64,000 bases of DNA, from NCBI GenBank assembly GCA_009784005.1, contig WRCE01000005.1, positions 1 through 64,000 on the forward strand, given 5' to 3'. Position numbers and translations under genes: made by a program. This DNA comes from Candidatus Methanimicrococcus labiotermitis (GTDB lineage: Archaea; Halobacteriota; Methanosarcinia; Methanosarcinales; Methanosarcinaceae). Of the stretch, positions 1 to 64,000 are shown in pieces. Numbering within the stretch: position 1 is the first letter of the stretch; every line of letters begins with the position of its first letter. The notes under the pieces were generated by a model. That model had not been told where the DNA came from, searched no databases, and saw only the letters and a list, made by a program, of their open reading frames with translations.

Positions 1-135
1 GAAACGAATAATCACGAAACGAATAATCACGAAACGAATAATCACGAAACGAATAATCACGAAACGAATAATCACGAAACGAATAATCACGAAACGAATA
101 ATCACGAAACGAATAATCACGAAGCGAATAATCAC
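1..135. repeat. Tandem repeat, 15-bp unit gaaacgaataatcac, about 9 copies, open at the left window edge
   Basis: Direct reading of the first 135 bases. Confidence 0.97.
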
Positions 136-318
136 GATAGGAATTGGATTGAAATTAAACTGAAAATATCCGGGAAATACAAAAGTAAATGCTCACAGGT
201 TCTATTTAAAATCAGAATATAAATAATAAGCGAAATGCTGCAAACGCCGCAACCTATAGGTTTTATATTTAAACAATCATATTTGAATAAACTGAAACTG
301 TCAATAACGAAAGGGAAC

Positions 319-1428
319 ATGATAATTATGAAATACGGCGATGACCAATGCAATCCTGCCGAATGGCGGGAAGATGAAAACCGTTCCATGAGATGGATGG
401 AATTTCCGCGGGAAGTTTTAATCGGAAAAGACGTTTTGAACGCGATTCCCGATGTCTTGAAAAAGCTGAAACTGAACGGCAAAGCGTTTATCGTCACCGG
501 CAAGAACACGGCGGATATTGCCGGAAAAATTATCGCAGGAAATATTGAAACCGCGGGCGGCCTTTCTGAAGTTTATGTATCCGACAAAGCTTCTCCCGAA
601 GAAGTTGAAAAGATTACGGAAGCGGGAAAAGCGTTTGAAGCGGACTGCTTCCTTGGTGTCGGCAGCGGCCGGTCCATTGATTTGGCAAAGCTGTCCTCCA
701 GAAACTGCGATGTTCCGTTTATCAGCGTCCCGACAGCCGCGTCGCACGACGGTATTGTTTCGTCGCGCGCTTCCATTCATTCTGACCATAAATCCAAATC
801 CGTGGACGCGCAAGCGCCCATTGCGGTGGTCGCCGACACGGAAATTATTGCAAAAGCGCCGTTTCGCCTCATGGCTGCCGGATGCGGCGACGTGATTTCA
901 AACTATTCATCCGTTTTGGACTGGGAACTCGCGTCCCGCCTCAAAAACGAACCGTTCAGCCGTTCTGCGTCTTTGATGGCTTACATGAGCGCCGACATGA
1001 TTTTAAACTCGGCGGAATTCATTCGCCCGGGACTGGAAAGCTCGGCGCGGATTACCATAAAAGCGCTCGTTCTCAGCGGCGCGGCAATGAGCGTTGCCGG
1101 GTCATCGCGGCCCGCGTCTGGCGCGGAACACATGTTCAGCCACGCGCTTGACCGAATCGCGAAAAAGCCGGCGCTTCATGGCGAACAATGCGCCGTCGGC
1201 TCGATTATGACAATGTACCTGCACGGCGGGAACTGGGAAAAAATCCGAAACGCGCTGATTCAAATCGGCGCGCCGACTTCCGCCCGCGAGATGGGCGTTT
1301 CCGACGAAGATATCATCGAAGCGCTGTTAAAAGCGCATTCAATCCGCCCCGAAAGGTATACAATCCTCGGCGGCGGGCTGACGCGGGAAGCCGCCGAAAA
1401 GACGGCCATGGTGACGAAAGTCATTTAA
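319..1428 (+). CDS. egsA: NAD(P)-dependent glycerol-1-phosphate dehydrogenase (archaeal lipid biosynthesis)
   Basis: Protein MKYGDDQCNPAEWREDENRSMRWMEFPREVLIGKDVL...GVGSGRSIDLAKLSS...PTAASHDGIVSS...GAEHMFSHALD...LHGEQCAVG typical of the AraM/EgsA family; internal start preferred over 235. Confidence 0.92.
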   Translation: MIIMKYGDDQCNPAEWREDENRSMRWMEFPREVLIGKDVLNAIPDVLKKLKLNGKAFIVTGKNTADIAGKIIAGNIETAGGLSEVYVSDKASPEEVEKITEAGKAFEADCFLGVGSGRSIDLAKLSSRNCDVPFISVPTAASHDGIVSSRASIHSDHKSKSVDAQAPIAVVADTEIIAKAPFRLMAAGCGDVISNYSSVLDWELASRLKNEPFSRSASLMAYMSADMILNSAEFIRPGLESSARITIKALVLSGAAMSVAGSSRPASGAEHMFSHALDRIAKKPALHGEQCAVGSIMTMYLHGGNWEKIRNALIQIGAPTSAREMGVSDEDIIEALLKAHSIRPERYTILGGGLTREAAEKTAMVTKVI

Positions 1429-1461
1429 AGGCCGCAATAACAATAGTATAACGATGATATG

Positions 1462-1554
1462 ACAGGATTACAGCAGAATTAATAACAGGATTACAGCAGA
1501 ATTAATAACAGGATTACAGCAGAATTAATAACAGGATTATAGCAGAATTAAATA
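1462..1554. repeat. Intergenic tandem repeat, 23-bp unit acaggattacagcagaattaata, about 4 copies
   Basis: Direct reading. Confidence 0.95.
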
Positions 1555-1690
1555 ACAGAATTGTAACAAAAATCAGTTAAAAGGTCGTTACAACGAAAGT
1601 CATTTAAGAAGAACAAACGTTTTAGACAAAATGAAAAAAGAATCGATTCCGAAACCGAATCGATTTGACAATTATTCAAAGGATTTAATT

Positions 1691-2140
1691 ATGACAAACG
1701 CTGCCAAAATCACGGTTATCGGGAAACGCTTAGCAAAACCCGGCGAGACATTCATCTTTTTAGAAGAGCAGGCTGAATGTAAAAAATGCAAGATCCGCGG
1801 GACCTGCCTGAATTTAGACCCCGGCAGAAAATACGAGATTGTCGCCGTTCGGAATTCAACGCTTTTGAGCTGCGAGCTTCATGACGGCGGCGTTTTGGCA
1901 GTAAGCGTTAAGAACGCGCCGATTGAAGCGTATGTCGATTCCAAAAGGGCGGTAGAAGGCGCAAAGATTTCATTTGACCCCGTTAAAGTTAAAAACGAAG
2001 ACAGCGATGATACGCTGAACAATGAATTGTTCGCCCCGAAGGGACTCTTAAAAGGGGATAAATGTGTCGTTAAAGACGTTTTTGAAGGCGTTGAAAAAGA
2101 CGGAAAAACCTATAAGCGAGTAATCTTAGTTTTAGAATGA
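1691..2140 (+). CDS. UPF0179 family protein (Cys-rich, conserved in methanogens)
   Basis: MTNAAKITVIGKRLAKPGETFIFLEEQAECKKCKIRGTCLNLDPGRKYEIVAVR; CxxC-x-G-x-C motif; ORF 1631..2140 with internal start. Confidence 0.75.
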   Translation: MTNAAKITVIGKRLAKPGETFIFLEEQAECKKCKIRGTCLNLDPGRKYEIVAVRNSTLLSCELHDGGVLAVSVKNAPIEAYVDSKRAVEGAKISFDPVKVKNEDSDDTLNNELFAPKGLLKGDKCVVKDVFEGVEKDGKTYKRVILVLE

Positions 2141-2214
2141 AATTTAATGAAGCAGAATGAAATTAATGAAGCAGAATGTTATTAGAATGAAGCAGAATGA
2201 AATTAATGAAGAAT
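2137..2214. repeat. Intergenic imperfect tandem repeat (agcagaatgaaattaatga)
   Basis: Direct reading. Confidence 0.85.
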
Positions 2215-2270
2215 AATTTGTCGTGTTAAATAAAGAGATTAAAGGGTTAAAAAGAGAAAAGGGTAAAATT

Positions 2271-2891
2271 ATGACGGAAAAATGTATGCCTTATTATGAA
2301 TTTTATTCAAAGTCCCGCTGGGACAACTGGATTTCACAAATAAAAGACTCCGGGTTTTCCCTTGAAAATGAAGAAAAGGCTGAAAAATGCGCGATGATTT
2401 TCGTGAACATGGCTGACGATGTCATTCTGTCGTGCCTGAAAATCGCCGCCCGTTTTGAAAAAGGCGTCATGGGCGAAGAAAGCGCGCTTGAAATTTTAGC
2501 GCAGATCCAAGACATTGTTTTGGCAGACGTTATGCCGATTTCAGAAGACGCCGACATCATGATTATGTCCGTTCAAGACTCGCTCAGCTGTTCGCTTGCC
2601 GGATTTGAATTGTATTTCCTGAATGATTACGAAAAAACAGCCGACATCAAGAAGATGATTAAAGAAGCCGGCGCCGCCGAAGAGAAAGAAGATATTGAGG
2701 AAGTTTTCCTCATTGTCGCGAAAATCGGCGCCATGGTCATTTCAGGCAAACCTTTTGATGAAGAATATTTAACAATCCTTCCCGAAGAAAGCATCGTCTC
2801 CGAATGGTTGGACGGTATTGATTCAATCGCCGCCGCCATGGTCGGAACCGACAGCTACAAAAACTTTGATGACGTCGACGACGAAGAATAA
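2271..2891 (+). CDS. DUF2150-like family protein
   Basis: MTEKCMPYYEFYSKSRWDNWISQIKDSGFSLENEEKAEKCAMIFVNMADDVILSCLKIAARFEKG. Confidence 0.65.
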   Translation: MTEKCMPYYEFYSKSRWDNWISQIKDSGFSLENEEKAEKCAMIFVNMADDVILSCLKIAARFEKGVMGEESALEILAQIQDIVLADVMPISEDADIMIMSVQDSLSCSLAGFELYFLNDYEKTADIKKMIKEAGAAEEKEDIEEVFLIVAKIGAMVISGKPFDEEYLTILPEESIVSEWLDGIDSIAAAMVGTDSYKNFDDVDDEE

Positions 2892-3123
2892 GAAAAAAAA
2901 ATTCGTCCGTCACCCTTTTACTTTTTTTTGGAATTTGAACGAGAAGTTTTACGCATCGGTTTTCGGCTGAACCGGCTTTGTTTTTGATTTACCGGCGCTT
3001 TCTTTTTCGGCTTTGGGAATTTACTTTTCAGCTTTAGAGATTTATTTTCAGCTTTAGAGATTTATTTTCAGCTTTGCCGCTTTCTTTTTCGGCTTTGGCA
3101 ACTTCTTTTTCGGCTTTAGAGAT

Positions 3124-4437
3124 TTACTTTTCAGCTTTTGCTCTTTCCTTTTCGGCTTTAGCGCGTTCTTTTTCGGCTTTAGCGCGTTCTTTTTCAGCTT
3201 TAGCAACTTCATCAGCAACTTCTTTTTCAGCTTTGGCGACTTCTTTTTCGGCTTTGGTGACTTCCTTTTCAGCTTTGACGTTTTCTCTTTCAGCTTTATC
3301 GATTTCTTTTAAACCGCCGATAACCGCGTCGTATTTGTCGCAGACGCGCTTGATTAAATTACCGGATTGGCTTTTGTGAGTGGGGAAAACCACTTCTCCC
3401 TTTTTGACTTTCTTGCCTTTGCTCGACGTGCCGTAATCCGGCGCCACGATTATGCCGTCTGTCGACAGCCCGATACCGAGTTCGCCGAGGATTTTGGCAG
3501 ACATTTCTGTTGCCGGACTTGCTTTTGTTTTAACCATCAGCGCCTTGTTGCGGTAAATCTCCAAAAGTTCCTTGAGGTCGTTGATGTTTTCTTCTTTCTT
3601 TGAATGTTTCCCGAAGCGCGAAAAGTCCTCGCCGAGTTCTTTTTCAATCAGGCGGATATCTTCGATTAAGTCGCTGAACGTGGTTGAAGACATTTCCAAA
3701 ACACGGCCGCCGTATGGCGGATTTAATTCTGAAAGGCGGTCGGCATAGCCTTTGGCTAAGACCAAAATGTCGGTGTCAACCAGAATTTTTAAATCCTCTT
3801 CTGACGGGCTGTACGGGTTGACGACTTTGTAATTTGTAATGCCGCACATGCGCATGAGAGACTCATACATTTCCGTCACAGCCAATCTCTTGAGGGGATT
3901 GAAACGAGAAATATCACTTTGGCCGCCGCCCGCCCTGAAAATTTCAACCATTTTGTTTCGGACTTCCGCCGAATCCGTTGACCCGAGACCGAAATACTCG
4001 GCAAACAGACGAGTCGTCGTCATCATTGTTGTTCGGCCGTGCGGTTTTAAGTCAACGAAACCGCGCTCATGCAATTCATTGATGTGATCGTAAGCGTTGG
4101 CGCCGCGCATTTCAACAACTTCCGCCTTTGTAATCGGCTGGTGGTAAGCGACAATCGACAACGTTTTCAGCTGCGGCGATGTCAGCTCTTTCGGCGCGAC
4201 GTCTTTCACTTTTTCAGCATACTCCGGCTTTATTTGCATCACGAAGCGGCCGGAAAGATCAGCGATTTCAATACCGGAATGACGGTCTTCGTATTCCTTT
4301 TTCAAATCGGCGGTCAAACGCGTGACTTCTTTTTTGCCGAGGCCGGAAATCTTCATGAGGGTCTCTGTCGTCACCGTGCTGCCGGCGGCAAACAAAGCCG
4401 CTTCGATAATTTGTTTTGCGGTATTCTCATCTGTCAT
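3124..4437 (-). CDS. scpB: Segregation and condensation protein ScpB with a KAEKE(V/R)A repeat tail
   Basis: TDENTAKQIIEAALFAAGSTVTTETLMKISGLGKKEVTRLTADLKKEY...LSIVAYHQPITKAEVVEMRG; C-terminal 7-aa (21-bp) repeats. Confidence 0.88.
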   Translation of the reverse strand: MTDENTAKQIIEAALFAAGSTVTTETLMKISGLGKKEVTRLTADLKKEYEDRHSGIEIADLSGRFVMQIKPEYAEKVKDVAPKELTSPQLKTLSIVAYHQPITKAEVVEMRGANAYDHINELHERGFVDLKPHGRTTMMTTTRLFAEYFGLGSTDSAEVRNKMVEIFRAGGGQSDISRFNPLKRLAVTEMYESLMRMCGITNYKVVNPYSPSEEDLKILVDTDILVLAKGYADRLSELNPPYGGRVLEMSSTTFSDLIEDIRLIEKELGEDFSRFGKHSKKEENINDLKELLEIYRNKALMVKTKASPATEMSAKILGELGIGLSTDGIIVAPDYGTSSKGKKVKKGEVVFPTHKSQSGNLIKRVCDKYDAVIGGLKEIDKAERENVKAEKEVTKAEKEVAKAEKEVADEVAKAEKERAKAEKERAKAEKERAKAEK

Positions 4438-4504
4438 AACAATCAGTCAAATGAACGGTTGATGCGCTTTCCCGATAGTGAAATCCGTTCGTTATAATTT
4501 GAAT

Positions 4505-5620
4505 TCATGATTCCGCCGAATCGGCTTCAATCGGCATTCCGGTTTCGTCGGCGATTTTGTTTTCAAAAGCGACGTCAAAGGGATAAATGAACAAGGTGCC
4601 GTACATTTCTTTTTGGTGCAAAACGATTTCTTTCATTGACGTCAGGAACAAAAGCGTGATGTAGTCCATGATACGGTCAGCGCCGTCGATTTCAAAGAGT
4701 TCGTCCAGCGTCACGAATTCCTGTTTCGTGAAGAGGCGCCTTAAAAGTTCCAAAAGCGTGCCGGTCCTTCTCAGAATCGCTTCATCGTGCGCGATGTTTA
4801 ACACGTCTTTTGTTGTCAATTCGATGTCAATGTAACGGCGCGAGCTTTCCGCTTTTAAGTGCTCTTTTCTTTTGATGACATCTTTTTCCGCTTTTTTCAG
4901 CTCTTCGATCAGCTCTTTCAGCGTGACCGGGCGGCGGGCGGACCGGCGAACAGGAAGAAGCGGCATGTTGAATTCATCGATGTTAAATTCTTCCTCGATA
5001 TCGCTGTCTTCATACAATTCTTCTAAAATTTCTTCCTCTTCCAAAAAAAGACCGGTCGATTTCATTCGAAGCAAAACGCATGAGTACAAAAGCGTTCGGC
5101 CGGAGATGCGAAGGTCCATCTGCTGGAGCTCTTCGATTTTGTTTAAAAACGTGTCCGTGACGTGAACAATATCAATGTTCCACGGGTCAATCTTGCCGTT
5201 TTTAGCAAGTTCGACGAGAATTTCAATCGGCTCGTTGCCGATAAATGATGAAAAGTCAAGAGCGTCAACATTAATACCGCTGTCGGCCAAGCTGGCGCCG
5301 AGTGAATCAATGAAGTAAAATTTTGCATTTTCGTTTTTCATATTTCCTTCATCTCCGTTTCTTTTCATGGCAGTACGGTCATTTCTGTCCATAGCGTCAT
5401 GGTCATTTCTATCCATATCATCATGACCAGTGTTTCTGTCCATATCATCATGACCGGTATTTCTGTCCATATCATCATGACCGGTATTTCTGTCCATATC
5501 ATCATGACCGGTGTTTCTTTTCATATCATCATGGTCAATGTTTCTGTTCCGATTTTTATTTTTGCCGGCTTTATCATTGACGCGGTCATCAATAAATAAT
5601 TGACTGATAACTGAACTCAT
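4505..5620 (-). CDS. scpA: Segregation and condensation protein ScpA with N-terminal GHDDMDRNT repeats
   Basis: FSSFIGNEPIEILVELAKNGKIDPWNIDIVHVTDTFLNKIEELQQMDLRISGRTLLYSCVLLRMKS; 4-nt overlap with smc. Confidence 0.88.
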   Translation of the reverse strand: MSSVISQLFIDDRVNDKAGKNKNRNRNIDHDDMKRNTGHDDMDRNTGHDDMDRNTGHDDMDRNTGHDDMDRNDHDAMDRNDRTAMKRNGDEGNMKNENAKFYFIDSLGASLADSGINVDALDFSSFIGNEPIEILVELAKNGKIDPWNIDIVHVTDTFLNKIEELQQMDLRISGRTLLYSCVLLRMKSTGLFLEEEEILEELYEDSDIEEEFNIDEFNMPLLPVRRSARRPVTLKELIEELKKAEKDVIKRKEHLKAESSRRYIDIELTTKDVLNIAHDEAILRRTGTLLELLRRLFTKQEFVTLDELFEIDGADRIMDYITLLFLTSMKEIVLHQKEMYGTLFIYPFDVAFENKIADETGMPIEADSAES

Positions 5621-8600
5621 GTTGATTTCACTCCCGTGATGCTTGTTATGCCTTCCATTTGGGTGACGCCGATAATTCTGTCCGACTGCTCAAGCATCGG
5701 TTTCCTGAGCGAAATCACAACAAACTGTGCCTCGCTCGCGGATTTATCGATACGCGCCGCGACTCGTTCGACATTCCAGCCGTCTAAGTTCTGGTCAACC
5801 TCGTCAAAAACATAAAACGGCGCCGGCCGGTAACTTTGAATGGCGATGATAAACGCGAGGGCCGTTAAACTCTTCTCGCCGCCCGACATCGCTTCCAGAC
5901 GGAGAATATTTTTGCCCTTGGGCTGCGCGTGAAGAATCATGCCGCCGGCAAACGGGTCATGCGGATTTTCCAAAAGCAATTCGCCGTGGCCGTCAGCCAA
6001 TTCAAAAAAGACTTCCGTGAAATGTTTGTTAATCCCGCTGTAGGCTTCCATAAACGTGTCATGCTTTAACTTCTCGTACTGGTCGATGCGGGCCAAAAGC
6101 TCCTCGCGCTCGGAAAAGAGCGTATCGCGGCGCCCGGTCAACGTTTCTTGGCGGGCGTTGACTTCATCGTATTCATCAATCGCGCGCATATTCACCGGCT
6201 CAAGCGACAGCATCTCTTTTTCAAGGGCTTCGATTGTGATGTAAACGGTGTGATAAGACGGAATATCCTCATCGCAGGCGGCTGTGTCCAGTCCCCTTTC
6301 TCTCACTTCGTTGGATAAGTCAATGTATTGCTTCTCAAGCGTCGTCTTTGTCAAAGCGCAGGAATCTTTGTGGCGCTTGACCTCTTCAAAGGAGAAGCGG
6401 ATTTTGTCCAATTTGCGGCGCGCGTCTTCGGCTTTCTGCTCCGTCGCTTCTCTTTTTTCTCTCAATTCTTTTAACTCGTTTGAAATCTCAATTTCACGGG
6501 CTTCATTTTGCTGCTGCATTTTCAGATAGCCGTCAATCTCCGCCCAAAGCGCGGTCATGCTGTCTTTGCCCGTTCTTTTCCTTTCGTCAAGCTCTTCGAT
6601 GTCTTTTTTCGTCTCGCTTATTATGTCTTCTGCGTGTTTCTTTGAGAGCTCAAGAGCGTTCATGTCTGATTTGATATCGGCGGCCCTCTCTTTCAAACGC
6701 CGGATCTCATCATCGACCCGCTGCGCTTTTTTGCGGAACTCTTCCAACTCGGGGTCGTTTAATTCGGCATCGATTTCTTTAATCTCCGCTTCCAGGACTT
6801 TTTGTTCTTCCTCTTTGACAAGGCGCCGTTCAATCACGTCGTTCATCTCGTTTTTCAGCCGGACGCGCTCTTCGCCCAAAGCGTCAAGACTGCCCTGCTT
6901 GGATTCCAAAATTTCAGTCAGGCGGCTTTCGCGGTCCTTGATTTCTTCGATTCGCATTTCCTTCTTGGAAATTTCATTTGAAATCGCGTTGATGCGCTTG
7001 CCGGACGACGATATTTTGCCATCCAAATCATCCAGTTTTGTAATCAGTTCCGCGCGCTTCTTGTAAATCTCGCGGATTTCGGAACTCAAAGAATCCAAAC
7101 GGTCACGTTCTGTTGCCGCAAACGACACGCGGGATTTTTGAGAAACGGAACCGCCAATCATCGCGCCGCTTTTCTCAAGCGTATCGCCGTCAAGTGTCAC
7201 CATTCTGTATCTGCCCAGAGACCGGCGCGCGTTTTCAAGCGTGTCAATCACAACGGTATCTCGAAAAACATACCAAAACGCCGATTCGTATTCCGTTTCA
7301 TAATCAATCAAATCAACGGCGTATCCGATAAATCCGGGCGCTTTGACTTCAGGAAGGCCTCTCCTTTGTTCCATCTTACTGAGAGGTAAAAACGTTGCGC
7401 GGCCGAGGTTTTTGCGCTTCAGGTAATTAATCGCGTGTTCCGCGTCGGCATCCGTTTCAACAATGATTGCCTGCATTTTCGCGCCGGCGGCAATCTCCAA
7501 AGCTTTGGCGTATTCGGGGTCAGCGCTGCCCAAATTCGCGACGGCGCCGATAATGCCGTACAGTTCTTCCTTCTTGGCGGCCTTTAAAACTTCTTCAACG
7601 GCCTGCGTGTATGTGCTGCCGACTTCGGTTGCCCGAACGCGAGCTTCGATGACGCCGTATTCTTTTTCTTTGACCGAAGCCTGATCTTCCAGCTTTTTCT
7701 TGTCATCGGAAAGTCTTTTATGCGCCGATTCAAGGTCATCGACATCTTTTTTGAGTTTGTCGGATTCTTCAATAAGTTTAGAAATGTCATATTCCGCAAT
7801 TTTCGTGTCGCTTTCCGCGTTTTTTGCATTGTCTTTCGCTTCGGTGATTTCATCTTCGATGTCTTTGACTTCCGATGCTTTGCGGCGAAGCGCGTCGGTT
7901 AAGCGGTCTTCGTCGCGAATAAGCTGATTCTTATCGTTTTTTACCGTCTCCAACTCGTCGCGCTTTTGATTTGAAATGGTTGTCTGTTCCGAGAATTTTT
8001 GGTCGATTTCAGCGATTTTGGAAGCCAGTATGATTTTTTCGGCGTTTCGGTCCGATTGTTCCTTTAAGACAGCCTGCTCTTTTCTCAGTTCTTCTGCCAG
8101 AGCTTCCTCATGTTCCTGAATTTCTTTTTTGCGGCCGTCGATTTTGACAAATAAGTCTCTGCGCTTGGCGTCAAACCCGTTTTCTTCGCGTTCCAAAACG
8201 CCGATGCTTTCTTTCGCCCGCGCGATTTGGCCTTTGATTTCTTCAACCTCTTTCTTGATGCGGATTTGCTCGTCTTCTCCTTTTTGGCGGATTTCGGTGT
8301 TCAACGCCGTCAGTTCGGCTTCCGTTTCGCCCAGCTCGGTTTCGCGTTCTCTGATTTTTTCTTCCGTTTCGGATTCCAAAGATTCGTATTTCGCGATTTC
8401 GTTTTCCACATTCGCTAATTCGGTTTTGGCGTCCTTTAATTTGGATAAAATCAAATACCCTTCATATTTTTTCTTCTCTTCGCGAAGCATTCGGTATTTA
8501 AGAGCGTGCTCTCTCTCGGATGACAGGCGGTCGAGCTGTATTTTGACTTCTTCAATGATAATATCGATTTTTTCAATTTGCTCTTTGACAATATCCAGCT

Positions 8601-9147
8601 CGCCCAGCGATTTTTGTTTCTTTTCATCAAATTCCGCGACGCCCGCGATTTCATCAATGATTTTGCGGCGTTCAATCGGGCTCATTTTGGCTGTAATTTG
8701 AGAAATATCGCCTTGCATGACAACGTTGTAACCTTCAGGCATGACGCCCGCTTTTCCGAGAAGTTCGTGCACTTCGGTTAAGCTGACGGCTTTGCCGTTA
8801 AAATAGAAATAGCTGTAATAGCCGGACTTCGTTTGTTTAATTTTTCGCGAAATTTCAAACTCATCCGCTTCGACCGGCGCTTTGCGGTCGCTGTTGTCAA
8901 AAGTAATTGTGACCTGAGCGAATTCGGGTTGTTTGGATTTGGAGTCGTTGAAAATCAAATCTGTCAATTTTTCGGCGCGCATGGTTTTTGACCCGGACAG
9001 ACCGAGAGCAAAAAGTATTCCGTCGATGATGTTGGACTTCCCGCTGCCGTTGGGTCCGGAAATGGCTGTAAATCCTTCACAAAACGGTATCTTGACCCGT
9101 TTGCCGAAGGATTTGAAATTGACAAATTCTATTTCTTTGATAAACAC
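5617..9147 (-). CDS. smc: Chromosome segregation protein SMC
   Basis: Walker A GPNGSGKSNIIDGILFALG, hinge domain, signature LEAMSGGEKSLTALAFIIAIQSYRPAPFYVFDEVDQNLD; 1176 aa. Confidence 0.97.
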   Translation of the reverse strand: MFIKEIEFVNFKSFGKRVKIPFCEGFTAISGPNGSGKSNIIDGILFALGLSGSKTMRAEKLTDLIFNDSKSKQPEFAQVTITFDNSDRKAPVEADEFEISRKIKQTKSGYYSYFYFNGKAVSLTEVHELLGKAGVMPEGYNVVMQGDISQITAKMSPIERRKIIDEIAGVAEFDEKKQKSLGELDIVKEQIEKIDIIIEEVKIQLDRLSSEREHALKYRMLREEKKKYEGYLILSKLKDAKTELANVENEIAKYESLESETEEKIRERETELGETEAELTALNTEIRQKGEDEQIRIKKEVEEIKGQIARAKESIGVLEREENGFDAKRRDLFVKIDGRKKEIQEHEEALAEELRKEQAVLKEQSDRNAEKIILASKIAEIDQKFSEQTTISNQKRDELETVKNDKNQLIRDEDRLTDALRRKASEVKDIEDEITEAKDNAKNAESDTKIAEYDISKLIEESDKLKKDVDDLESAHKRLSDDKKKLEDQASVKEKEYGVIEARVRATEVGSTYTQAVEEVLKAAKKEELYGIIGAVANLGSADPEYAKALEIAAGAKMQAIIVETDADAEHAINYLKRKNLGRATFLPLSKMEQRRGLPEVKAPGFIGYAVDLIDYETEYESAFWYVFRDTVVIDTLENARRSLGRYRMVTLDGDTLEKSGAMIGGSVSQKSRVSFAATERDRLDSLSSEIREIYKKRAELITKLDDLDGKISSSGKRINAISNEISKKEMRIEEIKDRESRLTEILESKQGSLDALGEERVRLKNEMNDVIERRLVKEEEQKVLEAEIKEIDAELNDPELEEFRKKAQRVDDEIRRLKERAADIKSDMNALELSKKHAEDIISETKKDIEELDERKRTGKDSMTALWAEIDGYLKMQQQNEAREIEISNELKELREKREATEQKAEDARRKLDKIRFSFEEVKRHKDSCALTKTTLEKQYIDLSNEVRERGLDTAACDEDIPSYHTVYITIEALEKEMLSLEPVNMRAIDEYDEVNARQETLTGRRDTLFSEREELLARIDQYEKLKHDTFMEAYSGINKHFTEVFFELADGHGELLLENPHDPFAGGMILHAQPKGKNILRLEAMSGGEKSLTALAFIIAIQSYRPAPFYVFDEVDQNLDGWNVERVAARIDKSASEAQFVVISLRKPMLEQSDRIIGVTQMEGITSITGVKST

Positions 9148-9197
9148 TGCTTAATCTCCCGTGAGCGCTTTCCCCTCAAGTTCAATTTTTATTCGTT

Positions 9198-10301
9198 TTA
9201 TTCGTATGTGAAAATATCCGTGTCGTTGTCATTGTTTGTAATGACGCGCTCTTGCTTCGCCTGCTGCGGTTTGCCGCCGCGCCGTCCGCCGAATTTGCGG
9301 CCTCCGGGGTCTTTTTCGGCAATGATGTATTCGCAGCCGGCATTGCAATCTTCATCTTCGTCGCCTTTTCGTTTCACTTTGTTGGTGCCGATGATGTATT
9401 CGCTGTTGTCGGGAAGGTCGGGCTCGGCTTTTTTCGGGATCTTTTGAACCGAGAATGTGTTTTGAGAAGGAGCAGCCGCGGGTTTTTGTCCCGAAGGCGC
9501 CGCGAGTCTTTGGCCCGAAGGCGCCGCGAGTCTTTGACCCGAAGACGCCGCAGATTTGTATTCCGGAGCCGCGGATTCGTTCAAAGCGGAGACGTCCAGA
9601 ATTTCATCATCGGTGTCCGCGAAATAAAAGGGATCGTTGCTTGCCGGAATTGTTTTGGCGGGCACGAATTTTTCAGGTTCCGCGTTATTTTTTTTTGCGG
9701 GAACAAATTCCTGATATTCCCAGCCGTCAGATTTGCGGGAGGTAAACGATACCGGCGAAATCGGTGTCGCGGGGCCTGCAGGCTCGGGCCGGCCGCCGAA
9801 TCCCGGAATTGTTGTCTTTTTAGACGGCTCCGGCGTAGCGGACGGATAAGGCGTGTAAGAAGAGAAGGGGGAGTCGGATGGAGGAGAGGGGTTGGAGGGA
9901 TTTGAGGGGTTTGAGGAGTTGGAAGAGGAATAGGAAGGGGAGGATGAATAATCGTTGCTTTTCGGTTTTTCGTAAGACAACGTTTTGGGCATCTCGTAAA
10001 TATCAGGCGTGCGGACCTTTTCAAGCTGTTTGGACAGCGCGTTTAATGATGTTTTCAAATCAACGATTTCGCGGACGATACCGTCTTGCGTTGTTGATAA
10101 TTCATGAAGGCGCTGTTCGATGAGGCGAAGTCTGTCATATGGCACCGTCTCCGGCTGAAGTTCTTCTCGGATTTCCGAAATAACCGAAAGGCGCAGGTCA
10201 TCCTCAATGGCGTCCATACGCATCTCAATTTTTTCTTCCAGTTCGTCGAATATCCTTTTCTCAATCTTTTCAGTTCCGCTGTATCTGAGTTTTCCGTTCA
10301 A
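9198..10301 (-). CDS. Hypothetical coiled-coil/low-complexity protein directly upstream of smc
   Basis: Intact 367-aa ORF, same strand as the smc-scpA-scpB operon; N-terminal helical part, Ser/Pro-rich middle. Confidence 0.6.
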   Translation of the reverse strand: MNGKLRYSGTEKIEKRIFDELEEKIEMRMDAIEDDLRLSVISEIREELQPETVPYDRLRLIEQRLHELSTTQDGIVREIVDLKTSLNALSKQLEKVRTPDIYEMPKTLSYEKPKSNDYSSSPSYSSSNSSNPSNPSNPSPPSDSPFSSYTPYPSATPEPSKKTTIPGFGGRPEPAGPATPISPVSFTSRKSDGWEYQEFVPAKKNNAEPEKFVPAKTIPASNDPFYFADTDDEILDVSALNESAAPEYKSAASSGQRLAAPSGQRLAAPSGQKPAAAPSQNTFSVQKIPKKAEPDLPDNSEYIIGTNKVKRKGDEDEDCNAGCEYIIAEKDPGGRKFGGRRGGKPQQAKQERVITNNDNDTDIFTYE

Positions 10302-10333
10302 CCTTGTCCCTCGGCTCGTTTCTTTGAATATTT

Positions 10334-10410
10334 ATGACGTAATATATGTGGCGTAATAATATGACGTAATATATGTGGCATAATAATATGACGTAATATT
10401 TGTGGCGTTA
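10334..10410. repeat. Intergenic tandem repeat, 27-bp unit atgacgtaatatatgtggcgtaataat, about 2.9 copies
   Basis: Unit starts at 10334, 10361 and 10388. Confidence 0.93.
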
Positions 10411-10563
10411 ATGTGTCAATGAAAAAATGTAATGAATAATGAAAAAGTGAATTGAATATAAACTGTTATGTTTATATAATATATATAGCTTACACACGAT
10501 TCAATTACCCGTTCTTTCTTTTAAAGAAACGGGATGACAGGAAAAACAGGTTGCCCGCTATCA

Positions 10564-11052
10564 TTAAAATATAAAGTTTGTGGTTATGTCATACCCCAGA
10601 TGGCAAAGAAGCAAAACCAATGTAAAACGCACGAATTTTCCGATAAGGACCAATATTGTGAATCTCTTAAAGTCGTACCGAACGGCGCCGGCAACAAACG
10701 GAAAAACGTCTCCGATGACAGGAACCGATGTAAAAAGCAGCAACCACGCGCCGTATTTTTTGAATTGTTGCAATCCTTTTTCATATTTTTCGGGGCTGAT
10801 GATTTCAAACCGGTTTGAAATTTTATGGACGCCCCAGTATCCGAAGAGATAAGTTGTCAAGGAACCGAAGTAACTGCCCGCCGTTGCCACAAATATTATG
10901 AGCCAGAAGTTGTGTGTCTTAAACATCAAGGCAATGAGAACTTCCGGGCTGAACATAACCAAAGAAGCGGCGACAAACGCGCTGATAAATAAACTGAGAT
11001 AACCGTAATTAAACAAAAAATCGTTAATTATCAGCATAATGGTTTCAAACAT
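10564..11052 (-). CDS. VTT/SNARE-associated (YqaA/DedA-like) membrane protein
   Basis: FNYGYLSLFISAFVAASLVMFSPEVLIALMFKTHNFWLIIFVATAGSYFGSLTTYLFGYWGVHKI; start at MFETIM preferred. Confidence 0.75.
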   Translation of the reverse strand: MFETIMLIINDFLFNYGYLSLFISAFVAASLVMFSPEVLIALMFKTHNFWLIIFVATAGSYFGSLTTYLFGYWGVHKISNRFEIISPEKYEKGLQQFKKYGAWLLLFTSVPVIGDVFPFVAGAVRYDFKRFTILVLIGKFVRFTLVLLLCHLGYDITTNFIF

Positions 11053-11235
11053 CTTTACTCCTTTTTTCGGGAACATTCCCCATTTTTCTGTCAGCGTACC
11101 GATATCGGCACAAATCGGCACAAATCGACACCGGCATAAACCGATTCAACATTACCAAATAAGCATAATCGATATTAAAATTACCGATGTCGGCATAACC
11201 GATATTTCCGATCGGATTTATCGGATTTATCGGCT

Positions 11236-11523
11236 TTACCTTATCCTTACTTCAAAGAACATTTCAATCGCCATGCCGACAGATATCTTTTCTTTTTGAC
11301 GCACTTTTGCGGGCAAGGCAATAAAATGCGTTCCGTTGCCCATCGGCAACAGGGATGTCGGCCAGCTCGAGTTGCCGACCTTCGCGGTGACCGCAATAAG
11401 CCCGCGGTCTGAAAGATGTTCAAGCGGCTTGCTTAATTCGGACGGGACGGAAACATAATGCCAGCCCATTTCGCGTTCAAATAATTCGACTTTAGCAATG
11501 AATGTATTGTTCATATCAATCAT
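11236..11523 (-). CDS. DUF1905-like small protein
   Basis: NTFIAKVELFEREMGWHYVSVPSELSKPLEHLSDRGLIAVTAKVGNSSWPTSLLPMGNGTHFIALPAKVRQKEKISVGMAIEMFFEVRI. Confidence 0.7.
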   Translation of the reverse strand: MIDMNNTFIAKVELFEREMGWHYVSVPSELSKPLEHLSDRGLIAVTAKVGNSSWPTSLLPMGNGTHFIALPAKVRQKEKISVGMAIEMFFEVRIR

Positions 11524-11566
11524 CTTTCATCTTATTTCATTGTCTTATGCATTGCCCTATGTTATC

Positions 11567-11728
11567 AATCGTCTTATGCATTATCATATGCATTATCATA
11601 TGCGTTATCATATGCGTTATCATATGCGTTATCATATGCGTTATCATATGCGTTATCATATGCGTTGTCATATGCGTTGTCATATGCGTTGTCATATGCG
11701 TTGTCATACGCGTTGTCATATGCGTTGT
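11567..11728. repeat. Intergenic tandem repeat, 12-bp unit (catatgcgttat and variants), about 13 copies
   Basis: Direct reading; variants cattat -> cgttat -> cgttgt along the array. Confidence 0.95.
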
Positions 11729-11802
11729 CTTGCGTTATCAATCATTTCATTGTCTTATGTGCGTAAGGGACATATTAGCTTATTTATTCCAAACAATACG
11801 GC

Positions 11803-12399
11803 TTATTCCGCTTCCCATTTCATAACGATACGCCCGCCGAAACCCTGCAGCCGCGTCATAAGGTCTAATCTGGTTTTGATGACCTTAAATCCCATTCTCT
11901 CGTAAAATTTCTTTGCTCTCGGATTTTTTGTCATGACATCGAGTCCGATGGCATTATAGCCTAAATCGCTGCGGATAAATTCGATTAACTTTGTACCGAT
12001 GCCTGTGCTTCTGTATTCGGGGCTCGTTGCGATAAAGTCGATGAAGATTTCGTGAGGGCTGCCGGCGTGAGGTTTGCACATCGTTGAATACATCGCCTTA
12101 TACATGGTTTTTCCCGCAAAAGCGGACAGGGTGTCGGGAAGTGTCTTCATAAAATTTTCCCTGTTCAAGTTCAACGCGCGTTTTTGATAATTCCCCAACC
12201 CTAAAAAGCCCACAGCTTCACCGTTTTGAAGATAGGCGTAGGTTGTATCGCAGTCAAAGGAATTTTTGAACAGCCAATGCAACTTTTCCTTGTCCTTTGA
12301 AACGACCGAAATGATATGATAAAAACCTTCGATAAAGACGTTTATAGCTTGATTCATTTGATTTTCGTCAAGTTCGGATATTTTTTTTATTTCGTCCAT
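11803..12399 (-). CDS. GNAT family N-acetyltransferase
   Basis: IFIDFIATSPEYRSTGIGTKLIEFIRSDLGYNAIGLDVMTKNPRAKKFYERMGFKVIKTR. Confidence 0.85.
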   Translation of the reverse strand: MDEIKKISELDENQMNQAINVFIEGFYHIISVVSKDKEKLHWLFKNSFDCDTTYAYLQNGEAVGFLGLGNYQKRALNLNRENFMKTLPDTLSAFAGKTMYKAMYSTMCKPHAGSPHEIFIDFIATSPEYRSTGIGTKLIEFIRSDLGYNAIGLDVMTKNPRAKKFYERMGFKVIKTRLDLMTRLQGFGGRIVMKWEAE

Positions 12400-12468
12400 G
12401 ATTCTCTCCGTATTCCGGTTTTTCAAGATTTTCAATTTCACTTGCTTCAAGCAGTTATCGATGTTATC

Positions 12469-12602
12469 TGCACCGTCAACACCGTCAACACCGTCAACAC
12501 CGTCAACACGTCAACACCGTCAACACGTCAACACCGTCAACACTGTCAACACGTCAACACCGTCAACACAGTCAACACGTCAACACGTCAACACAGTCAA
12601 CA
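12469..12602. repeat. Intergenic tandem repeat, 9-bp unit gtcaacacc with shorter gtcaacac variants
   Basis: Direct reading. Confidence 0.95.
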
Positions 12603-12744
12603 TAATTGTTTTCTATGCAATAAATTAAGAACAGTTAATTAAGAACCGTTTATATCCGTTGAATTGTATGAAAAACAGTTTATATCCGGTCATAAGTTAT
12701 TTAAACGTATATTCGGCTTCTAAGCATAAAAAGAGTGACACCTT

Positions 12745-14004
12745 ATGACATCCAATAAAATATCGGTTCCTTACGGGAGCGGCCAATTGTCTTTTGAATT
12801 GCCGGAATCCTGTTTTTCGGGAACGATTCTTCCGTCCGGCGAGGATACCTCTGTCGGCTCACCCGATGATATTATCCGAAGCGCTCTGGCAGCGCCTGTC
12901 GGAACGAAAAGATTGTCCGAGTCTGTCGGCCCGAGTCATAAGATCGCCGTTATTATCAATGACATTACACGCCCGACGCCATCCGCTTATTTGATTCCTT
13001 TCGTTTTGGAGGAACTGGAAGCAGCGGGCGTTCCTGATGAAAATATTACTTTTTATTTTGCGCTTGGCCTTCACCGCGCGAACACGGAAGATGAAATGAA
13101 GGAACTTCTCGGCGAAGGTGTTTACAGCCGATACAAATTTGTTCAGCATGAAGTCGGTTCATACCCTGTGACGTCTTTTGGTCAGACTTCCCGCGGAACG
13201 CCGATTGAAATTTATGAGGACATTCCGAAAAATGATTTTATCATCGGAATCGGAGAAATCGGATTTCATTATTACGCCGGCTACAGCGGCGGCGCCAAGT
13301 CCGTTTTACCCGGCGTCAGTTCTGAAAGTTCGGTGATTGCCAACCATAAAATGATGATTGAGAAAAATGCTGTATCGGGACGCGTTGACAGCCCTGTCCG
13401 TGCAGACCTTGAGGAAGCCGTGAAAAAGGTAGGCCTTGATTTTATCTTGAATGTTGTGTTGGACAGCCGTAAACAAGTCGTTGCCGCGTTTGCCGGCGAT
13501 TTCATTGAAGCGCACCGAAAAGGCGTGTTGGTCGTTGACGCGCTTTACAAAGTCAAGGCGCCGCCCGCCGACGCCGTCATTGTCTCCTGCGGCGGCTACC
13601 CGAAAGATATCAATTTATACCAAACGAACAAAGCGCTTGATAACGCGACGCAGGCCGTTGCCGAAGGCGGTTCCATAATCGTTGTCTCCGAATGCCGCGA
13701 CGGCATCGGCAACGATGTTTATGACCGCTGGAACAAATCCTGCAAAACCGCGGCCGACGCCATTGCTCGTTTTAAAAAGGAGTTTGAATTCGGCGGCCAC
13801 AAGGCGGCGACAACCGCCGCCGCGTCTATTCGTTTCAATCTGTATTTGGTTTCATCCCTCTCTGACGAAGCCGCTCGCGAGGCATTTTTTGAGCCGTGCG
13901 CAACGATTGAAGAAGCCATCGCGCGTGTTCTTTCAGAAAATCCGAAAGCCAAGTTCTCGGTTATGCCTTACGGCGGACAGACTTTGCCGGTGATTGAGGA
14001 GTAA
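12745..14004 (+). CDS. LarA-like (nickel-dependent lactate racemase family, DUF2088) protein
   Basis: ALGLHRANTEDEMKELLG...VQHEVGSY...GIGEIGFHYYAGYSGGAKSVLPGVSS...NHKMM; 419 aa. Confidence 0.8.
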   Translation: MTSNKISVPYGSGQLSFELPESCFSGTILPSGEDTSVGSPDDIIRSALAAPVGTKRLSESVGPSHKIAVIINDITRPTPSAYLIPFVLEELEAAGVPDENITFYFALGLHRANTEDEMKELLGEGVYSRYKFVQHEVGSYPVTSFGQTSRGTPIEIYEDIPKNDFIIGIGEIGFHYYAGYSGGAKSVLPGVSSESSVIANHKMMIEKNAVSGRVDSPVRADLEEAVKKVGLDFILNVVLDSRKQVVAAFAGDFIEAHRKGVLVVDALYKVKAPPADAVIVSCGGYPKDINLYQTNKALDNATQAVAEGGSIIVVSECRDGIGNDVYDRWNKSCKTAADAIARFKKEFEFGGHKAATTAAASIRFNLYLVSSLSDEAAREAFFEPCATIEEAIARVLSENPKAKFSVMPYGGQTLPVIEE

Positions 14005-14223
14005 AATCCTTCTTTTTTTGTTCTTTCATTTTTGTTCTTTCATTTTTGTTCTTTCGTTTTAGTTTTTGTTTTAGTTTTTGTTTTAGTTTTTGTTTTTTTT
14101 ATTATTTTTTCTTCGTTTTTGACGCACCGCTTCATCGCATTTTATCTTATTTCTGTCTCGTCATATCTTGGTTTTTTCAAAAAAAATACTGTTTGTTATT
14201 TCTCTTTATTTTTTTGCAGCAAT

Positions 14224-14276
14224 CTCCATTTTCGAATTTGTGCGCTGCTTCGCATCGCCCAACTCCGAAAATGGAG
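14224..14276. other. Inverted repeat (11-bp perfect stem CTCCATTTTCG/CGAAAATGGAG) in a T-rich spacer
   Basis: Direct reading. Confidence 0.85.
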
Positions 14277-14468
14277 GTGGTTTTATGTTTTTTTTTGTTT
14301 TATTTCTTCTCGGTTTTATGTTTTGTGTTTGTTTTTTCGTCTCGGTTTTGTGTTTTTTGTTTTTCATTCTTTTCGATTTTTCCATAATCATTTATAACAA
14401 GAAAACCTATTCTAAACAATCATTTTCGTTTTTTTATAATTACTTCTGAAGGGAATTTGGAGATATCT

Positions 14469-15026
14469 ATGGCAAAAAAAGAAATACGTGTACCGACCCG
14501 CCGGTTGGCTTGGGGCATTACCGGCGCCGGCGACAAACTGGAAGAAACGATTGACGTGATGCGCGCGGTCAAGGAAAGAGGGTGGCGTATTGATGTTTTC
14601 GTTTCTTTAGAGGGCGAAACCGTTCTGAAATGGTACAGACAATTCGAAACCGTGTCAACTGATTTTGATTCCTGTGCAGTTGAGAGGGGGGCGAATTCGC
14701 CGTTCATTCTCGGCGATTTGCAGACAGGGCAATATGACGCGCTCATCGTCTCGCCGGCGACAGCCAATACAGTTGCCAAAATTGTTTACGGCATCAGCGA
14801 CACATTACTGACAAACGCCGTCGGCCAATGCGCAAAGGGGGATACGCCGATTTACATTTATCCGGTGGACGGCAAAAAAGGAAAAATAAAAACGAAGGCG
14901 CCAAACGGACGCGAATTTGAATTGAAAATGAGAAAAATAGATGTTGTCAACGCAAAAAAACTGAAGAAAATGGAAAACATTCAGGTTTTGAAAGCGCCGG
15001 CTGAACTGAAAAAATATTTCAAATGA
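14469..15026 (+). CDS. dmrB: Archaeal flavoprotein, likely dihydromethanopterin reductase (acceptor)/AfpA-like
   Basis: RLAWGITGAGDKLEETIDVMRAVKERGWRIDVFVSLEGETVLKWYRQFE...YDALIVSPATANTVAKIVYGISDTLLTNAVGQ; flavin-binding fold. Confidence 0.6.
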   Translation: MAKKEIRVPTRRLAWGITGAGDKLEETIDVMRAVKERGWRIDVFVSLEGETVLKWYRQFETVSTDFDSCAVERGANSPFILGDLQTGQYDALIVSPATANTVAKIVYGISDTLLTNAVGQCAKGDTPIYIYPVDGKKGKIKTKAPNGREFELKMRKIDVVNAKKLKKMENIQVLKAPAELKKYFK

Positions 15027-15067
15027 ATTTCGTTTTCAAAAAAATAAAGAAGCAAAAGATGGATTTC

Positions 15068-15235
15068 TTTTGCTTCGTTTCTTGCTTTTGTTTCTTGCTT
15101 GTCTTGCTTGTTTCTTGCTTTTGTTTCTTGCTTGTCTTGCTTGTTTCTTGCTTTTGTTTCTTGCTTGTCTTGCTTGTTTCTTGCTTTTGTTTCTTGCTTA
15201 TTTCTTGCTTGTTTCTTGTTGTTTCTTGCTTCAAT
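15068..15235. repeat. Tandem repeat, about 33-bp unit (ttgcttttgtttcttgcttgtcttgcttgtttc), between convergent genes
   Basis: Direct reading. Confidence 0.95.
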
Positions 15236-15244
15236 TCATCGTTT

Positions 15245-18200
15245 TCAATCTTTACGGCGGAATCCGTAGAAAATTGCGCCGACAATCAGGACAACGAAGA
15301 TGATGGCGAACATGCTGGACGCCGAGAATGTCGGGTTTTGATTGAAATTGCGGATGCTGTTGACGGTTTCGCCGAGGACGGATGATGTCATTTCGTATCC
15401 CACAACTTCGCCGGGGGCTTGGCCGATGTCGGTGCCGTAGCCGCCGCCGCCTTCCTGTTCTCTTTCGCTTTCTGAAAAGCGGGGGGCGTCAGCGATGATT
15501 GCCTGACCGAAACCGGTGGCGGCTGTGATGCTTGGTGTCGATTCTGTTCTTTCAAACGATCTTTCCATCACAGTTTCCATGATCTGCATGAATTTCTCTT
15601 GGTCTTCTTTGTTGATGCCCGCGACAGCCATCTGTCCTTCTATGAATCTGACAAAGGTCGGGTTGCCGCAGGTGTGGTGGCAGCAGGCAACGCCGTGTTC
15701 GAGAACGGATTCAACAAAGTCGACAACCAGATGATTCATGACATCAGTGGTTGGGTTCCAATATTTTCCGTCTTCCTTTGTCGCCACTGAAATCATACGG
15801 GCTAACGCGGATTGGTGGCTGTAAGAGTACTGCGGGTCGGACTTCAGCCAGTCACCGTTATCTCCTGTCAGGAAGCTTTCGTAGACTGAATTCCACATAT
15901 CGGCCGTGATTAAATCCGGCTGAAGCGCAGACCAACCCCACATGTAATCAACAACTTTGGAGAACTCGCGGGCGCCGGCGTAACCGTGCTGCTGCATACC
16001 GTCAATCCATTTCTGGTTCGTATAACGCGCTCGAATTTCGTTTTCAATGAACTTTGAAAGCGGTTCCATAACGCCGTCGCCCTTTCTCAGATTCATGATA
16101 TACGAATCCGGGTATTTGCCGCTGGCGTAGGCAACGGCTGCGTTTAATCCGCCGAGGAACTGGTAGAAGTCATCGTTGTCAAGAACGCCGTATAACGGTG
16201 TTGAACGGCTGTGAACAGTTATGGCGACATTTGAAAGGAGATATTCAAACACATAGTTGTTATTGGCCGTTCCCCATTCGCCAAGGCTGGTGTAGGCGAA
16301 TCCCATTTGGTTAATGAAATGTTTCGCCAAATCGCTCGTATCGTTCCAGTGCTCGTCAGCCTCAATCAGTTCCGACAATCCGATATTGTACGTTCCGAAA
16401 ACCGTTCCGAAAACGCGGGAAAGAAGCGCCTGATTCGGGTCATTTCTGTCGGGATTGCCGAATTCGTCGAATTTGGGCTCTCCATAAGCCGTCTTCTTTA
16501 TGAGTTCTTGCGTGTTCTCATAAACGTAGTTGGCAGGGCCGGCGGTTGTCCATGATTCACGTGTTTCGCCGGTTCCTCTGACATACGGGTTGTCATGCCA
16601 GTAATACACTTTTCGGACAGCTTCGTCAATCAAACGGACTTTGTCGGGATAGGTGTCGCGGTAAAGGCTTGAAATTTCGACAACAATATCAATGCGCGGG
16701 CGAGTGAGGACATCTCCTTTTTGCGCGAGAAGAGTCGATTTGACGACTTCGCCTTTTTCATTGTATTCTTTGTAATACAGGTCTCTGTCCACAGTTATTC
16801 TCAGCTCTTCCTCTTTTAACGGATAAAATCCGGTAACAAGGGCGGTTTCATTCCATATCGGTTTGACGCCGAGGACAAAGAGTATTTGCGACTCCATGAC
16901 GCCTTCCGATCTGGTTGATTCGCCCGCGAACAAGACAAAGCCGATGGTTCGAGGCCATTCGCCGTGCTTTTCGTAATGGCTCAAAAGCAATTGATTCGTT
17001 AACGGAACCGCTGTATTCCATGCTTGCTCTGTGGGCATCTTTCTGTTGTCAAAGTTGTAGAAGTTGCCGCCGGTCGGAACAACTCCCCTTTCGCCGCCGG
17101 CCGGGCCGGGCGCGTTGGTCACGGGGTCGCCGCCGGGTTTTGAGAAGATGAATTTTCCTTCCAAAGCTTTGACCAATTGAGTGATTTCTTGGGTCGTCAG
17201 GTTCAATAATCCGGAATAGTAAAGGCCGGTGTCCAAATAGCTGTTGATTTTGTCAGCTTCGCCGCTACTGATTGCGGGAATGATGTATTCGGCGTCCTTT
17301 TGGCTCTTCGCTTCGAAATAGTCATCAATGACGGAGTCTGATTTTCCCTTGCTTAAAGCGTCTTGGATGAGCCCGACAGCGTCTTCGTAGACGATGCCGT
17401 CAATGCCGGTGACATATTTGACATAGCCGGTGCCGAGCATGGAGAGAACCATTTCGGTCAAGCTTTGTCCTTTTAAGGGTTGGCCGAAAACGTGTAAACC
17501 GAAAGGCATGTATTCCAATCTCAAGTCTTCCAATATTTCATCAACGTCTTCCAAAATGTCATCGAATTCGTCATCGGTCATTTTCTCTAATGATTCCGCC
17601 GTGACGCCGAGTTCTCTGCCGATTCCGGTTGAGATAATCAATCGAATAATTGTCTTTTTGTGTTCGGCTTTGACCTCATCAATCAGATGCAAGGATTCAA
17701 AACTGACAATAGAATTTTTAAGCACGTCATAATCGCCGTAAAGGTCAGCGTAAACAATTGCCGGCGTCATGTGGTCAACAAGAACCGCGTTTCCGCGTCT
17801 TTTCGCTTGCATGCCTTCACCGACCACATCAACGATGTAGGGGTAGACAACGGGGAGATTCCCAATTAAAAATGCAGGCCATTCGTAGCGGGAAAGTCCG
17901 GATTCTTGACCGGGCAGCCATTCTTGTGTGCCGTGCGTTCCGAAGTGGATGATTGCGTCCGCGCCGAATCCGTATTCTTCGGATTTGACGAGGTCTTTGT
18001 TTTGGAGCCACAAATAAAACGCGATGTACTGGTGCGTCGGCGGCAAGGTTGCGCTGTGGTAGAGTGTCTGGGCGTTTTCGGAAGTGCCGCGGGACGGTTG
18101 CGGTGTCAGAATGAAGCGCCCCTTTGACGCGTCATCCGTCACATCGATGTACGGAATAACAATGTATCCTTGGTACACCATGACCTTTCCCGGAGCGGTG

Positions 18201-19849
18201 CCCCATGCGTCTTCGACTTCTTTTAATTTTGCTTCGTAAAGTTCGGTTTGTTTGTCAAATCTCTTGATCTGTTCGTCTTCGGGAAGGTCGGCGAGCGTGT
18301 TTTCAAACCATTCGCCCAAATATGCTTCTCTGAACCATTTCATGTAGAGATGTTCTGAAACCAAAACGGCTTTGCCGGTGTCATAATAGTTTTTGCCGTC
18401 GGAAACGTCAAAGTCACCGATCATCTTTTTAAGTTCGCCCGGCGCCCACCCGCCGATGTTAATACCCTGATTGATCATCGTTTGGGTCAGCTCATACGAG
18501 GACGGCGCTTTACTCAAATCGATGTTAAAAGCGTCATCGGCGTTTTTCAGGCCTTCTAAAACGTAAATGAGACTGGCGGGGACATCTAAGTAAGACGCGC
18601 CGATATTTCCTTTTCCGCCGCCGTGGTTGTAGTAAATTAAAGCGATATCTTTGTCGGCGTTTTCCATTCTTTGGAGGTCCAAATAATTGACTGTCCTGCC
18701 GACAAGCAAGTCAATCTGTTCGGGGATGCCGATTCTGACAGTTCTTCCGGCAGCGTTTCTCTCGGTTGACGCAACGACGATTGGGTCAACGGAACCGTAT
18801 CTTTCGGGATATATGATTTTAGTCGGCGTCATTGTCAGCGGATTTGTCGTGTTCAGCCAATTCTCATAGGTCTGGTCCGCGAAAACTAAATTGATTATAG
18901 GCAACCCCATTTCTTCATAATTCAAAACCGGCGGATTTGAAAGATATTGGAAATTGACAACGATATCCACTGTGCTGTTGTTGATATATCTGTCATTGGT
19001 AATTGCCAAGGCGTTGACGCCTCTTTTTTCATATTCCGCAATTAATTTATCAATAGGGTCCAAGCTGTCAGGGAAGTAGCTTCTGTAAAAGAAGATGCCC
19101 ACCGTTGGTTTTGACGGGTCGTACCGATATTGGTATTCGCTTTCGATGTCCTTTTCGGATTCGTACCACGCCATGTAATCATCGTATTCGACGATGAAGC
19201 ACTCTCTGATATCCGTCACGTTGATTTTCGGGTGATAGATGAACATGTCGGGGAGACGGATAACCGGTAAAAACTCCAATCCTTCAATGCCGAACTTTTC
19301 TTTCAGTGTATCTTCCCCGTACAAGCCCAGCAGAACGAAACTGATCATGTACTCCATATTTTCGCTCGCGTAGGTAGCGTTTGTCCAGTAGGACATCATG
19401 GTTGCGTTGAAGGGCGTGGTTGCCGTGCCCGCAAAGAGGTAGCCCGAGGGATGAGACGCATATAAATTGCCTCTTGAAACGTCATCAAAGATGTAGACGT
19501 TTTTCCCGATTGCGTGTCCCATGGGCTCTTGGATGTGCCCGAAGGTTGCCGCCCCGACCATGTAAATGGATATGACGTCGGCGTTCATGATTGCGTTTGT
19601 TATTCTCTGCTGCTGTTCGGTTCCGCTTGTCATATCAGCGATTTCAAACACAGTCACTTCGATGTTTACGCCGTCTTCGTCGTATTTTTCAGCGAGTTCT
19701 TTTAAGACGTTGTTTTGACTGGAGTACCCTGAGAAAACAACATATCTCAGCGGCTCTTTATCGTTTTCGCCGCCGTCATCTGCAAGACAGACGGAACTCA
19801 ACAAAACGGACATTATCAATACAATAAGTATCGGTAAAACTTTTTTCAT
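15245..19849 (-). CDS. CobN/magnesium-chelatase subunit H-like protein with N-terminal signal peptide and C-terminal membrane anchor
   Basis: 1534 aa; MKKVLPILIVLIMSVLLSSVCLADDG signal; FGADAIIHFGTHGTQEWLPGQESGLS, VPTGGNFYNFDNRKMPTEQAW CobN motifs; C-terminus SMFAIIFVVLIVGAIFYGFRRKD. Confidence 0.9.
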   Translation of the reverse strand: MKKVLPILIVLIMSVLLSSVCLADDGGENDKEPLRYVVFSGYSSQNNVLKELAEKYDEDGVNIEVTVFEIADMTSGTEQQQRITNAIMNADVISIYMVGAATFGHIQEPMGHAIGKNVYIFDDVSRGNLYASHPSGYLFAGTATTPFNATMMSYWTNATYASENMEYMISFVLLGLYGEDTLKEKFGIEGLEFLPVIRLPDMFIYHPKINVTDIRECFIVEYDDYMAWYESEKDIESEYQYRYDPSKPTVGIFFYRSYFPDSLDPIDKLIAEYEKRGVNALAITNDRYINNSTVDIVVNFQYLSNPPVLNYEEMGLPIINLVFADQTYENWLNTTNPLTMTPTKIIYPERYGSVDPIVVASTERNAAGRTVRIGIPEQIDLLVGRTVNYLDLQRMENADKDIALIYYNHGGGKGNIGASYLDVPASLIYVLEGLKNADDAFNIDLSKAPSSYELTQTMINQGINIGGWAPGELKKMIGDFDVSDGKNYYDTGKAVLVSEHLYMKWFREAYLGEWFENTLADLPEDEQIKRFDKQTELYEAKLKEVEDAWGTAPGKVMVYQGYIVIPYIDVTDDASKGRFILTPQPSRGTSENAQTLYHSATLPPTHQYIAFYLWLQNKDLVKSEEYGFGADAIIHFGTHGTQEWLPGQESGLSRYEWPAFLIGNLPVVYPYIVDVVGEGMQAKRRGNAVLVDHMTPAIVYADLYGDYDVLKNSIVSFESLHLIDEVKAEHKKTIIRLIISTGIGRELGVTAESLEKMTDDEFDDILEDVDEILEDLRLEYMPFGLHVFGQPLKGQSLTEMVLSMLGTGYVKYVTGIDGIVYEDAVGLIQDALSKGKSDSVIDDYFEAKSQKDAEYIIPAISSGEADKINSYLDTGLYYSGLLNLTTQEITQLVKALEGKFIFSKPGGDPVTNAPGPAGGERGVVPTGGNFYNFDNRKMPTEQAWNTAVPLTNQLLLSHYEKHGEWPRTIGFVLFAGESTRSEGVMESQILFVLGVKPIWNETALVTGFYPLKEEELRITVDRDLYYKEYNEKGEVVKSTLLAQKGDVLTRPRIDIVVEISSLYRDTYPDKVRLIDEAVRKVYYWHDNPYVRGTGETRESWTTAGPANYVYENTQELIKKTAYGEPKFDEFGNPDRNDPNQALLSRVFGTVFGTYNIGLSELIEADEHWNDTSDLAKHFINQMGFAYTSLGEWGTANNNYVFEYLLSNVAITVHSRSTPLYGVLDNDDFYQFLGGLNAAVAYASGKYPDSYIMNLRKGDGVMEPLSKFIENEIRARYTNQKWIDGMQQHGYAGAREFSKVVDYMWGWSALQPDLITADMWNSVYESFLTGDNGDWLKSDPQYSYSHQSALARMISVATKEDGKYWNPTTDVMNHLVVDFVESVLEHGVACCHHTCGNPTFVRFIEGQMAVAGINKEDQEKFMQIMETVMERSFERTESTPSITAATGFGQAIIADAPRFSESEREQEGGGGYGTDIGQAPGEVVGYEMTSSVLGETVNSIRNFNQNPTFSASSMFAIIFVVLIVGAIFYGFRRKD

Positions 19850-20201
19850 AACTTAACCCCTTTTTTCATAACACTGATAAGTTTATGAAAGCAATAAATT
19901 GCTTCAAAAACACAATAATGTTTATTTGATGTGATTTGCTGTATCGGAAATTTCATAAAAAAGCCGTTTTTTCTAAAAACGATTTATATTTCCCAATTAA
20001 ACCTAGTTGCCAATATCAGTATATGAACGTTTGGATTTGGGTTCCATGTATTACCTTTATGGGTAATGATTTTAATGTTGCTTTATATAAAAATCCTGAC
20101 AAATCCGATTTACTCCAAAATTTCAACACCTGAAAGACTTTTCAAGACGCTACGAACGCCTCAATACTTTCACCCCGCATTGCTTCCTTTTAATACCAAT
20201 C

Positions 20202-20233
20202 TGAGACATACTAAGGTTTACTGTCTCAAAAAA
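20202..20233. other. Hairpin (TGAGACA/TGTCTCA) followed by poly-A, upstream of a small ORF
   Basis: tgagacatactaaggtttactgtctcaaaaaaaaa. Confidence 0.5.
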
Positions 20234-20254
20234 AAATGACAGGGAGAATTTATC

Positions 20255-20485
20255 ATGAACGCCACAATCGAAATCAATGAAAAAATCGAAAACAACGAAA
20301 AAATCGAAATCAGTGAAAACAACGATTCCAAAAAAAATATTACCGGCATTTCGTTTGAACGCCCCGCCGAAAACGAATTCTTTAAAGGTTTGGTTCAAAG
20401 AGCCGGCTATTATGAACAATTTGAAGAAAGAAGAACGCGAATTACGTATTCCGTGACCCAAACAAACCTTGAAGCATATTCTTAA
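20255..20485 (+). CDS. Small hypothetical protein (76 aa)
   Basis: agggag Shine-Dalgarno-like sequence upstream; N-terminal EKIE repeats then ISFERPAENEFFKGLVQRAGYYEQFEERRTRITYSVTQTNLEAYS. Confidence 0.45.
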   Translation: MNATIEINEKIENNEKIEISENNDSKKNITGISFERPAENEFFKGLVQRAGYYEQFEERRTRITYSVTQTNLEAYS

Positions 20486-20684
20486 CGCTTCGTTTACAAT
20501 TGTCATTACAATTGTTACAACTCAATTAATACAACTCTATAATTACAACTCAGTTTATTACATTCCGGTCATTTTCATTTCAATTATTTCATTTGTTTAT
20601 TTTACACATACGAGGCAGAACTTTTTTGTTCTGCCTCATCCTCCAATCTTTTTTACCACAGATACGTCTAATACTATCTGATAC

Positions 20685-20762
20685 AACTGATTCACCTGAT
20701 ACAACGATTCATCTGATACAACTGATTCATCTGATACAACTGATTCATCTGATCAACCTGTC
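20685..20762. repeat. Tandem repeat, 18-bp unit tgatacaactgattcatc
   Basis: Direct reading. Confidence 0.92.
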
Positions 20763-20781
20763 AACTGAAGGAGTTCTGAAC

Positions 20782-21255
20782 ATGCCGAAAATCTCAAACA
20801 TTGAAATATTGGAAAAACCCGAACAGCCCATTCTTTCAATTCGTCTCCGAACATCCGTTCAGGAGTTGCCGAAACACATCGGCGCTTGCTACGGTCAAAT
20901 GGAAGAATATCTCAAAAAAGAAGGAAAACGTCTTTCCGGCATCCCTTTTGTCGCTTTCCATTCGTTTGGCGACATGTCGGATATGGATGTTGAAATGGGT
21001 TTCCCACTCGCAGCGCCTCTTTCGGGCGTTGGGGAAATCAAAGCGGGTGTCATTCCGGCAGGCATTGTTCTCTCCTGTATGTACCTCGGCCCTTACAGTC
21101 AAATGGAATCGCTTTACAACGAAATCATGGCTTGGATTTCAGAAAACAAATATGAAATGGTACTGCCTTCGTATGAATATTATTATAACGGACCGGGCGT
21201 TCCCGAAGAATATTATCTGACGGAAATTTGTATTCCGATTCGCCCCGCCCCTTAA
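20782..21255 (+). CDS. GyrI-like/AraC effector-binding domain protein
   Basis: MPKISNIEILEKPEQPILSIRLRTSVQELPKHIGACYGQMEEYLKKEG...GFPLAAPLSGVGEIKAGVIPAGIVLSCMYLGPYSQMESLYNEIMAWI. Confidence 0.8.
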   Translation: MPKISNIEILEKPEQPILSIRLRTSVQELPKHIGACYGQMEEYLKKEGKRLSGIPFVAFHSFGDMSDMDVEMGFPLAAPLSGVGEIKAGVIPAGIVLSCMYLGPYSQMESLYNEIMAWISENKYEMVLPSYEYYYNGPGVPEEYYLTEICIPIRPAP

Positions 21256-21274
21256 AAAAATACGGATTGAAGAG

Positions 21275-21500
21275 ACTTCACCGATTTCTCTTCACCGATC
21301 AATTTACCGATTGATTTCACCAATTGTTTTCACCGATTGATTTTCACCGATTGATTTTAGAGGTTTCTTTTTGATACCTACGGCTACTTTTCACCGATTG
21401 TTTCACCGATTGTTTTCACCGATTTCTTTTTGCAGATTGGTTTTTATCGATTGCTTTTTGCAGATTGGTTTTTATCGATTGATTCCTGCGGTTTCTTTTC
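21275..21500. repeat. Imperfect repeats of ttcaccgattg / tttttgcagattggtttttatcgattg
   Basis: Direct reading. Confidence 0.85.
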
Positions 21501-21878
21501 GATACCTTCGGCTGCTTTCAAGAAATTAAAAAAAAGAGGAAGACCGAATTTGCGAATTTTGATAAATTATCAATACTCGCAAATTGGGTAAATTTATGAA
21601 TGTTTCAGATATTCGCTCGGCAGAACGAATATTTTCGCTTTAAGGGAGCTTGCACGTTTTTTAATGCGTTTTTAAGGGAGTTTTTTGTGAATTCCAACCA
21701 TGTGAATTCTAAGGACGTTTTTTGTGATTCGATTTCGTTTTTTGGAAGAGGATACGTTAACAACTTAATTAATTCCATTAATTCTGCTAACAATTTAGTA
21801 TAGATATCTTAAACTATTTAAAAGTATACCTAACATTATATCATCAGTATATTCATGTTTCAAAATAAAATACTAAAT

Positions 21879-21960
21879 ATGAAAACAAATATGAAAACAA
21901 ATATGAAAACAAATATGAAAACGAAATATGAAAACGAAATATGAAAACAAAATATGAAAA
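21879..21960. repeat. Tandem repeat, 12-bp unit atgaaaacaaat
   Basis: Direct reading. Confidence 0.93.
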
Positions 21961-22118
21961 TTATTCAATATCTGTTCGCTTCTTAACCGAGCGGATTTGG
22001 GAATTTTCAGGATTTATTTTAATATTTGAACATCTTAGTTCTACACAATCTACACAACTTTTTCATTTATTTTCATTTATTACAATAATTATCTCATCAA
22101 TGACCGGGAAGAACAACT

Positions 22119-23588
22119 ATGAGTGACATTTTAAGGCGCGGCCGTCTGAGTAAGACGCCCGGTGAAGCGGTACGGGCTTACACCTCTTCCATGGACGCCG
22201 ATCAATGGATTTTTGAGGCGGACATCTATGTGGACATGGCGCATACGCTGATGCTGAAAGAACAAAATATCATTTCTGAGGAGAATTGCGCCAAGATTCT
22301 GTCGGGCTTAATGACAATCCGAGAAGAAGGCATGCAGATGCTTGATGTCAGTTACGAAGACATTCATATTTCTTTGGAATCGCGCCTGATTGACCTCATC
22401 GGCGCTGACGCCGGCGGCAGAATGCACTCGGGCCGCTCCCGTAATGATGAAGTTTCAACCTGCATCCGGTTTGCCCTGCGCGCCGAACTTCTTTCTCTTT
22501 TAGAAGAGTTGATTCTTTTGGAAAACGTTTTGACCGCTTTGGCTGAGAAACATATTCAGACACTGATACCCGGCTTTACGCACCTTCAGCATGCGCAGCC
22601 GACGACTTTTGCGCATCATTTGACGGCGCATGCCGACGCTTTTGAACGTGATATCGAAAGGGTCATTTCCGCTTACAGCCGCGTCAACATCTGCCCGCTC
22701 GGGTCTGCCGCCTTCGCGTCCACCGGATTTCCGATTGACAGGCATATCACCGCGCAGCATCTCGGATTTGCCGGGCCGATGACCAACTCCATGGATGCCG
22801 TCAGCAGCCGCGACTTTTTAATCGAATGCGCGGCAGTCTTTTCCAATATTATGATTCATCTGAGCCGGATGGCAGAAGAGTTGATTTTGTGGTCAGGGTC
22901 CGAATTCAATTTCGTGGAACTGGATGATACATATGCTTCCACGTCTTCAATCATGCCGCAAAAGAAAAATCCGGATACCGCCGAATTGATGCGCGGGAAA
23001 TCAGGAACGGTTGCCGGCTCACTGATGGCGCTGTTGACCATTTGCAAAGGCCTTCCGCTCAGTTACAACCGCGACTTACAGGAAGCGACGCCCCATATCA
23101 TAAAAAGCGCCGGCGTTACGATAGCTTCCGTTCATGTGATGGCGGGCATTATGGAGACGCTTACTGTTCACGAAGATGTGATGGCGCGGCAATCCTCCGC
23201 CGGTTTTACAACGGCGACAGAACTTGCCGATACAATCGTTCGTGACACAGGCGCTCCGTTTCGAACAGCGCACCACATTGTCGGGACGCTTGGCAGAAGC
23301 GGCGATATGCCGTCTTTAAAGGACATTGATACCGTTTCGGCTGATGTTCTCGGTTATAAGCTGTCAGAAAAGGGATTGACTGAAAAAGCGGTCCTTGAAG
23401 CGTTGGAGCCGATGTCAAACGTCAAAAGACGGGCAGGATTCGGCGGCCCCGCGCCGGATCAAATGAAAAACGCGCTGGCGGCGAAAAGGAAAAGATTGGC
23501 GCTTCTGCAAAAAGAGATTCTGGCAATGAACCTGTCCGTTCAAAACGCATTGGACGCGATGATTGAAGAAGTGAAAAAATCTCTTTGA
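22119..23588 (+). CDS. argH: Argininosuccinate lyase
   Basis: HSGRSRNDEVSTCIRFALR, TFAHHLTAHADAFERD, SSIMPQKKNPDTAELMRGKSG. Confidence 0.95.
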   Translation: MSDILRRGRLSKTPGEAVRAYTSSMDADQWIFEADIYVDMAHTLMLKEQNIISEENCAKILSGLMTIREEGMQMLDVSYEDIHISLESRLIDLIGADAGGRMHSGRSRNDEVSTCIRFALRAELLSLLEELILLENVLTALAEKHIQTLIPGFTHLQHAQPTTFAHHLTAHADAFERDIERVISAYSRVNICPLGSAAFASTGFPIDRHITAQHLGFAGPMTNSMDAVSSRDFLIECAAVFSNIMIHLSRMAEELILWSGSEFNFVELDDTYASTSSIMPQKKNPDTAELMRGKSGTVAGSLMALLTICKGLPLSYNRDLQEATPHIIKSAGVTIASVHVMAGIMETLTVHEDVMARQSSAGFTTATELADTIVRDTGAPFRTAHHIVGTLGRSGDMPSLKDIDTVSADVLGYKLSEKGLTEKAVLEALEPMSNVKRRAGFGGPAPDQMKNALAAKRKRLALLQKEILAMNLSVQNALDAMIEEVKKSL

Positions 23589-23610
23589 TTCTTCAATGAT
23601 TTACCGGTGA

Positions 23611-23668
23611 TTCATCAGTGATTTATCAATTCGATTCATCAGTAATTCATCAATTCGATTCATCAGTT
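23611..23668. repeat. Tandem repeat, 24-bp unit gattcatcagtaattcatcaattc
   Basis: Direct reading. Confidence 0.85.
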
Positions 23669-23714
23669 TTATTTTTTTATTAATCATTATTTAAAACCGA
23701 CATGAGGGAAATTT

Positions 23715-24995
23715 ATGGTATTTAAAACAGGAGATTTTGTTAAAGTTGAAAAAGACGGCGTTGTCTTTGAAGGCCGCGTGATTCCGGGGGAGGCGGGGTA
23801 TATTACGCTGAAGATGGCAGGCGGCGGATATGTCGCCGGTTTTTTAGAAAAGGAAGTTCAAATTACGCTTATGCAAACGGCCACCGCCGAGACGGAGCCG
23901 CCGAAACAGGTTGTTCGAAATACTGCCAAGGGCGCGGGTATTATCGCCTCCCCCTCAGGCAAGAAGATTACGATTATTACAACCGGCGGAACGATTGCGA
24001 CGTACCTGAATCCCGAGACGCAGACGGTTGCGCCTTCGTTTACGGGCGAAGACATTCTTTTGGAAGTTCCCGAACTTGAAGGGTTTGCTGACTTTAAAAT
24101 CCGCGATGTTTTTTGTTTGCTTTCCGAAAACATGAAACCGAAGAATTGGAAAGAGCTGGCGCAGGTCATTTACGATGAAATCAAAGCCGGCGCCGACGGA
24201 ATTATTGTAACGCACGGCACCGATACGATGACTTACACCGCCGCCGCCGCCGCTTACATGATTGATACGCCTGTTCCGATTGTCTTTACCGGCGCCCAGC
24301 GCAGCCCTGACCGCCCGAGCAGCGACAATCACATGAATATGATGTGCGCCGCCCGCGCCGCCGCCGGTGATATCGCGGAAGTTTTGATTGTCATGCACGG
24401 TTCCGTCTCCGATGACTACTGCGCGCTTCACCGCGCCGTCAAAGCCCGAAAAATGCACACCTCCCGCCGCGACACGTTCAAGTCGGTCAATATGTCCCCA
24501 ATCGCGAACATGGATTATTTCACAGGCGAATTGACCTTTTTATCCGGCTTTACAGATTACGCCCGCCGCGGCGAAAACGCGCTGAAAATAACGCCGCTTT
24601 TAGAAGAGAAATGCGCCATCGTCAAATTCGTCCCGGGAGCTGACGCCGCGATTTTTGATTATTACATCGAAAAAGGCTATAAGGGAATCGTCCTTGAAGG
24701 CGTCGGCCTCGGCCATGTCTCAGAAGACTGGATCCCCGCTTTAATGAGAGCCGCCGACAAAAAAATCCCCGTCGTTGTGACGTCACAGTGTATAAACGGC
24801 AAAACGGCGCTTGAGACGTATGAAACCGGCCTCGCTATGAAAGACGCGGGCGTCGCCGAAGCGGCTGACCAGACGACGGAAGCGGTTTTTGTTAAATTGA
24901 TGTGGCTTCTCGGTCAGGGCTTGGATTATGATAAAGTGAAAGAATTGATTTCAACGAAAATGAAAGGTGACATGTCGCCGATGATTATTGACTGA
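23715..24995 (+). CDS. gatD: Glutamyl-tRNA(Gln) amidotransferase subunit D
   Basis: KKITIITTGGTIATYLNPETQTVAPSFTGEDIL...IIVTHGTDTMTYTAAAAAYMIDTPVPIVFTGAQRSPDRPSSD, N-terminal AnsB-independent beta domain. Confidence 0.95.
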   Translation: MVFKTGDFVKVEKDGVVFEGRVIPGEAGYITLKMAGGGYVAGFLEKEVQITLMQTATAETEPPKQVVRNTAKGAGIIASPSGKKITIITTGGTIATYLNPETQTVAPSFTGEDILLEVPELEGFADFKIRDVFCLLSENMKPKNWKELAQVIYDEIKAGADGIIVTHGTDTMTYTAAAAAYMIDTPVPIVFTGAQRSPDRPSSDNHMNMMCAARAAAGDIAEVLIVMHGSVSDDYCALHRAVKARKMHTSRRDTFKSVNMSPIANMDYFTGELTFLSGFTDYARRGENALKITPLLEEKCAIVKFVPGADAAIFDYYIEKGYKGIVLEGVGLGHVSEDWIPALMRAADKKIPVVVTSQCINGKTALETYETGLAMKDAGVAEAADQTTEAVFVKLMWLLGQGLDYDKVKELISTKMKGDMSPMIID

Positions 24996-25075
24996 AAAAA
25001 ATAAGGCTTTTACAAAACACAACTTTTGAAGAAGAGTTGCGGTTCATTGAACAAATAAGAGAGGAATAGCAGTTA

Positions 25076-25627
25076 ATGCCGAAATTGTCGAAAACGTTCG
25101 TTGTTCTGCCATACGACCCAAATTGGATTAACGAATTTGAACGCATCCGCAATTACTTGATGGAACAAATCGGCGACTTGATACTTGAAATCAAGCACGT
25201 TGGCAGCACCTCAGTTCCCGGTCTGTGCGCCAAACCCATCATTGATATTGTCGCGTTAATGGACTCTTATGATGTGTTCCCTGCGATTGCAGAGCGTCTT
25301 GAAAAAGCAGGGTTTAAGCATACCGGCGACCAAGGCATTAAAGAACGCGAGGTGTTTAAGCGGCTTATTCCCGACGACTTTATGGATTATCACTTTTATG
25401 TGTGTCACAAAGACAGCGAGGAAAACCGTCGCCAAACATTATTCCGAAACGCTTTGCTGAGCAATAAAGACATAGCCGAAGAATACGGGAGATTGAAAAT
25501 GCGTCTTGTTGAGGAAGTGAACGGTGACCGCATTCTCTATACCGATTCAAAGACTGATTTTATTCAGAGAGTGATTGATAACGCTGCCAAGGAAGGCGCG
25601 AAAAGTAATAGCTTTTGTGTAAACTGA
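25076..25627 (+). CDS. GrpB family (nucleotidyltransferase-like) protein
   Basis: VVLPYDPNWINEFERIRNYLMEQIGDLILEIKHVGSTSVPGLCAKPIIDIVALMDSYD. Confidence 0.88.
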   Translation: MPKLSKTFVVLPYDPNWINEFERIRNYLMEQIGDLILEIKHVGSTSVPGLCAKPIIDIVALMDSYDVFPAIAERLEKAGFKHTGDQGIKEREVFKRLIPDDFMDYHFYVCHKDSEENRRQTLFRNALLSNKDIAEEYGRLKMRLVEEVNGDRILYTDSKTDFIQRVIDNAAKEGAKSNSFCVN

Positions 25628-25700
25628 TTTTTTTTTCGTGCATTTGAGGACTTTTCGTTCAAAGCCATCGAATGCGAAAGTTATTTTATATTCGTTCAAC

Positions 25701-25785
25701 TTAGTTCATTCACATTTAGTTCATTCATTTAGTTCATTCATTTAGTTCATTCATATTTGTTCATTCATTTAGTTCATTCATTTTG
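25701..25785. repeat. Tandem repeat, about 13-bp unit tttagttcattca
   Basis: Direct reading. Confidence 0.92.
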
Positions 25786-25831
25786 TCCATACACTTTGTT
25801 TTATAAATTTTCAAAGACCGGGAGAATCGTT

Positions 25832-26842
25832 ATGTTTCCACAAATCCGAATGAGGCGTTTAAGATACGGGAAATTGAAAAACATGGTCAGGGAAAACACT
25901 GTCTGTGTTGATGACCTGATTTATCCGTTTTTTATTGATGAAAACGCGGCGGAAAAAACGGAAGTCTCTTCTATGCCGGGCGTTATGCGCTGGCCGCTTT
26001 CTATGGCGGTTGAAGCCGCTCGCGAAGCTTATGACCTCGGCATTCCCGCGGTTTTGATTTTCGGGATCCCGAAAACGAAAGATGCGCAAGGCACGTCCGC
26101 TTACGGCGATAACGATGTCGTTCAAACGGCTGTCCGCCGCATTAAAACCGAATTCGGAAAAGACTTGATTGTCATCACCGACCTTTGTATGTGCGAATAC
26201 ACGGACCACGGCCACTGCGGTATCGTTGATTTTGAGACGCGCGGCGTTGTCAATGATGTCACGCTTCCGATTCTCGGAAAAATTGCCGTCAGCCACGCCA
26301 AAGCCGGCGCCGACATTGTCGCGCCTTCGGGAATGATGGACGGCATGGTTGAAGCCATTCGTATTGAGTTGGATGACAACGGTTTTAAAAACACGCCGAT
26401 CATGTCTTATTCTTCCAAATACGCGTCCGTCTTTTACGGCCCGTTCAGAGACGCTGCCGACTCCGGTTTTTGTTTCGGTGACCGCTCGGAATACCAAATG
26501 GACCCGGCGAACAGTGACGAAGCGATTCGGGAAACCGAGTTGGATGTCTTAGAAGGCGCCGACATTTTGATGGTCAAGCCCGGCATGCCGTATTTGGATA
26601 TCGTGTACCGGATCAAGCAGGAATTCGGAATGCCTCTCGCTGTTTATCAAGTGAGCGGCGAATATTCCATGATTAAAGCCGCCGCCGAAAAAGGCTGGCT
26701 GGATGAAGAAAAGTGCTTCTTTGAAGCCTGCACTGCCATGAAAAGAGCGGGAGCAGACATGATTATTACGTATTACGCCAAGGAAATGGCGAAAATTTTG
26801 ACGGCAAAAAATCATAAATTATCAATTAAACCATCAAAATGA
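25832..26842 (+). CDS. hemB: Porphobilinogen synthase (delta-aminolevulinic acid dehydratase)
   Basis: RMRRLRYGKLKNMVRENTVCVDDLIYPFFID...GIVAPSGMMDGMVEAIR-like IVAPSGMMDGMVEAI; YQMDPANSDEAIRE; VKPGMPYLDIV. Confidence 0.96.
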   Translation: MFPQIRMRRLRYGKLKNMVRENTVCVDDLIYPFFIDENAAEKTEVSSMPGVMRWPLSMAVEAAREAYDLGIPAVLIFGIPKTKDAQGTSAYGDNDVVQTAVRRIKTEFGKDLIVITDLCMCEYTDHGHCGIVDFETRGVVNDVTLPILGKIAVSHAKAGADIVAPSGMMDGMVEAIRIELDDNGFKNTPIMSYSSKYASVFYGPFRDAADSGFCFGDRSEYQMDPANSDEAIRETELDVLEGADILMVKPGMPYLDIVYRIKQEFGMPLAVYQVSGEYSMIKAAAEKGWLDEEKCFFEACTAMKRAGADMIITYYAKEMAKILTAKNHKLSIKPSK

Positions 26843-26934
26843 AAAACAAGCGAAATAAATATCAATTATTTTAATTATTCCAATTATTTTAAACTCCAAT
26901 TATCCCAATTATCCCAAATAATACGGTGACCGTT

Positions 26935-28200
26935 ATGAATTTTGAAAAATCCGAAGAGTTGTATAAGACTGCCAAAACGCTGATTCCGGGAGGCGTCAGC
27001 AGTCCCGTCCGCGCCGTCAAACCGTTTCCGTTTTACACTGTATCCGCTGACGGTTCCAAGATTTACGACGAAGACGGCAACGCTTTTATTGATTATTGCA
27101 TGGCTTACGGCCCGATGATTTTGGGGCACAATCATCCCGTTATCAAACAGGCGGTTGAAAATCAACTTGAAAAGGGATGGCTTTACGGCACGCCGACGGC
27201 CTTGGAAGTGGAAATGGCAGAGCGGGTCAAAGGAATGTACCCGTCCATGGAAATGATGCGTTTTGTTTCAACGGGGTCGGAAGCGACGATGAGCGCGATT
27301 CGTCTGGCCCGCGGCTATACGAAGAAGAACAAAATTATCAAAATTGAAGGCGGTTTTCATGGGGCTCACGATGCCGTTTTGGTGAAAGCCGGCTCAGGCG
27401 CGACAACGCATGGTGAACCGAATTCCCCCGGCATTCCGACGGGCGTGACAGAGCACACGCTTCAGGTGCCGTATAACGATATTGAAAAAATGGCTGAAGT
27501 GATTGAAAAGAATAAGAAGGACATGGCCGCCGTTATTCTTGAACCGGTTCTCGGAAACATCGGGCCGGTTTTGCCAAAAGGCGATTATTTGAAAGAATTA
27601 AGGGCGCTGACGGCGGAAAATGATGTCTTGTTGATTTTTGATGAAGTCATCACCGGCTTCAGACTGGCGCCCGGCGGCGCTTCAGAATATTTCGGGATTA
27701 AGCCGGACTTAACGACGCTAGGCAAAATTGCCGGCGGCGGCATGCCGATTGGAATTTTCGGCGGCAGAAAAGACATTCTGGAACTGATTTCCCCAAGCGG
27801 CCCTGTCTATCAAGCCGGCACGTTCTGCGGCAGCCCGTGTTCCATGTCGGCCGGCATTGCCATTCTGGATTACATGAAGGAGCACAAAGTTCAGGAAACA
27901 CTGAACAAGCGCGGCGATATTTTCCGCAAAATGCTGTCCGATGTCGTCGGCGACAAAAGACCGGATTATTATGTCGGCGGCTTGTCCTCTCTGTTTGTCA
28001 TTTTCTTCGGCGGCAAACCCCTGAATTATCAGGAAGTCTTAAAATGCGACGCCGCAAGCTACATGGAATTCTTCCACCGAATGCTGAAATCGGGCGTCTT
28101 CCTCCCGCCGTCACAATTTGAAACAAATTTCATTTCATTGGCGCACACGGATGAGGATTTCAGACAAACGGCCGAAGCGGTCGAAAAGAATTTGATTTGA
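26935..28200 (+). CDS. hemL: Glutamate-1-semialdehyde 2,1-aminomutase
   Basis: [96 protein letters not shown]. Confidence 0.96.
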
Positions 28201-28220
28201 AATCGGTTTGAATATTTTGG

Positions 28221-28271
28221 TTTGATTTGAGATGTTTGATTTGAGATGTTTGATTTGAGATGTTTGATTTG
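28221..28271. repeat. Tandem repeat, 14-bp unit tttgatttgagatg
   Basis: Direct reading. Confidence 0.92.
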
Positions 28272-28336
28272 GATGAATGCAGATTGACAATATGGATTGA
28301 CAATATTTTTTGAAAAATAACGGGAAAGTACGAATC

Positions 28337-29284
28337 ATGATTATCGGAACAAGGGGAAGCCGGCTCGCGCTGGTTCAAACGCGTAAAGTCGCCGCACTTT
28401 TAAAAGAGAAAGGGGTCGAAACCGGAGAGCGGATAATAAAAACCGACGGTGACCGTTTTACCGATCGTCCGCTTCATCAGATTTCAACCGGCGTCGGCGC
28501 TTTCGTTCGGGAACTGGATGACGCGATGATTGCGGAAGGGATTGAAATTGCGGTTCACTCCATGAAAGACCTGCCGACCGCCCGTCCGCCGGAATTGGTG
28601 ACAGCGGCTGTTCTGCCGCGCGATTCTCCTTATGACGTTCTTTTAACAAAAGACGGATTAACGATTGATGAACTGCCTAAAAACGCGGTCATCGGCACCA
28701 GCTCCATGCGCCGCCGCGCCCAGCTTCTTCGGTATCGCGGCGATTTGGTTATTGAAGAACTGCGCGGCAACATTGACACCCGCCTCAAAAAACTGGAAAC
28801 GGGACAATATGACGGCATCATTTTGGCAGAAGCCGGCCTGGAACGCATGGGATGGACGGACAGAGTCCGCGTCAGGCTTGACCTTGATATGTTCTGCCCG
28901 TCACCGAATCAGGGAACGGTCGCGGTCGTCGCGCTTGCAGGAACGCCGGCGGTCGATGCTGTTTCTCTTCTCAACGATGAAACGTCTCAAATTGAAACAA
29001 AAATTGAGCGAATTGTTGTTCGTGATTTGGAAGGCGGCTGTACAACGCCGATAGGCTCTTACGCCAAATTTGAACAAAACGGCGCAAAGATTCGCGTCCG
29101 CGCCGAGGTTTTATCCTGTGACGGCACGAAAAGTATCAAAGTGGATGAGAAAATTTCCGCCGACAACTGGGAAAAAGAAGCGGAAGCGCTCGGCAAATAT
29201 TTGGCTGATTCCGGCGGCAAACTGCTGGCAGAGGAAGCCATCTGTCATATTCGGGAATTGAAGGGCGAAAAAGGAATGGATTAA
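28337..29284 (+). CDS. hemC: Hydroxymethylbilane synthase
   Basis: IIGTRGSRLALVQTRKVAALLKEKG, AVHSMKDLPTARPP, IGTSSMRRRAQLL, RGNIDTRLKKLETGQYDGIILAEAGLERMG. Confidence 0.96.
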   Translation: MIIGTRGSRLALVQTRKVAALLKEKGVETGERIIKTDGDRFTDRPLHQISTGVGAFVRELDDAMIAEGIEIAVHSMKDLPTARPPELVTAAVLPRDSPYDVLLTKDGLTIDELPKNAVIGTSSMRRRAQLLRYRGDLVIEELRGNIDTRLKKLETGQYDGIILAEAGLERMGWTDRVRVRLDLDMFCPSPNQGTVAVVALAGTPAVDAVSLLNDETSQIETKIERIVVRDLEGGCTTPIGSYAKFEQNGAKIRVRAEVLSCDGTKSIKVDEKISADNWEKEAEALGKYLADSGGKLLAEEAICHIRELKGEKGMD

Positions 29285-29374
29285 ACGGAAAAACATTTGG
29301 CAGAGAATCAATTCAGCGGAAAAACAATTCAACGGAAAATCAGAATTCTAAAAAATTAAAAGGAACGAACAAAC

Positions 29375-30304
29375 GTGTATCAAACAGCAGGCGTCACTCT
29401 CAGAAATCCGACTCTTTTAGCGGCCGGCATCCTCGGGACAACCGGCGCGTCCATGGCACGCATGCTTCAAAAGGGCGCCGGCGGTGTTGTGACGAAATCC
29501 ATCGGCCCGGTTCCCGTTTACGGACATCCGAATCCTTCCATGATTGCGTTAAACGCCGACGGCGGTAAAGGCAGAGTCATCGGATATTTAAACGCCATGG
29601 GACTGCCTAATCCTTCTTATGATGATTTCTGTCAGGAAATCGACTTTGTCAAAAACGGCACAGGCGCGGGCGCGCCCGTCATTGCCAGCGTTTTCGGCGC
29701 CGGCACCGAGGATTTTGTCGCGGTCGCGAAAGGGCTGTTGCCGTCCCGACCGGATGCCTTTGAACTGAATGTCAGCTGTCCGCACGCCAAAGGATACGGC
29801 GCCGACATCGGCAGTCAGCCGTGTCAGGTTGAAGAAGTGACGGCTGCGGTTAAAAACGCGGTGGATGTTCCCGTTTGGGTCAAACTGACGCCGAATGTCC
29901 AAAATATCAAAGACATCGGAAAAGCGGCGCAGGCAGGCGGCGCAGACGCTGTCGTCGCGATCAATACCATTCGCGGAATGGCGATTGACATTCATTCCGG
30001 CTGGCCTGTTCTCGGCAATCGTTCGGGCGGTTTATCGGGACCTTCCATCAAGCCGGCGGCGGTCAAATGCGTTTATGATTTGTATGAGGCGCTTGACATT
30101 CCGGTTATCGGTGTCGGCGGCATTTCTTGTTATGAAGATATGATTGAAATGATGATGGCCGGCGCGTCCGCTGTTCAAATCGGCTCAGCCGTTTATGAAA
30201 ATGAAAATGTTTTCAAAGACGTTTGGACCGGCGCCGAAAATTTCATGAAAGAAAACGGTTACGGGTTTGATGAACTGATCGGTTTGGCGCACAGGAGAAA
30301 ATGA
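29375..30304 (+). CDS. pyrD: Dihydroorotate dehydrogenase (PyrD1B-type catalytic subunit)
   Basis: TLRNPTLLAAGILGTTGASMARMLQKGAGGVVTKSIG, ELNVSCPHAKGYGADIGSQP, adjacent PyrK. Confidence 0.93.
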   Translation: MYQTAGVTLRNPTLLAAGILGTTGASMARMLQKGAGGVVTKSIGPVPVYGHPNPSMIALNADGGKGRVIGYLNAMGLPNPSYDDFCQEIDFVKNGTGAGAPVIASVFGAGTEDFVAVAKGLLPSRPDAFELNVSCPHAKGYGADIGSQPCQVEEVTAAVKNAVDVPVWVKLTPNVQNIKDIGKAAQAGGADAVVAINTIRGMAIDIHSGWPVLGNRSGGLSGPSIKPAAVKCVYDLYEALDIPVIGVGGISCYEDMIEMMMAGASAVQIGSAVYENENVFKDVWTGAENFMKENGYGFDELIGLAHRRK

Positions 30305-30337
30305 GGCGGGCGGAAAAATGACGGGAAAATCAAATAA

Positions 30338-30415
30338 TCAAGCTAATCAAACGAATCGAACTGATCAAACGAATCGAACTGATCAAACGAATCGAACTGA
30401 TCAAACGAATCAGTG
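30338..30415. repeat. Tandem repeat, 18-bp unit aatcgaactgatcaaacg
   Basis: Direct reading; lies at the pyrD-pyrK junction. Confidence 0.95.
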
Positions 30416-30458
30416 TATTGAAGGCAGTTCACCCTGCAATTCTAAAACCGGCTTTCCG

Positions 30459-31232
30459 ATGAATGCCAAAATTATTGATGTGAAAGATGAAGCCGCCAAC
30501 AACAAACGAACGCTTTTCTTTGACAAATCCTTTGAAAACGCCTCCCCCGGCCATTTCTGTATGGTCTGGATCCGCGGCGTTGACGAAATCCCTCTCGGCT
30601 GCTCCTACACAAATGGCGTGACTTTCCAAGTGGTCGGCCCGGCAACGCAAGCGCTCTTTCAATTGAAGGTTGGTGACAGCGTCGGTTTGCGCGGTCCCCT
30701 CGGAAATCCGTTTACGCTGCCCGAAAAGGGAGAACGGGTCCTCATCGTTTCCGGCGGCATCGGCGCCGCGCCCCTTGCGCCCCTTGCCGAGAAATCAAAA
30801 GACATCGGCGCTTCCGTCACGACCGTTTTAGGCGCCAGAAGCGAATCCGATTTGATTTTTGAAGAGCGCTTCGCTGAAACGGGAGATGTCATTCTGACAA
30901 CCGATGACGGTTCCAAAGGCAAAAAGGGGTTTGTGACGGATGTTTTAAACGGCCTTGATTTGACAAAATTCGATAAAATCTATGTCTGCGGCCCCGAATT
31001 GATGTTGAAATTCGTCATGAAGATTTTGATTGACAAACAAGCCGTCTCCAAAACCGAATTTTCAATGGAGCGTTATTTTAAATGCGGAATCGGCGTCTGC
31101 GGCTCTTGCTGTATGGACACCCTCGGCGTTCGCGTCTGTAAAGACGGTCCCGTTTTCAAAGCAGAAACGTTGACGGATTCCGAGTTTGGCAAATATCACC
31201 GCGACGCGTCGGGAAAAAGAGTTCATTACTGA
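30459..31232 (+). CDS. pyrK: Dihydroorotate dehydrogenase electron-transfer subunit
   Basis: MNAKIIDVKDEAANNKRTLFFDKSFENASPGHFCMVWIRGVDEIPL...GLRGPLGNPF...CGIGVCGSCCMDTLGVRVCKDGPVF [2Fe-2S] motif; alternative start at 30318 translates the repeat. Confidence 0.92.
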   Translation: MNAKIIDVKDEAANNKRTLFFDKSFENASPGHFCMVWIRGVDEIPLGCSYTNGVTFQVVGPATQALFQLKVGDSVGLRGPLGNPFTLPEKGERVLIVSGGIGAAPLAPLAEKSKDIGASVTTVLGARSESDLIFEERFAETGDVILTTDDGSKGKKGFVTDVLNGLDLTKFDKIYVCGPELMLKFVMKILIDKQAVSKTEFSMERYFKCGIGVCGSCCMDTLGVRVCKDGPVFKAETLTDSEFGKYHRDASGKRVHY

Positions 31233-31294
31233 AAGTTTTAAAAAAGTTTAAAAAAAAAATTAAAAAGGTTTTAAAGTAAAAATTAAGAAAAATG

Positions 31295-31346
31295 AACGCC
31301 CTTCTTTTCATAAACTTGTTTTTTAAGATTTCACAAAGAGGGCGTT
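31295..31346. terminator. Possible shared terminator hairpin (AACGCCCT/AGGGCGTT) between convergent pyrK and SDR gene
   Basis: 8-bp perfect inverted repeat in convergent spacer. Confidence 0.5.
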
Positions 31347-31404
31347 TGATTTGCTTTATTTGAATAATTTTGTTTGATTTATTGATTAGCCTTATTCGTT
31401 TTTT

Positions 31405-32184
31405 TTATTTTTCACCCTGCAATTTTAAAATAAACGCCGAAACCGCGCGGCGAGGAAGTATTTTTTGCCCCGATGCCGCAATTTTGTATTTGAAACCGGG
31501 AACGGCGACGATTTTTCCGCTCATTGTTGCTTGATAGGAAAACAAAGCCACTTTTTTGGCTGAGGCTCTTTTGGCGGTATCAAACAATTTCCTTGCGCCG
31601 CTTCCCGCCGCTTCTTCAAATCCTGTTTTTGTCGGCCCCGGGCACACGGCCGTCACCGTAACGCCGCTTCCTTTCAATTCGGCCGCCAACGCTTCCGAGA
31701 AGGAAAGGACAAACGCTTTTGACGCGTAGTAAACGGACATAAACGGCCCCGGCGCAAAAGCCGCCATGGACGCCATATTCAAGATTTTCCCGTCTCCTTT
31801 TTGTATCATTTGAGGGAGGAATAATCTTGTCATTTGCATTAAAGCGAGAATATTGACCTGCACGATGTCAAACTGTTTCCACCAATCGGCATCCGCATAG
31901 CGCTTATAGTCGCCAAATCCTGCGTTGTTGACAAGAACGTCAACGGAAAGACCGGCTTTTCCGACTTCATTGAAAACATCCTGCGCCGCGTCTTTTTGAG
32001 ACAAATCTTTGATGATGACAAATGCCTTGATGCCGTATTTCGCTTCAAGTTTGTCTTTTAATGTTCCCAGTTTCTTTTCATTTCGTGCCGTGAGAATCAA
32101 ATCGTACCCGTTGCCCGCGAAGACTTTTGCCAATTCGCGGCCGATACCGCTTGAAGCGCCGGTAATCAATGCTGTCTTATTCAT
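31405..32184 (-). CDS. SDR family NAD(P)-dependent oxidoreductase
   Basis: MNKTALITGASSGIGRELAKVFAGNGYDLILTARN...LVNNAGFGDY...YYASKAFVLSFSEALA. Confidence 0.92.
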   Translation of the reverse strand: MNKTALITGASSGIGRELAKVFAGNGYDLILTARNEKKLGTLKDKLEAKYGIKAFVIIKDLSQKDAAQDVFNEVGKAGLSVDVLVNNAGFGDYKRYADADWWKQFDIVQVNILALMQMTRLFLPQMIQKGDGKILNMASMAAFAPGPFMSVYYASKAFVLSFSEALAAELKGSGVTVTAVCPGPTKTGFEEAAGSGARKLFDTAKRASAKKVALFSYQATMSGKIVAVPGFKYKIAASGQKILPRRAVSAFILKLQGEK

Positions 32185-32233
32185 ATTCAGTTCTCCTTTT
32201 GATCCTTCTTCTGCCTTTTTTTTCATTTTTCAT

Positions 32234-33175
32234 TCATTCTTCTTTTTGAAGTTCAAGCGCCAGTTTCCGAATGCTTTCGGCGATTTGCCATTCGCCCGTC
32301 CCCCAATGAACAATGATTCCCGTCTGTCCGTTTATTTTGACAATGTTGCCTGAATTTTCGGATTTGCAGCATCTTGTGATGAACGGTTTTTCGGGTTTTG
32401 TCAATTCCGATCGCATCGGGCACATTTCAAAAAACTCATATTTCAAATCGGGATACAGCGCCTCGGCAATCCTTTTGGACGTGTCGCAGCCGACGAGGCG
32501 CCACCCGTCTTCCTTTTCATCAATCCTGTCGGAATCAAGGAACTTCCCCTTTAATCCCGAGGAGCGGCAGGGATAGATGGTTTTATCCCCTTGGTAAACG
32601 GAGAGGTCCGCGATTTTTTCCGTGAACCGAATCTGAAGGTCGCCGAAAATATCAGCGCCATCCAGCCGTCTGACACAATCCGCCAGCCACGGCGGTTCCG
32701 GCGGGGTGACATCAATAACTTCAATTTCCGTTATTGCCGAAAGGTCGGGGTCTTTGACAAACGTCAGGTGGCGGTCAATGCCCGTGAAAATAACGGTTGT
32801 CGCCGGCCTCACATCTATCTCTTCCCTCTGTTCCCCTTTCTCTCTCGTCTCCCCTTTCTCTCTCGTCTCCCCTTTTTCTCTCTTCTCATTCTCTTCTTCT
32901 AACAATTTCGCCGCCGTTTGAATTAAAAGCGCCCGATTCTTGATATTCAGCGGTTTTTTGAAAAGGACTGTTTCCCAAGCGCCCGAAATCAATCGGGCAC
33001 TTTTCGTTTTCCGAATTAAGCCTGCCCCTTCGTGCTCGGTTTTATACAAATTGTAACCTTCGGCTGTCTTTTCGAGAATGTATTCCGATAAAAAGTAGAT
33101 TATTTTTCGTTCGTCGGGAGACGTTTTGCCTTCTTCCGTCCATCCGATTGTTTTGTATTCGTTTGGAAAAATCAT
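32234..33175 (-). CDS. Conserved hypothetical protein (archaeal), with in-frame EKGETR repeats
   Basis: Intact 313-aa ORF; family not firmly recognised. Confidence 0.6.
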   Translation of the reverse strand: MIFPNEYKTIGWTEEGKTSPDERKIIYFLSEYILEKTAEGYNLYKTEHEGAGLIRKTKSARLISGAWETVLFKKPLNIKNRALLIQTAAKLLEEENEKREKGETREKGETREKGEQREEIDVRPATTVIFTGIDRHLTFVKDPDLSAITEIEVIDVTPPEPPWLADCVRRLDGADIFGDLQIRFTEKIADLSVYQGDKTIYPCRSSGLKGKFLDSDRIDEKEDGWRLVGCDTSKRIAEALYPDLKYEFFEMCPMRSELTKPEKPFITRCCKSENSGNIVKINGQTGIIVHWGTGEWQIAESIRKLALELQKEE

Positions 33176-33205
33176 TTTTCTTCCCTTACCGCAGCGTTTG
33201 ATAGT

Positions 33206-33300
33206 GTTACTTCAATTTATGCCGACTAATTGTCATGTTATTGTTGACCTTAAAGACGTTCAATCCTTCTTTATACAGAATGCAAAAGAAAGCAATCCGG
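33206..33300 (-). pseudogene. Degenerate fragment of a DUF4013-type membrane protein gene
   Basis: Reverse-strand translation IAFFCILYKEGLNVFKVNNNMTISRHKLK* resembles VVYAYKEGFNVFKGNIIMTI in ORF 34590..35252. Confidence 0.6.
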
Positions 33301-33312
33301 CATGCATTTTAA

Positions 33313-33330
33313 GTGGTCGAATTCGACCAC
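33313..33330. other. Perfect 18-bp palindrome GTGGTCGAATTCGACCAC
   Basis: Direct reading. Confidence 0.95.
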
Positions 33331-33692
33331 GTTAATTTGATTGTAAAGTTGTTCCAAAGCGCCGAGAGATTCGAGCATTCGCTTGGTCTGTATCCTGTTT
33401 TTGATTACGCCGGCGGCTCGCGTGGCTTGCGCGTCTTCTGCTTTGCATTTGCCATGTCAGTCGGCGAAATAAATAATTTTTCTTTTCTTTCCGCAGCGTT
33501 TGATAGTTAACACAAATTCGGCGGATGTATAAAAAGATTACAGAAGTGTCTGACCTAAAAGAACGATGGAAAAAAGAATGAAGATAAGACTGAAAAATGA
33601 CTGAAAAATGACTGAAAAATGAACCCGGCAAACAGTTAAATTCTTCATCTCCCTCAAAATGGTATTATTACAATTTTGTACATAAAATGACA

Positions 33693-34304
33693 CTAAAGCG
33701 CTGTCCATGATAATAGAAATGAACACCATGCAAATTCTCGAAGATTGAGTACATATTTCTTGTGAATTGAACTATAAAAGATATATCCAAAAAAGATCAT
33801 CGGAATGCCCAGCATAAGATGAAGAATCCCTAACTCAATTATATTAATAAGCATTAAAGCCGCAAAAGAAACAACCGTCGCGGTCATTAAAAATAAAGTA
33901 ACCTTATTGATGTCTTTTTCCTTATTTTGAAGTAAGGTTGCATATGAATAAAATAACAATGTAAACGGAAGTATGTAATAATAATAAAAGATTGTTTGGA
34001 CCATACCCCACGAATCTTGAAGTATTGCAAAAATGTGAAATAAAATATTAACACAGCTTGCTGCAAAGCCGACACCGTAAAGAAAAACATTCAATCCAAA
34101 ATTAAATTTTTTCTGCAGAACTGAATAGAGAATAATATGGAAAATAAGCCCTGCGATACACAAAATTATCGGTATCTGCCGAGAGGTGAATACCCCATCT
34201 AACGCTTCTAATACAGAATTTTTCATTCCCAATAGGAGGAGAAATGATAAAATAAAACATTCTATCAAAGGAATTACGTGTCGTTTCTTTGATATTTGGA
34301 TCAT
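33693..34304 (-). CDS. Hypothetical integral membrane protein (about 6 TM), AT-rich gene
   Basis: Intact ORF with repeated hydrophobic segments. Confidence 0.6.
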   Translation of the reverse strand: MIQISKKRHVIPLIECFILSFLLLLGMKNSVLEALDGVFTSRQIPIILCIAGLIFHIILYSVLQKKFNFGLNVFLYGVGFAASCVNILFHIFAILQDSWGMVQTIFYYYYILPFTLLFYSYATLLQNKEKDINKVTLFLMTATVVSFAALMLINIIELGILHLMLGIPMIFFGYIFYSSIHKKYVLNLREFAWCSFLLSWTAL

Positions 34305-34442
34305 ATTATCATCTCCTATTTTCTAACGAAATAAAGACCATTATCAAACGATTAATATAATCGCCTTCGTCATGATATAAAAAATATAGCCACCTCACAT
34401 TAAAGGACCGCATTTGAAAATATGCTGAATAATAGACCAAGA

Positions 34443-34491
34443 AAGTGCATAAACTTCATGACTGCTAATGAAGTCATGAAATTATGCACTT
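34443..34491. other. Long near-perfect hairpin (10-bp + 9-bp stems)
   Basis: AAGTGCATAA-ac-TTCATGACT-gctaatga-AGTCATGAA-a-TTATGCACTT. Confidence 0.9.
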
Positions 34492-34511
34492 CTTGATAGA
34501 AGATAAGAAAT

Positions 34512-34573
34512 AAAAATGTAATTTTTCAGAGCCTGAGCGGGCTCTGAATTGCTTTTTCATATATTACATTTTT
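34512..34573 (-). terminator. Nested hairpin downstream of DUF4013 gene (AAAAATGTAAT/ATTACATTTTT outer, CAGAGCC/GGCTCTG inner)
   Basis: Direct reading; sits just 3' of ORF 34590..35252 on its strand. Confidence 0.6.
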
Positions 34574-34589
34574 AACATTTTTTAATATT

Positions 34590-35252
34590 TCAGTCAAAGT
34601 GCGCATCGTCTCTGAGGTCCGGTTTAAGGGTCTTCAAAACATGAACCGTCAGGAGACCGCCCAAAATGGAGCCGAGGATAGGGATGATTGAAAGGAGGTA
34701 GACAACAATGATTGTGATAATTGTCATAATTATGTTGCCCTTAAAGACATTGAATCCTTCTTTGTATGCATAAACGACATTCTCGGACGGGGTCATCACG
34801 TAAATATACAGTGCAAAGAATAAAACCGGTATCAAAGCGATACCCAGAATGAAACAAAGCACGAAAAGGAACATGAGGAAGAGGAAAGAGAGGGTGCCGG
34901 AAATGGTTGCCAATAATCCTGCAAAGATGATGACGAAGATTGATAAGACAAAGATAATCGCGAGAGGGATAATGAAATACATCCAGCTTCGGATGAACAT
35001 GCTGACGGATTTTAAGGCGATGAAAATATCTCCGATTTCGACTTTTTCGCCGCGTATGCCTCTAATCGTCATGTAAGCAAAGCCGTAGCCTAACGGCGCG
35101 ACCAAGACTATCGGGATAAGCAGGAAAGAAAAAAATGCTGCGATGAACAAAATCACGAGACCGACGATGAAAGGAACAGCGTTGCCCACAAAGACGTCCC
35201 AACTCTTTTTGAGACCGTCTGTAATAATATTAAAATCAATATTTGTACTCAT
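34590..35252 (-). CDS. DUF4013 domain-containing membrane protein (copy 1)
   Basis: DGLKKSWDVFVGNAVPFIVGLVILFIAAF...AYMTIRGIRGEKVEIGDIFIALKSVSMFIRSWMYF; paralogous to 35463..36053. Confidence 0.8.
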   Translation of the reverse strand: MSTNIDFNIITDGLKKSWDVFVGNAVPFIVGLVILFIAAFFSFLLIPIVLVAPLGYGFAYMTIRGIRGEKVEIGDIFIALKSVSMFIRSWMYFIIPLAIIFVLSIFVIIFAGLLATISGTLSFLFLMFLFVLCFILGIALIPVLFFALYIYVMTPSENVVYAYKEGFNVFKGNIIMTIITIIVVYLLSIIPILGSILGGLLTVHVLKTLKPDLRDDAHFD

Positions 35253-35382
35253 TTGAATAACTCCTTAATGTTTTCGTTTTTTCGTAATGTTTATATATTA
35301 GTCGAATATATATTATATAAAACAATATTTATATTATTTTCTTTGCAATGCTTTGCATATTTTACCAATTTTTTCAAAAAAA

Positions 35383-35412
35383 AATCAGAGTCCGAAAAGG
35401 ACTCCGAATCGG
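35383..35412 (-). terminator. Terminator-like hairpin GAGTCC(TTTTC)GGACTC followed by T-run on the minus strand
   Basis: Minus strand reads ggagtccttttcggactctgattttttttt, downstream of ORF 35463..36053. Confidence 0.7.
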
Positions 35413-35462
35413 TTTTTCATATTTAATTTTCAGTCAAATTGCTTTTGCTTTTCGTCTCAAAT

Positions 35463-36053
35463 TCACGCTTTGAGTGTCTTCAAGACAGTGGCTGTGAAGA
35501 CCATTGCGATCGGGAAGGTAATAAAGATACCGATACCCAAGAGGATGAAACCGATGATACAAAGGACAGCGTAAACAATGTATGTGAGAATCGTCATGAG
35601 AAGATTATTCTTCAAAACATTGAAACTTTCTTTGAATGCGCTGATTGCACCCACATCTGAGGACACATAGATGTATATCGAGAAGAATGCAACAAGGCCC
35701 CAAATGATGCTCAAAAGTGAAGCGATAATGGCAAGTACCCAGTGAATGCTACCCAAAATGCTTGAGATAATTGAGATGATGATGATGATGATTATGTAAA
35801 TAATCCAGTAAATCCAGCTTCTGATAAATGCGCTGACGGATTTAAAGCCGATGAAAATATCACCGATTGAAACTTTTTCGCCGCTTGCGCCTTTAACAGC
35901 CATGCTGTAAAGACCGTAGAACAGCGGGGCCATTGGGATAATAAAAATCGAACCGACAATCGTAATCAATAAGCCAACGATGAAAGCGACGGCGTTATTT
36001 TTAAATGCATCCCAGCCGTTCTTGAGAGCGGCGGAAATAATAGCAAAATCCAT
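35463..36053 (-). CDS. DUF4013 domain-containing membrane protein (copy 2)
   Basis: AALKNGWDAFKNNAVAFIVGLLITIVG...MAVKGASGEKVSIGDIFIGFKSVSAFIRSWIYW; paralog of copy 1. Confidence 0.8.
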   Translation of the reverse strand: MDFAIISAALKNGWDAFKNNAVAFIVGLLITIVGSIFIIPMAPLFYGLYSMAVKGASGEKVSIGDIFIGFKSVSAFIRSWIYWIIYIIIIIIISIISSILGSIHWVLAIIASLLSIIWGLVAFFSIYIYVSSDVGAISAFKESFNVLKNNLLMTILTYIVYAVLCIIGFILLGIGIFITFPIAMVFTATVLKTLKA

Positions 36054-36506
36054 AATTATAACTCCTAATATTTTACAAATATTACTTACAATAATTTAGT
36101 TTACAATTATTACATTTTTTAATGAACAGGCAATAAAGAAAATAAACAGCGATAAACGCTAACAAAATATTGCCCGGATTCATGATGCTTTGAACGCTTT
36201 CTAAATTATGTTGAGACATAAATTATGAGTTTCGCGGCACACATGATGAATGAAAACGGCTACAAATACGTCTTCATCTCCTATAATAATATCATTCTCG
36301 TTATATATAAGTTTGGTACGGCTTTTCAAAACGCAGCCTTTAATTGAATTTTTCAAAAAAGATAAAAATTTGACGGGCTTACCGGTCGAACGAGTTTGTT
36401 CAAACGGATTTTGAAGATTTTCAATTGAGCGACAATGATTTACAATGATTTACAAAGATTTTCAATTGAGATTCAATGATTTACAAAGATTACAATGATT
36501 TTCAAA

Positions 36507-36560
36507 CGGCAGGGTTTCAAACGGCAGGGTTTCAAACGGCAGGGTTTCAAACGGCATTAT
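36507..36560. repeat. Tandem repeat, 15-bp unit ggcagggtttcaaac, about 4 copies
   Basis: Direct reading. Confidence 0.92.
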
Positions 36561-36578
36561 TCTCAACCGTCTTAGTTT

Positions 36579-37925
36579 TCAACCGTCTTTATTTTCAACC
36601 GTTCTTTGCTTTATGTTTTCCCAAACGCCTGTCAATTGACCGCCGAGCGCCAACTTCCCGAGCTTCTTTGAAATGTCGGGGTGAACTTTGGCGGGAACGG
36701 AATGCTCATAAGGCGTGGACGGCAGAGGCGTTAAATAATGCGCGTGCACCTTGCCGCCGTTTCGGCACAGCCAATCAATCATTTCGAGGGTTTTTTCCTG
36801 GTCGGTTATTGTTTCACTCGGGAAACCGATGATGAAGTCCACGATTGGCGTTATGCCGGCGCCGAGGCAAACTTCGGCGGCGTTATACACATCTTCGGCG
36901 GAATGGCCGCGGCCGATTTCGTTTAAAACGGTATCGCTTCCCGATTGAGCGCCGATGCTGAGAGAATCGTTGGCGCAATATTTGACGACCAAATCAATCA
37001 TGTCTTCCGTTGCGAATTCGGGGCGGACTTCTGAGGGAAATGTGCCGAAAAAAATCCGCTTGCCGCCGAGGTTTGAGAGGCTTGAGAGCAGGTCTTTGAC
37101 TTTCTCGGGTTTTTGCGTCACGCCGTTGCCGCCGTATGCAAACGCGTTGGAAGAAAGGAAACGCAGGTCATCGTAATAAGCGGCGTACTTCACGATTTCA
37201 GAAACGCTTCTGTGGCGCATTTTGTAGCCGAACATCTGAGGCGTTTGACAAAATTTACATCGGTGAGGGCAGCCGCGAGAGATTTCAAGCGGGCGCCAGA
37301 TGCTGTTCGGCGAAAAGCAAGGGAATTTATCCAATTCAACAGCGGGACCTGGGGGCGTTATGACAATTCCGCCGACGTTGTTTTTGAACGCGATGCCGGC
37401 GATTTCTTCAAAACCGGTCTTTCGGTCAATTCCTTTTCGTTCGTTTTCCAAAATACGAGAAACCATTTTGGGAAGCGTTTCTTCGCCTTCGCCGATAACG
37501 ACGGCGTCAAAATATTCCAGCGTTTTTGCGGCCGCGCCCGACGGATGAGGGCCGCCGGCAATGAAGAACGAATTCAAACGGTCGGCGCGGGCTTGGCAGA
37601 TTTCTTCAAAAATGTCTTCCTTTTGGTTTGTAAAGAAACTGTAAATCATAATACCGTTTTCCGGCTTTTTAGAAAACGTGGCGCCGGGAAGCGCAGGAAC
37701 AAGCGCGGAATAACTGTAAGCATTCTTTTTATTATAGCGAAAATAAACAGGAAGGGCGGCAGGGAGAGCATCAGGAAAACCGGCAGAAAGGTTGACAGAA
37801 TGGTTGGCAGAATGGTTGGCAGAATGGTTGGCAGAAAGAACGGCAGGAAGGCCGGCTGAGTCGTCCTGAGAGGAATCTGCCGGCGAATTATTTACAGTCC
37901 CGTCTTTCGACTTCCTTTCACTCAT
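36579..37925 (-). CDS. Radical SAM protein with B12-binding-type N-terminal domain (MJ1487/TIGR04013-like)
   Basis: VVIGEGEETLPKMVSRIL, LEISRGCPHRCKFCQTPQMFGYKMRHRSVSEIVKYAAYY, SIGAQSGSDTVLNEIGRGHS; N-terminal SANHSANHS repeats. Confidence 0.85.
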   Translation of the reverse strand: MSERKSKDGTVNNSPADSSQDDSAGLPAVLSANHSANHSANHSVNLSAGFPDALPAALPVYFRYNKKNAYSYSALVPALPGATFSKKPENGIMIYSFFTNQKEDIFEEICQARADRLNSFFIAGGPHPSGAAAKTLEYFDAVVIGEGEETLPKMVSRILENERKGIDRKTGFEEIAGIAFKNNVGGIVITPPGPAVELDKFPCFSPNSIWRPLEISRGCPHRCKFCQTPQMFGYKMRHRSVSEIVKYAAYYDDLRFLSSNAFAYGGNGVTQKPEKVKDLLSSLSNLGGKRIFFGTFPSEVRPEFATEDMIDLVVKYCANDSLSIGAQSGSDTVLNEIGRGHSAEDVYNAAEVCLGAGITPIVDFIIGFPSETITDQEKTLEMIDWLCRNGGKVHAHYLTPLPSTPYEHSVPAKVHPDISKKLGKLALGGQLTGVWENIKQRTVENKDG

Positions 37926-37944
37926 GTTTGATAAACCGTTCGTT

Positions 37945-38349
37945 TTACAAAATTTCTATGTACCCTTCGGCGCTGTTGACGATGACTTCATCCCCGTCTT
38001 TTAAAACGGTGTATGGGTCAATTTCCAATTTATCAATCAACGGAATTTCGGAAATGATTGCGCCGACGGCGACGATGGGTTCGCATTCCAAATTAATAAT
38101 GGCTGCGGGGGCTTTTCCGTTCTTTTTCAAACTGTAAATGACATAAGAGCCAACGGTAGAACCTTTTCCCTGCGGAAAGACCAAGACGGTACCTTGGACG
38201 GATTGGCCGAACAGTTCATGCGCCGGGTCAACGACTTTTCCCGTCTCCGGTTCAATGTTGCCTAAAAACGAAATCGGGTCTTTTGTCATCAACGCTTTTC
38301 CCGACGCTTTGCCGCGGGCGATTGTTCGCCCTTTAATGATGATTCCCAT
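37945..38349 (-). CDS. Aconitase-X swivel domain (DUF126) protein, likely phosphomevalonate dehydratase small subunit
   Basis: MGIIIKGRTIARGKASGKALMTKDPISFLGNIEPETGKVVDPAHELFGQSVQGTVLVFPQGKGSTVGSYVIYSLKKNGKAPAAIINLECEPI; start at 38349 overlaps stop of the large subunit (TAATG). Confidence 0.88.
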   Translation of the reverse strand: MGIIIKGRTIARGKASGKALMTKDPISFLGNIEPETGKVVDPAHELFGQSVQGTVLVFPQGKGSTVGSYVIYSLKKNGKAPAAIINLECEPIVAVGAIISEIPLIDKLEIDPYTVLKDGDEVIVNSAEGYIEIL

Positions 38350-39617
38350 TAAATCTCCCCCGTCGCGTCTTTGACGCACTTTTCGACGGTCCCGTATGTG
38401 GCTTTCAGGCCGCACATGCTTGGAACGTAGGCGAAAGCTTTGCCGGAGTTGACCAACATGCTCTTGTATGAATTCGCGGCGGGCGACACGACCATGCATG
38501 TGTCGCAAACGACTTTCGCGCCGCTTTTTTCGATGCGGTTCACAGTCGTTTTGTTTTGCTCCGCCACTTCTCTGGCAGTGAATATCCAAAATTCTTTCAC
38601 AACGGTTTTGCCTTCCAAAAGAGAAGCGATCTGTTCCAGCTCTTCTTTTGAGCAGTGTGGGCACCCGATGGTGACAATATCATTCGGCGATCTTGTCGCT
38701 CCTGCCACCCCTGTCGCTCCCGGCGCTCCTGCCGCCACCGATGCTCCTGCCGCTCCCTGCGCCCCTGTCGCCCCTGTTCCGCCGGCGGATTCGTAAACCG
38801 CATTGATGTCCTTTTGGTCAATCACAACGCTTTCCGGCGGCTTTTCGTAAACGAATTCTTTGTCCTTCGTCTCGGGCGTGACGCCGTCAACGTGGTAAAG
38901 AGCAACGGCGCCTGATGCCGCCATTGCCGCGCCGAGCATTTTCATTTCATTATGCGTCGGCACGGATTTCAGTTTAAAAAGAGGGATTTTATTGCCGACC
39001 ATCTTACCGGCGACGAAACCGAGCGCGCCGTAATCGGAGCCTGACGTTTCAAAATCCACAATGATTTCATAACTCGGCTTTCTGTTTTCGGTTTTATGGT
39101 AGCCGTAATCGGGCGTCTTACCCAGAAGCGCCGCCGCCAGCGCGGACGGGCCGCCTTCACGGTTGGTGCGCGCGCCGAGAACGGAGTTTGAAAAAGAAAT
39201 AGCGGATGACTCGCCCCAAGCCAAATGGTCTTTGTATTGAACGTCAAAACCGCTGAGATAATAAGGCGTACAAGTGCATTTCGGGTCGATGCCGAGGCGA
39301 CCGAACGCCTTAATGATTTCGATTTGCTTGGCGGCGAATGCCGGGTCGATGCCGAGGCGTTCCCAATTATTCATGTCCATGCCGGCCGGATTTAAAACAG
39401 TCGGCACCTTCACCGTACTATTCAAATCGGAAATCCATTCAATGCCGGCGTCGCCGATGGTTTTATATGACACGCCCGACACCTGAGCGCTCTTAATCGG
39501 AATGAGCGCGTCAGCGCCGTAAATATCGCCGAGCGCAACTAAAATTTCAATCATTTTGCGAAGCGTTTCGCCGTCCTCGCCGCGAAGGGTTCTTTCTTCT
39601 TCCTTTGTCAGATACAT
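38349..39617 (-). CDS. Aconitase-X catalytic domain (DUF521) protein, likely phosphomevalonate dehydratase large subunit
   Basis: YLTKEEERTLRGEDGETLRKMIEILVALGDIYGADALIPIKSAQVSGVSYKTIGDAGIEWI...GESSAISFSNSVLGARTNREGGPSAL; CSK/Cys motifs at the C-terminus; G/A-rich insertion. Confidence 0.9.
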   Translation of the reverse strand: MYLTKEEERTLRGEDGETLRKMIEILVALGDIYGADALIPIKSAQVSGVSYKTIGDAGIEWISDLNSTVKVPTVLNPAGMDMNNWERLGIDPAFAAKQIEIIKAFGRLGIDPKCTCTPYYLSGFDVQYKDHLAWGESSAISFSNSVLGARTNREGGPSALAAALLGKTPDYGYHKTENRKPSYEIIVDFETSGSDYGALGFVAGKMVGNKIPLFKLKSVPTHNEMKMLGAAMAASGAVALYHVDGVTPETKDKEFVYEKPPESVVIDQKDINAVYESAGGTGATGAQGAAGASVAAGAPGATGVAGATRSPNDIVTIGCPHCSKEELEQIASLLEGKTVVKEFWIFTAREVAEQNKTTVNRIEKSGAKVVCDTCMVVSPAANSYKSMLVNSGKAFAYVPSMCGLKATYGTVEKCVKDATGEI

Positions 39618-39712
39618 GTTGCCGCCTCATTTACAGTTAAATTTCCGTTGCCGTCCCATTCCAATCAATTGCCGTCTGCCGTTTCATTTCGTCTGCCGTC
39701 TCATCAGGCAAT

Positions 39713-40996
39713 TCACTTTTTCAACGCGGGAAACTTCGCGCGCTCGAAGTCTTCTTTGTTGGCCAACACTTTTGTCGCGTCCACGCCGACTTTTGTTGTC
39801 GTGCCGTCGGGCGCGCCGCGCGGGTCAAGCGAACTGCCGCGGGCGTTTGGCACAATCACGATGTCCATGTCGCCTTTCACGCGCGTCGCGATTGCGAATT
39901 CGACGTCGTCGGGATTGAAAATGTCTATGTCTTCGTCAACGACCACGACGTGCTTCAAACTGGTGTGAGCGGCAAACGCGGCCATAATCGCGTTTTTGGC
40001 ATCGCCTTCCGTCTGCTTTTTGATTTGAACGATCGCGTGCAAGTAGCAGCAGCCGCCTTCGGTGAGAACCACGTTGGAAACGGTTGTCACTTCGCTGACG
40101 GCTTTGTAAATTTTCGGCTCATACGGCACGCCCATCATCAAAAGATGTTCGGCGCCGGCAGGCAGGATGCCGTGATAAATCGGGTCTTTGCGGCAGTAGA
40201 TTTTTGTGATTTTAATAACGGGCTCGGGGCGAATGTGGTCGTATGTGCCGGTGATGTCCACAAACGGCCCTTCCATGACGCGTTCTTTGGGGTCGATGTA
40301 CCCTTCAAGCACATATTCCGCGTGCGGGACTTTGACGCCGTTGTCGCATTCAAAAAGCTCAACGGGCGCGCCGCGAAGGGCTGCCGCGTATTCAAATTCC
40401 TTGGACAGCGGAACGCGGGTGGAGGTCGCGTATGTGATGATCGGGTCCGCGCCGATGACGATTGCGACCGGAAGTTTCTCTCCCGCTTCGGCGGCTTGTT
40501 TGTGAAGCACAAAAGTGTGACGCGGCGGCACCAAGCGGGCGGCCAGTGTATTTTTATCAATGACCATCAATCTGTGAATAGATGCATTCTTCTCGCCGCC
40601 GAATTCGGAAACAACAATGCCTGCCGTAATGTATCCTTCGCCGCCGTCTTTTTCAAAGTGCTTCATGATGGGGAGTTTGAACAAATCCACATCCTTCTCG
40701 GCGATAACGACTTCTTTTGTCGGCGACTCTTTGACAACCACGACATCGCCGTCGGGCACGATGTCTGCCAAACGTTTGATAATGTCTTCTTTGGGGACGC
40801 CAAGCATGGCGCCGAGTTCTTCTCTGGTGCCGAGCAAATTCATAATGGCTTTGGAACCGTCAACATCGCTGAAAAAAATCGGTCCTTTTGTTTCATGCGC
40901 CATGACCGGCGCTTCGTAATTCTTGGAAACGGGCATTTCGACTTCGGTAAGCCGGCCGTTTTTCTTCAGTTCGTCAATAAAATCGCGGAAACTCAT
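39713..40996 (-). CDS. UbiD family decarboxylase, likely anhydromevalonate phosphate decarboxylase
   Basis: MSFRDFIDELKKNGRLTEVEMPVSKNYEAPVMAHETKGPIFFSDVDG...GEGYITAGIVVSEFGGEKNASIHRLMVIDKNTLAARLVPPRHTFVLHKQA...VDEDIDIFNPDDVEFAIATR; adjacent to AcnX subunits. Confidence 0.9.
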   Translation of the reverse strand: MSFRDFIDELKKNGRLTEVEMPVSKNYEAPVMAHETKGPIFFSDVDGSKAIMNLLGTREELGAMLGVPKEDIIKRLADIVPDGDVVVVKESPTKEVVIAEKDVDLFKLPIMKHFEKDGGEGYITAGIVVSEFGGEKNASIHRLMVIDKNTLAARLVPPRHTFVLHKQAAEAGEKLPVAIVIGADPIITYATSTRVPLSKEFEYAAALRGAPVELFECDNGVKVPHAEYVLEGYIDPKERVMEGPFVDITGTYDHIRPEPVIKITKIYCRKDPIYHGILPAGAEHLLMMGVPYEPKIYKAVSEVTTVSNVVLTEGGCCYLHAIVQIKKQTEGDAKNAIMAAFAAHTSLKHVVVVDEDIDIFNPDDVEFAIATRVKGDMDIVIVPNARGSSLDPRGAPDGTTTKVGVDATKVLANKEDFERAKFPALKK

Positions 40997-41127
40997 AGTA
41001 TCTGCTTCTGAAAAAGCGATATATAAATAAAAAGGTTGCTTCAAGAATTGCGGCGGCGCCTCTCTTCGCCTCAATTCTTTGACAATTCTCTGACAATTCA
41101 TTGACAAATCGTTGACAATTCTTTGAC

Positions 41128-41766
41128 TCATTTTTCGTTTTGAAAACAGAATTGGCAGATTTTCCGCCCGCCGGATTCAACGCAGCGCGCCGTGCCGACG
41201 GATTCGCCGCAAACGGGGCAAATGATATTGTCAAAAATTTTGGCTTTTTCGGGAACCGGCATTTGCGGTTCTTTGATGTCATAAATTCGGCTGCCGGGTG
41301 TTGATAAAACGTCATCGACGCGCTGCTTGGAGAGTTCATGATAACGGGCGGCTTCGCCTTCGGATGCCGTCTTTGACATCACTTTGGCGCGAAGAGCGTC
41401 CATTTCGGGATTCGGTTTAAAAAAATCCGCGCGCATGACCAAACGAACGGCTTTTCCGCCGCGTTTGTAAAATGAAAAGGCTGTTTTGCCCCAGTTGTTA
41501 ACGATTAAGTTACCCTTTCCCGCCGTGCATCCGAGAATGGTTTGAATGGAATCCACCGTACATGAATCCGTTTCTGTAATCACGACGACTTCTTCGTCTT
41601 CCGAATAATCCAAATCCAACAATTCTTTGGCGTAAAGGGCGGCAACGTAGCCGAGCGCCAGACCGCCGCAAGAATGGCCGTGAAATGCAATGGCATCATC
41701 GTATGTACGTTTTGTAATCTCGTTGAGTAAGGAATTTGAATTCATAACACTAAATTGGAATATCAC
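41128..41766 (-). CDS. FmdE family protein with C-terminal zinc-finger-like CxxC motifs
   Basis: YDDAIAFHGHSCGGLALGYVAALYAKELL...TETDSCTVDSIQTILGCTAGKGNLIVNNWGKTAFSFY; IICPVCGESV. Confidence 0.9.
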   Translation of the reverse strand: MIFQFSVMNSNSLLNEITKRTYDDAIAFHGHSCGGLALGYVAALYAKELLDLDYSEDEEVVVITETDSCTVDSIQTILGCTAGKGNLIVNNWGKTAFSFYKRGGKAVRLVMRADFFKPNPEMDALRAKVMSKTASEGEAARYHELSKQRVDDVLSTPGSRIYDIKEPQMPVPEKAKIFDNIICPVCGESVGTARCVESGGRKICQFCFQNEK

Positions 41767-41971
41767 CTATTTAAATTTATTCAAAATACGAATCGCTGTC
41801 ACCTGTTAACAAAAGAAGGGGCAAAAGAGGCTTTAAAGTTTGTCAGAATAAATGTTAAATATGTTAAAATTCATCGGAGTTGTTGCTAACATTTTAAAAT
41901 TTTGTAAGATATTTGAATGAATATGAGAAAATAATACTTCAAATTGTTCTCAAAAGGTTAAGGGTAAAAAC

Positions 41972-43123
41972 ATGAGATTTCAAACAAAAACAACCTTCGC
42001 GATATTTGCATTTTTAATGGCAATTCTTCTTTTGGCCGCCCCGTTTTCAGGGTGTCTCGGAAATTCCAATGACAGCGGCAGCGATAAAGAAACAGTAACG
42101 ATCATTGATGCGTTTGGACGAAGCGTAACGGTTCCCGATAATCCCGAAAGAATCGCTGTCAGCGGCTCGGGTTCCATGAGATATTTCGTTTATCTGGGTG
42201 TCGTTGACCGCGTTGTCGCTGTTGATTATCAGGACAGCGGCACCTTCACCATGGTCAGCGACAAGCGCCCGTATGCTTTGGCGCACCCCGAAATCAGAAA
42301 TAATCCGATGCTGGGCACAACCAAAGGCGCTGTTGATGCCGAACGTCTTTTGGGAGCGAACCCCGATGTCTTGTTTGTCTCGGCAACCTCAGCCGCAGAA
42401 GTCGCGGCCGCCGACATGATTCAGTCCAAGACAGGCATTCCCGTTGTTTTGTTCTTTTCGGGCAATTACGCCTCAGATAAAGAAGAAATTGACAAATCAC
42501 TTCTCATGGTCGGCAAAATTCTCCATAAAGAACAGCGCGCTGAAGAAGTCATTCAGTATTTCAGTGACACGTTAAAGGATTTGGAAAATCGGGTAAAAGA
42601 TGTGCCCGTCTCCGATAAAACCGTCTACGTCGGCGGCGTTGCGTATAACGGCCCACACGGCTTAAACGGCACCAACCCGATTTATTTGCCTTTCATCATC
42701 TTAAAAGCCGACAACGTGGCAGCCGGCGTCCCGCTGACCGGTTCAAGCACGGGATACGCTCTCGTTGCCAAAGAAAAAATACTGGAATGGGACCCCGATA
42801 TCATTTTCGTGGACGTCGAAACCTCGACAGCCGCCGGCGGAGGCGCGTTTTTTGAATTGAGAAACGACGCGTCTTACAGAGAGTTGTCCGCCGTCAAATC
42901 CGGCGAAGTATACGCCGTCAACCCCCACACGTCCATGGGCGTCAACCACGAAACGGCACTCGCCAACTGCTACTACATCGGAAAAATCCTGTACCCCGAA
43001 CAATTCAAAGACATCGACCCCGCCCAAAAAGCAGACGAGATTTATACATTCATCGTCGGCAAACCCGTTTTTGACCAAATAAAAGAAAACGCTGACGGAC
43101 TGTCTTACACAAGGGTCGGCTGA
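41972..43123 (+). CDS. ABC transporter periplasmic/substrate-binding protein (iron-siderophore/cobalamin type)
   Basis: Lipoprotein-like N-terminus LLLAAPFSGCLG; VTIIDAFGRSVTVPDNPERIAVSGSGSMRYFVYLG fold; followed by FecCD permease and ATPase. Confidence 0.9.
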   Translation: MRFQTKTTFAIFAFLMAILLLAAPFSGCLGNSNDSGSDKETVTIIDAFGRSVTVPDNPERIAVSGSGSMRYFVYLGVVDRVVAVDYQDSGTFTMVSDKRPYALAHPEIRNNPMLGTTKGAVDAERLLGANPDVLFVSATSAAEVAAADMIQSKTGIPVVLFFSGNYASDKEEIDKSLLMVGKILHKEQRAEEVIQYFSDTLKDLENRVKDVPVSDKTVYVGGVAYNGPHGLNGTNPIYLPFIILKADNVAAGVPLTGSSTGYALVAKEKILEWDPDIIFVDVETSTAAGGGAFFELRNDASYRELSAVKSGEVYAVNPHTSMGVNHETALANCYYIGKILYPEQFKDIDPAQKADEIYTFIVGKPVFDQIKENADGLSYTRVG

Positions 43124-43127
43124 TTGA

Positions 43128-43310
43128 AGAAAAACGATTGAAGCGGGTTGATTGAAACCAAGTGGTTGAAAACGATTGATTGAAACCAAGTGGTTGAAAA
43201 CGATTGATTGAAACCAAGTGGTTGAAAATGATTGATTGAAACCAAGTGGTTGAAAACAATTGATTGAAACCAAGTGGTTGAAAACGACTGGTTGAAAACA
43301 ATTGATCAAA
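43128..43310. repeat. Tandem repeat, 28-bp unit aaccaagtggttgaaaacgattgattga, about 6 copies
   Basis: Direct reading. Confidence 0.95.
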
Positions 43311-43353
43311 ATCAATCTGCATCGATCTGCCCGCCGTTTCAGGAGGAAAATAA

Positions 43354-44418
43354 ATGCATTTAGAAGACGGGGTAAAGCCGGCGGTCTATAAAAAATACAT
43401 CGCCCGAAAAGTAGGCATCATCACAGGCATGTTTATCTTTTTGGTTTTTTTTGCTCTGTTCGCCGTTTCAGTCGGCTCGATTTACATTCCGATCCCCGAT
43501 GTCATTCAAACGCTTTTGGGCGGGCCCGGCACAAGCCTTTATGAACGCGTCATTTGGAACATACGCATTCCTCAAATTATTACCGCAATTGTTGCCGGCG
43601 CGGGTTTGGCAATCGCCGGCGCTGCGATGCAATCGGTTTTGAAAAACCCGATGGCGTCACCCTATACGCTTGGCCTCTCCAATGCCGCAGCGTTTGGCGC
43701 CGCTGTCGGTATTTTAATCTTCGGTTTCGGCGCGACCGGCAGCAGCGCCATGGAAGCGTTTACAATAAATAATCCATACCTCATCACGATTTGCGCTTTT
43801 GTTTTCAGCATGCTGGCGGCTTTGATCATCCTCGCCATTGCAAAAGTTCGTTCAACGTCGCCCGAAGTCATTATTTTGGCGGGCGTCGCGATGAATACGC
43901 TTGCCGTCGCCGGCCTTGCCGCCATTCAATATTTCGTGGATGAGTCAAAGGTCGCAGCAATCGTTTTCTGGCAGTTCGGCGATGTCGCCCGCGCGGGCTG
44001 GACAGAACTTTCAATCATCACCGCCGTCTTTTTAATTTGTTTTATTTATTTCATTTGGAAACGCTGGGACCTCAATGCCATGGACGCGGGCGATGAAACC
44101 GCGAAAAGTTTGGGTGTCAACGCCTCCCGCCTTCGCTTCGTCAGCATGATGGCGGCATCCCTCATCAGCGCCGTCGTCGTTTCCTTTTTGGGCGTCATCG
44201 GCTTTGTCGGATTGGTGTGCCCGCACATTATGCGGCGCTTAATCGGTGATGACCAGCGTTACCTGATCATCGGAACCGCCGTCTGCGGCGCGCTTTTGCT
44301 TTTGGTTGCCGACACCATTGCCCGAACAATGATTTCCCCGCATGTGCTGCCCGTCGCAATCATCACCGCGTTCCTCGGCGCTCCGGTCTTTTTATACTTA
44401 ATCATGAAGAGGAGATAA
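43354..44418 (+). CDS. FecCD/BtuC family ABC transporter permease
   Basis: RVIWNIRIPQIITAIVAGAGLAIAGAAMQSVLKNPMASPYTLGLSNAAAFGAAVGIL; FLGVIGFVGLVCPHIMRRLIGDDQRYL. Confidence 0.95.
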   Translation: MHLEDGVKPAVYKKYIARKVGIITGMFIFLVFFALFAVSVGSIYIPIPDVIQTLLGGPGTSLYERVIWNIRIPQIITAIVAGAGLAIAGAAMQSVLKNPMASPYTLGLSNAAAFGAAVGILIFGFGATGSSAMEAFTINNPYLITICAFVFSMLAALIILAIAKVRSTSPEVIILAGVAMNTLAVAGLAAIQYFVDESKVAAIVFWQFGDVARAGWTELSIITAVFLICFIYFIWKRWDLNAMDAGDETAKSLGVNASRLRFVSMMAASLISAVVVSFLGVIGFVGLVCPHIMRRLIGDDQRYLIIGTAVCGALLLLVADTIARTMISPHVLPVAIITAFLGAPVFLYLIMKRR

Positions 44419-44456
44419 AATGAATCGGGAAAACAAAATGAGTCGAGGGAGATAAA

Positions 44457-45209
44457 ATGATTCTTCAAGTCAACGGCGTTCATTTCCGTTACAAAAGCCG
44501 AAAAGTGCTCAACGATATCAATTTCAGCGTTAATAAAGGAGAAATTCTCGCCATCATGGGCCCCAACGGCGTCGGCAAGAGCACGCTTCTCAAATGCATG
44601 GACATGATTTTAAAACCAAGTGTCGGCGCCGTCCTTGTCGACAGCGCGGATATCTCAAAAATGCCCAAGCAAGAAATCGCCAAAAACATCGGTTACGTTG
44701 CGCAGCGCGGCGACGTTTCAAGAATGACCGTATTTGACGCCGTTTTGCTTGGAAGAAAGCCTCATATCGGCCTGACAGTGAGTGAAAATGATTATAAGAT
44801 CGTTGATGCCGCTTTAAAAAGATTCGGCCTTGAAGACATGCAGCTTCGCAGCATTGACGAATTAAGCGGCGGCGAACTTCAAAAAGTTTGTATCTGCCGC
44901 GCCATCGCACAGGAACCCGGTGTCCTTTTGTTAGATGAGCCGACAAGCAGTCTGGACCTGCACAACCAGCTGGAAATTCTCAATATCATCAAAAACGTCA
45001 CCGCCGGCCACAATACAGCAACCGTTTTGACAATGCATGACATGAACTTGGCGCTTCGTTTCGCCGACAAATTCGTTTTCATGAAAGACGGCGAAATCCG
45101 CGACGCCTGCAACGCGCAGGGCGTCACGCCCGAGATTATCGAAAATATTTACGGCGTTAAAGTCCACCTTGAATATTTTAAAGGAATGCCGTATGTGATT
45201 CCCGTTTGA
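44457..45209 (+). CDS. ABC transporter ATP-binding protein (iron/cobalamin type)
   Basis: IMGPNGVGKSTLLKCMDMI, IDELSGGELQKVCICRAIAQEPGVLLLDEPTSSLDLHNQ. Confidence 0.96.
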   Translation: MILQVNGVHFRYKSRKVLNDINFSVNKGEILAIMGPNGVGKSTLLKCMDMILKPSVGAVLVDSADISKMPKQEIAKNIGYVAQRGDVSRMTVFDAVLLGRKPHIGLTVSENDYKIVDAALKRFGLEDMQLRSIDELSGGELQKVCICRAIAQEPGVLLLDEPTSSLDLHNQLEILNIIKNVTAGHNTATVLTMHDMNLALRFADKFVFMKDGEIRDACNAQGVTPEIIENIYGVKVHLEYFKGMPYVIPV

Positions 45210-45368
45210 TTCGATGCTGTGTACCGGAATCGGTGTGTCAAAATCGGTATGCAAAAACGGCGTGTCAAAATCAGTATGCAGAAATAGTGTTCAGAACCGT
45301 GCGTCAGAACCGTGTATCAAAATCAGTGTATCGTAACAAAACGATTCGCGGCAACCCAAAAAAAAAGA

Positions 45369-45393
45369 CGGCAGTAAATAATTTCGTCTGCCG
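45369..45393 (-). terminator. Terminator-like hairpin CGGCAG/CTGCCG followed by T-run on the minus strand
   Basis: Minus strand: CGGCAGacgaaattatttaCTGCCGtctttttttt. Confidence 0.5.
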
Positions 45394-45488
45394 CCTTTCT
45401 CCATGAGGTTGGTTTAATTACGTTCTCTTGTTTGTTCCGTTTTTAGTGGTTTGTTTTTTTGGTTACAGGGTGTGGGGTTTACTGCTTT

Positions 45489-45521
45489 TGGACCCGTGCC
45501 TTCAAAGGAGAGCCGGGTCCA
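45489..45521. other. Hairpin TGGACCCG/CGGGTCCA in a 780-bp non-coding gap
   Basis: Direct reading. Confidence 0.8.
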
Positions 45522-45992
45522 TGGATTTTGTGTTAGGGTTTTGAACCAAGCGATGCTTGATTCCGGTCTTCGGCAGCCTTTATCCGGAATTATGTCCGAA
45601 ACTGCCGAAAATCGGGATCAAACAATATCGACCGATTTCACACAACAATCGATTATGTTTGGCTTTGTTATCTGTTTTCACTTTTGTTTTCGTTTTTTAA
45701 GTAATTGTTTTTGCAGGTGATTTCGTTTTTCAGACAAACATTGAACATCGAACGGATGTTTCGTGCTTGCCTTCAACCATTGTAAACCATAAACTGATTT
45801 TTAGTTTACAATGTGTTTAAGGACATACCGGTATATAAAGTTTTTGAAGCCCCGGGTTTTGCGTGAATAGTCTTAAAATTGAGTAATTAACATTCAACTC
45901 ATATCTTTTTCATGCATCTGTATTTTTGTGCAGAAATTGTTCAAATAAAAGCAGGTAAATTGAAATATAAAAACCAAATTAAATAATAAAAT

Positions 45993-46976
45993 ATGAGAGC
46001 CTTAAAGCAGATAATAAATTTCTTTGAAGATAATCGAATATTAACTTTTGTGTTGTGTTTTTTTATTTTAGTTGTCATTTTTTTTACATATATATATTTA
46101 ATCAATCTCTCCTTGCGTTCATTTTATTTGATTATTACATTAATCGGTAGTGATCAATCGATTATTGAAAACGTAAATACAGAAATTTTGATTTTACCAC
46201 CATTAAATGAAGTAGTAACACCATTGCTTAGCTTATTGTTTTTTACAATAATTTGTTTAGTTGGATATTTGGTGAATAGAGAAATATTATATAACCTTCA
46301 GAATTCGTCTAGTGAATACGAATTTATAGGGAAGGGGAAATTAATAAGCATTAGTAAAGCTTTTTACATATATATAAAAATCATATCTATAATTGTTCTG
46401 ATTCTAACAGTTGTTGCAGCATTTATAATAATATATAAATATATATTTCAGTTATATGACATAATTAGTGACGCTGCATTAATCAGCTTTTGTATATTAA
46501 TGGCATCTGTAATTTTCTCTTATTTTTCATCCATTGAACCATATTATCAAAGGAAAAATGAAAAGAAGACAGAACTTATGAAATCAACCCATGAGGAGAT
46601 TGAAAATATTGAATATATGTTGAAAGAATATTGTCATCCTTTACTGGAAAAAATAAATGAAATATCAAACCTTTACGCTTCCATAGGGTTTGAGATGAAT
46701 CAAGAAGTATTAACAGATATTATTAAAAATTCATTTGAGCTTGAAACGTATTTGGAAAATAAATATGCGGATTCTGTCATTAATGAAAACATTAAACTGT
46801 ATATAAAAACTATAAAAAACTACAATTATTATGAGATGAAAATCATTGAATTAAGAGAGTTGAGGTCTGTATATTTAATTTTTTATTATTTTGTATCAAA
46901 CCGAATGAATGAATTAGGAAAGCAAAAAAAAGAATATGAAGATTTTTTTGCAAAGTTGCGATTTGATTATTACTAA
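45993..46976 (+). CDS. Hypothetical membrane protein (about 4 TM, cytoplasmic coiled-coil C-terminus), AT-rich
   Basis: Intact 327-aa ORF with clear hydrophobic segments. Confidence 0.7.
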   Translation: MRALKQIINFFEDNRILTFVLCFFILVVIFFTYIYLINLSLRSFYLIITLIGSDQSIIENVNTEILILPPLNEVVTPLLSLLFFTIICLVGYLVNREILYNLQNSSSEYEFIGKGKLISISKAFYIYIKIISIIVLILTVVAAFIIIYKYIFQLYDIISDAALISFCILMASVIFSYFSSIEPYYQRKNEKKTELMKSTHEEIENIEYMLKEYCHPLLEKINEISNLYASIGFEMNQEVLTDIIKNSFELETYLENKYADSVINENIKLYIKTIKNYNYYEMKIIELRELRSVYLIFYYFVSNRMNELGKQKKEYEDFFAKLRFDYY

Positions 46977-47113
46977 TAATTTAAGGATTTCACAAAATTA
47001 TTTTTATGCAAAAACAAATCCATGTGCACTAAGATCAGATTAATTATTTGACTTTTCATGCAAATCCTCATTGTATTTAAAAAATGAAGAGTAATGAATA
47101 ACAATGAAAAATA

Positions 47114-48178
47114 ATGTTGGCAATAATGAAAATTTCAAAAAAAAATGATATCATTAGAAAACGCATGACAAACAAAGAAATCCCGATGACGCCCGAAATT
47201 AAAGCGTTTTTGCTTTCAATCGGAACAGCCCGCGCCGAAGATGACGGCCTGATAATGCCGGCGTTGAAATCAACAGCCGGCCCGAGCGCAGGAAGCGGCG
47301 GGTCTGTTTTCATCACTTCTAACGGCTGCCGCCTTCGTTTGAGCATTGATAAAAATTCACCTGTCACGATTCGAAAAACGGATGATTCGGGAAATGTCGC
47401 CGTTTACATATCGGGAACAAAAGAGCCGATTATGACCGGAAGAATCGAATCCGTTCCGGCGCACTGCCCCGATCAAATTTACCTCAACCTGTCCGAAAAA
47501 TGCGTTTACGACTGCAAATACTGCTCCGTCCCAAAACTTTCGGGGCGCACAAAAACAAAAGAGGAAAGCCTTGAAATTGTCAAAAACGCTTTCAAAAAGG
47601 AAACGGTCAAAGCGATTTCAATCACATCGGGCGTTGAAAATACGCCGGAAGGCGAGCTTGAGCGGGTGCTTGACCTGATGCCGGAAATCATCAAGTACGG
47701 CGTTCCTGTCGGCGTTTCCATATACGCCGTGCCCGGCGGGTCAAAAAGATTGAAAGATGCCGGCGTTTCTGAAGTCAAATACAACGTTGAAACCGCGGAT
47801 TCCGAAATATTTAAAAACGTCTGCCCCGGACTCGCCGAAACAATTGTTTGGACCGAAATGGAAGAAGCGGTTCGCGTTTTCGGCAAAGGCAAAGTTTACA
47901 GCAACGTGATTGCCGGCCTTGGTGAAACCGATGATGCCATGGAACAAACAATCGAAAAACTGGCGAAAATCGGCGTCATCGCCTGCGTCCGCCCCGTTTT
48001 TGAAAACCCACTCCGCGCGGGAGAGTGTTTTATGGAACGGCCTTCAAAGGAACGGCTTTTGAAATTATTTGACATACAAAAAAGAATGAGTCAAAAATAC
48101 GGCCTGCATCCCGAAAAATCCGAAACGATGTGTTCGTTATGCACCGGATGCGATATGGTGCCATTCAGAGACGGCTGA
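47114..48178 (+). CDS. Radical SAM protein
   Basis: QIYLNLSEKCVYDCKYCSVPKLSGRTKTKEES (CxxxCxxC); C-terminal CSLCTGCDMVPF. Confidence 0.85.
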   Translation: MLAIMKISKKNDIIRKRMTNKEIPMTPEIKAFLLSIGTARAEDDGLIMPALKSTAGPSAGSGGSVFITSNGCRLRLSIDKNSPVTIRKTDDSGNVAVYISGTKEPIMTGRIESVPAHCPDQIYLNLSEKCVYDCKYCSVPKLSGRTKTKEESLEIVKNAFKKETVKAISITSGVENTPEGELERVLDLMPEIIKYGVPVGVSIYAVPGGSKRLKDAGVSEVKYNVETADSEIFKNVCPGLAETIVWTEMEEAVRVFGKGKVYSNVIAGLGETDDAMEQTIEKLAKIGVIACVRPVFENPLRAGECFMERPSKERLLKLFDIQKRMSQKYGLHPEKSETMCSLCTGCDMVPFRDG

Positions 48179-48262
48179 TTGGCAGACAGGCAGATTGGCA
48201 GACAGGCAGATTGGCAGACAGGCAGATTGGCAGACAGGCAGATTGGCAGACAAGCTGATTGC
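48177..48262. repeat. Tandem repeat, 16-bp unit gattggcagacaggca, about 5 copies
   Basis: Direct reading. Confidence 0.95.
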
Positions 48263-48297
48263 AGAAAAATGAAAAAAAGAAAATGAAAAAAGAATCT

Positions 48298-50556
48298 TCA
48301 GCTTTTTTCGATGTGCGTCATATGTCTCGGTAAAACGGCGATTCCTTTTGATGATGAATTCATTTCAACGCCCGACATTTTCGCCTTCCCGATACCAATC
48401 GCGTTTTTCCCGAGAATGATGACTTCATCGCCGAATCGAATCGCCGGGTCTGCTTTTATAATTCCGGGCGCCATCAGCGACCCTTTGGGAAGAAAATCAT
48501 CAATCGTAACGGTGTATTGGCCGGAATAATCCGCCGATTTGATTAATTTCTCGGCGGCGGCAATTGAAAACGCCAATTGGCCGAACTGGGGAACCAAAAC
48601 GGCAAGCTGTGTTTTGCCGTCCAAAAGCATGAATTTCGGGAAATTGCCTTTGATTGTCGTTTCTTTCGTAAACAGCGAATCGGCAAGCGGGCCGAGCTGG
48701 TACCGCGCAATCGCTTTCGCTTGGTCCAACTTTTCGTCGTTTCCGCTTCTTTTCAACAATAAGGGACGCGGTTTGTGCACTCTTTCAACCGGACTTTCGG
48801 CCGGGGTCGGACTTTCTGTTGAGACCGGACTTTCTGTCAGAATGGGGATTTCTTTTGGAATGGAGGTTTCTTTTGGAATGGGGGTTTCTTTTGGCGTCGC
48901 TTCTTCAACGATTTTATCAACGGCCATTCTCAAATTTTTCAAACTTGTTTGGGACGCCGGACTCTTTTCAACCGTATACGTTATGGAAAGCCCCAGTCGC
49001 CCGGCGACGTCTTCACAAATTTCGCGGTACGCCCCGTCAACGTGGGCGATGATGTGTTTATACAGGTTTTTGTTTTTCAAAAGGTAAGTTTCGAGTAAAC
49101 CGCCAACCCATGCGCGCTCTTCCAAATCCCAGTGACCGGTGACGGTCGTATCGTAATGGGCGGCCGGATAAGTCAGTTCCAATTCTCTCGGGATGATGCC
49201 CATCGGCGACGTGATGATCAATTCATTGACGTACCTGCGGTTTCTTTCAATGGATTGAATGAACCTTTGATGCGACGCCGATATCGAATACGGTTTTTTG
49301 GATGAACACGGGAAAATGACCAATATTTCTTTTTTCGGCGGTTCATAATTTTCAACAATCCGCCGCGCAAAACGCTGAATTTCCGCGCGATTCTGTGACT
49401 CCGACGTTGTGGCGTAAATCGTGTTTCGGCGAAATGCCGGCGCCATGATTTCGGCGATTTGGCTTCTGTCAAACAATCGAATCAATCCCGTCAGCCACGT
49501 TCGCGTCCGGCACTGTCCTTCAACATATTCGCGCAAAGCCCCTCTTCGAATCTTTTCGCGAACCAAAGACATTTCAGCCTCAAGCGCGGCAATATTGTGC
49601 TCACGAAGCAGGCGGCTTTTGTCAGCGGCCGGCATCCCTCTTAAATCCGCCGCCGTTTTTCCAAAGCAAGCGGCGCACCGGCAAGGCAATTCCGTCATGT
49701 CTTCCAAGAAAAACGTGCCGGCGGCAGTCATATATTTGCCGGAAAAAGCGGCGATTTCCGCGCGCGTTGTGTCAAGCAAGTCGGCGCCGAGATAAATCAA
49801 AACGGCAACGTTTTCGGGCGTCGCCAAGTTCGGCAGCCAAAGCGCCGAATCCGCCGGCAGCCGTTCTTTAACATTTCGGAAAGCTTCAAAGAAACCGATA
49901 GCGTCATCATCAAACGTGCCGGCGCTTTCCATGATGTAAACGTCGCAGCCGGTTTTTTCAGCGGCAAACTCATTTTCGGCGGTAAAATCATCAGAGGCAG
50001 ACTCATCAGAGACAAACTCGTTTTCGCCGGCAAACTCGTTTTCGTCAACAAACTCATTTTCACCGGCAAAATCGGGTTGATGTGAATTGATTTCGGTTTC
50101 TGATACACCTGACGTTTCGCCACAAACGCACGCCGGCTCAGGCTTTTTAGAATACCGAATCGGGCGAATCATGGCGGCTGTCGGGCGTTTTCTGACGAGT
50201 TCCGCCGCCAACGTTTGTTCAAAGATTTTACGCCGGCGCTTTTCATTTTCTTCTTCGGAATAGGTCAGCGTGAATTGGTTTCTCGGTAAAATTAAAAGCT
50301 GCCCGTCTCCCGATTTTTGAATCTTTTCAAGAAAAACGGCCGCGTTTCTGTCGTCATCCGTTCCGCTGTTCCAAAGCGTTCCGAGATTTTTGACAAGATA
50401 AGAATCATCGGCGGCGGTTTTCGCTGAATCGATTAAAAAGGGCGTTTGGATAAAAGGAAAAGGCGCCGCTTCTTTTTTGGCGCCGTTTGAATAAATGTAA
50501 AGTTTTCCGATACGAGCAGGACCGTCTCGTTCATCGATTTCAAAGAATTTAGTCAT
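48298..50556 (-). CDS. arcS: Archaeosine synthase subunit alpha / TgtA2-like protein with PUA domain
   Basis: FFEIDERDGPARIGKLYIYSNGAKKEAAPFPFIQTP; VIFPCSSKKPYSISASHQRF; ITSPMGIIPRELELTYPAAHYDTTVTGHWD; C-terminal PUA-like region. Confidence 0.88.
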   Translation of the reverse strand: MTKFFEIDERDGPARIGKLYIYSNGAKKEAAPFPFIQTPFLIDSAKTAADDSYLVKNLGTLWNSGTDDDRNAAVFLEKIQKSGDGQLLILPRNQFTLTYSEEENEKRRRKIFEQTLAAELVRKRPTAAMIRPIRYSKKPEPACVCGETSGVSETEINSHQPDFAGENEFVDENEFAGENEFVSDESASDDFTAENEFAAEKTGCDVYIMESAGTFDDDAIGFFEAFRNVKERLPADSALWLPNLATPENVAVLIYLGADLLDTTRAEIAAFSGKYMTAAGTFFLEDMTELPCRCAACFGKTAADLRGMPAADKSRLLREHNIAALEAEMSLVREKIRRGALREYVEGQCRTRTWLTGLIRLFDRSQIAEIMAPAFRRNTIYATTSESQNRAEIQRFARRIVENYEPPKKEILVIFPCSSKKPYSISASHQRFIQSIERNRRYVNELIITSPMGIIPRELELTYPAAHYDTTVTGHWDLEERAWVGGLLETYLLKNKNLYKHIIAHVDGAYREICEDVAGRLGLSITYTVEKSPASQTSLKNLRMAVDKIVEEATPKETPIPKETSIPKEIPILTESPVSTESPTPAESPVERVHKPRPLLLKRSGNDEKLDQAKAIARYQLGPLADSLFTKETTIKGNFPKFMLLDGKTQLAVLVPQFGQLAFSIAAAEKLIKSADYSGQYTVTIDDFLPKGSLMAPGIIKADPAIRFGDEVIILGKNAIGIGKAKMSGVEMNSSSKGIAVLPRHMTHIEKS

Positions 50557-50582
50557 AGCCTCTTAAATCATGTCATCCGATA

Positions 50583-50637
50583 AAAAGCCTTTTTAAAAGC
50601 CGCCTTTTTAAAAGCCGCCTTTTTAAAAACCGCCTTT
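50583..50637. repeat. Tandem repeat, 15-bp unit gccgcctttttaaaa
   Basis: Direct reading. Confidence 0.9.
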
Positions 50638-50654
50638 TCTTGTAAACTATTTAT

Positions 50655-51116
50655 ATGAGCGGCACAAATTTATATCTCATGCCTGAATTTGGTAATCCTT
50701 TCGCCGGCCTGAAAAACGGCCGTAAGCTGACGCATGAAGAACTTGTCCGCGCCATTCGTTTTATGGTTTCCGCCGAGTATGAAGCGATTCAGCTGTATGA
50801 ACAGCTTGCAGAATCCACCGACAACAAACTTGCAAAAGAAGTATTGCTCGACATCGCCGATGAAGAAAAAATCCACGCGGGCGAATTCCTCCGCTTGCTT
50901 CACGAACTTCAGCCGGATGAAGAGAAATTCTACAAAGAAGGCGCCGAAGAAGTCGAAGAAGAAATCGTCAAGATGGCAAAACCGGCGGCAAAAGCAGCGG
51001 CAAAACCGGCAGCAAAAGCGGCGGCAAAACCGGCAGCAAAAGCAGCGGCAAAACCTGCGCCGAAAACCGCCAAAAAAGCGGCGAAAACGCCTGCCAAAGC
51101 GCCTGCAAAAAAATAA
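50655..51116 (+). CDS. Ferritin-like (rubrerythrin/encapsulated-ferritin-type) protein with Ala/Lys/Pro-rich C-terminal tail
   Basis: KLTHEELVRAIRFMVSAEYEAIQLYEQLAESTDNKLAKEVLLDIADEEKIHAGEFLRLLHEL (E...ExxH di-iron motif); tail AAKPAAKAAAKPAAKAAAKPAPKTAKKAAKTPAKAPAKK; alternative start 50679. Confidence 0.85.
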   Translation: MSGTNLYLMPEFGNPFAGLKNGRKLTHEELVRAIRFMVSAEYEAIQLYEQLAESTDNKLAKEVLLDIADEEKIHAGEFLRLLHELQPDEEKFYKEGAEEVEEEIVKMAKPAAKAAAKPAAKAAAKPAAKAAAKPAPKTAKKAAKTPAKAPAKK

Positions 51117-51161
51117 ATCTTAATCCTGTAATCCGTTTTTCTGTATAATAAATAGAAAATG

Positions 51162-51186
51162 ACGGCCTGAGCGAAGCGCAGGTCGT
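51162..51186 (+). terminator. Hairpin ACGGCCTG/CAGGTCGT followed by AAATTTTT, 3' of the ferritin-like gene
   Basis: Direct reading (one G-U pair). Confidence 0.55.
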
Positions 51187-51216
51187 AAATTTTTCAGCCG
51201 TTATTTTATTGTCATT

Positions 51217-52926
51217 TCAGTTGTCATTTTTAATGAGTAGAGACTTCCCTGTCATTTCCGCCGGAATTTCCATATTCATTATTTCCAAAAGAGTCGGCGC
51301 GATGTCACATAATTTTCCGCCGTCTCTTAACCGTTTGACCGTCTTTTTCGTTGCCGGGTCACTATTTGTACTGTCGGCGTAAATCATTTTGACGGGATTT
51401 GTCGTATGCGACGTGCACGGCTCGCCGTTATTTTCTTCCATCTGTTCGGCGTTGCCGTGGTCCGCCGTCACAATCAGCGCGCCGCCTTTTTCAAAAACCT
51501 TTTCGGCCAGTCTGCCGGCGCAGGCATCCACCGCTTCGGCGGCCGCGATTGCCGCGTTAAAGATGCCGGTGTGGCCGACCATGTCCATATTGGCAAAATT
51601 GAGAACGATGAAATCATATTTGCCTTCGTCGATTTTTTGCAGCAGCGCATCCGTCACTTCAAACGCGCTCATTTCCGGTTTTAAATCATAAGTCGCCACT
51701 TTCGGGGACGGGATTAAGATGCGGTCTTCGCCGCCGTTCGGCTCTTCGACGCCGCCGTTGAAAAAGAACGTCACGTGAGCGTATTTCTCTGTCTCGGCGA
51801 TTCGAAGCTGTGTTTTGCCGTTTGCCGCCAAATACGCGCCGATCGTGTTTTTCAAATCTTTCGGCGGATAAGCGGTCGGGATTGTCAGCTCTTCATCGTA
51901 TTGCGTCAAACAGACAAAATGAACGGCAGGACGCGCCTTTCTCTTGAATCCGACTTTTTCATCGGGTTCAGTCAAAGCGTAAGTCAGCTGACGGGCGCGG
52001 TCCGGCCGGAAATTAAAGAAGATGACGGAGTCGCCGTCTTCAATGGCGGCAACTCTCTTACCGGCATTGGCATTCTCGGCGCTTGTCAGAATAATCGGCT
52101 TGACGAATTCATCGGTTTCGCCTCTGTCAAAGGAATTTTGAAGCTCTTTTTTCCATGAATTAGCTGTCGAACCGGTCATCGAACAGGTCGTCGAATCGAC
52201 AAACGTGAAGTCCGGCCCTTCCGGTTTTTCAAGGGTCAAAGCGTCATACGCTTTTTCCGTCCTGTCCCAGCGCTTGTCGCGGTCCATCGCGTAATAGCGG
52301 CCGATAATGGAAGCGAGTTTGCCGACGCCCTCTTTTTCCATAAATTCTGAAAGGTCGGTCAGGTCATTCATCGCGGATTTCGGCGGCACGTCGCGCCCGT
52401 CTGAAAATGCGTGAACATAGACGCGCTCTAAGCCCTCTCGTTTTGAAAACGTCAGCAGCGCTTTCAAATGAGTCATATAACTGTGAACGCCGCCGTAAGA
52501 AACAAGTCCCATCAAATGAAGCGATTTGCCGCGTTCTTTGGCGTTTGAAACGGCTTTCAATAAAACGGGATTTTTGAAAAACGCCCCCTCTTCAATCTCT
52601 TTATTAATCAGCGTCAAGTCTTGGTAAACAACGCGGCCGGCGCCGATGTTCAAGTGCCCGACTTCGGAATTGCCCATTTGCCCGTCGGGAAGGCCCACCG
52701 CTTGCCCTGATGTCAGCAAAAGGGTATTCGGATAATCCTTCATCAAACGGTCCAGATTCGGCGTGTTTGCCGCGGCGACCGCATTCCCTATAGTTTCGGC
52801 GCTGTATCCCCAGCCGTCTAAAATCATCAATAAAAGAGGCTTTTTCAGAGAATTGGCGGGAGGGACGGGAGGGGTGGGAGGGGTGAGAGGGGCGGGATGA
52901 GAATTTGTTTTCTCGAATTCATTCAT
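51217..52926 (-). CDS. gpmI: 2,3-bisphosphoglycerate-independent phosphoglycerate mutase
   Basis: [74 protein letters not shown]. Confidence 0.97.
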
Positions 52927-53033
52927 GTCTCGAAAAATGAAAAGAAAAGATTAAAATGTTTCCTCAAAAATGACTCCGTTCATCGTCAAAAAAAAGAAAA
53001 GGAATGGATATTTTGAAACGGTTCCTTTCGTCA

Positions 53034-55682
53034 TTATTTTTTGTAATCCGCTTCCACCACGCTGCGGATTCGTTGAGCCGTTATTTTGCCGATGCCTTTC
53101 ACCCGGCACAATTCCTCTTCGCTGGCATTAAAAATATTATTCAGCGAACCGAATTCGTTTAAAAGAAGCTGCGCGGAGTGAGGCCCGACGCCCGAAATCG
53201 AAGACAAAATGTACTCCTGCTGCTCGCTTGTCGTTTTGGCGGGCTTTTTGCCGTGAGGATTAACGGATTTCTTCTCGGCGACCTGCTCTTTCTTTGCCAT
53301 CATTTTCAAAAGAAGGGCCGTTTCTTCTTCATCTTTCGTATAAAAAACGGAAACGTTTAGATCGAGTTCAATCGAAAGCAAAGCGCCTCTGATTGAATTT
53401 TGATTCATCGGCCCCGCGGCGGCGGCGTCATCCATGCCTTCAATGATTAAAACCGGCTTTTTGTAAGCGCGCGAGAGGTCTATCAGCTGAGAAAACAAAT
53501 TCCGCTTGCCGCCAATCAATGAAGCGGTAAAGTCGGCGGCCGTTTTTCTTTCAATCGCCATGTCGTCGCTGACAACGTAATCGGCGACATCCAGCTTTGC
53601 GGTTTTCAAAAGAATCCCCTGCGCTTCCAAATGGCGCATAATGCCGCTTTTGATTTCACGGGTATCGGCGAGGATTCTCAAAGCCGGTTCTTTCAAAGGC
53701 TCTTTAAGGGGCTCTTTAAGGGGCTCTTTCAAAGGCTCTTTCGTATCTTCGGCGCCCGGATCGTCCGCCCCGAAATTTTCAGAAAAAACATGACTGCGAA
53801 CGGGAGGCGTATTCGAAATAGGGAAGTCGGCGGCGGAAACATCCATTGGTTCCTCGCATTCTGCCATAATTTCGGGAACGCTTTCAATTTCGGGAACACT
53901 TTCAATTTCGGGAACACTTTCAATTTCGGGAACACTTTCTGTTTCGGGAACACTTTCTGTTTCGGCAGGAAGCGTTTCGGATCGGGCGTATGCATATTTT
54001 TCTTTGAATTCACGTTCAAAATCCGCGAAATCCTTAAAATCCTTAATATCTGAAAAATCCTTATCTGTAAAATCCGCAAAATCCGTGAAATCCGAAAATG
54101 CCTTTTGGCCGCCGGATGCGTTGTCAACCGATTCGTTCTGAAATGTTTTCTTCAGATTTTCCATCTCGGAAAGCATCCGTTTCTCTTTATTTTGACTGCT
54201 CCAGCGGTAGGCTTCATCGCGCGTCCCCTTCGTCACCAGCACAATAACGCGGCCGGTCCGGAAACGGCCCGTTCGCCCTTTTCTTTGAATGCTTCGAATT
54301 TCCGAAGGCACCGGCTCATAGAACAGAACCAAATCGGTTGCGGGTATGTCCAGTCCTTCCTCGGCAACGGATGTCGCGATGAGCACATTATAGACGCCGG
54401 CGCGAAACTGCTCGATGATTTCCGTTTGCTGCTTTTGCGTCAGGCCCTTGTCTTTATTGCGCGACCCCTGGCCGACAAAACGAACGGGGCGGACATCGGG
54501 CACTTCCGCCAAAGCTTCCTTGACAATATTTGCGGTTTCCCTGAAATTTGTAAAAACAATTATTTTGGAATCGGGAGACGCTGCAAGCCGGTTGCTGACA
54601 ATATGCTGAACGGCACGGAATTTCGGATGTTCCGCCTCACATTTCTCCGTCAGGTGGAAAGCCTGCCGGAAATGAAGGTCGGCAGCAATCCTTTTGACCG
54701 CCTTGCTGGCGCCGGATGTGCCGGCTTCTTCCTCCATTTTCTTCAAATAAGCCAAAAGCGGCTTAGCGCCTTGTGTTTCAATCAACTCGATGCCGTGTCC
54801 GATTTTCATGATTTCGGCCAACACGGAAACAGCGGAATAAATGCCGGCATCTGCATCCCCCTGACGCATTTGAGCCGTCAGGCTTGATTGTAGGGCCAAA
54901 AAATCCCGTTTGGACAGATACTTGCCGGCCAGCGGATAACCGTATTCGGCAAGTTTGTTCAGCCGTTCATCCAATATTTTCTGAAGCGGGTCGCGGATGT
55001 CCGCCAACTCTTTCGGGAGCGGCAATGACATCCATTCGATTTCCTTCTTATGAATATATGGTTTGATATCCGCGTCCTCTTCTGTTTTGACGACAATGTT
55101 TCCGATGGAAAGGGCGCGGCAAACTTCATCAATCGTTTCTTTTTCGCTGCCCGGGCTTGCCGTAATTCCCAAAATCAACGGATTATCGGCGGTTGCCATG
55201 TATTTTTCGGCAACGTAAGTGTAAGCGTAATTGCCGACAGAGCGGTGCGCCTCATCAAAAACAATACATGACACATCCTTTAAGAAGAGGCGCCCGTTGA
55301 TTAAATCATTTTCAATAACTTGAGGCGTTGCGATAATGACGGAAGAGTCACCCCACAAGTCTTGGCGTTTATCGGGCGTAATACCGCCCATAAAGACCCG
55401 AACGTTGCCGGCTTCCGGTTTCAAAACACGGGAAAAAAAATTAAAATGTTGTTCGACCAGCGGTTTGGTCGGCGACAGCAGCAAAACCTTGCCGCCGATT
55501 TTTTCCAGGCGCATGACCATAATCAAAAGCGCGACAACCGTTTTCCCGAGAGACGTCGGAAGAACGACAAGAGAATTCTTCTTGGTGCAACCGGAAACAA
55601 TATTAAGCTGATAAAGGCGCTGCTCAACCGCGCCTTCAAAAATCAGAGGATGCTTAATGAATTGTTTGGATTCTGACGCCAT
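53034..55682 (-). CDS. hef: Hef-type archaeal helicase/ERCC4 nuclease
   Basis: SLGKTVVALLIM, FDEAHRSVGNYAY, ATSVAEEGLDIPATDLVLFYEPVPSEIRSIQRKGRTGR; RILADTREIKSG...IERKTAADFTASLIGGKRNLFSQL ERCC4; C-terminal HhH. Confidence 0.96.
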   Translation of the reverse strand: MASESKQFIKHPLIFEGAVEQRLYQLNIVSGCTKKNSLVVLPTSLGKTVVALLIMVMRLEKIGGKVLLLSPTKPLVEQHFNFFSRVLKPEAGNVRVFMGGITPDKRQDLWGDSSVIIATPQVIENDLINGRLFLKDVSCIVFDEAHRSVGNYAYTYVAEKYMATADNPLILGITASPGSEKETIDEVCRALSIGNIVVKTEEDADIKPYIHKKEIEWMSLPLPKELADIRDPLQKILDERLNKLAEYGYPLAGKYLSKRDFLALQSSLTAQMRQGDADAGIYSAVSVLAEIMKIGHGIELIETQGAKPLLAYLKKMEEEAGTSGASKAVKRIAADLHFRQAFHLTEKCEAEHPKFRAVQHIVSNRLAASPDSKIIVFTNFRETANIVKEALAEVPDVRPVRFVGQGSRNKDKGLTQKQQTEIIEQFRAGVYNVLIATSVAEEGLDIPATDLVLFYEPVPSEIRSIQRKGRTGRFRTGRVIVLVTKGTRDEAYRWSSQNKEKRMLSEMENLKKTFQNESVDNASGGQKAFSDFTDFADFTDKDFSDIKDFKDFADFEREFKEKYAYARSETLPAETESVPETESVPEIESVPEIESVPEIESVPEIMAECEEPMDVSAADFPISNTPPVRSHVFSENFGADDPGAEDTKEPLKEPLKEPLKEPLKEPALRILADTREIKSGIMRHLEAQGILLKTAKLDVADYVVSDDMAIERKTAADFTASLIGGKRNLFSQLIDLSRAYKKPVLIIEGMDDAAAAGPMNQNSIRGALLSIELDLNVSVFYTKDEEETALLLKMMAKKEQVAEKKSVNPHGKKPAKTTSEQQEYILSSISGVGPHSAQLLLNEFGSLNNIFNASEEELCRVKGIGKITAQRIRSVVEADYKK

Positions 55683-55965
55683 ATTTCAAATCCCCGGTAA
55701 AAATGAATCATTGAATGAATAAACAGAATTAATAAACATTTGTCAATAACATTTACCGCACTTTCCTTATAAAGAATGAGCTTGCGAAGTGAAACTAAAA
55801 GAAATAAAAAAACAAAAAAAAGAGAAATAAGCGAATGAAAGACAGGATAATTGAAAAAAAAATCGGAAGATATTTAAAATATCGGAGTTTTAAAAAATTG
55901 ATGGGGAGAAGTTTATCTTGGAAGCATGAAAAAAAATATAATCTTAGGATGGATTGATGATGGGT

Positions 55966-56835
55966 ATGTCGATTAACATTTTAGCAGATGACAAAATAGA
56001 ACAACTCATATTAGGCCTTGAAGAAAAACTTCGTTCGGATGTGTTGTATTTGCGTGGGCCCATGATGGGTAACCTTGATAGTGTATTTTTAAAAATAATC
56101 GAATCTCTGAAAACGGATGGCGAAAAACGCGGCCTTAACCGAAATGAGATATATATCGTATTGACGACAGAAGGTGGTAGCGCTGAAGTTGTTGAACGTT
56201 TGGTAAATGTGTTGCGGCATCATTATCAAAAAGTAAACTTTATTGTTCCGGATTATGCGTATAGCGCAGGGACAATTTTTTGTATGAGTGGAAACAAAAT
56301 CTATATGGATTACTTTAGCGTATTAGGACCCATTGATCCGCAAGTTGAAACAAAAGATGGGAAACTGGTTGCAGCGCTTGGCTATCTTGATAAAGTTGAA
56401 GAATTAATTGTTAAGGCGAATAATGGAACCTTGTCCGATGCTGAATTTGTTATCTTGAAAGATTTTGATTTGGCAGAGTTGAAGTCATATGAACAAGCAA
56501 AGGATTTGACGATTGACTTGTTGAAGAAGTGGTTGGTAAAATATAAGTTTGAAGATTGGAAAGTTCATAAATCATCAGGGTTGCCGGTCAGTAATGATGA
56601 TAAAGAGGAACGTGCACTTAAAATAGCCGACTCTTTGAGCGACCACCATATTTGGAAAAGTCACGGAAGACCGTTATCTATTAACGAATTACGGGAATTA
56701 AAATTGAAAATTGATGATTATAGCGAAGACAAAGAATTGCATGCGGCAATAAGAGAACTTCATGAATATTGTACCGATTTGTTGGAAATTAATCAGATAA
56801 AAAGTTATATTAGAATAAGAAGGGCCTTACAATGA
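55966..56835 (+). CDS. ClpP/crotonase-fold serine protease of the SDH (serine dehydrogenase proteinase)-like family
   Basis: LYLRGPMMGNLDSVFLKIIESL...IVLTTEGGSAEVVERLVNVLRHHY...FIVPDYAYSAGTIFCMSGNKIYMDYFSVLGPIDPQV (YSAGT nucleophile region). Confidence 0.8.
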   Translation: MSINILADDKIEQLILGLEEKLRSDVLYLRGPMMGNLDSVFLKIIESLKTDGEKRGLNRNEIYIVLTTEGGSAEVVERLVNVLRHHYQKVNFIVPDYAYSAGTIFCMSGNKIYMDYFSVLGPIDPQVETKDGKLVAALGYLDKVEELIVKANNGTLSDAEFVILKDFDLAELKSYEQAKDLTIDLLKKWLVKYKFEDWKVHKSSGLPVSNDDKEERALKIADSLSDHHIWKSHGRPLSINELRELKLKIDDYSEDKELHAAIRELHEYCTDLLEINQIKSYIRIRRALQ

Positions 56836-57017
56836 CAGTAATCGACGAACTGAATAATTTGCAAATTGAAAAAAGCAAAAAGGCATCAGACTATCAAAAC
56901 GCTTCAGAAAGGTTTGATTTGTTAATAGAAAAGGGATTGGCTTCGAAAAGAACATCAATAGAAATTGGTCGTAGCAATCTTGTTTGTAAAACCTACACGT
57001 ACTACAACTTCAAATAA
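56832..57017 (+). CDS. Small 61-aa protein translationally coupled (ATGA) to the ClpP-like protease
   Basis: 4-nt overlap; MTVIDELNNLQIEKSKKASDYQNASERFDLLIEKGLASKRTSIEIGRSNLVCKTYTYYNFK. Confidence 0.6.
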   Translation: MTVIDELNNLQIEKSKKASDYQNASERFDLLIEKGLASKRTSIEIGRSNLVCKTYTYYNFK

Positions 57018-57107
57018 TTGAGATTCGGACATCCATGTTTTCCTCCATAAATTGGGGAAATGATGAATGAAAAAACAAAAAAAAGAGAGTAGAGTCGAAA
57101 AATGAAA

Positions 57108-57563
57108 TTAATCTTCGACTTCGATGGTGTCGTTTTTCTTTGGAAGGAAAACCGTTAAAACGCCGTTTGAAAGCTTGGCGGTTGCTTTTTCCTCATCGAT
57201 TTGGACGGGAATGTTGACGGAACCCTCATATTTTCTGTAAAAACGCTCGCGGCGGATGTAAATTCCTTCTTCGATGTCGGTCAGACATTCGGCGCGGATT
57301 GTCAGCAGACGATCTTGGATTTCAAGTGTGATGTCGTTTTTTGTGACGTCAGGGAGATCGGCTTTTAAAACAATATCATGTTTGCGTTCGATTAAATCCA
57401 TTAAAGGCGTTTGGCGGAATTCGCCGAAATTTTCTTTGTTGCTTTTTCCAAAAGATGTAAGTTTACTGAAAAACTGGTTTACCGAAGACTTGCCGTCATG
57501 CTCCTCTTCGCAATTTTCGTTCTCTTTTGATTCTTTAGACTGTTTTTTCTGGAACGGATTCAT
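57108..57563 (-). CDS. Hsp20/alpha-crystallin family small heat-shock protein
   Basis: TPLMDLIERKHDIVLKADLPDVTKNDITLEIQDRLLTIRAE...FYRKYEGSVNIPVQIDEEKATAKLSNGVLTVFLPK. Confidence 0.93.
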   Translation of the reverse strand: MNPFQKKQSKESKENENCEEEHDGKSSVNQFFSKLTSFGKSNKENFGEFRQTPLMDLIERKHDIVLKADLPDVTKNDITLEIQDRLLTIRAECLTDIEEGIYIRRERFYRKYEGSVNIPVQIDEEKATAKLSNGVLTVFLPKKNDTIEVED

Positions 57564-57805
57564 TTCCCCTCACCCCTCCTCTGTTTAAATCGGCTTTCCC
57601 AATTGAATTTTCGTTTTGTAAATTTAAGAAAGCCGCCAAAAAATAAAATTAACTGTTATTAACGTATTTGTTATTAACGTATTAATTAACTTGTAATACT
57701 TGTAATACTTGTAATATACCTGAGTTCAAATTATATTAATTTATTCAAGAAAATTACTCAAGAGGAATCCGCAAATACCTCTTGAATTTGAACACGGCTG
57801 AACAA

Positions 57806-59065
57806 TTATTTTTCAAGCATGATTGAAATCAAATCGGGCGCGTAAACCGTTTTGAAACTGCCGACCTTTACCGAATCTTCATCATAAAATTCGACGTCGT
57901 CGACGTCTTGTTCTCTTGTGTCGTAAAGCGCAAACGGAATCGGATCACTTGTATGCGTCTTTAAAGCGACCGGCGTCGGATGGTCGGGCATGACCAGAAT
58001 GCGGCACGGCTCCGCCAAAGATTTGGCGTGCGCCAAAAGAGGCCCGACAATTTTAGCGTCCAAATCCTCAACCGCCTGTATCTTTTTCTTATAATCGCCG
58101 AGGTGGCCGCATTCATCCGGCGCTTCGATATGAACAAAAGCGAAATCCATTGTTTTCAGCGCTTCCATTGCGGCCTGCGCTTTTCCTTTATAATTTGTGT
58201 CCAAAAAGCCGGTGGCGCCTTCAACATAAATCACGTCAAGACCGGCGCCGATTCCGATTCCTTTCAGCAGGTCAACCGCGGAAATGACGGCGCCCGTTTT
58301 ATTATGAAGCTTTTGAAATGATTCAAACCGAGGCGCATTGCCCTGACCCCAAAACCAAATGCAGTTTGCCGGAAGTTTCCCTTCCGCGACCCTTTTTTGA
58401 TTGACGGGATGGTCCTTCAAAATATCAAAAGAAGCGGCCATCATATCCGTGTAAATCCGAGCGGCTTCCTCAGACGCCGCGTCCCCCTGAGCGCTCCTCG
58501 GGAGGTGCCCGGCGGCTTTTTGCCCCGTCACGTCGTGCGGCGGCGTAAAAGAGCAATTCTTGCCGAAATTTTCTTTGGCAACCAGCAGATGGCGGTAGCT
58601 GATACCCGGATGGAAGCGAAACTGCGGTGTTCCAAGCTCCTTGTCAATGGTTCGAATCAGCTGTCCCGCTTCTTCTGAGGAGATGTGGCCGCCGCTGTAA
58701 TCGACAATGTGAGCGTCTTTGAAAGAAAACCCGTCGCCGCCGACAGTGCCGTCAGCGTTGCCGATTGTAATCAGATTTGTCCGAAAAGCCAAGTCGCTGC
58801 CGCTGAGCTTAACGCCCATACTGAGCGCTTCCAGCGGAGAGCGCCCCGTATAATATTCTGCCGGGTCGTAACCGAAAATTGACATGTTAGCGACATCGCT
58901 TCCCGGAGGATAGCCTTCGGGAACCGTGACGGCCAATCCGGTTCGCCCGTGTTTGGCAAGATAATCCATGTTCGGCGTTGCGACCGATTGAAGAATGGTT
59001 TTGCCGCCCAATTCGGGAATGGGAAGGTCGGCCATTCCGTCTCCGATAATGACAATATATTTCAT
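57806..59065 (-). CDS. apgM: Cofactor-independent phosphoglycerate mutase (archaeal ApgM type)
   Basis: MKYIVIIGDGMADLPIPELGGKTILQSVATPNMDYLAKHGRTGLAVTVPEGYPPGSDVANMSIFGYDPAEYYTGRSPLEALSMG. Confidence 0.93.
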   Translation of the reverse strand: MKYIVIIGDGMADLPIPELGGKTILQSVATPNMDYLAKHGRTGLAVTVPEGYPPGSDVANMSIFGYDPAEYYTGRSPLEALSMGVKLSGSDLAFRTNLITIGNADGTVGGDGFSFKDAHIVDYSGGHISSEEAGQLIRTIDKELGTPQFRFHPGISYRHLLVAKENFGKNCSFTPPHDVTGQKAAGHLPRSAQGDAASEEAARIYTDMMAASFDILKDHPVNQKRVAEGKLPANCIWFWGQGNAPRFESFQKLHNKTGAVISAVDLLKGIGIGAGLDVIYVEGATGFLDTNYKGKAQAAMEALKTMDFAFVHIEAPDECGHLGDYKKKIQAVEDLDAKIVGPLLAHAKSLAEPCRILVMPDHPTPVALKTHTSDPIPFALYDTREQDVDDVEFYDEDSVKVGSFKTVYAPDLISIMLEK

Positions 59066-59104
59066 GTAAAAACATCCGGGAAATTTCAATCATTTAAGAT
59101 TTTA

Positions 59105-59205
59105 ATGAGAATTACAATGTGATTTTAAGTGATTTTCAGTGATTTTAATGTGATTTGAGATGAATAATGAGATTTTATGAGATTTGAGATAAATAATGAG
59201 ATACG
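59105..59205. repeat. Imperfect repeats of gattttaatgtgattt / aatgagattttatgagatttgagat
   Basis: Direct reading. Confidence 0.8.
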
Positions 59206-59289
59206 GCTGTTTGTATTAATTAAATATGCGCTTAAAAATTACTTTCTTTGCCTTCCCTCAGACAGCGGTTTTCATTTCATCATCAAGAG

Positions 59290-59365
59290 CACCATTATTT
59301 CGGATGACCATTATTTCGGATGACCATTATTTCAGATGACCATTGTTTCGGATGACCATTATTTC
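59290..59365. repeat. Tandem repeat, about 16-bp unit gaccattatttcggat, running into the 3' end of a CDS
   Basis: Direct reading. Confidence 0.9.
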
Positions 59366-59781
59366 GGGATGAAATCTTCCGAATTAAAATTGCTGTAATA
59401 TCTGCCGGATTCGGCCGTAAATCTCAAAACGCAATAATCCGGGTCGGTCACACCTTTGGGATAATAGACTATATCGCCTTCCTCCCAAATCATTTCTTTA
59501 CTCGCCGCGTCTTCCAAGACTTCCATTGTGCCTTTCAGCATGACGCCGCGATAAAATCGCTTATCGAAAAAATAAATGCACGCTTTTGGATTTTCGCGAT
59601 ATTGGGACACGCGCATGGAAGACGTGTTTGTCGAAAAATAAAAAGTTTTGATGCCTTCGCGTTTACTCGGCGACAGCATCGCTTTTGTATTCGGATAACC
59701 GTCACTGTCAACGGAACTGATAAAAGAAACTCCTTGTCTGTCTATCAGATTGCCTATTGTCTGTTCTGTATTTCTCATCAT
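59359..59781 (-). CDS. Pyridoxamine 5'-phosphate oxidase-like FMN-binding split-barrel protein
   Basis: RQGVSFISSVDSDGYPNTKAMLSPSKREGIKTFYFSTNTSSMRVSQYRENPKACIYFFDKRFYRGVMLKGTMEVLED. Confidence 0.87.
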   Translation of the reverse strand: MMRNTEQTIGNLIDRQGVSFISSVDSDGYPNTKAMLSPSKREGIKTFYFSTNTSSMRVSQYRENPKACIYFFDKRFYRGVMLKGTMEVLEDAASKEMIWEEGDIVYYPKGVTDPDYCVLRFTAESGRYYSNFNSEDFIPK

Positions 59782-59876
59782 ATTTACCGCTCTTAATCAA
59801 CTTTATTCAGTTTAAATCAGCTTTATTCAGCTTTATTCAGCTTTATTCAGCTTTAATCTGCTTCAACCGGCTTTAA

Positions 59877-60494
59877 TTATTCCGTCACATCCGGCGCTTC
59901 ATGAACATAATCCGGAATATTGTTCAATATATCTTGCAATGTTTTTGCTTTTTCAAGCATTTTCATTGAATCCATGTGTGGAGACGCGTATATGCCGTCC
60001 CAAAAGTATTCGTCATATTCCTTTCGGATTGGAAAAGCAAGTATCGGTTCGTTTAAAGAAAATTGAGCGTTTTTGCCGTTTGTGTTTCCGCGGGCGTCAA
60101 TTTTTATCCAACGGCCGTTTACAAAAACGGCGTTGAAGCAATGAACGCAATAACCCGAAGAATCGTCATCCATAAGCGTCAGATGCTGAAAACAAAAGCC
60201 GGCGGGAATACTTTGAGACCTCAATAAAGCCGCGAGAAGATTCGATTTCGCGTGACAAATCCCCGTTCCATGTTTTAAAACATCGGAGGCCTTTGCCGTA
60301 ATTGTTTTGACAATGATGTCAAAGAACGGTATGTCAAATGAATGCGGAATTTCATCTCTGACATATTCATAAGCAATTTTGGTCTTCTCAACATCATTGG
60401 TTATGCCGCGGAATAATTCGTCAGCTTTTGCTTGAATGAGAGGGGATGAAAAATCAACATACGGGTGTTCCGCTAAAAATTTTGAAAAATCCAT
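59877..60494 (-). CDS. Transglutaminase-like domain protein
   Basis: IAYEYVRDEIPHSFDIPF...DVLKHGTGICHAKSNLLAALLRSQSIPAGFCFQHLTLMDDDSSGYCVHCFNAVFVNGRWIKIDARGN (Cys-His-Asp). Confidence 0.88.
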   Translation of the reverse strand: MDFSKFLAEHPYVDFSSPLIQAKADELFRGITNDVEKTKIAYEYVRDEIPHSFDIPFFDIIVKTITAKASDVLKHGTGICHAKSNLLAALLRSQSIPAGFCFQHLTLMDDDSSGYCVHCFNAVFVNGRWIKIDARGNTNGKNAQFSLNEPILAFPIRKEYDEYFWDGIYASPHMDSMKMLEKAKTLQDILNNIPDYVHEAPDVTE

Positions 60495-60519
60495 TTGAAT
60501 CCCCTTTACTAAAAAATTC

Positions 60520-60605
60520 AGCTGACATTATTGCTGAAATTGTTGCTGATATTATTGCTGATATTTGCTGATATTATTGCTGACATTATTGCTGACTTTA
60601 TAGCT
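60520..60605. repeat. Tandem repeat, about 12-bp unit attattgctgat
   Basis: Direct reading. Confidence 0.9.
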
Positions 60606-61045
60606 GACCTTTCAATACGCTGACAATCAATTAATCTTTATCAATCAATTAATCTTTAACATTCTCATCATAAATCACTATCTGAGAGAGTTCACATTAA
60701 AATATTTACACGATATAACATAGATAATTTAATAGATAGATTATCATACAAAAACATAACTAAATTGTGCAATAATATAACTTAACGTTATAATAACATA
60801 CATATATTTCATGGAAATACAACTATGTTTCTTAGAAAATATAGCTCAGCTGCATGATAATATGTTCTTGCATACGATAACGTATATATAACATGCAATA
60901 TTTTTTTACCATAACCAATTGTCGTAAAGAAATTGTGCATAAAAAACAGAAGCGGTCTGTTGACGGATCGAAAATCTGTATGATTTCTTTTTTTTCAGTA
61001 TTATTTCTCATTGAACCGGGTAATCCATATGAGGAGATTTAGGAG

Positions 61046-61099
61046 ATGACTAAATCGAAGGGGATGATACGATCGTCACAGAAATTAGGAACAGTATGA
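61046..61099 (+). CDS. Short leader ORF (17 codons) whose TGA overlaps the ATG of the next gene
   Basis: MTKSKGMIRSSQKLGTV*; preceded by gaggagatttaggag; stop at 61097-61099 overlaps ATG 61096-61098. Confidence 0.4.
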   Translation: MTKSKGMIRSSQKLGTV

Positions 61100-62283
61100 C
61101 TAACAAAAATTTAACTGACATCTACGGGATAGGCGCGGCAATCAGTAAACGCTTAGGGGAGCAAGGGATTGTCACGGTTGAGGATTTGCAGAAAAAAACA
61201 AAGACGAGAAACAACCGTGAAACTTTAGCCTCGAATATCAAAATTAATGTAAGAACCGTATACATTTGGGCGAAGCAAGCGGATTTGATGCGCGTCGAAG
61301 GAATTGACGCGGTTTATTCCAGAATTTTGGTTGAATCGGGCGTCCGACACATAGAGGATTTGGCCGCCGCGAATACGAAAGTTTTATTTCAGCTTATTGA
61401 AAGTTCCAACATTTCTTACCAAAAACCTTTTGCGGCAGCCAATTTAGACGCTTGGAAAGCGGAAGCCGCCGAATTAAAATATGATTTTGTACCGGAACCG
61501 GATGACCTGCCTTTAGATTTGCTCTTCAGAAGGAGTTCTTCGCGCAGTGAACTGACTCAGGCTGAGAGAGATGCCATTCATCAACAATTCCTCCTCGCCG
61601 AGGAACAAAATTCAAATAACGCCGACAAGCCGGCAAGCGCTGCAAGCAGCGGCCTTTTGCAACCAAAAACAGTCGGGAGCGGTTTTTACTTCGGCTTGGG
61701 CGAGATGATTGCGGAAATGGGCCGCGGCGTTGCTCAAGCGCAGCACGAACTTGACATGAGTTCCCTCGCGGTTCAGCAATACATTGACGCGGATGAAAAC
61801 CTGAGCCAATACGGCATCGCTGCCACGTGGTATGCCCTGCCGGAAACCACATTTACGATTAAAGTGGACTACGCCGTCGTTAAAGAAGAAACGGAAGAAG
61901 GCGAGATTCAGAGTGACGGGAAGTCTGTCAAAGGAATTCTCAACACGATGCGGATTGCGCCGATCAACGCCAAATATCAAAACTATTTTAAAAGCACGGC
62001 AAGCATTGAAAGCGAGTTGAAGTTCAAGATTGTGCCGGTCCCGCCGCCCGCAAAAGTCAATGACGCCGTTTTAGTTCCCGACCTTTCAGACCTCAGCGTT
62101 GAAGAAGCAAAAGAAGTCATCATCGCCTCACTTTTAAGAGTCGGCGCCTTAGAACGCATCGCGGGGCCGACAGACAACGGCAAAGACACGCAGGTGTTCA
62201 TGCAGTCAAAAGAAGCCGGAACGGAAGCGAAGAGAAACGATATCATAAGCATTGCCTACTATGAGGCTGACGGGGAGGAATAA
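61096..62283 (+). CDS. Hypothetical protein: N-terminal DUF4332/HhH-like region, middle domain shared with neighbours, C-terminal PASTA-like domain
   Basis: LTDIYGIGAAISKRLGEQGIVTVEDLQKKT; GLGEMIAEMGRGVAQAQHELDMSSLAVQQYI; VPDLSDLSVEEAKEVIIASLLRVGALERIAGPTDNGKDTQVFMQSKEAGTEAKRNDIISIAYYE. Confidence 0.7.
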   Translation: MTNKNLTDIYGIGAAISKRLGEQGIVTVEDLQKKTKTRNNRETLASNIKINVRTVYIWAKQADLMRVEGIDAVYSRILVESGVRHIEDLAAANTKVLFQLIESSNISYQKPFAAANLDAWKAEAAELKYDFVPEPDDLPLDLLFRRSSSRSELTQAERDAIHQQFLLAEEQNSNNADKPASAASSGLLQPKTVGSGFYFGLGEMIAEMGRGVAQAQHELDMSSLAVQQYIDADENLSQYGIAATWYALPETTFTIKVDYAVVKEETEEGEIQSDGKSVKGILNTMRIAPINAKYQNYFKSTASIESELKFKIVPVPPPAKVNDAVLVPDLSDLSVEEAKEVIIASLLRVGALERIAGPTDNGKDTQVFMQSKEAGTEAKRNDIISIAYYEADGEE

Positions 62284-62285
62284 GC

Positions 62286-62930
62286 ATGGCGGAAAAAAGA
62301 TACGCGACGAGTTTTGCCGAGAACGCGGCGATTCAGAATCAGTTAGAGGAAGTCATCAAAGAACTGGAAAGAGAAAGAGCTTCAGCCGCCGCGACTCAAA
62401 GACAATTAACTGCGTTATTGGAAGGAGCCGATGCGGACAACGTTCTGCTTCAAGAAAAAGTCAGAATCCAAGTGCTAAATACTGCCTTAACGACTGAAAT
62501 CGGATTAAAAACCAATCAGTTGATTACGCTGGAATCGGACTTGGATAAAGCAAAGCGCGACTTGACAATCGCCAACAGCAATTTGAGCGATATAAATACC
62601 TTATTCGTGAGCGAACAAGCCGCTAAAGCGGAAGTGGAACGCAGGCTGGACACCATGGACAAAAATGTGCAGGCCTCCTTTGAAATGAAGGACCTTGCCA
62701 AGTATCTCACCGGCGTTATTGATGAGTTTAACAATTCAGCCAATACAGGAGACGCGTCTGTAAATTATATCATCAAGGAGCTGGACTTGGAGATGAAGGC
62801 GTATGTCGCCAAAACCGACAACGGCCAGCTGAGAATGTCGGCCCCGAGCTTATCCGCCAACAGCGAAGAAGCCTTAAGCCGTATCAAATTTACGATTGGC
62901 GCGGTACCGAAAGATATCACGCCTGAATAA
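62286..62930 (+). CDS. Hypothetical coiled-coil protein
   Basis: Starts 2 nt after the upstream stop; long heptad-like region then KELDLEMKAYVAKTDNGQLRMSAPSLSANSEEALSRIKFTIGAVPK. Confidence 0.7.
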   Translation: MAEKRYATSFAENAAIQNQLEEVIKELERERASAAATQRQLTALLEGADADNVLLQEKVRIQVLNTALTTEIGLKTNQLITLESDLDKAKRDLTIANSNLSDINTLFVSEQAAKAEVERRLDTMDKNVQASFEMKDLAKYLTGVIDEFNNSANTGDASVNYIIKELDLEMKAYVAKTDNGQLRMSAPSLSANSEEALSRIKFTIGAVPKDITPE

Positions 62931-62954
62931 TCAACAAAACGTGTGTCGTAAAAA

Positions 62955-63085
62955 AAAATGTGTAAATTGTATGTAAATTGTGTGTAAAATTGTATGTAAA
63001 TTGTGTGTAAAATTGTATGTAAAATTGTATGTAAAATTGTATGTAAAATTGTAAATTGTATGTAAATTGTGTGTAAAATAATAGG
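62955..63085. repeat. Tandem repeat of atgtaaattgtgtgtaaaattgt-type units
   Basis: Direct reading. Confidence 0.93.
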
Positions 63086-63094
63086 TGAATCAAA

Positions 63095-63598
63095 ATGAGT
63101 GTAGGTCAAGATTTGTTAGATGTACCGTTTGGGGACATGGTTCTCCAACTGGCCCTCGCCATCGCCCAAGGTCAGTTTGAAATGGATAAAGTGTGCTGTG
63201 AAATCGCCAAAATGATGGGGACAGAAGAGATTAAACTGACAAACGTGAGTACCGGCAAAGAAGTCAAAACAACGCTTCTCGGCGCAGGTTTCCAGCCCAC
63301 GTTTTATCAGTTTACCGATACCATCATCGAAGTCAAGATGGCGATATCCATGCAGAAAAGTACCGACGCGAATGTCAACGTCAAAACAAAGGCCGGCTTT
63401 GGAGTCTTCTCCGCTTCGGTAAACGCTTCGTATTCGTCAAAGTATTCATACAGCGTTGACGGCTCAAGCCTTTTGAGAACAAAGATTACGCCTCTCCCGC
63501 CAAATCCCACTCTTCAGGGACTCATCGGATTAAAGTCTGAATCCGCGGTAGGGTCTTCAACAGAATCTTCATCCGGAACGTCAACCGAAAGCACGTGA
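63095..63598 (+). CDS. Hypothetical protein, paralog A of the edge cluster
   Basis: MSVGQDLLDVPFGDMVLQLALAIAQGQFEMDKVCCEIAKMMG...TTLLGAGFQPTFYQFTDTIIEVKMAISMQ. Confidence 0.75.
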   Translation: MSVGQDLLDVPFGDMVLQLALAIAQGQFEMDKVCCEIAKMMGTEEIKLTNVSTGKEVKTTLLGAGFQPTFYQFTDTIIEVKMAISMQKSTDANVNVKTKAGFGVFSASVNASYSSKYSYSVDGSSLLRTKITPLPPNPTLQGLIGLKSESAVGSSTESSSGTSTEST

Positions 63599-63688
63599 GC
63601 GGATTTTCAAAAGAAGTGAAAAGGATTTATGAAACGATTTAAAAATTTTGAAAAAAATTCTAAACGATAACAGAAGGAGTAATGAGAT

Positions 63689-64000
63689 ATGTTTTCAAAT
63701 ATAAATGTCGGCCAAAAATTGTTGGATGTGCCTTTCCCGGAAATGATTTACAACATGGCATCAGCCATTGCCGAAAGTCAGCTCAGGTTGGACAGAGCGA
63801 GCATTGAAATACTGAGGCAAATGGGTGACAAAACAAACCACCCCGTCTCTCTTCCGAGGATTAAATTAGACAGCAGCGGAGATATTGTCGGTGACGCTGA
63901 CGATGAAATGATAACATCCATGATCGGCGCAGGCTTTCAGCCTACGTTTTATCAGTTTGTCGAAACCATGATTGAAGTTCAGATGGCTGTCAGTTTCGTG
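63689..64000 (+). CDS. Hypothetical protein, paralog B (truncated by window end)
   Basis: MFSNINVGQKLLDVPFPEMIYNMASAIAESQLRLDRASIEILRQMG...MIGAGFQPTFYQFVETMIEVQMAVSFV; SD agaaggag upstream; not in the ORF track because it is open-ended. Confidence 0.75.
   Translation, partial: MFSNINVGQKLLDVPFPEMIYNMASAIAESQLRLDRASIEILRQMGDKTNHPVSLPRIKLDSSGDIVGDADDEMITSMIGAGFQPTFYQFVETMIEVQMAVSFV

Follow-up and report, generated by a model that had tools for sequence, protein, structure and literature searches.

EncFtn ferritins are known from Pyrococcus furiosus, Myxococcus (EncB/EncC), and Rhodospirillum (Rru_A0973). Their diiron EXXH site and conserved tyrosine have been reviewed alongside the s-FLPs, which are short ferritin-like proteins without a targeting peptide (e.g., NE0167, PDB 3k6c) that were first classed as non-encapsulated (PMC11202242). 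Dps belongs to the same ferritin superfamily and binds DNA mostly through disordered tails, a flexible tail serving this purpose in most studied homologs (PMC13319912). M. xanthus EncC alone shows no DNA binding (PMC9321382). Tails of the KPAA type are found on AlgP and PhaF of Pseudomonas: KPAA-repeat peptides and a tail fragment of AlgP bind DNA, the tail of PhaF is proposed to anchor granules on the nucleoid, and AlgP localizes to polyphosphate granules (PMC9239181).

The ferritin described here, from the archaeon Candidatus Methanimicrococcus labiotermitis, resembles the EncFtn proteins in domain, predicted fold, and ferroxidase residues, but no shell gene was found in its genome, and the protein has neither a targeting peptide nor a fusion to a shell, carrying a long polycation tail instead. 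It shares with the s-FLPs an EncFtn-type domain that lacks a targeting peptide; s-FLPs, however, end shortly past the last helix, whereas the ferritins of this genus extend by 31-65 Ala/Lys/Pro residues. Unlike Dps, a four-helix dodecamer with its own Dps site, it belongs to another family, with a short subunit of two long helices and a C-terminal helix, an inter-subunit diiron site, and a DNA-binding ability that is putative. The tail is similar to those of AlgP and PhaF in composition, repeat type, and repeat-driven length variation (PMC9239181), although the latter sit on unrelated N-terminal domains and not on a ferritin or a biosynthetic enzyme such as IlvE. The chlamydial H1-like protein Hc2 (PF07382) is likewise Lys/Ala-rich but is a whole chromatin protein rather than the tail of an enzyme.

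The analyzed stretch of DNA (the window) comprises 64,000 nucleotides, and its features around the ferritin gene are:

48298..50556, minus strand: ArcS, archaeosine synthase subunit alpha (NCBIfam tRNA_mod_ArcS, 610 bits); not part of the ferritin system
50648..50655, plus strand: conserved element resembling a TATA box, here TATTTATA, which lies 24-31 nt upstream of the start codon in the six genus loci
50655..50678, plus strand: in-frame ATG plus 8 codons, probably untranslated, the ATG overlapping the TATA-like box
50679..51116, plus strand: most likely coding sequence of the ferritin (145 aa, MPEFGNPF...PAKK, stop included)
50679..50966, plus strand: EncFtn/EncB-family ferritin-like core of 96 aa, with residues E33, Y40, and E63xxH66
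50967..51113, plus strand: disordered Ala/Lys/Pro tail of 49 aa (15 Lys, no Asp/Glu, net +15)
50975..51069, plus strand: tandem repeat of 12/24 bp within the tail, GGCAAAACCGGCAGCAAAAGCAGC (Tandem Repeats Finder)
51217..52926, minus strand: 2,3-bisphosphoglycerate-independent phosphoglycerate mutase (TIGR01307, 705 bits); not part of the ferritin system

The relatives from the same genus that were found by sequence are Methanimicrococcus, M. blatticola DSM 13328 among them, and a whole-genome search finds the ferritin gene as a single copy in each of the six genomes. ArcS orthologs adjoin it in the five other loci as well. The first-pass annotation had placed the gene at 50655-51116. This ORF (plus strand, 153 codons) is real and its coordinates stand, but its start codon probably does not: the gene most likely begins at the second ATG, 50679, on account of the starts of its relatives and of the TATA-like box that lies where the first ATG sits. 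Ferritin relatives across many phyla begin with MPEFG or MPDFG (MPEFGNPF or similar), and an A+T-rich box precedes the second ATG by about 24-31 nt in all six genus genomes, reading TATTTATA in five and TATATATA in one. In the window genome this box overlaps the first ATG (50655), and none of the five other genus sequences has an in-frame ATG at that place. The spacing between box and ATG suggests a leaderless archaeal transcript.

The likeness of the N-terminal domain to encapsulin-fused ferritins, proposed from the letters, is borne out by profile and structure searches. The protein matches NCBIfam EncB_fam (NF058679) with 99.8 bits against a cut-off of 90, scores 83.3 bits with TIGR04535 (below its cut-off of 125), and exceeds the Pfam cut-off for Rubrerythrin but not for EncFtn-like. 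PF00210 (Ferritin/Dps family) is not among its Pfam matches; this profile matches other genes in the genus, which thus also encodes a classical ferritin-family protein. The best solved relative is the encapsulin-fused ferritin domain of P. furiosus (5n5e, E 1e-15), with M. xanthus EncC also among the best. The predicted model has a mean pLDDT of 77, with core blocks at about 83-98, and its core fold matches 5n5e, 7s8t, and 7s5c (Foldseek; 5n5e, TM by target 0.80, E 2e-5; 7s8t, TM 0.80), lying nearer to 5n5e and EncC than to 3k6c. Residues E33, Y40, E63, and H66 are invariant across 44 sequences; their counterparts in EncFtn are the conserved tyrosine and the residues of the diiron EXXH site (PMC11202242). 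Family, predicted fold, and conserved residues together suggest a decamer with ferroxidase activity. The core carries a net charge of -13, so that the whole protein with its tail reaches only +2.

The tail is a long disordered KPAA/H1-like region that is poor in acidic and hydrophobic residues, and the histone-H1-like composition first read from the sequence holds throughout the genus. All six members are tailed, with lengths of 31, 49, 61, 62, 63, and 65 residues, an A/K/P fraction of 0.69-0.92, 10-19 Lys/Arg, 0-3 Asp/Glu, and a net charge of +9 to +19; the end is always a basic pair, KK or RK. Length thus varies twofold, down to a tail of 31 aa and +9. Among 75 relatives from outside the genus, no tail of this kind occurs. 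In the model, residues 81-115 form a helix that continues into the tail as confidence drops, disorder is predicted beyond about residue 117, and most of residues 117-141 have a pLDDT below 50. The tail is, as had been noticed, a tandem repeat, here at the DNA level (24-bp unit, 3.4 copies, 94% match). The tail DNA of the window genome reaches a best self-shift identity of 0.70, followed by M. blatticola at 0.65 and the four remaining species at 0.48-0.56. Because DNA repeats are weak in four of six species and yet the A/K/P composition persists, while the ArcS linkers come and go, the pattern favors selection on tail composition. These low-complexity ArcS repeat linkers are long in the window genome and partial in one relative; the other genus members lack them or have short ones.

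That no encapsulin lies nearby is correct for the whole assembly to which the window belongs (93% complete): a full-genome search for a shell gene finds no Linocin_M18 match above cut-off. The same is true of all six genus genomes (PF04454; completeness 57-93%), although controls matched. A missed nearby encapsulin was considered and rejected, the sole weak match, on contig C10, being interrupted by three stops. Encapsulin is present in eight of 40 relatives' genomes searched. In all eight, the ferritin tail has 19-35 residues and the shell gene, the recurrent close downstream gene in exactly these loci, follows at 54-129 bp; a targeting motif stands near the tail end in seven (GLGIGSLK, GLGIGGIK, or VTVGSL), while the ferritin of locus L039 ends in GLGLQDK. 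In the remaining 32, the ferritin ends 1-11 residues past the core and the genome has no shell gene. Most of the 40 genomes are drafts, in which single absences mean little and the clean 8/32 split means more. Among the genomes tested, targeting tail and shell gene therefore occur jointly or not at all, and the stand-alone state is the usual one in this EncFtn/EncB subfamily; the unusual feature of the genus ferritin is the tail. In contrast to most of the shell-linked relatives, none of the six genus tails has a C-terminal targeting peptide (such as GLGIGSLK) or shell fusion. A dedicated operon partner was also considered and rejected, because relatives without a targeting peptide share no close neighbor in many loci.

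EncFtn-type ferritins of 72-88% identity occur in numerous phyla of both bacteria and archaea, in most cases with no encapsulin (loci L036-L111). Most Methanosarcinaceae relatives have a different ferritin-like gene, 40-50% identical and often present as a tandem pair, and encapsulin is found in four of 61 genomes of these relatives. Many Methanosarcinaceae carry two tandem EncFtn-like genes, mostly with no encapsulin in the genome (loci L009-L031). A tree built from 105 cores joins the genus members in a single, weakly supported group (83/20), which is remote from the other ferritins of the family and stands, again weakly, beside a shell-linked, mostly spirochaete clade (85/75). Such a placement may reflect uptake of the gene from a gut bacterium and a later exchange of the tail, for which the core is too short to give certainty.

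Tails of this kind extend beyond the ferritin. The genome of the window has 58 DNA sites encoding KPAAK against 10 for the reversed control, and these cluster in three genes: this ferritin, the branched-chain aminotransferase IlvE, whose tail has 297 aa, and a protein that has a membrane helix at its C-terminus. The genome was searched whole and read in the stretches of interest, which makes this a partial census of A/K/P tails. KPAAK sites in other members of the family amount to a handful at most and are scattered. The additional tailed proteins are:

L148:2945-4705, minus strand (genome G000, contig C21): IlvE with an A/K/P tail that exceeds the enzyme itself in length
L173, L178, L179, L180, L181: IlvE tails in other genus genomes
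L147:2794-3648 (plus strand), L172:1619-2509 (minus strand), L175:1936-2832 (plus strand): A/K/P-domain protein with a C-terminal membrane helix
L171:1975-3171 (plus strand), L177:866-2122 (minus strand): HEPN_Swt1 protein whose N-terminus bears an A/K/P stretch (two genus genomes)

In six of six genus genomes, IlvE ends in an A/K/P tail of 20-297 aa. The membrane-anchored protein was read in three; its copy in M. blatticola gives a weak match to chlamydial Hc2 (PF07382; 31.7 bits, below the cut-off of 40), and the protein might tether the membrane to the nucleoid. Where pattern matches cluster in the genus genomes, they fall in proteins read in the A/K/P frame at nearly all places examined. 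The A/K/P tail is thus a trait of the genus and not specific to the ferritin. Since IlvE, for which DNA protection makes no sense, has a similar tail throughout, the tail is not a dedicated device for bringing the ferritin to DNA.

The six genus genomes give no match to the archaeal histone profile PF00808, which is found in 23 of 24 relatives, while the DNA-binding protein MC1 is kept in all six. This is a single event in one genus, so that histone loss and tails jointly prove nothing alone, and no claim that the former caused the latter is possible. One small-genome relative (G014) has no PF00808 match, yet lacks such A/K/P arrays. Polyphosphate kinase (PF02503) is encoded in five of six genus genomes; the genome of the window, 93% complete, gives no match.

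The reading put forward, tentatively and as close to evenly balanced, is a free decameric ferroxidase that is tethered to nucleoid DNA by its KPAA-type polycation tail and is Dps-like by convergence. By homology, ten subunits of the free-standing EncFtn/EncB ferroxidase would assemble into a ring, whose paired glutamates and histidine would bind and oxidize ferrous iron. A disordered tail of +15 on each subunit, in place of a shell targeting peptide, would give the ring about 150 positive charges on flexible arms. These arms would keep it on DNA through electrostatic attraction, whatever the sequence, such that Fe(II) and oxidants would be removed near the chromosome. By analogy with the KPAA-tailed AlgP and PhaF, the ferritin would be expected to bind DNA, for which the tail would be needed because EncC alone does not (PMC9321382), and presumably to protect it. 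Of the two roles suggested in the first-pass annotation, the DNA-protecting, Dps-like one is plausible, with no ortholog in the genus lacking the tail, but weakened as a ferritin-specific idea by the similar tails on a metabolic enzyme (IlvE, 6/6) and other proteins, and that of a cargo-targeted ferritin is contradicted by a tail without an encapsulin targeting peptide in a genus with no shell gene found. What survives of the latter, namely that a missed or divergent encapsulin takes the tail as an unusual targeting sequence, draws on the weak placement beside the shell-linked clade (85/75) and on the extended tails (19-35 aa) of shell-linked relatives. It is close to refuted, given the working PF04454 controls, the absence of a targeting motif, and an opposite-strand phosphoglycerate mutase where all eight shell-linked relatives have their shell gene. 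Several points also count against tethering: the charge of the tail could be largely spent on the acidic core (net -13), tail length varies twofold and falls to 31 aa and +9 in one species, and the genus has both a classical ferritin-family protein and MC1.

Some of the same facts would suit a lineage habit, in which A/K/P extensions grow by repeat slippage and are tolerated or aid charge balance or solubility, the ferritin being a plain cytosolic ferroxidase and the tailed proteins having no common partner. Similar tails on IlvE, the membrane-anchored protein, and the HEPN protein, the highly variable tail length (20-297 aa on IlvE), the abundance of tandem repeats, also within ArcS and Hef, and the near offset of core -13 by tail +15 are all consistent with it. 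This explanation is nevertheless somewhat unlikely, as the composition is far from neutral: A/K/P with few or no acidic residues persists in six of six species though the DNA repeats have mostly decayed, the ArcS linkers are not kept between species, and the clustered matches are read in the A/K/P frame almost everywhere examined. Alternatively, the tail may bind another polyanion (polyphosphate, RNA/ribosomes, or acidic membrane lipids) and place the ferroxidase where iron is stored with phosphate. AlgP on its polyphosphate granules (PMC9239181), PF02503 in most of the genus, and the stretches on an RNA-linked HEPN protein and a membrane-anchored protein speak for this. It is unlikely all the same, because PF02503 is unmatched in this very genome and direct DNA binding has been reported for KPAA peptides (PMC9239181). 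Also unlikely, as a reading of the whole set, is a tail-based system that would gather ferroxidase, IlvE, membrane-anchored, and HEPN proteins on the nucleoid or another polyanion in a histone-less genus of gut methanogens; the ex-encapsulin-type ferritin would then have converged on Dps, with its tail in the place that holds the shell address in shell-linked relatives.

The openly accessible journal literature yielded no description of tails of this kind in Methanimicrococcus, and genome papers on the genus do not mention ferritin or histone. Encapsulin ferritins appear separable from their shells, as one subfamily in many phyla lives mostly without one. In one archaeal genus, the position of the tail is taken by a histone-H1-like polycation, which would let a shell cargo or a free ferroxidase become DNA-bound in a simple way. 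The IlvE tail and the loss of histones in the genus pose a clear question about the role of such tails in cells, and the main interest lies in the genus-wide set of polycation tails rather than in the ferritin alone.

Tandem Repeats Finder reports 113 tandem-repeat rows in the 64-kb window. Repeat-expanded, partly acidic linkers lie inside ArcS and Hef (48813-48894, 49955-50070, 53689-53742, and 53868-53965).
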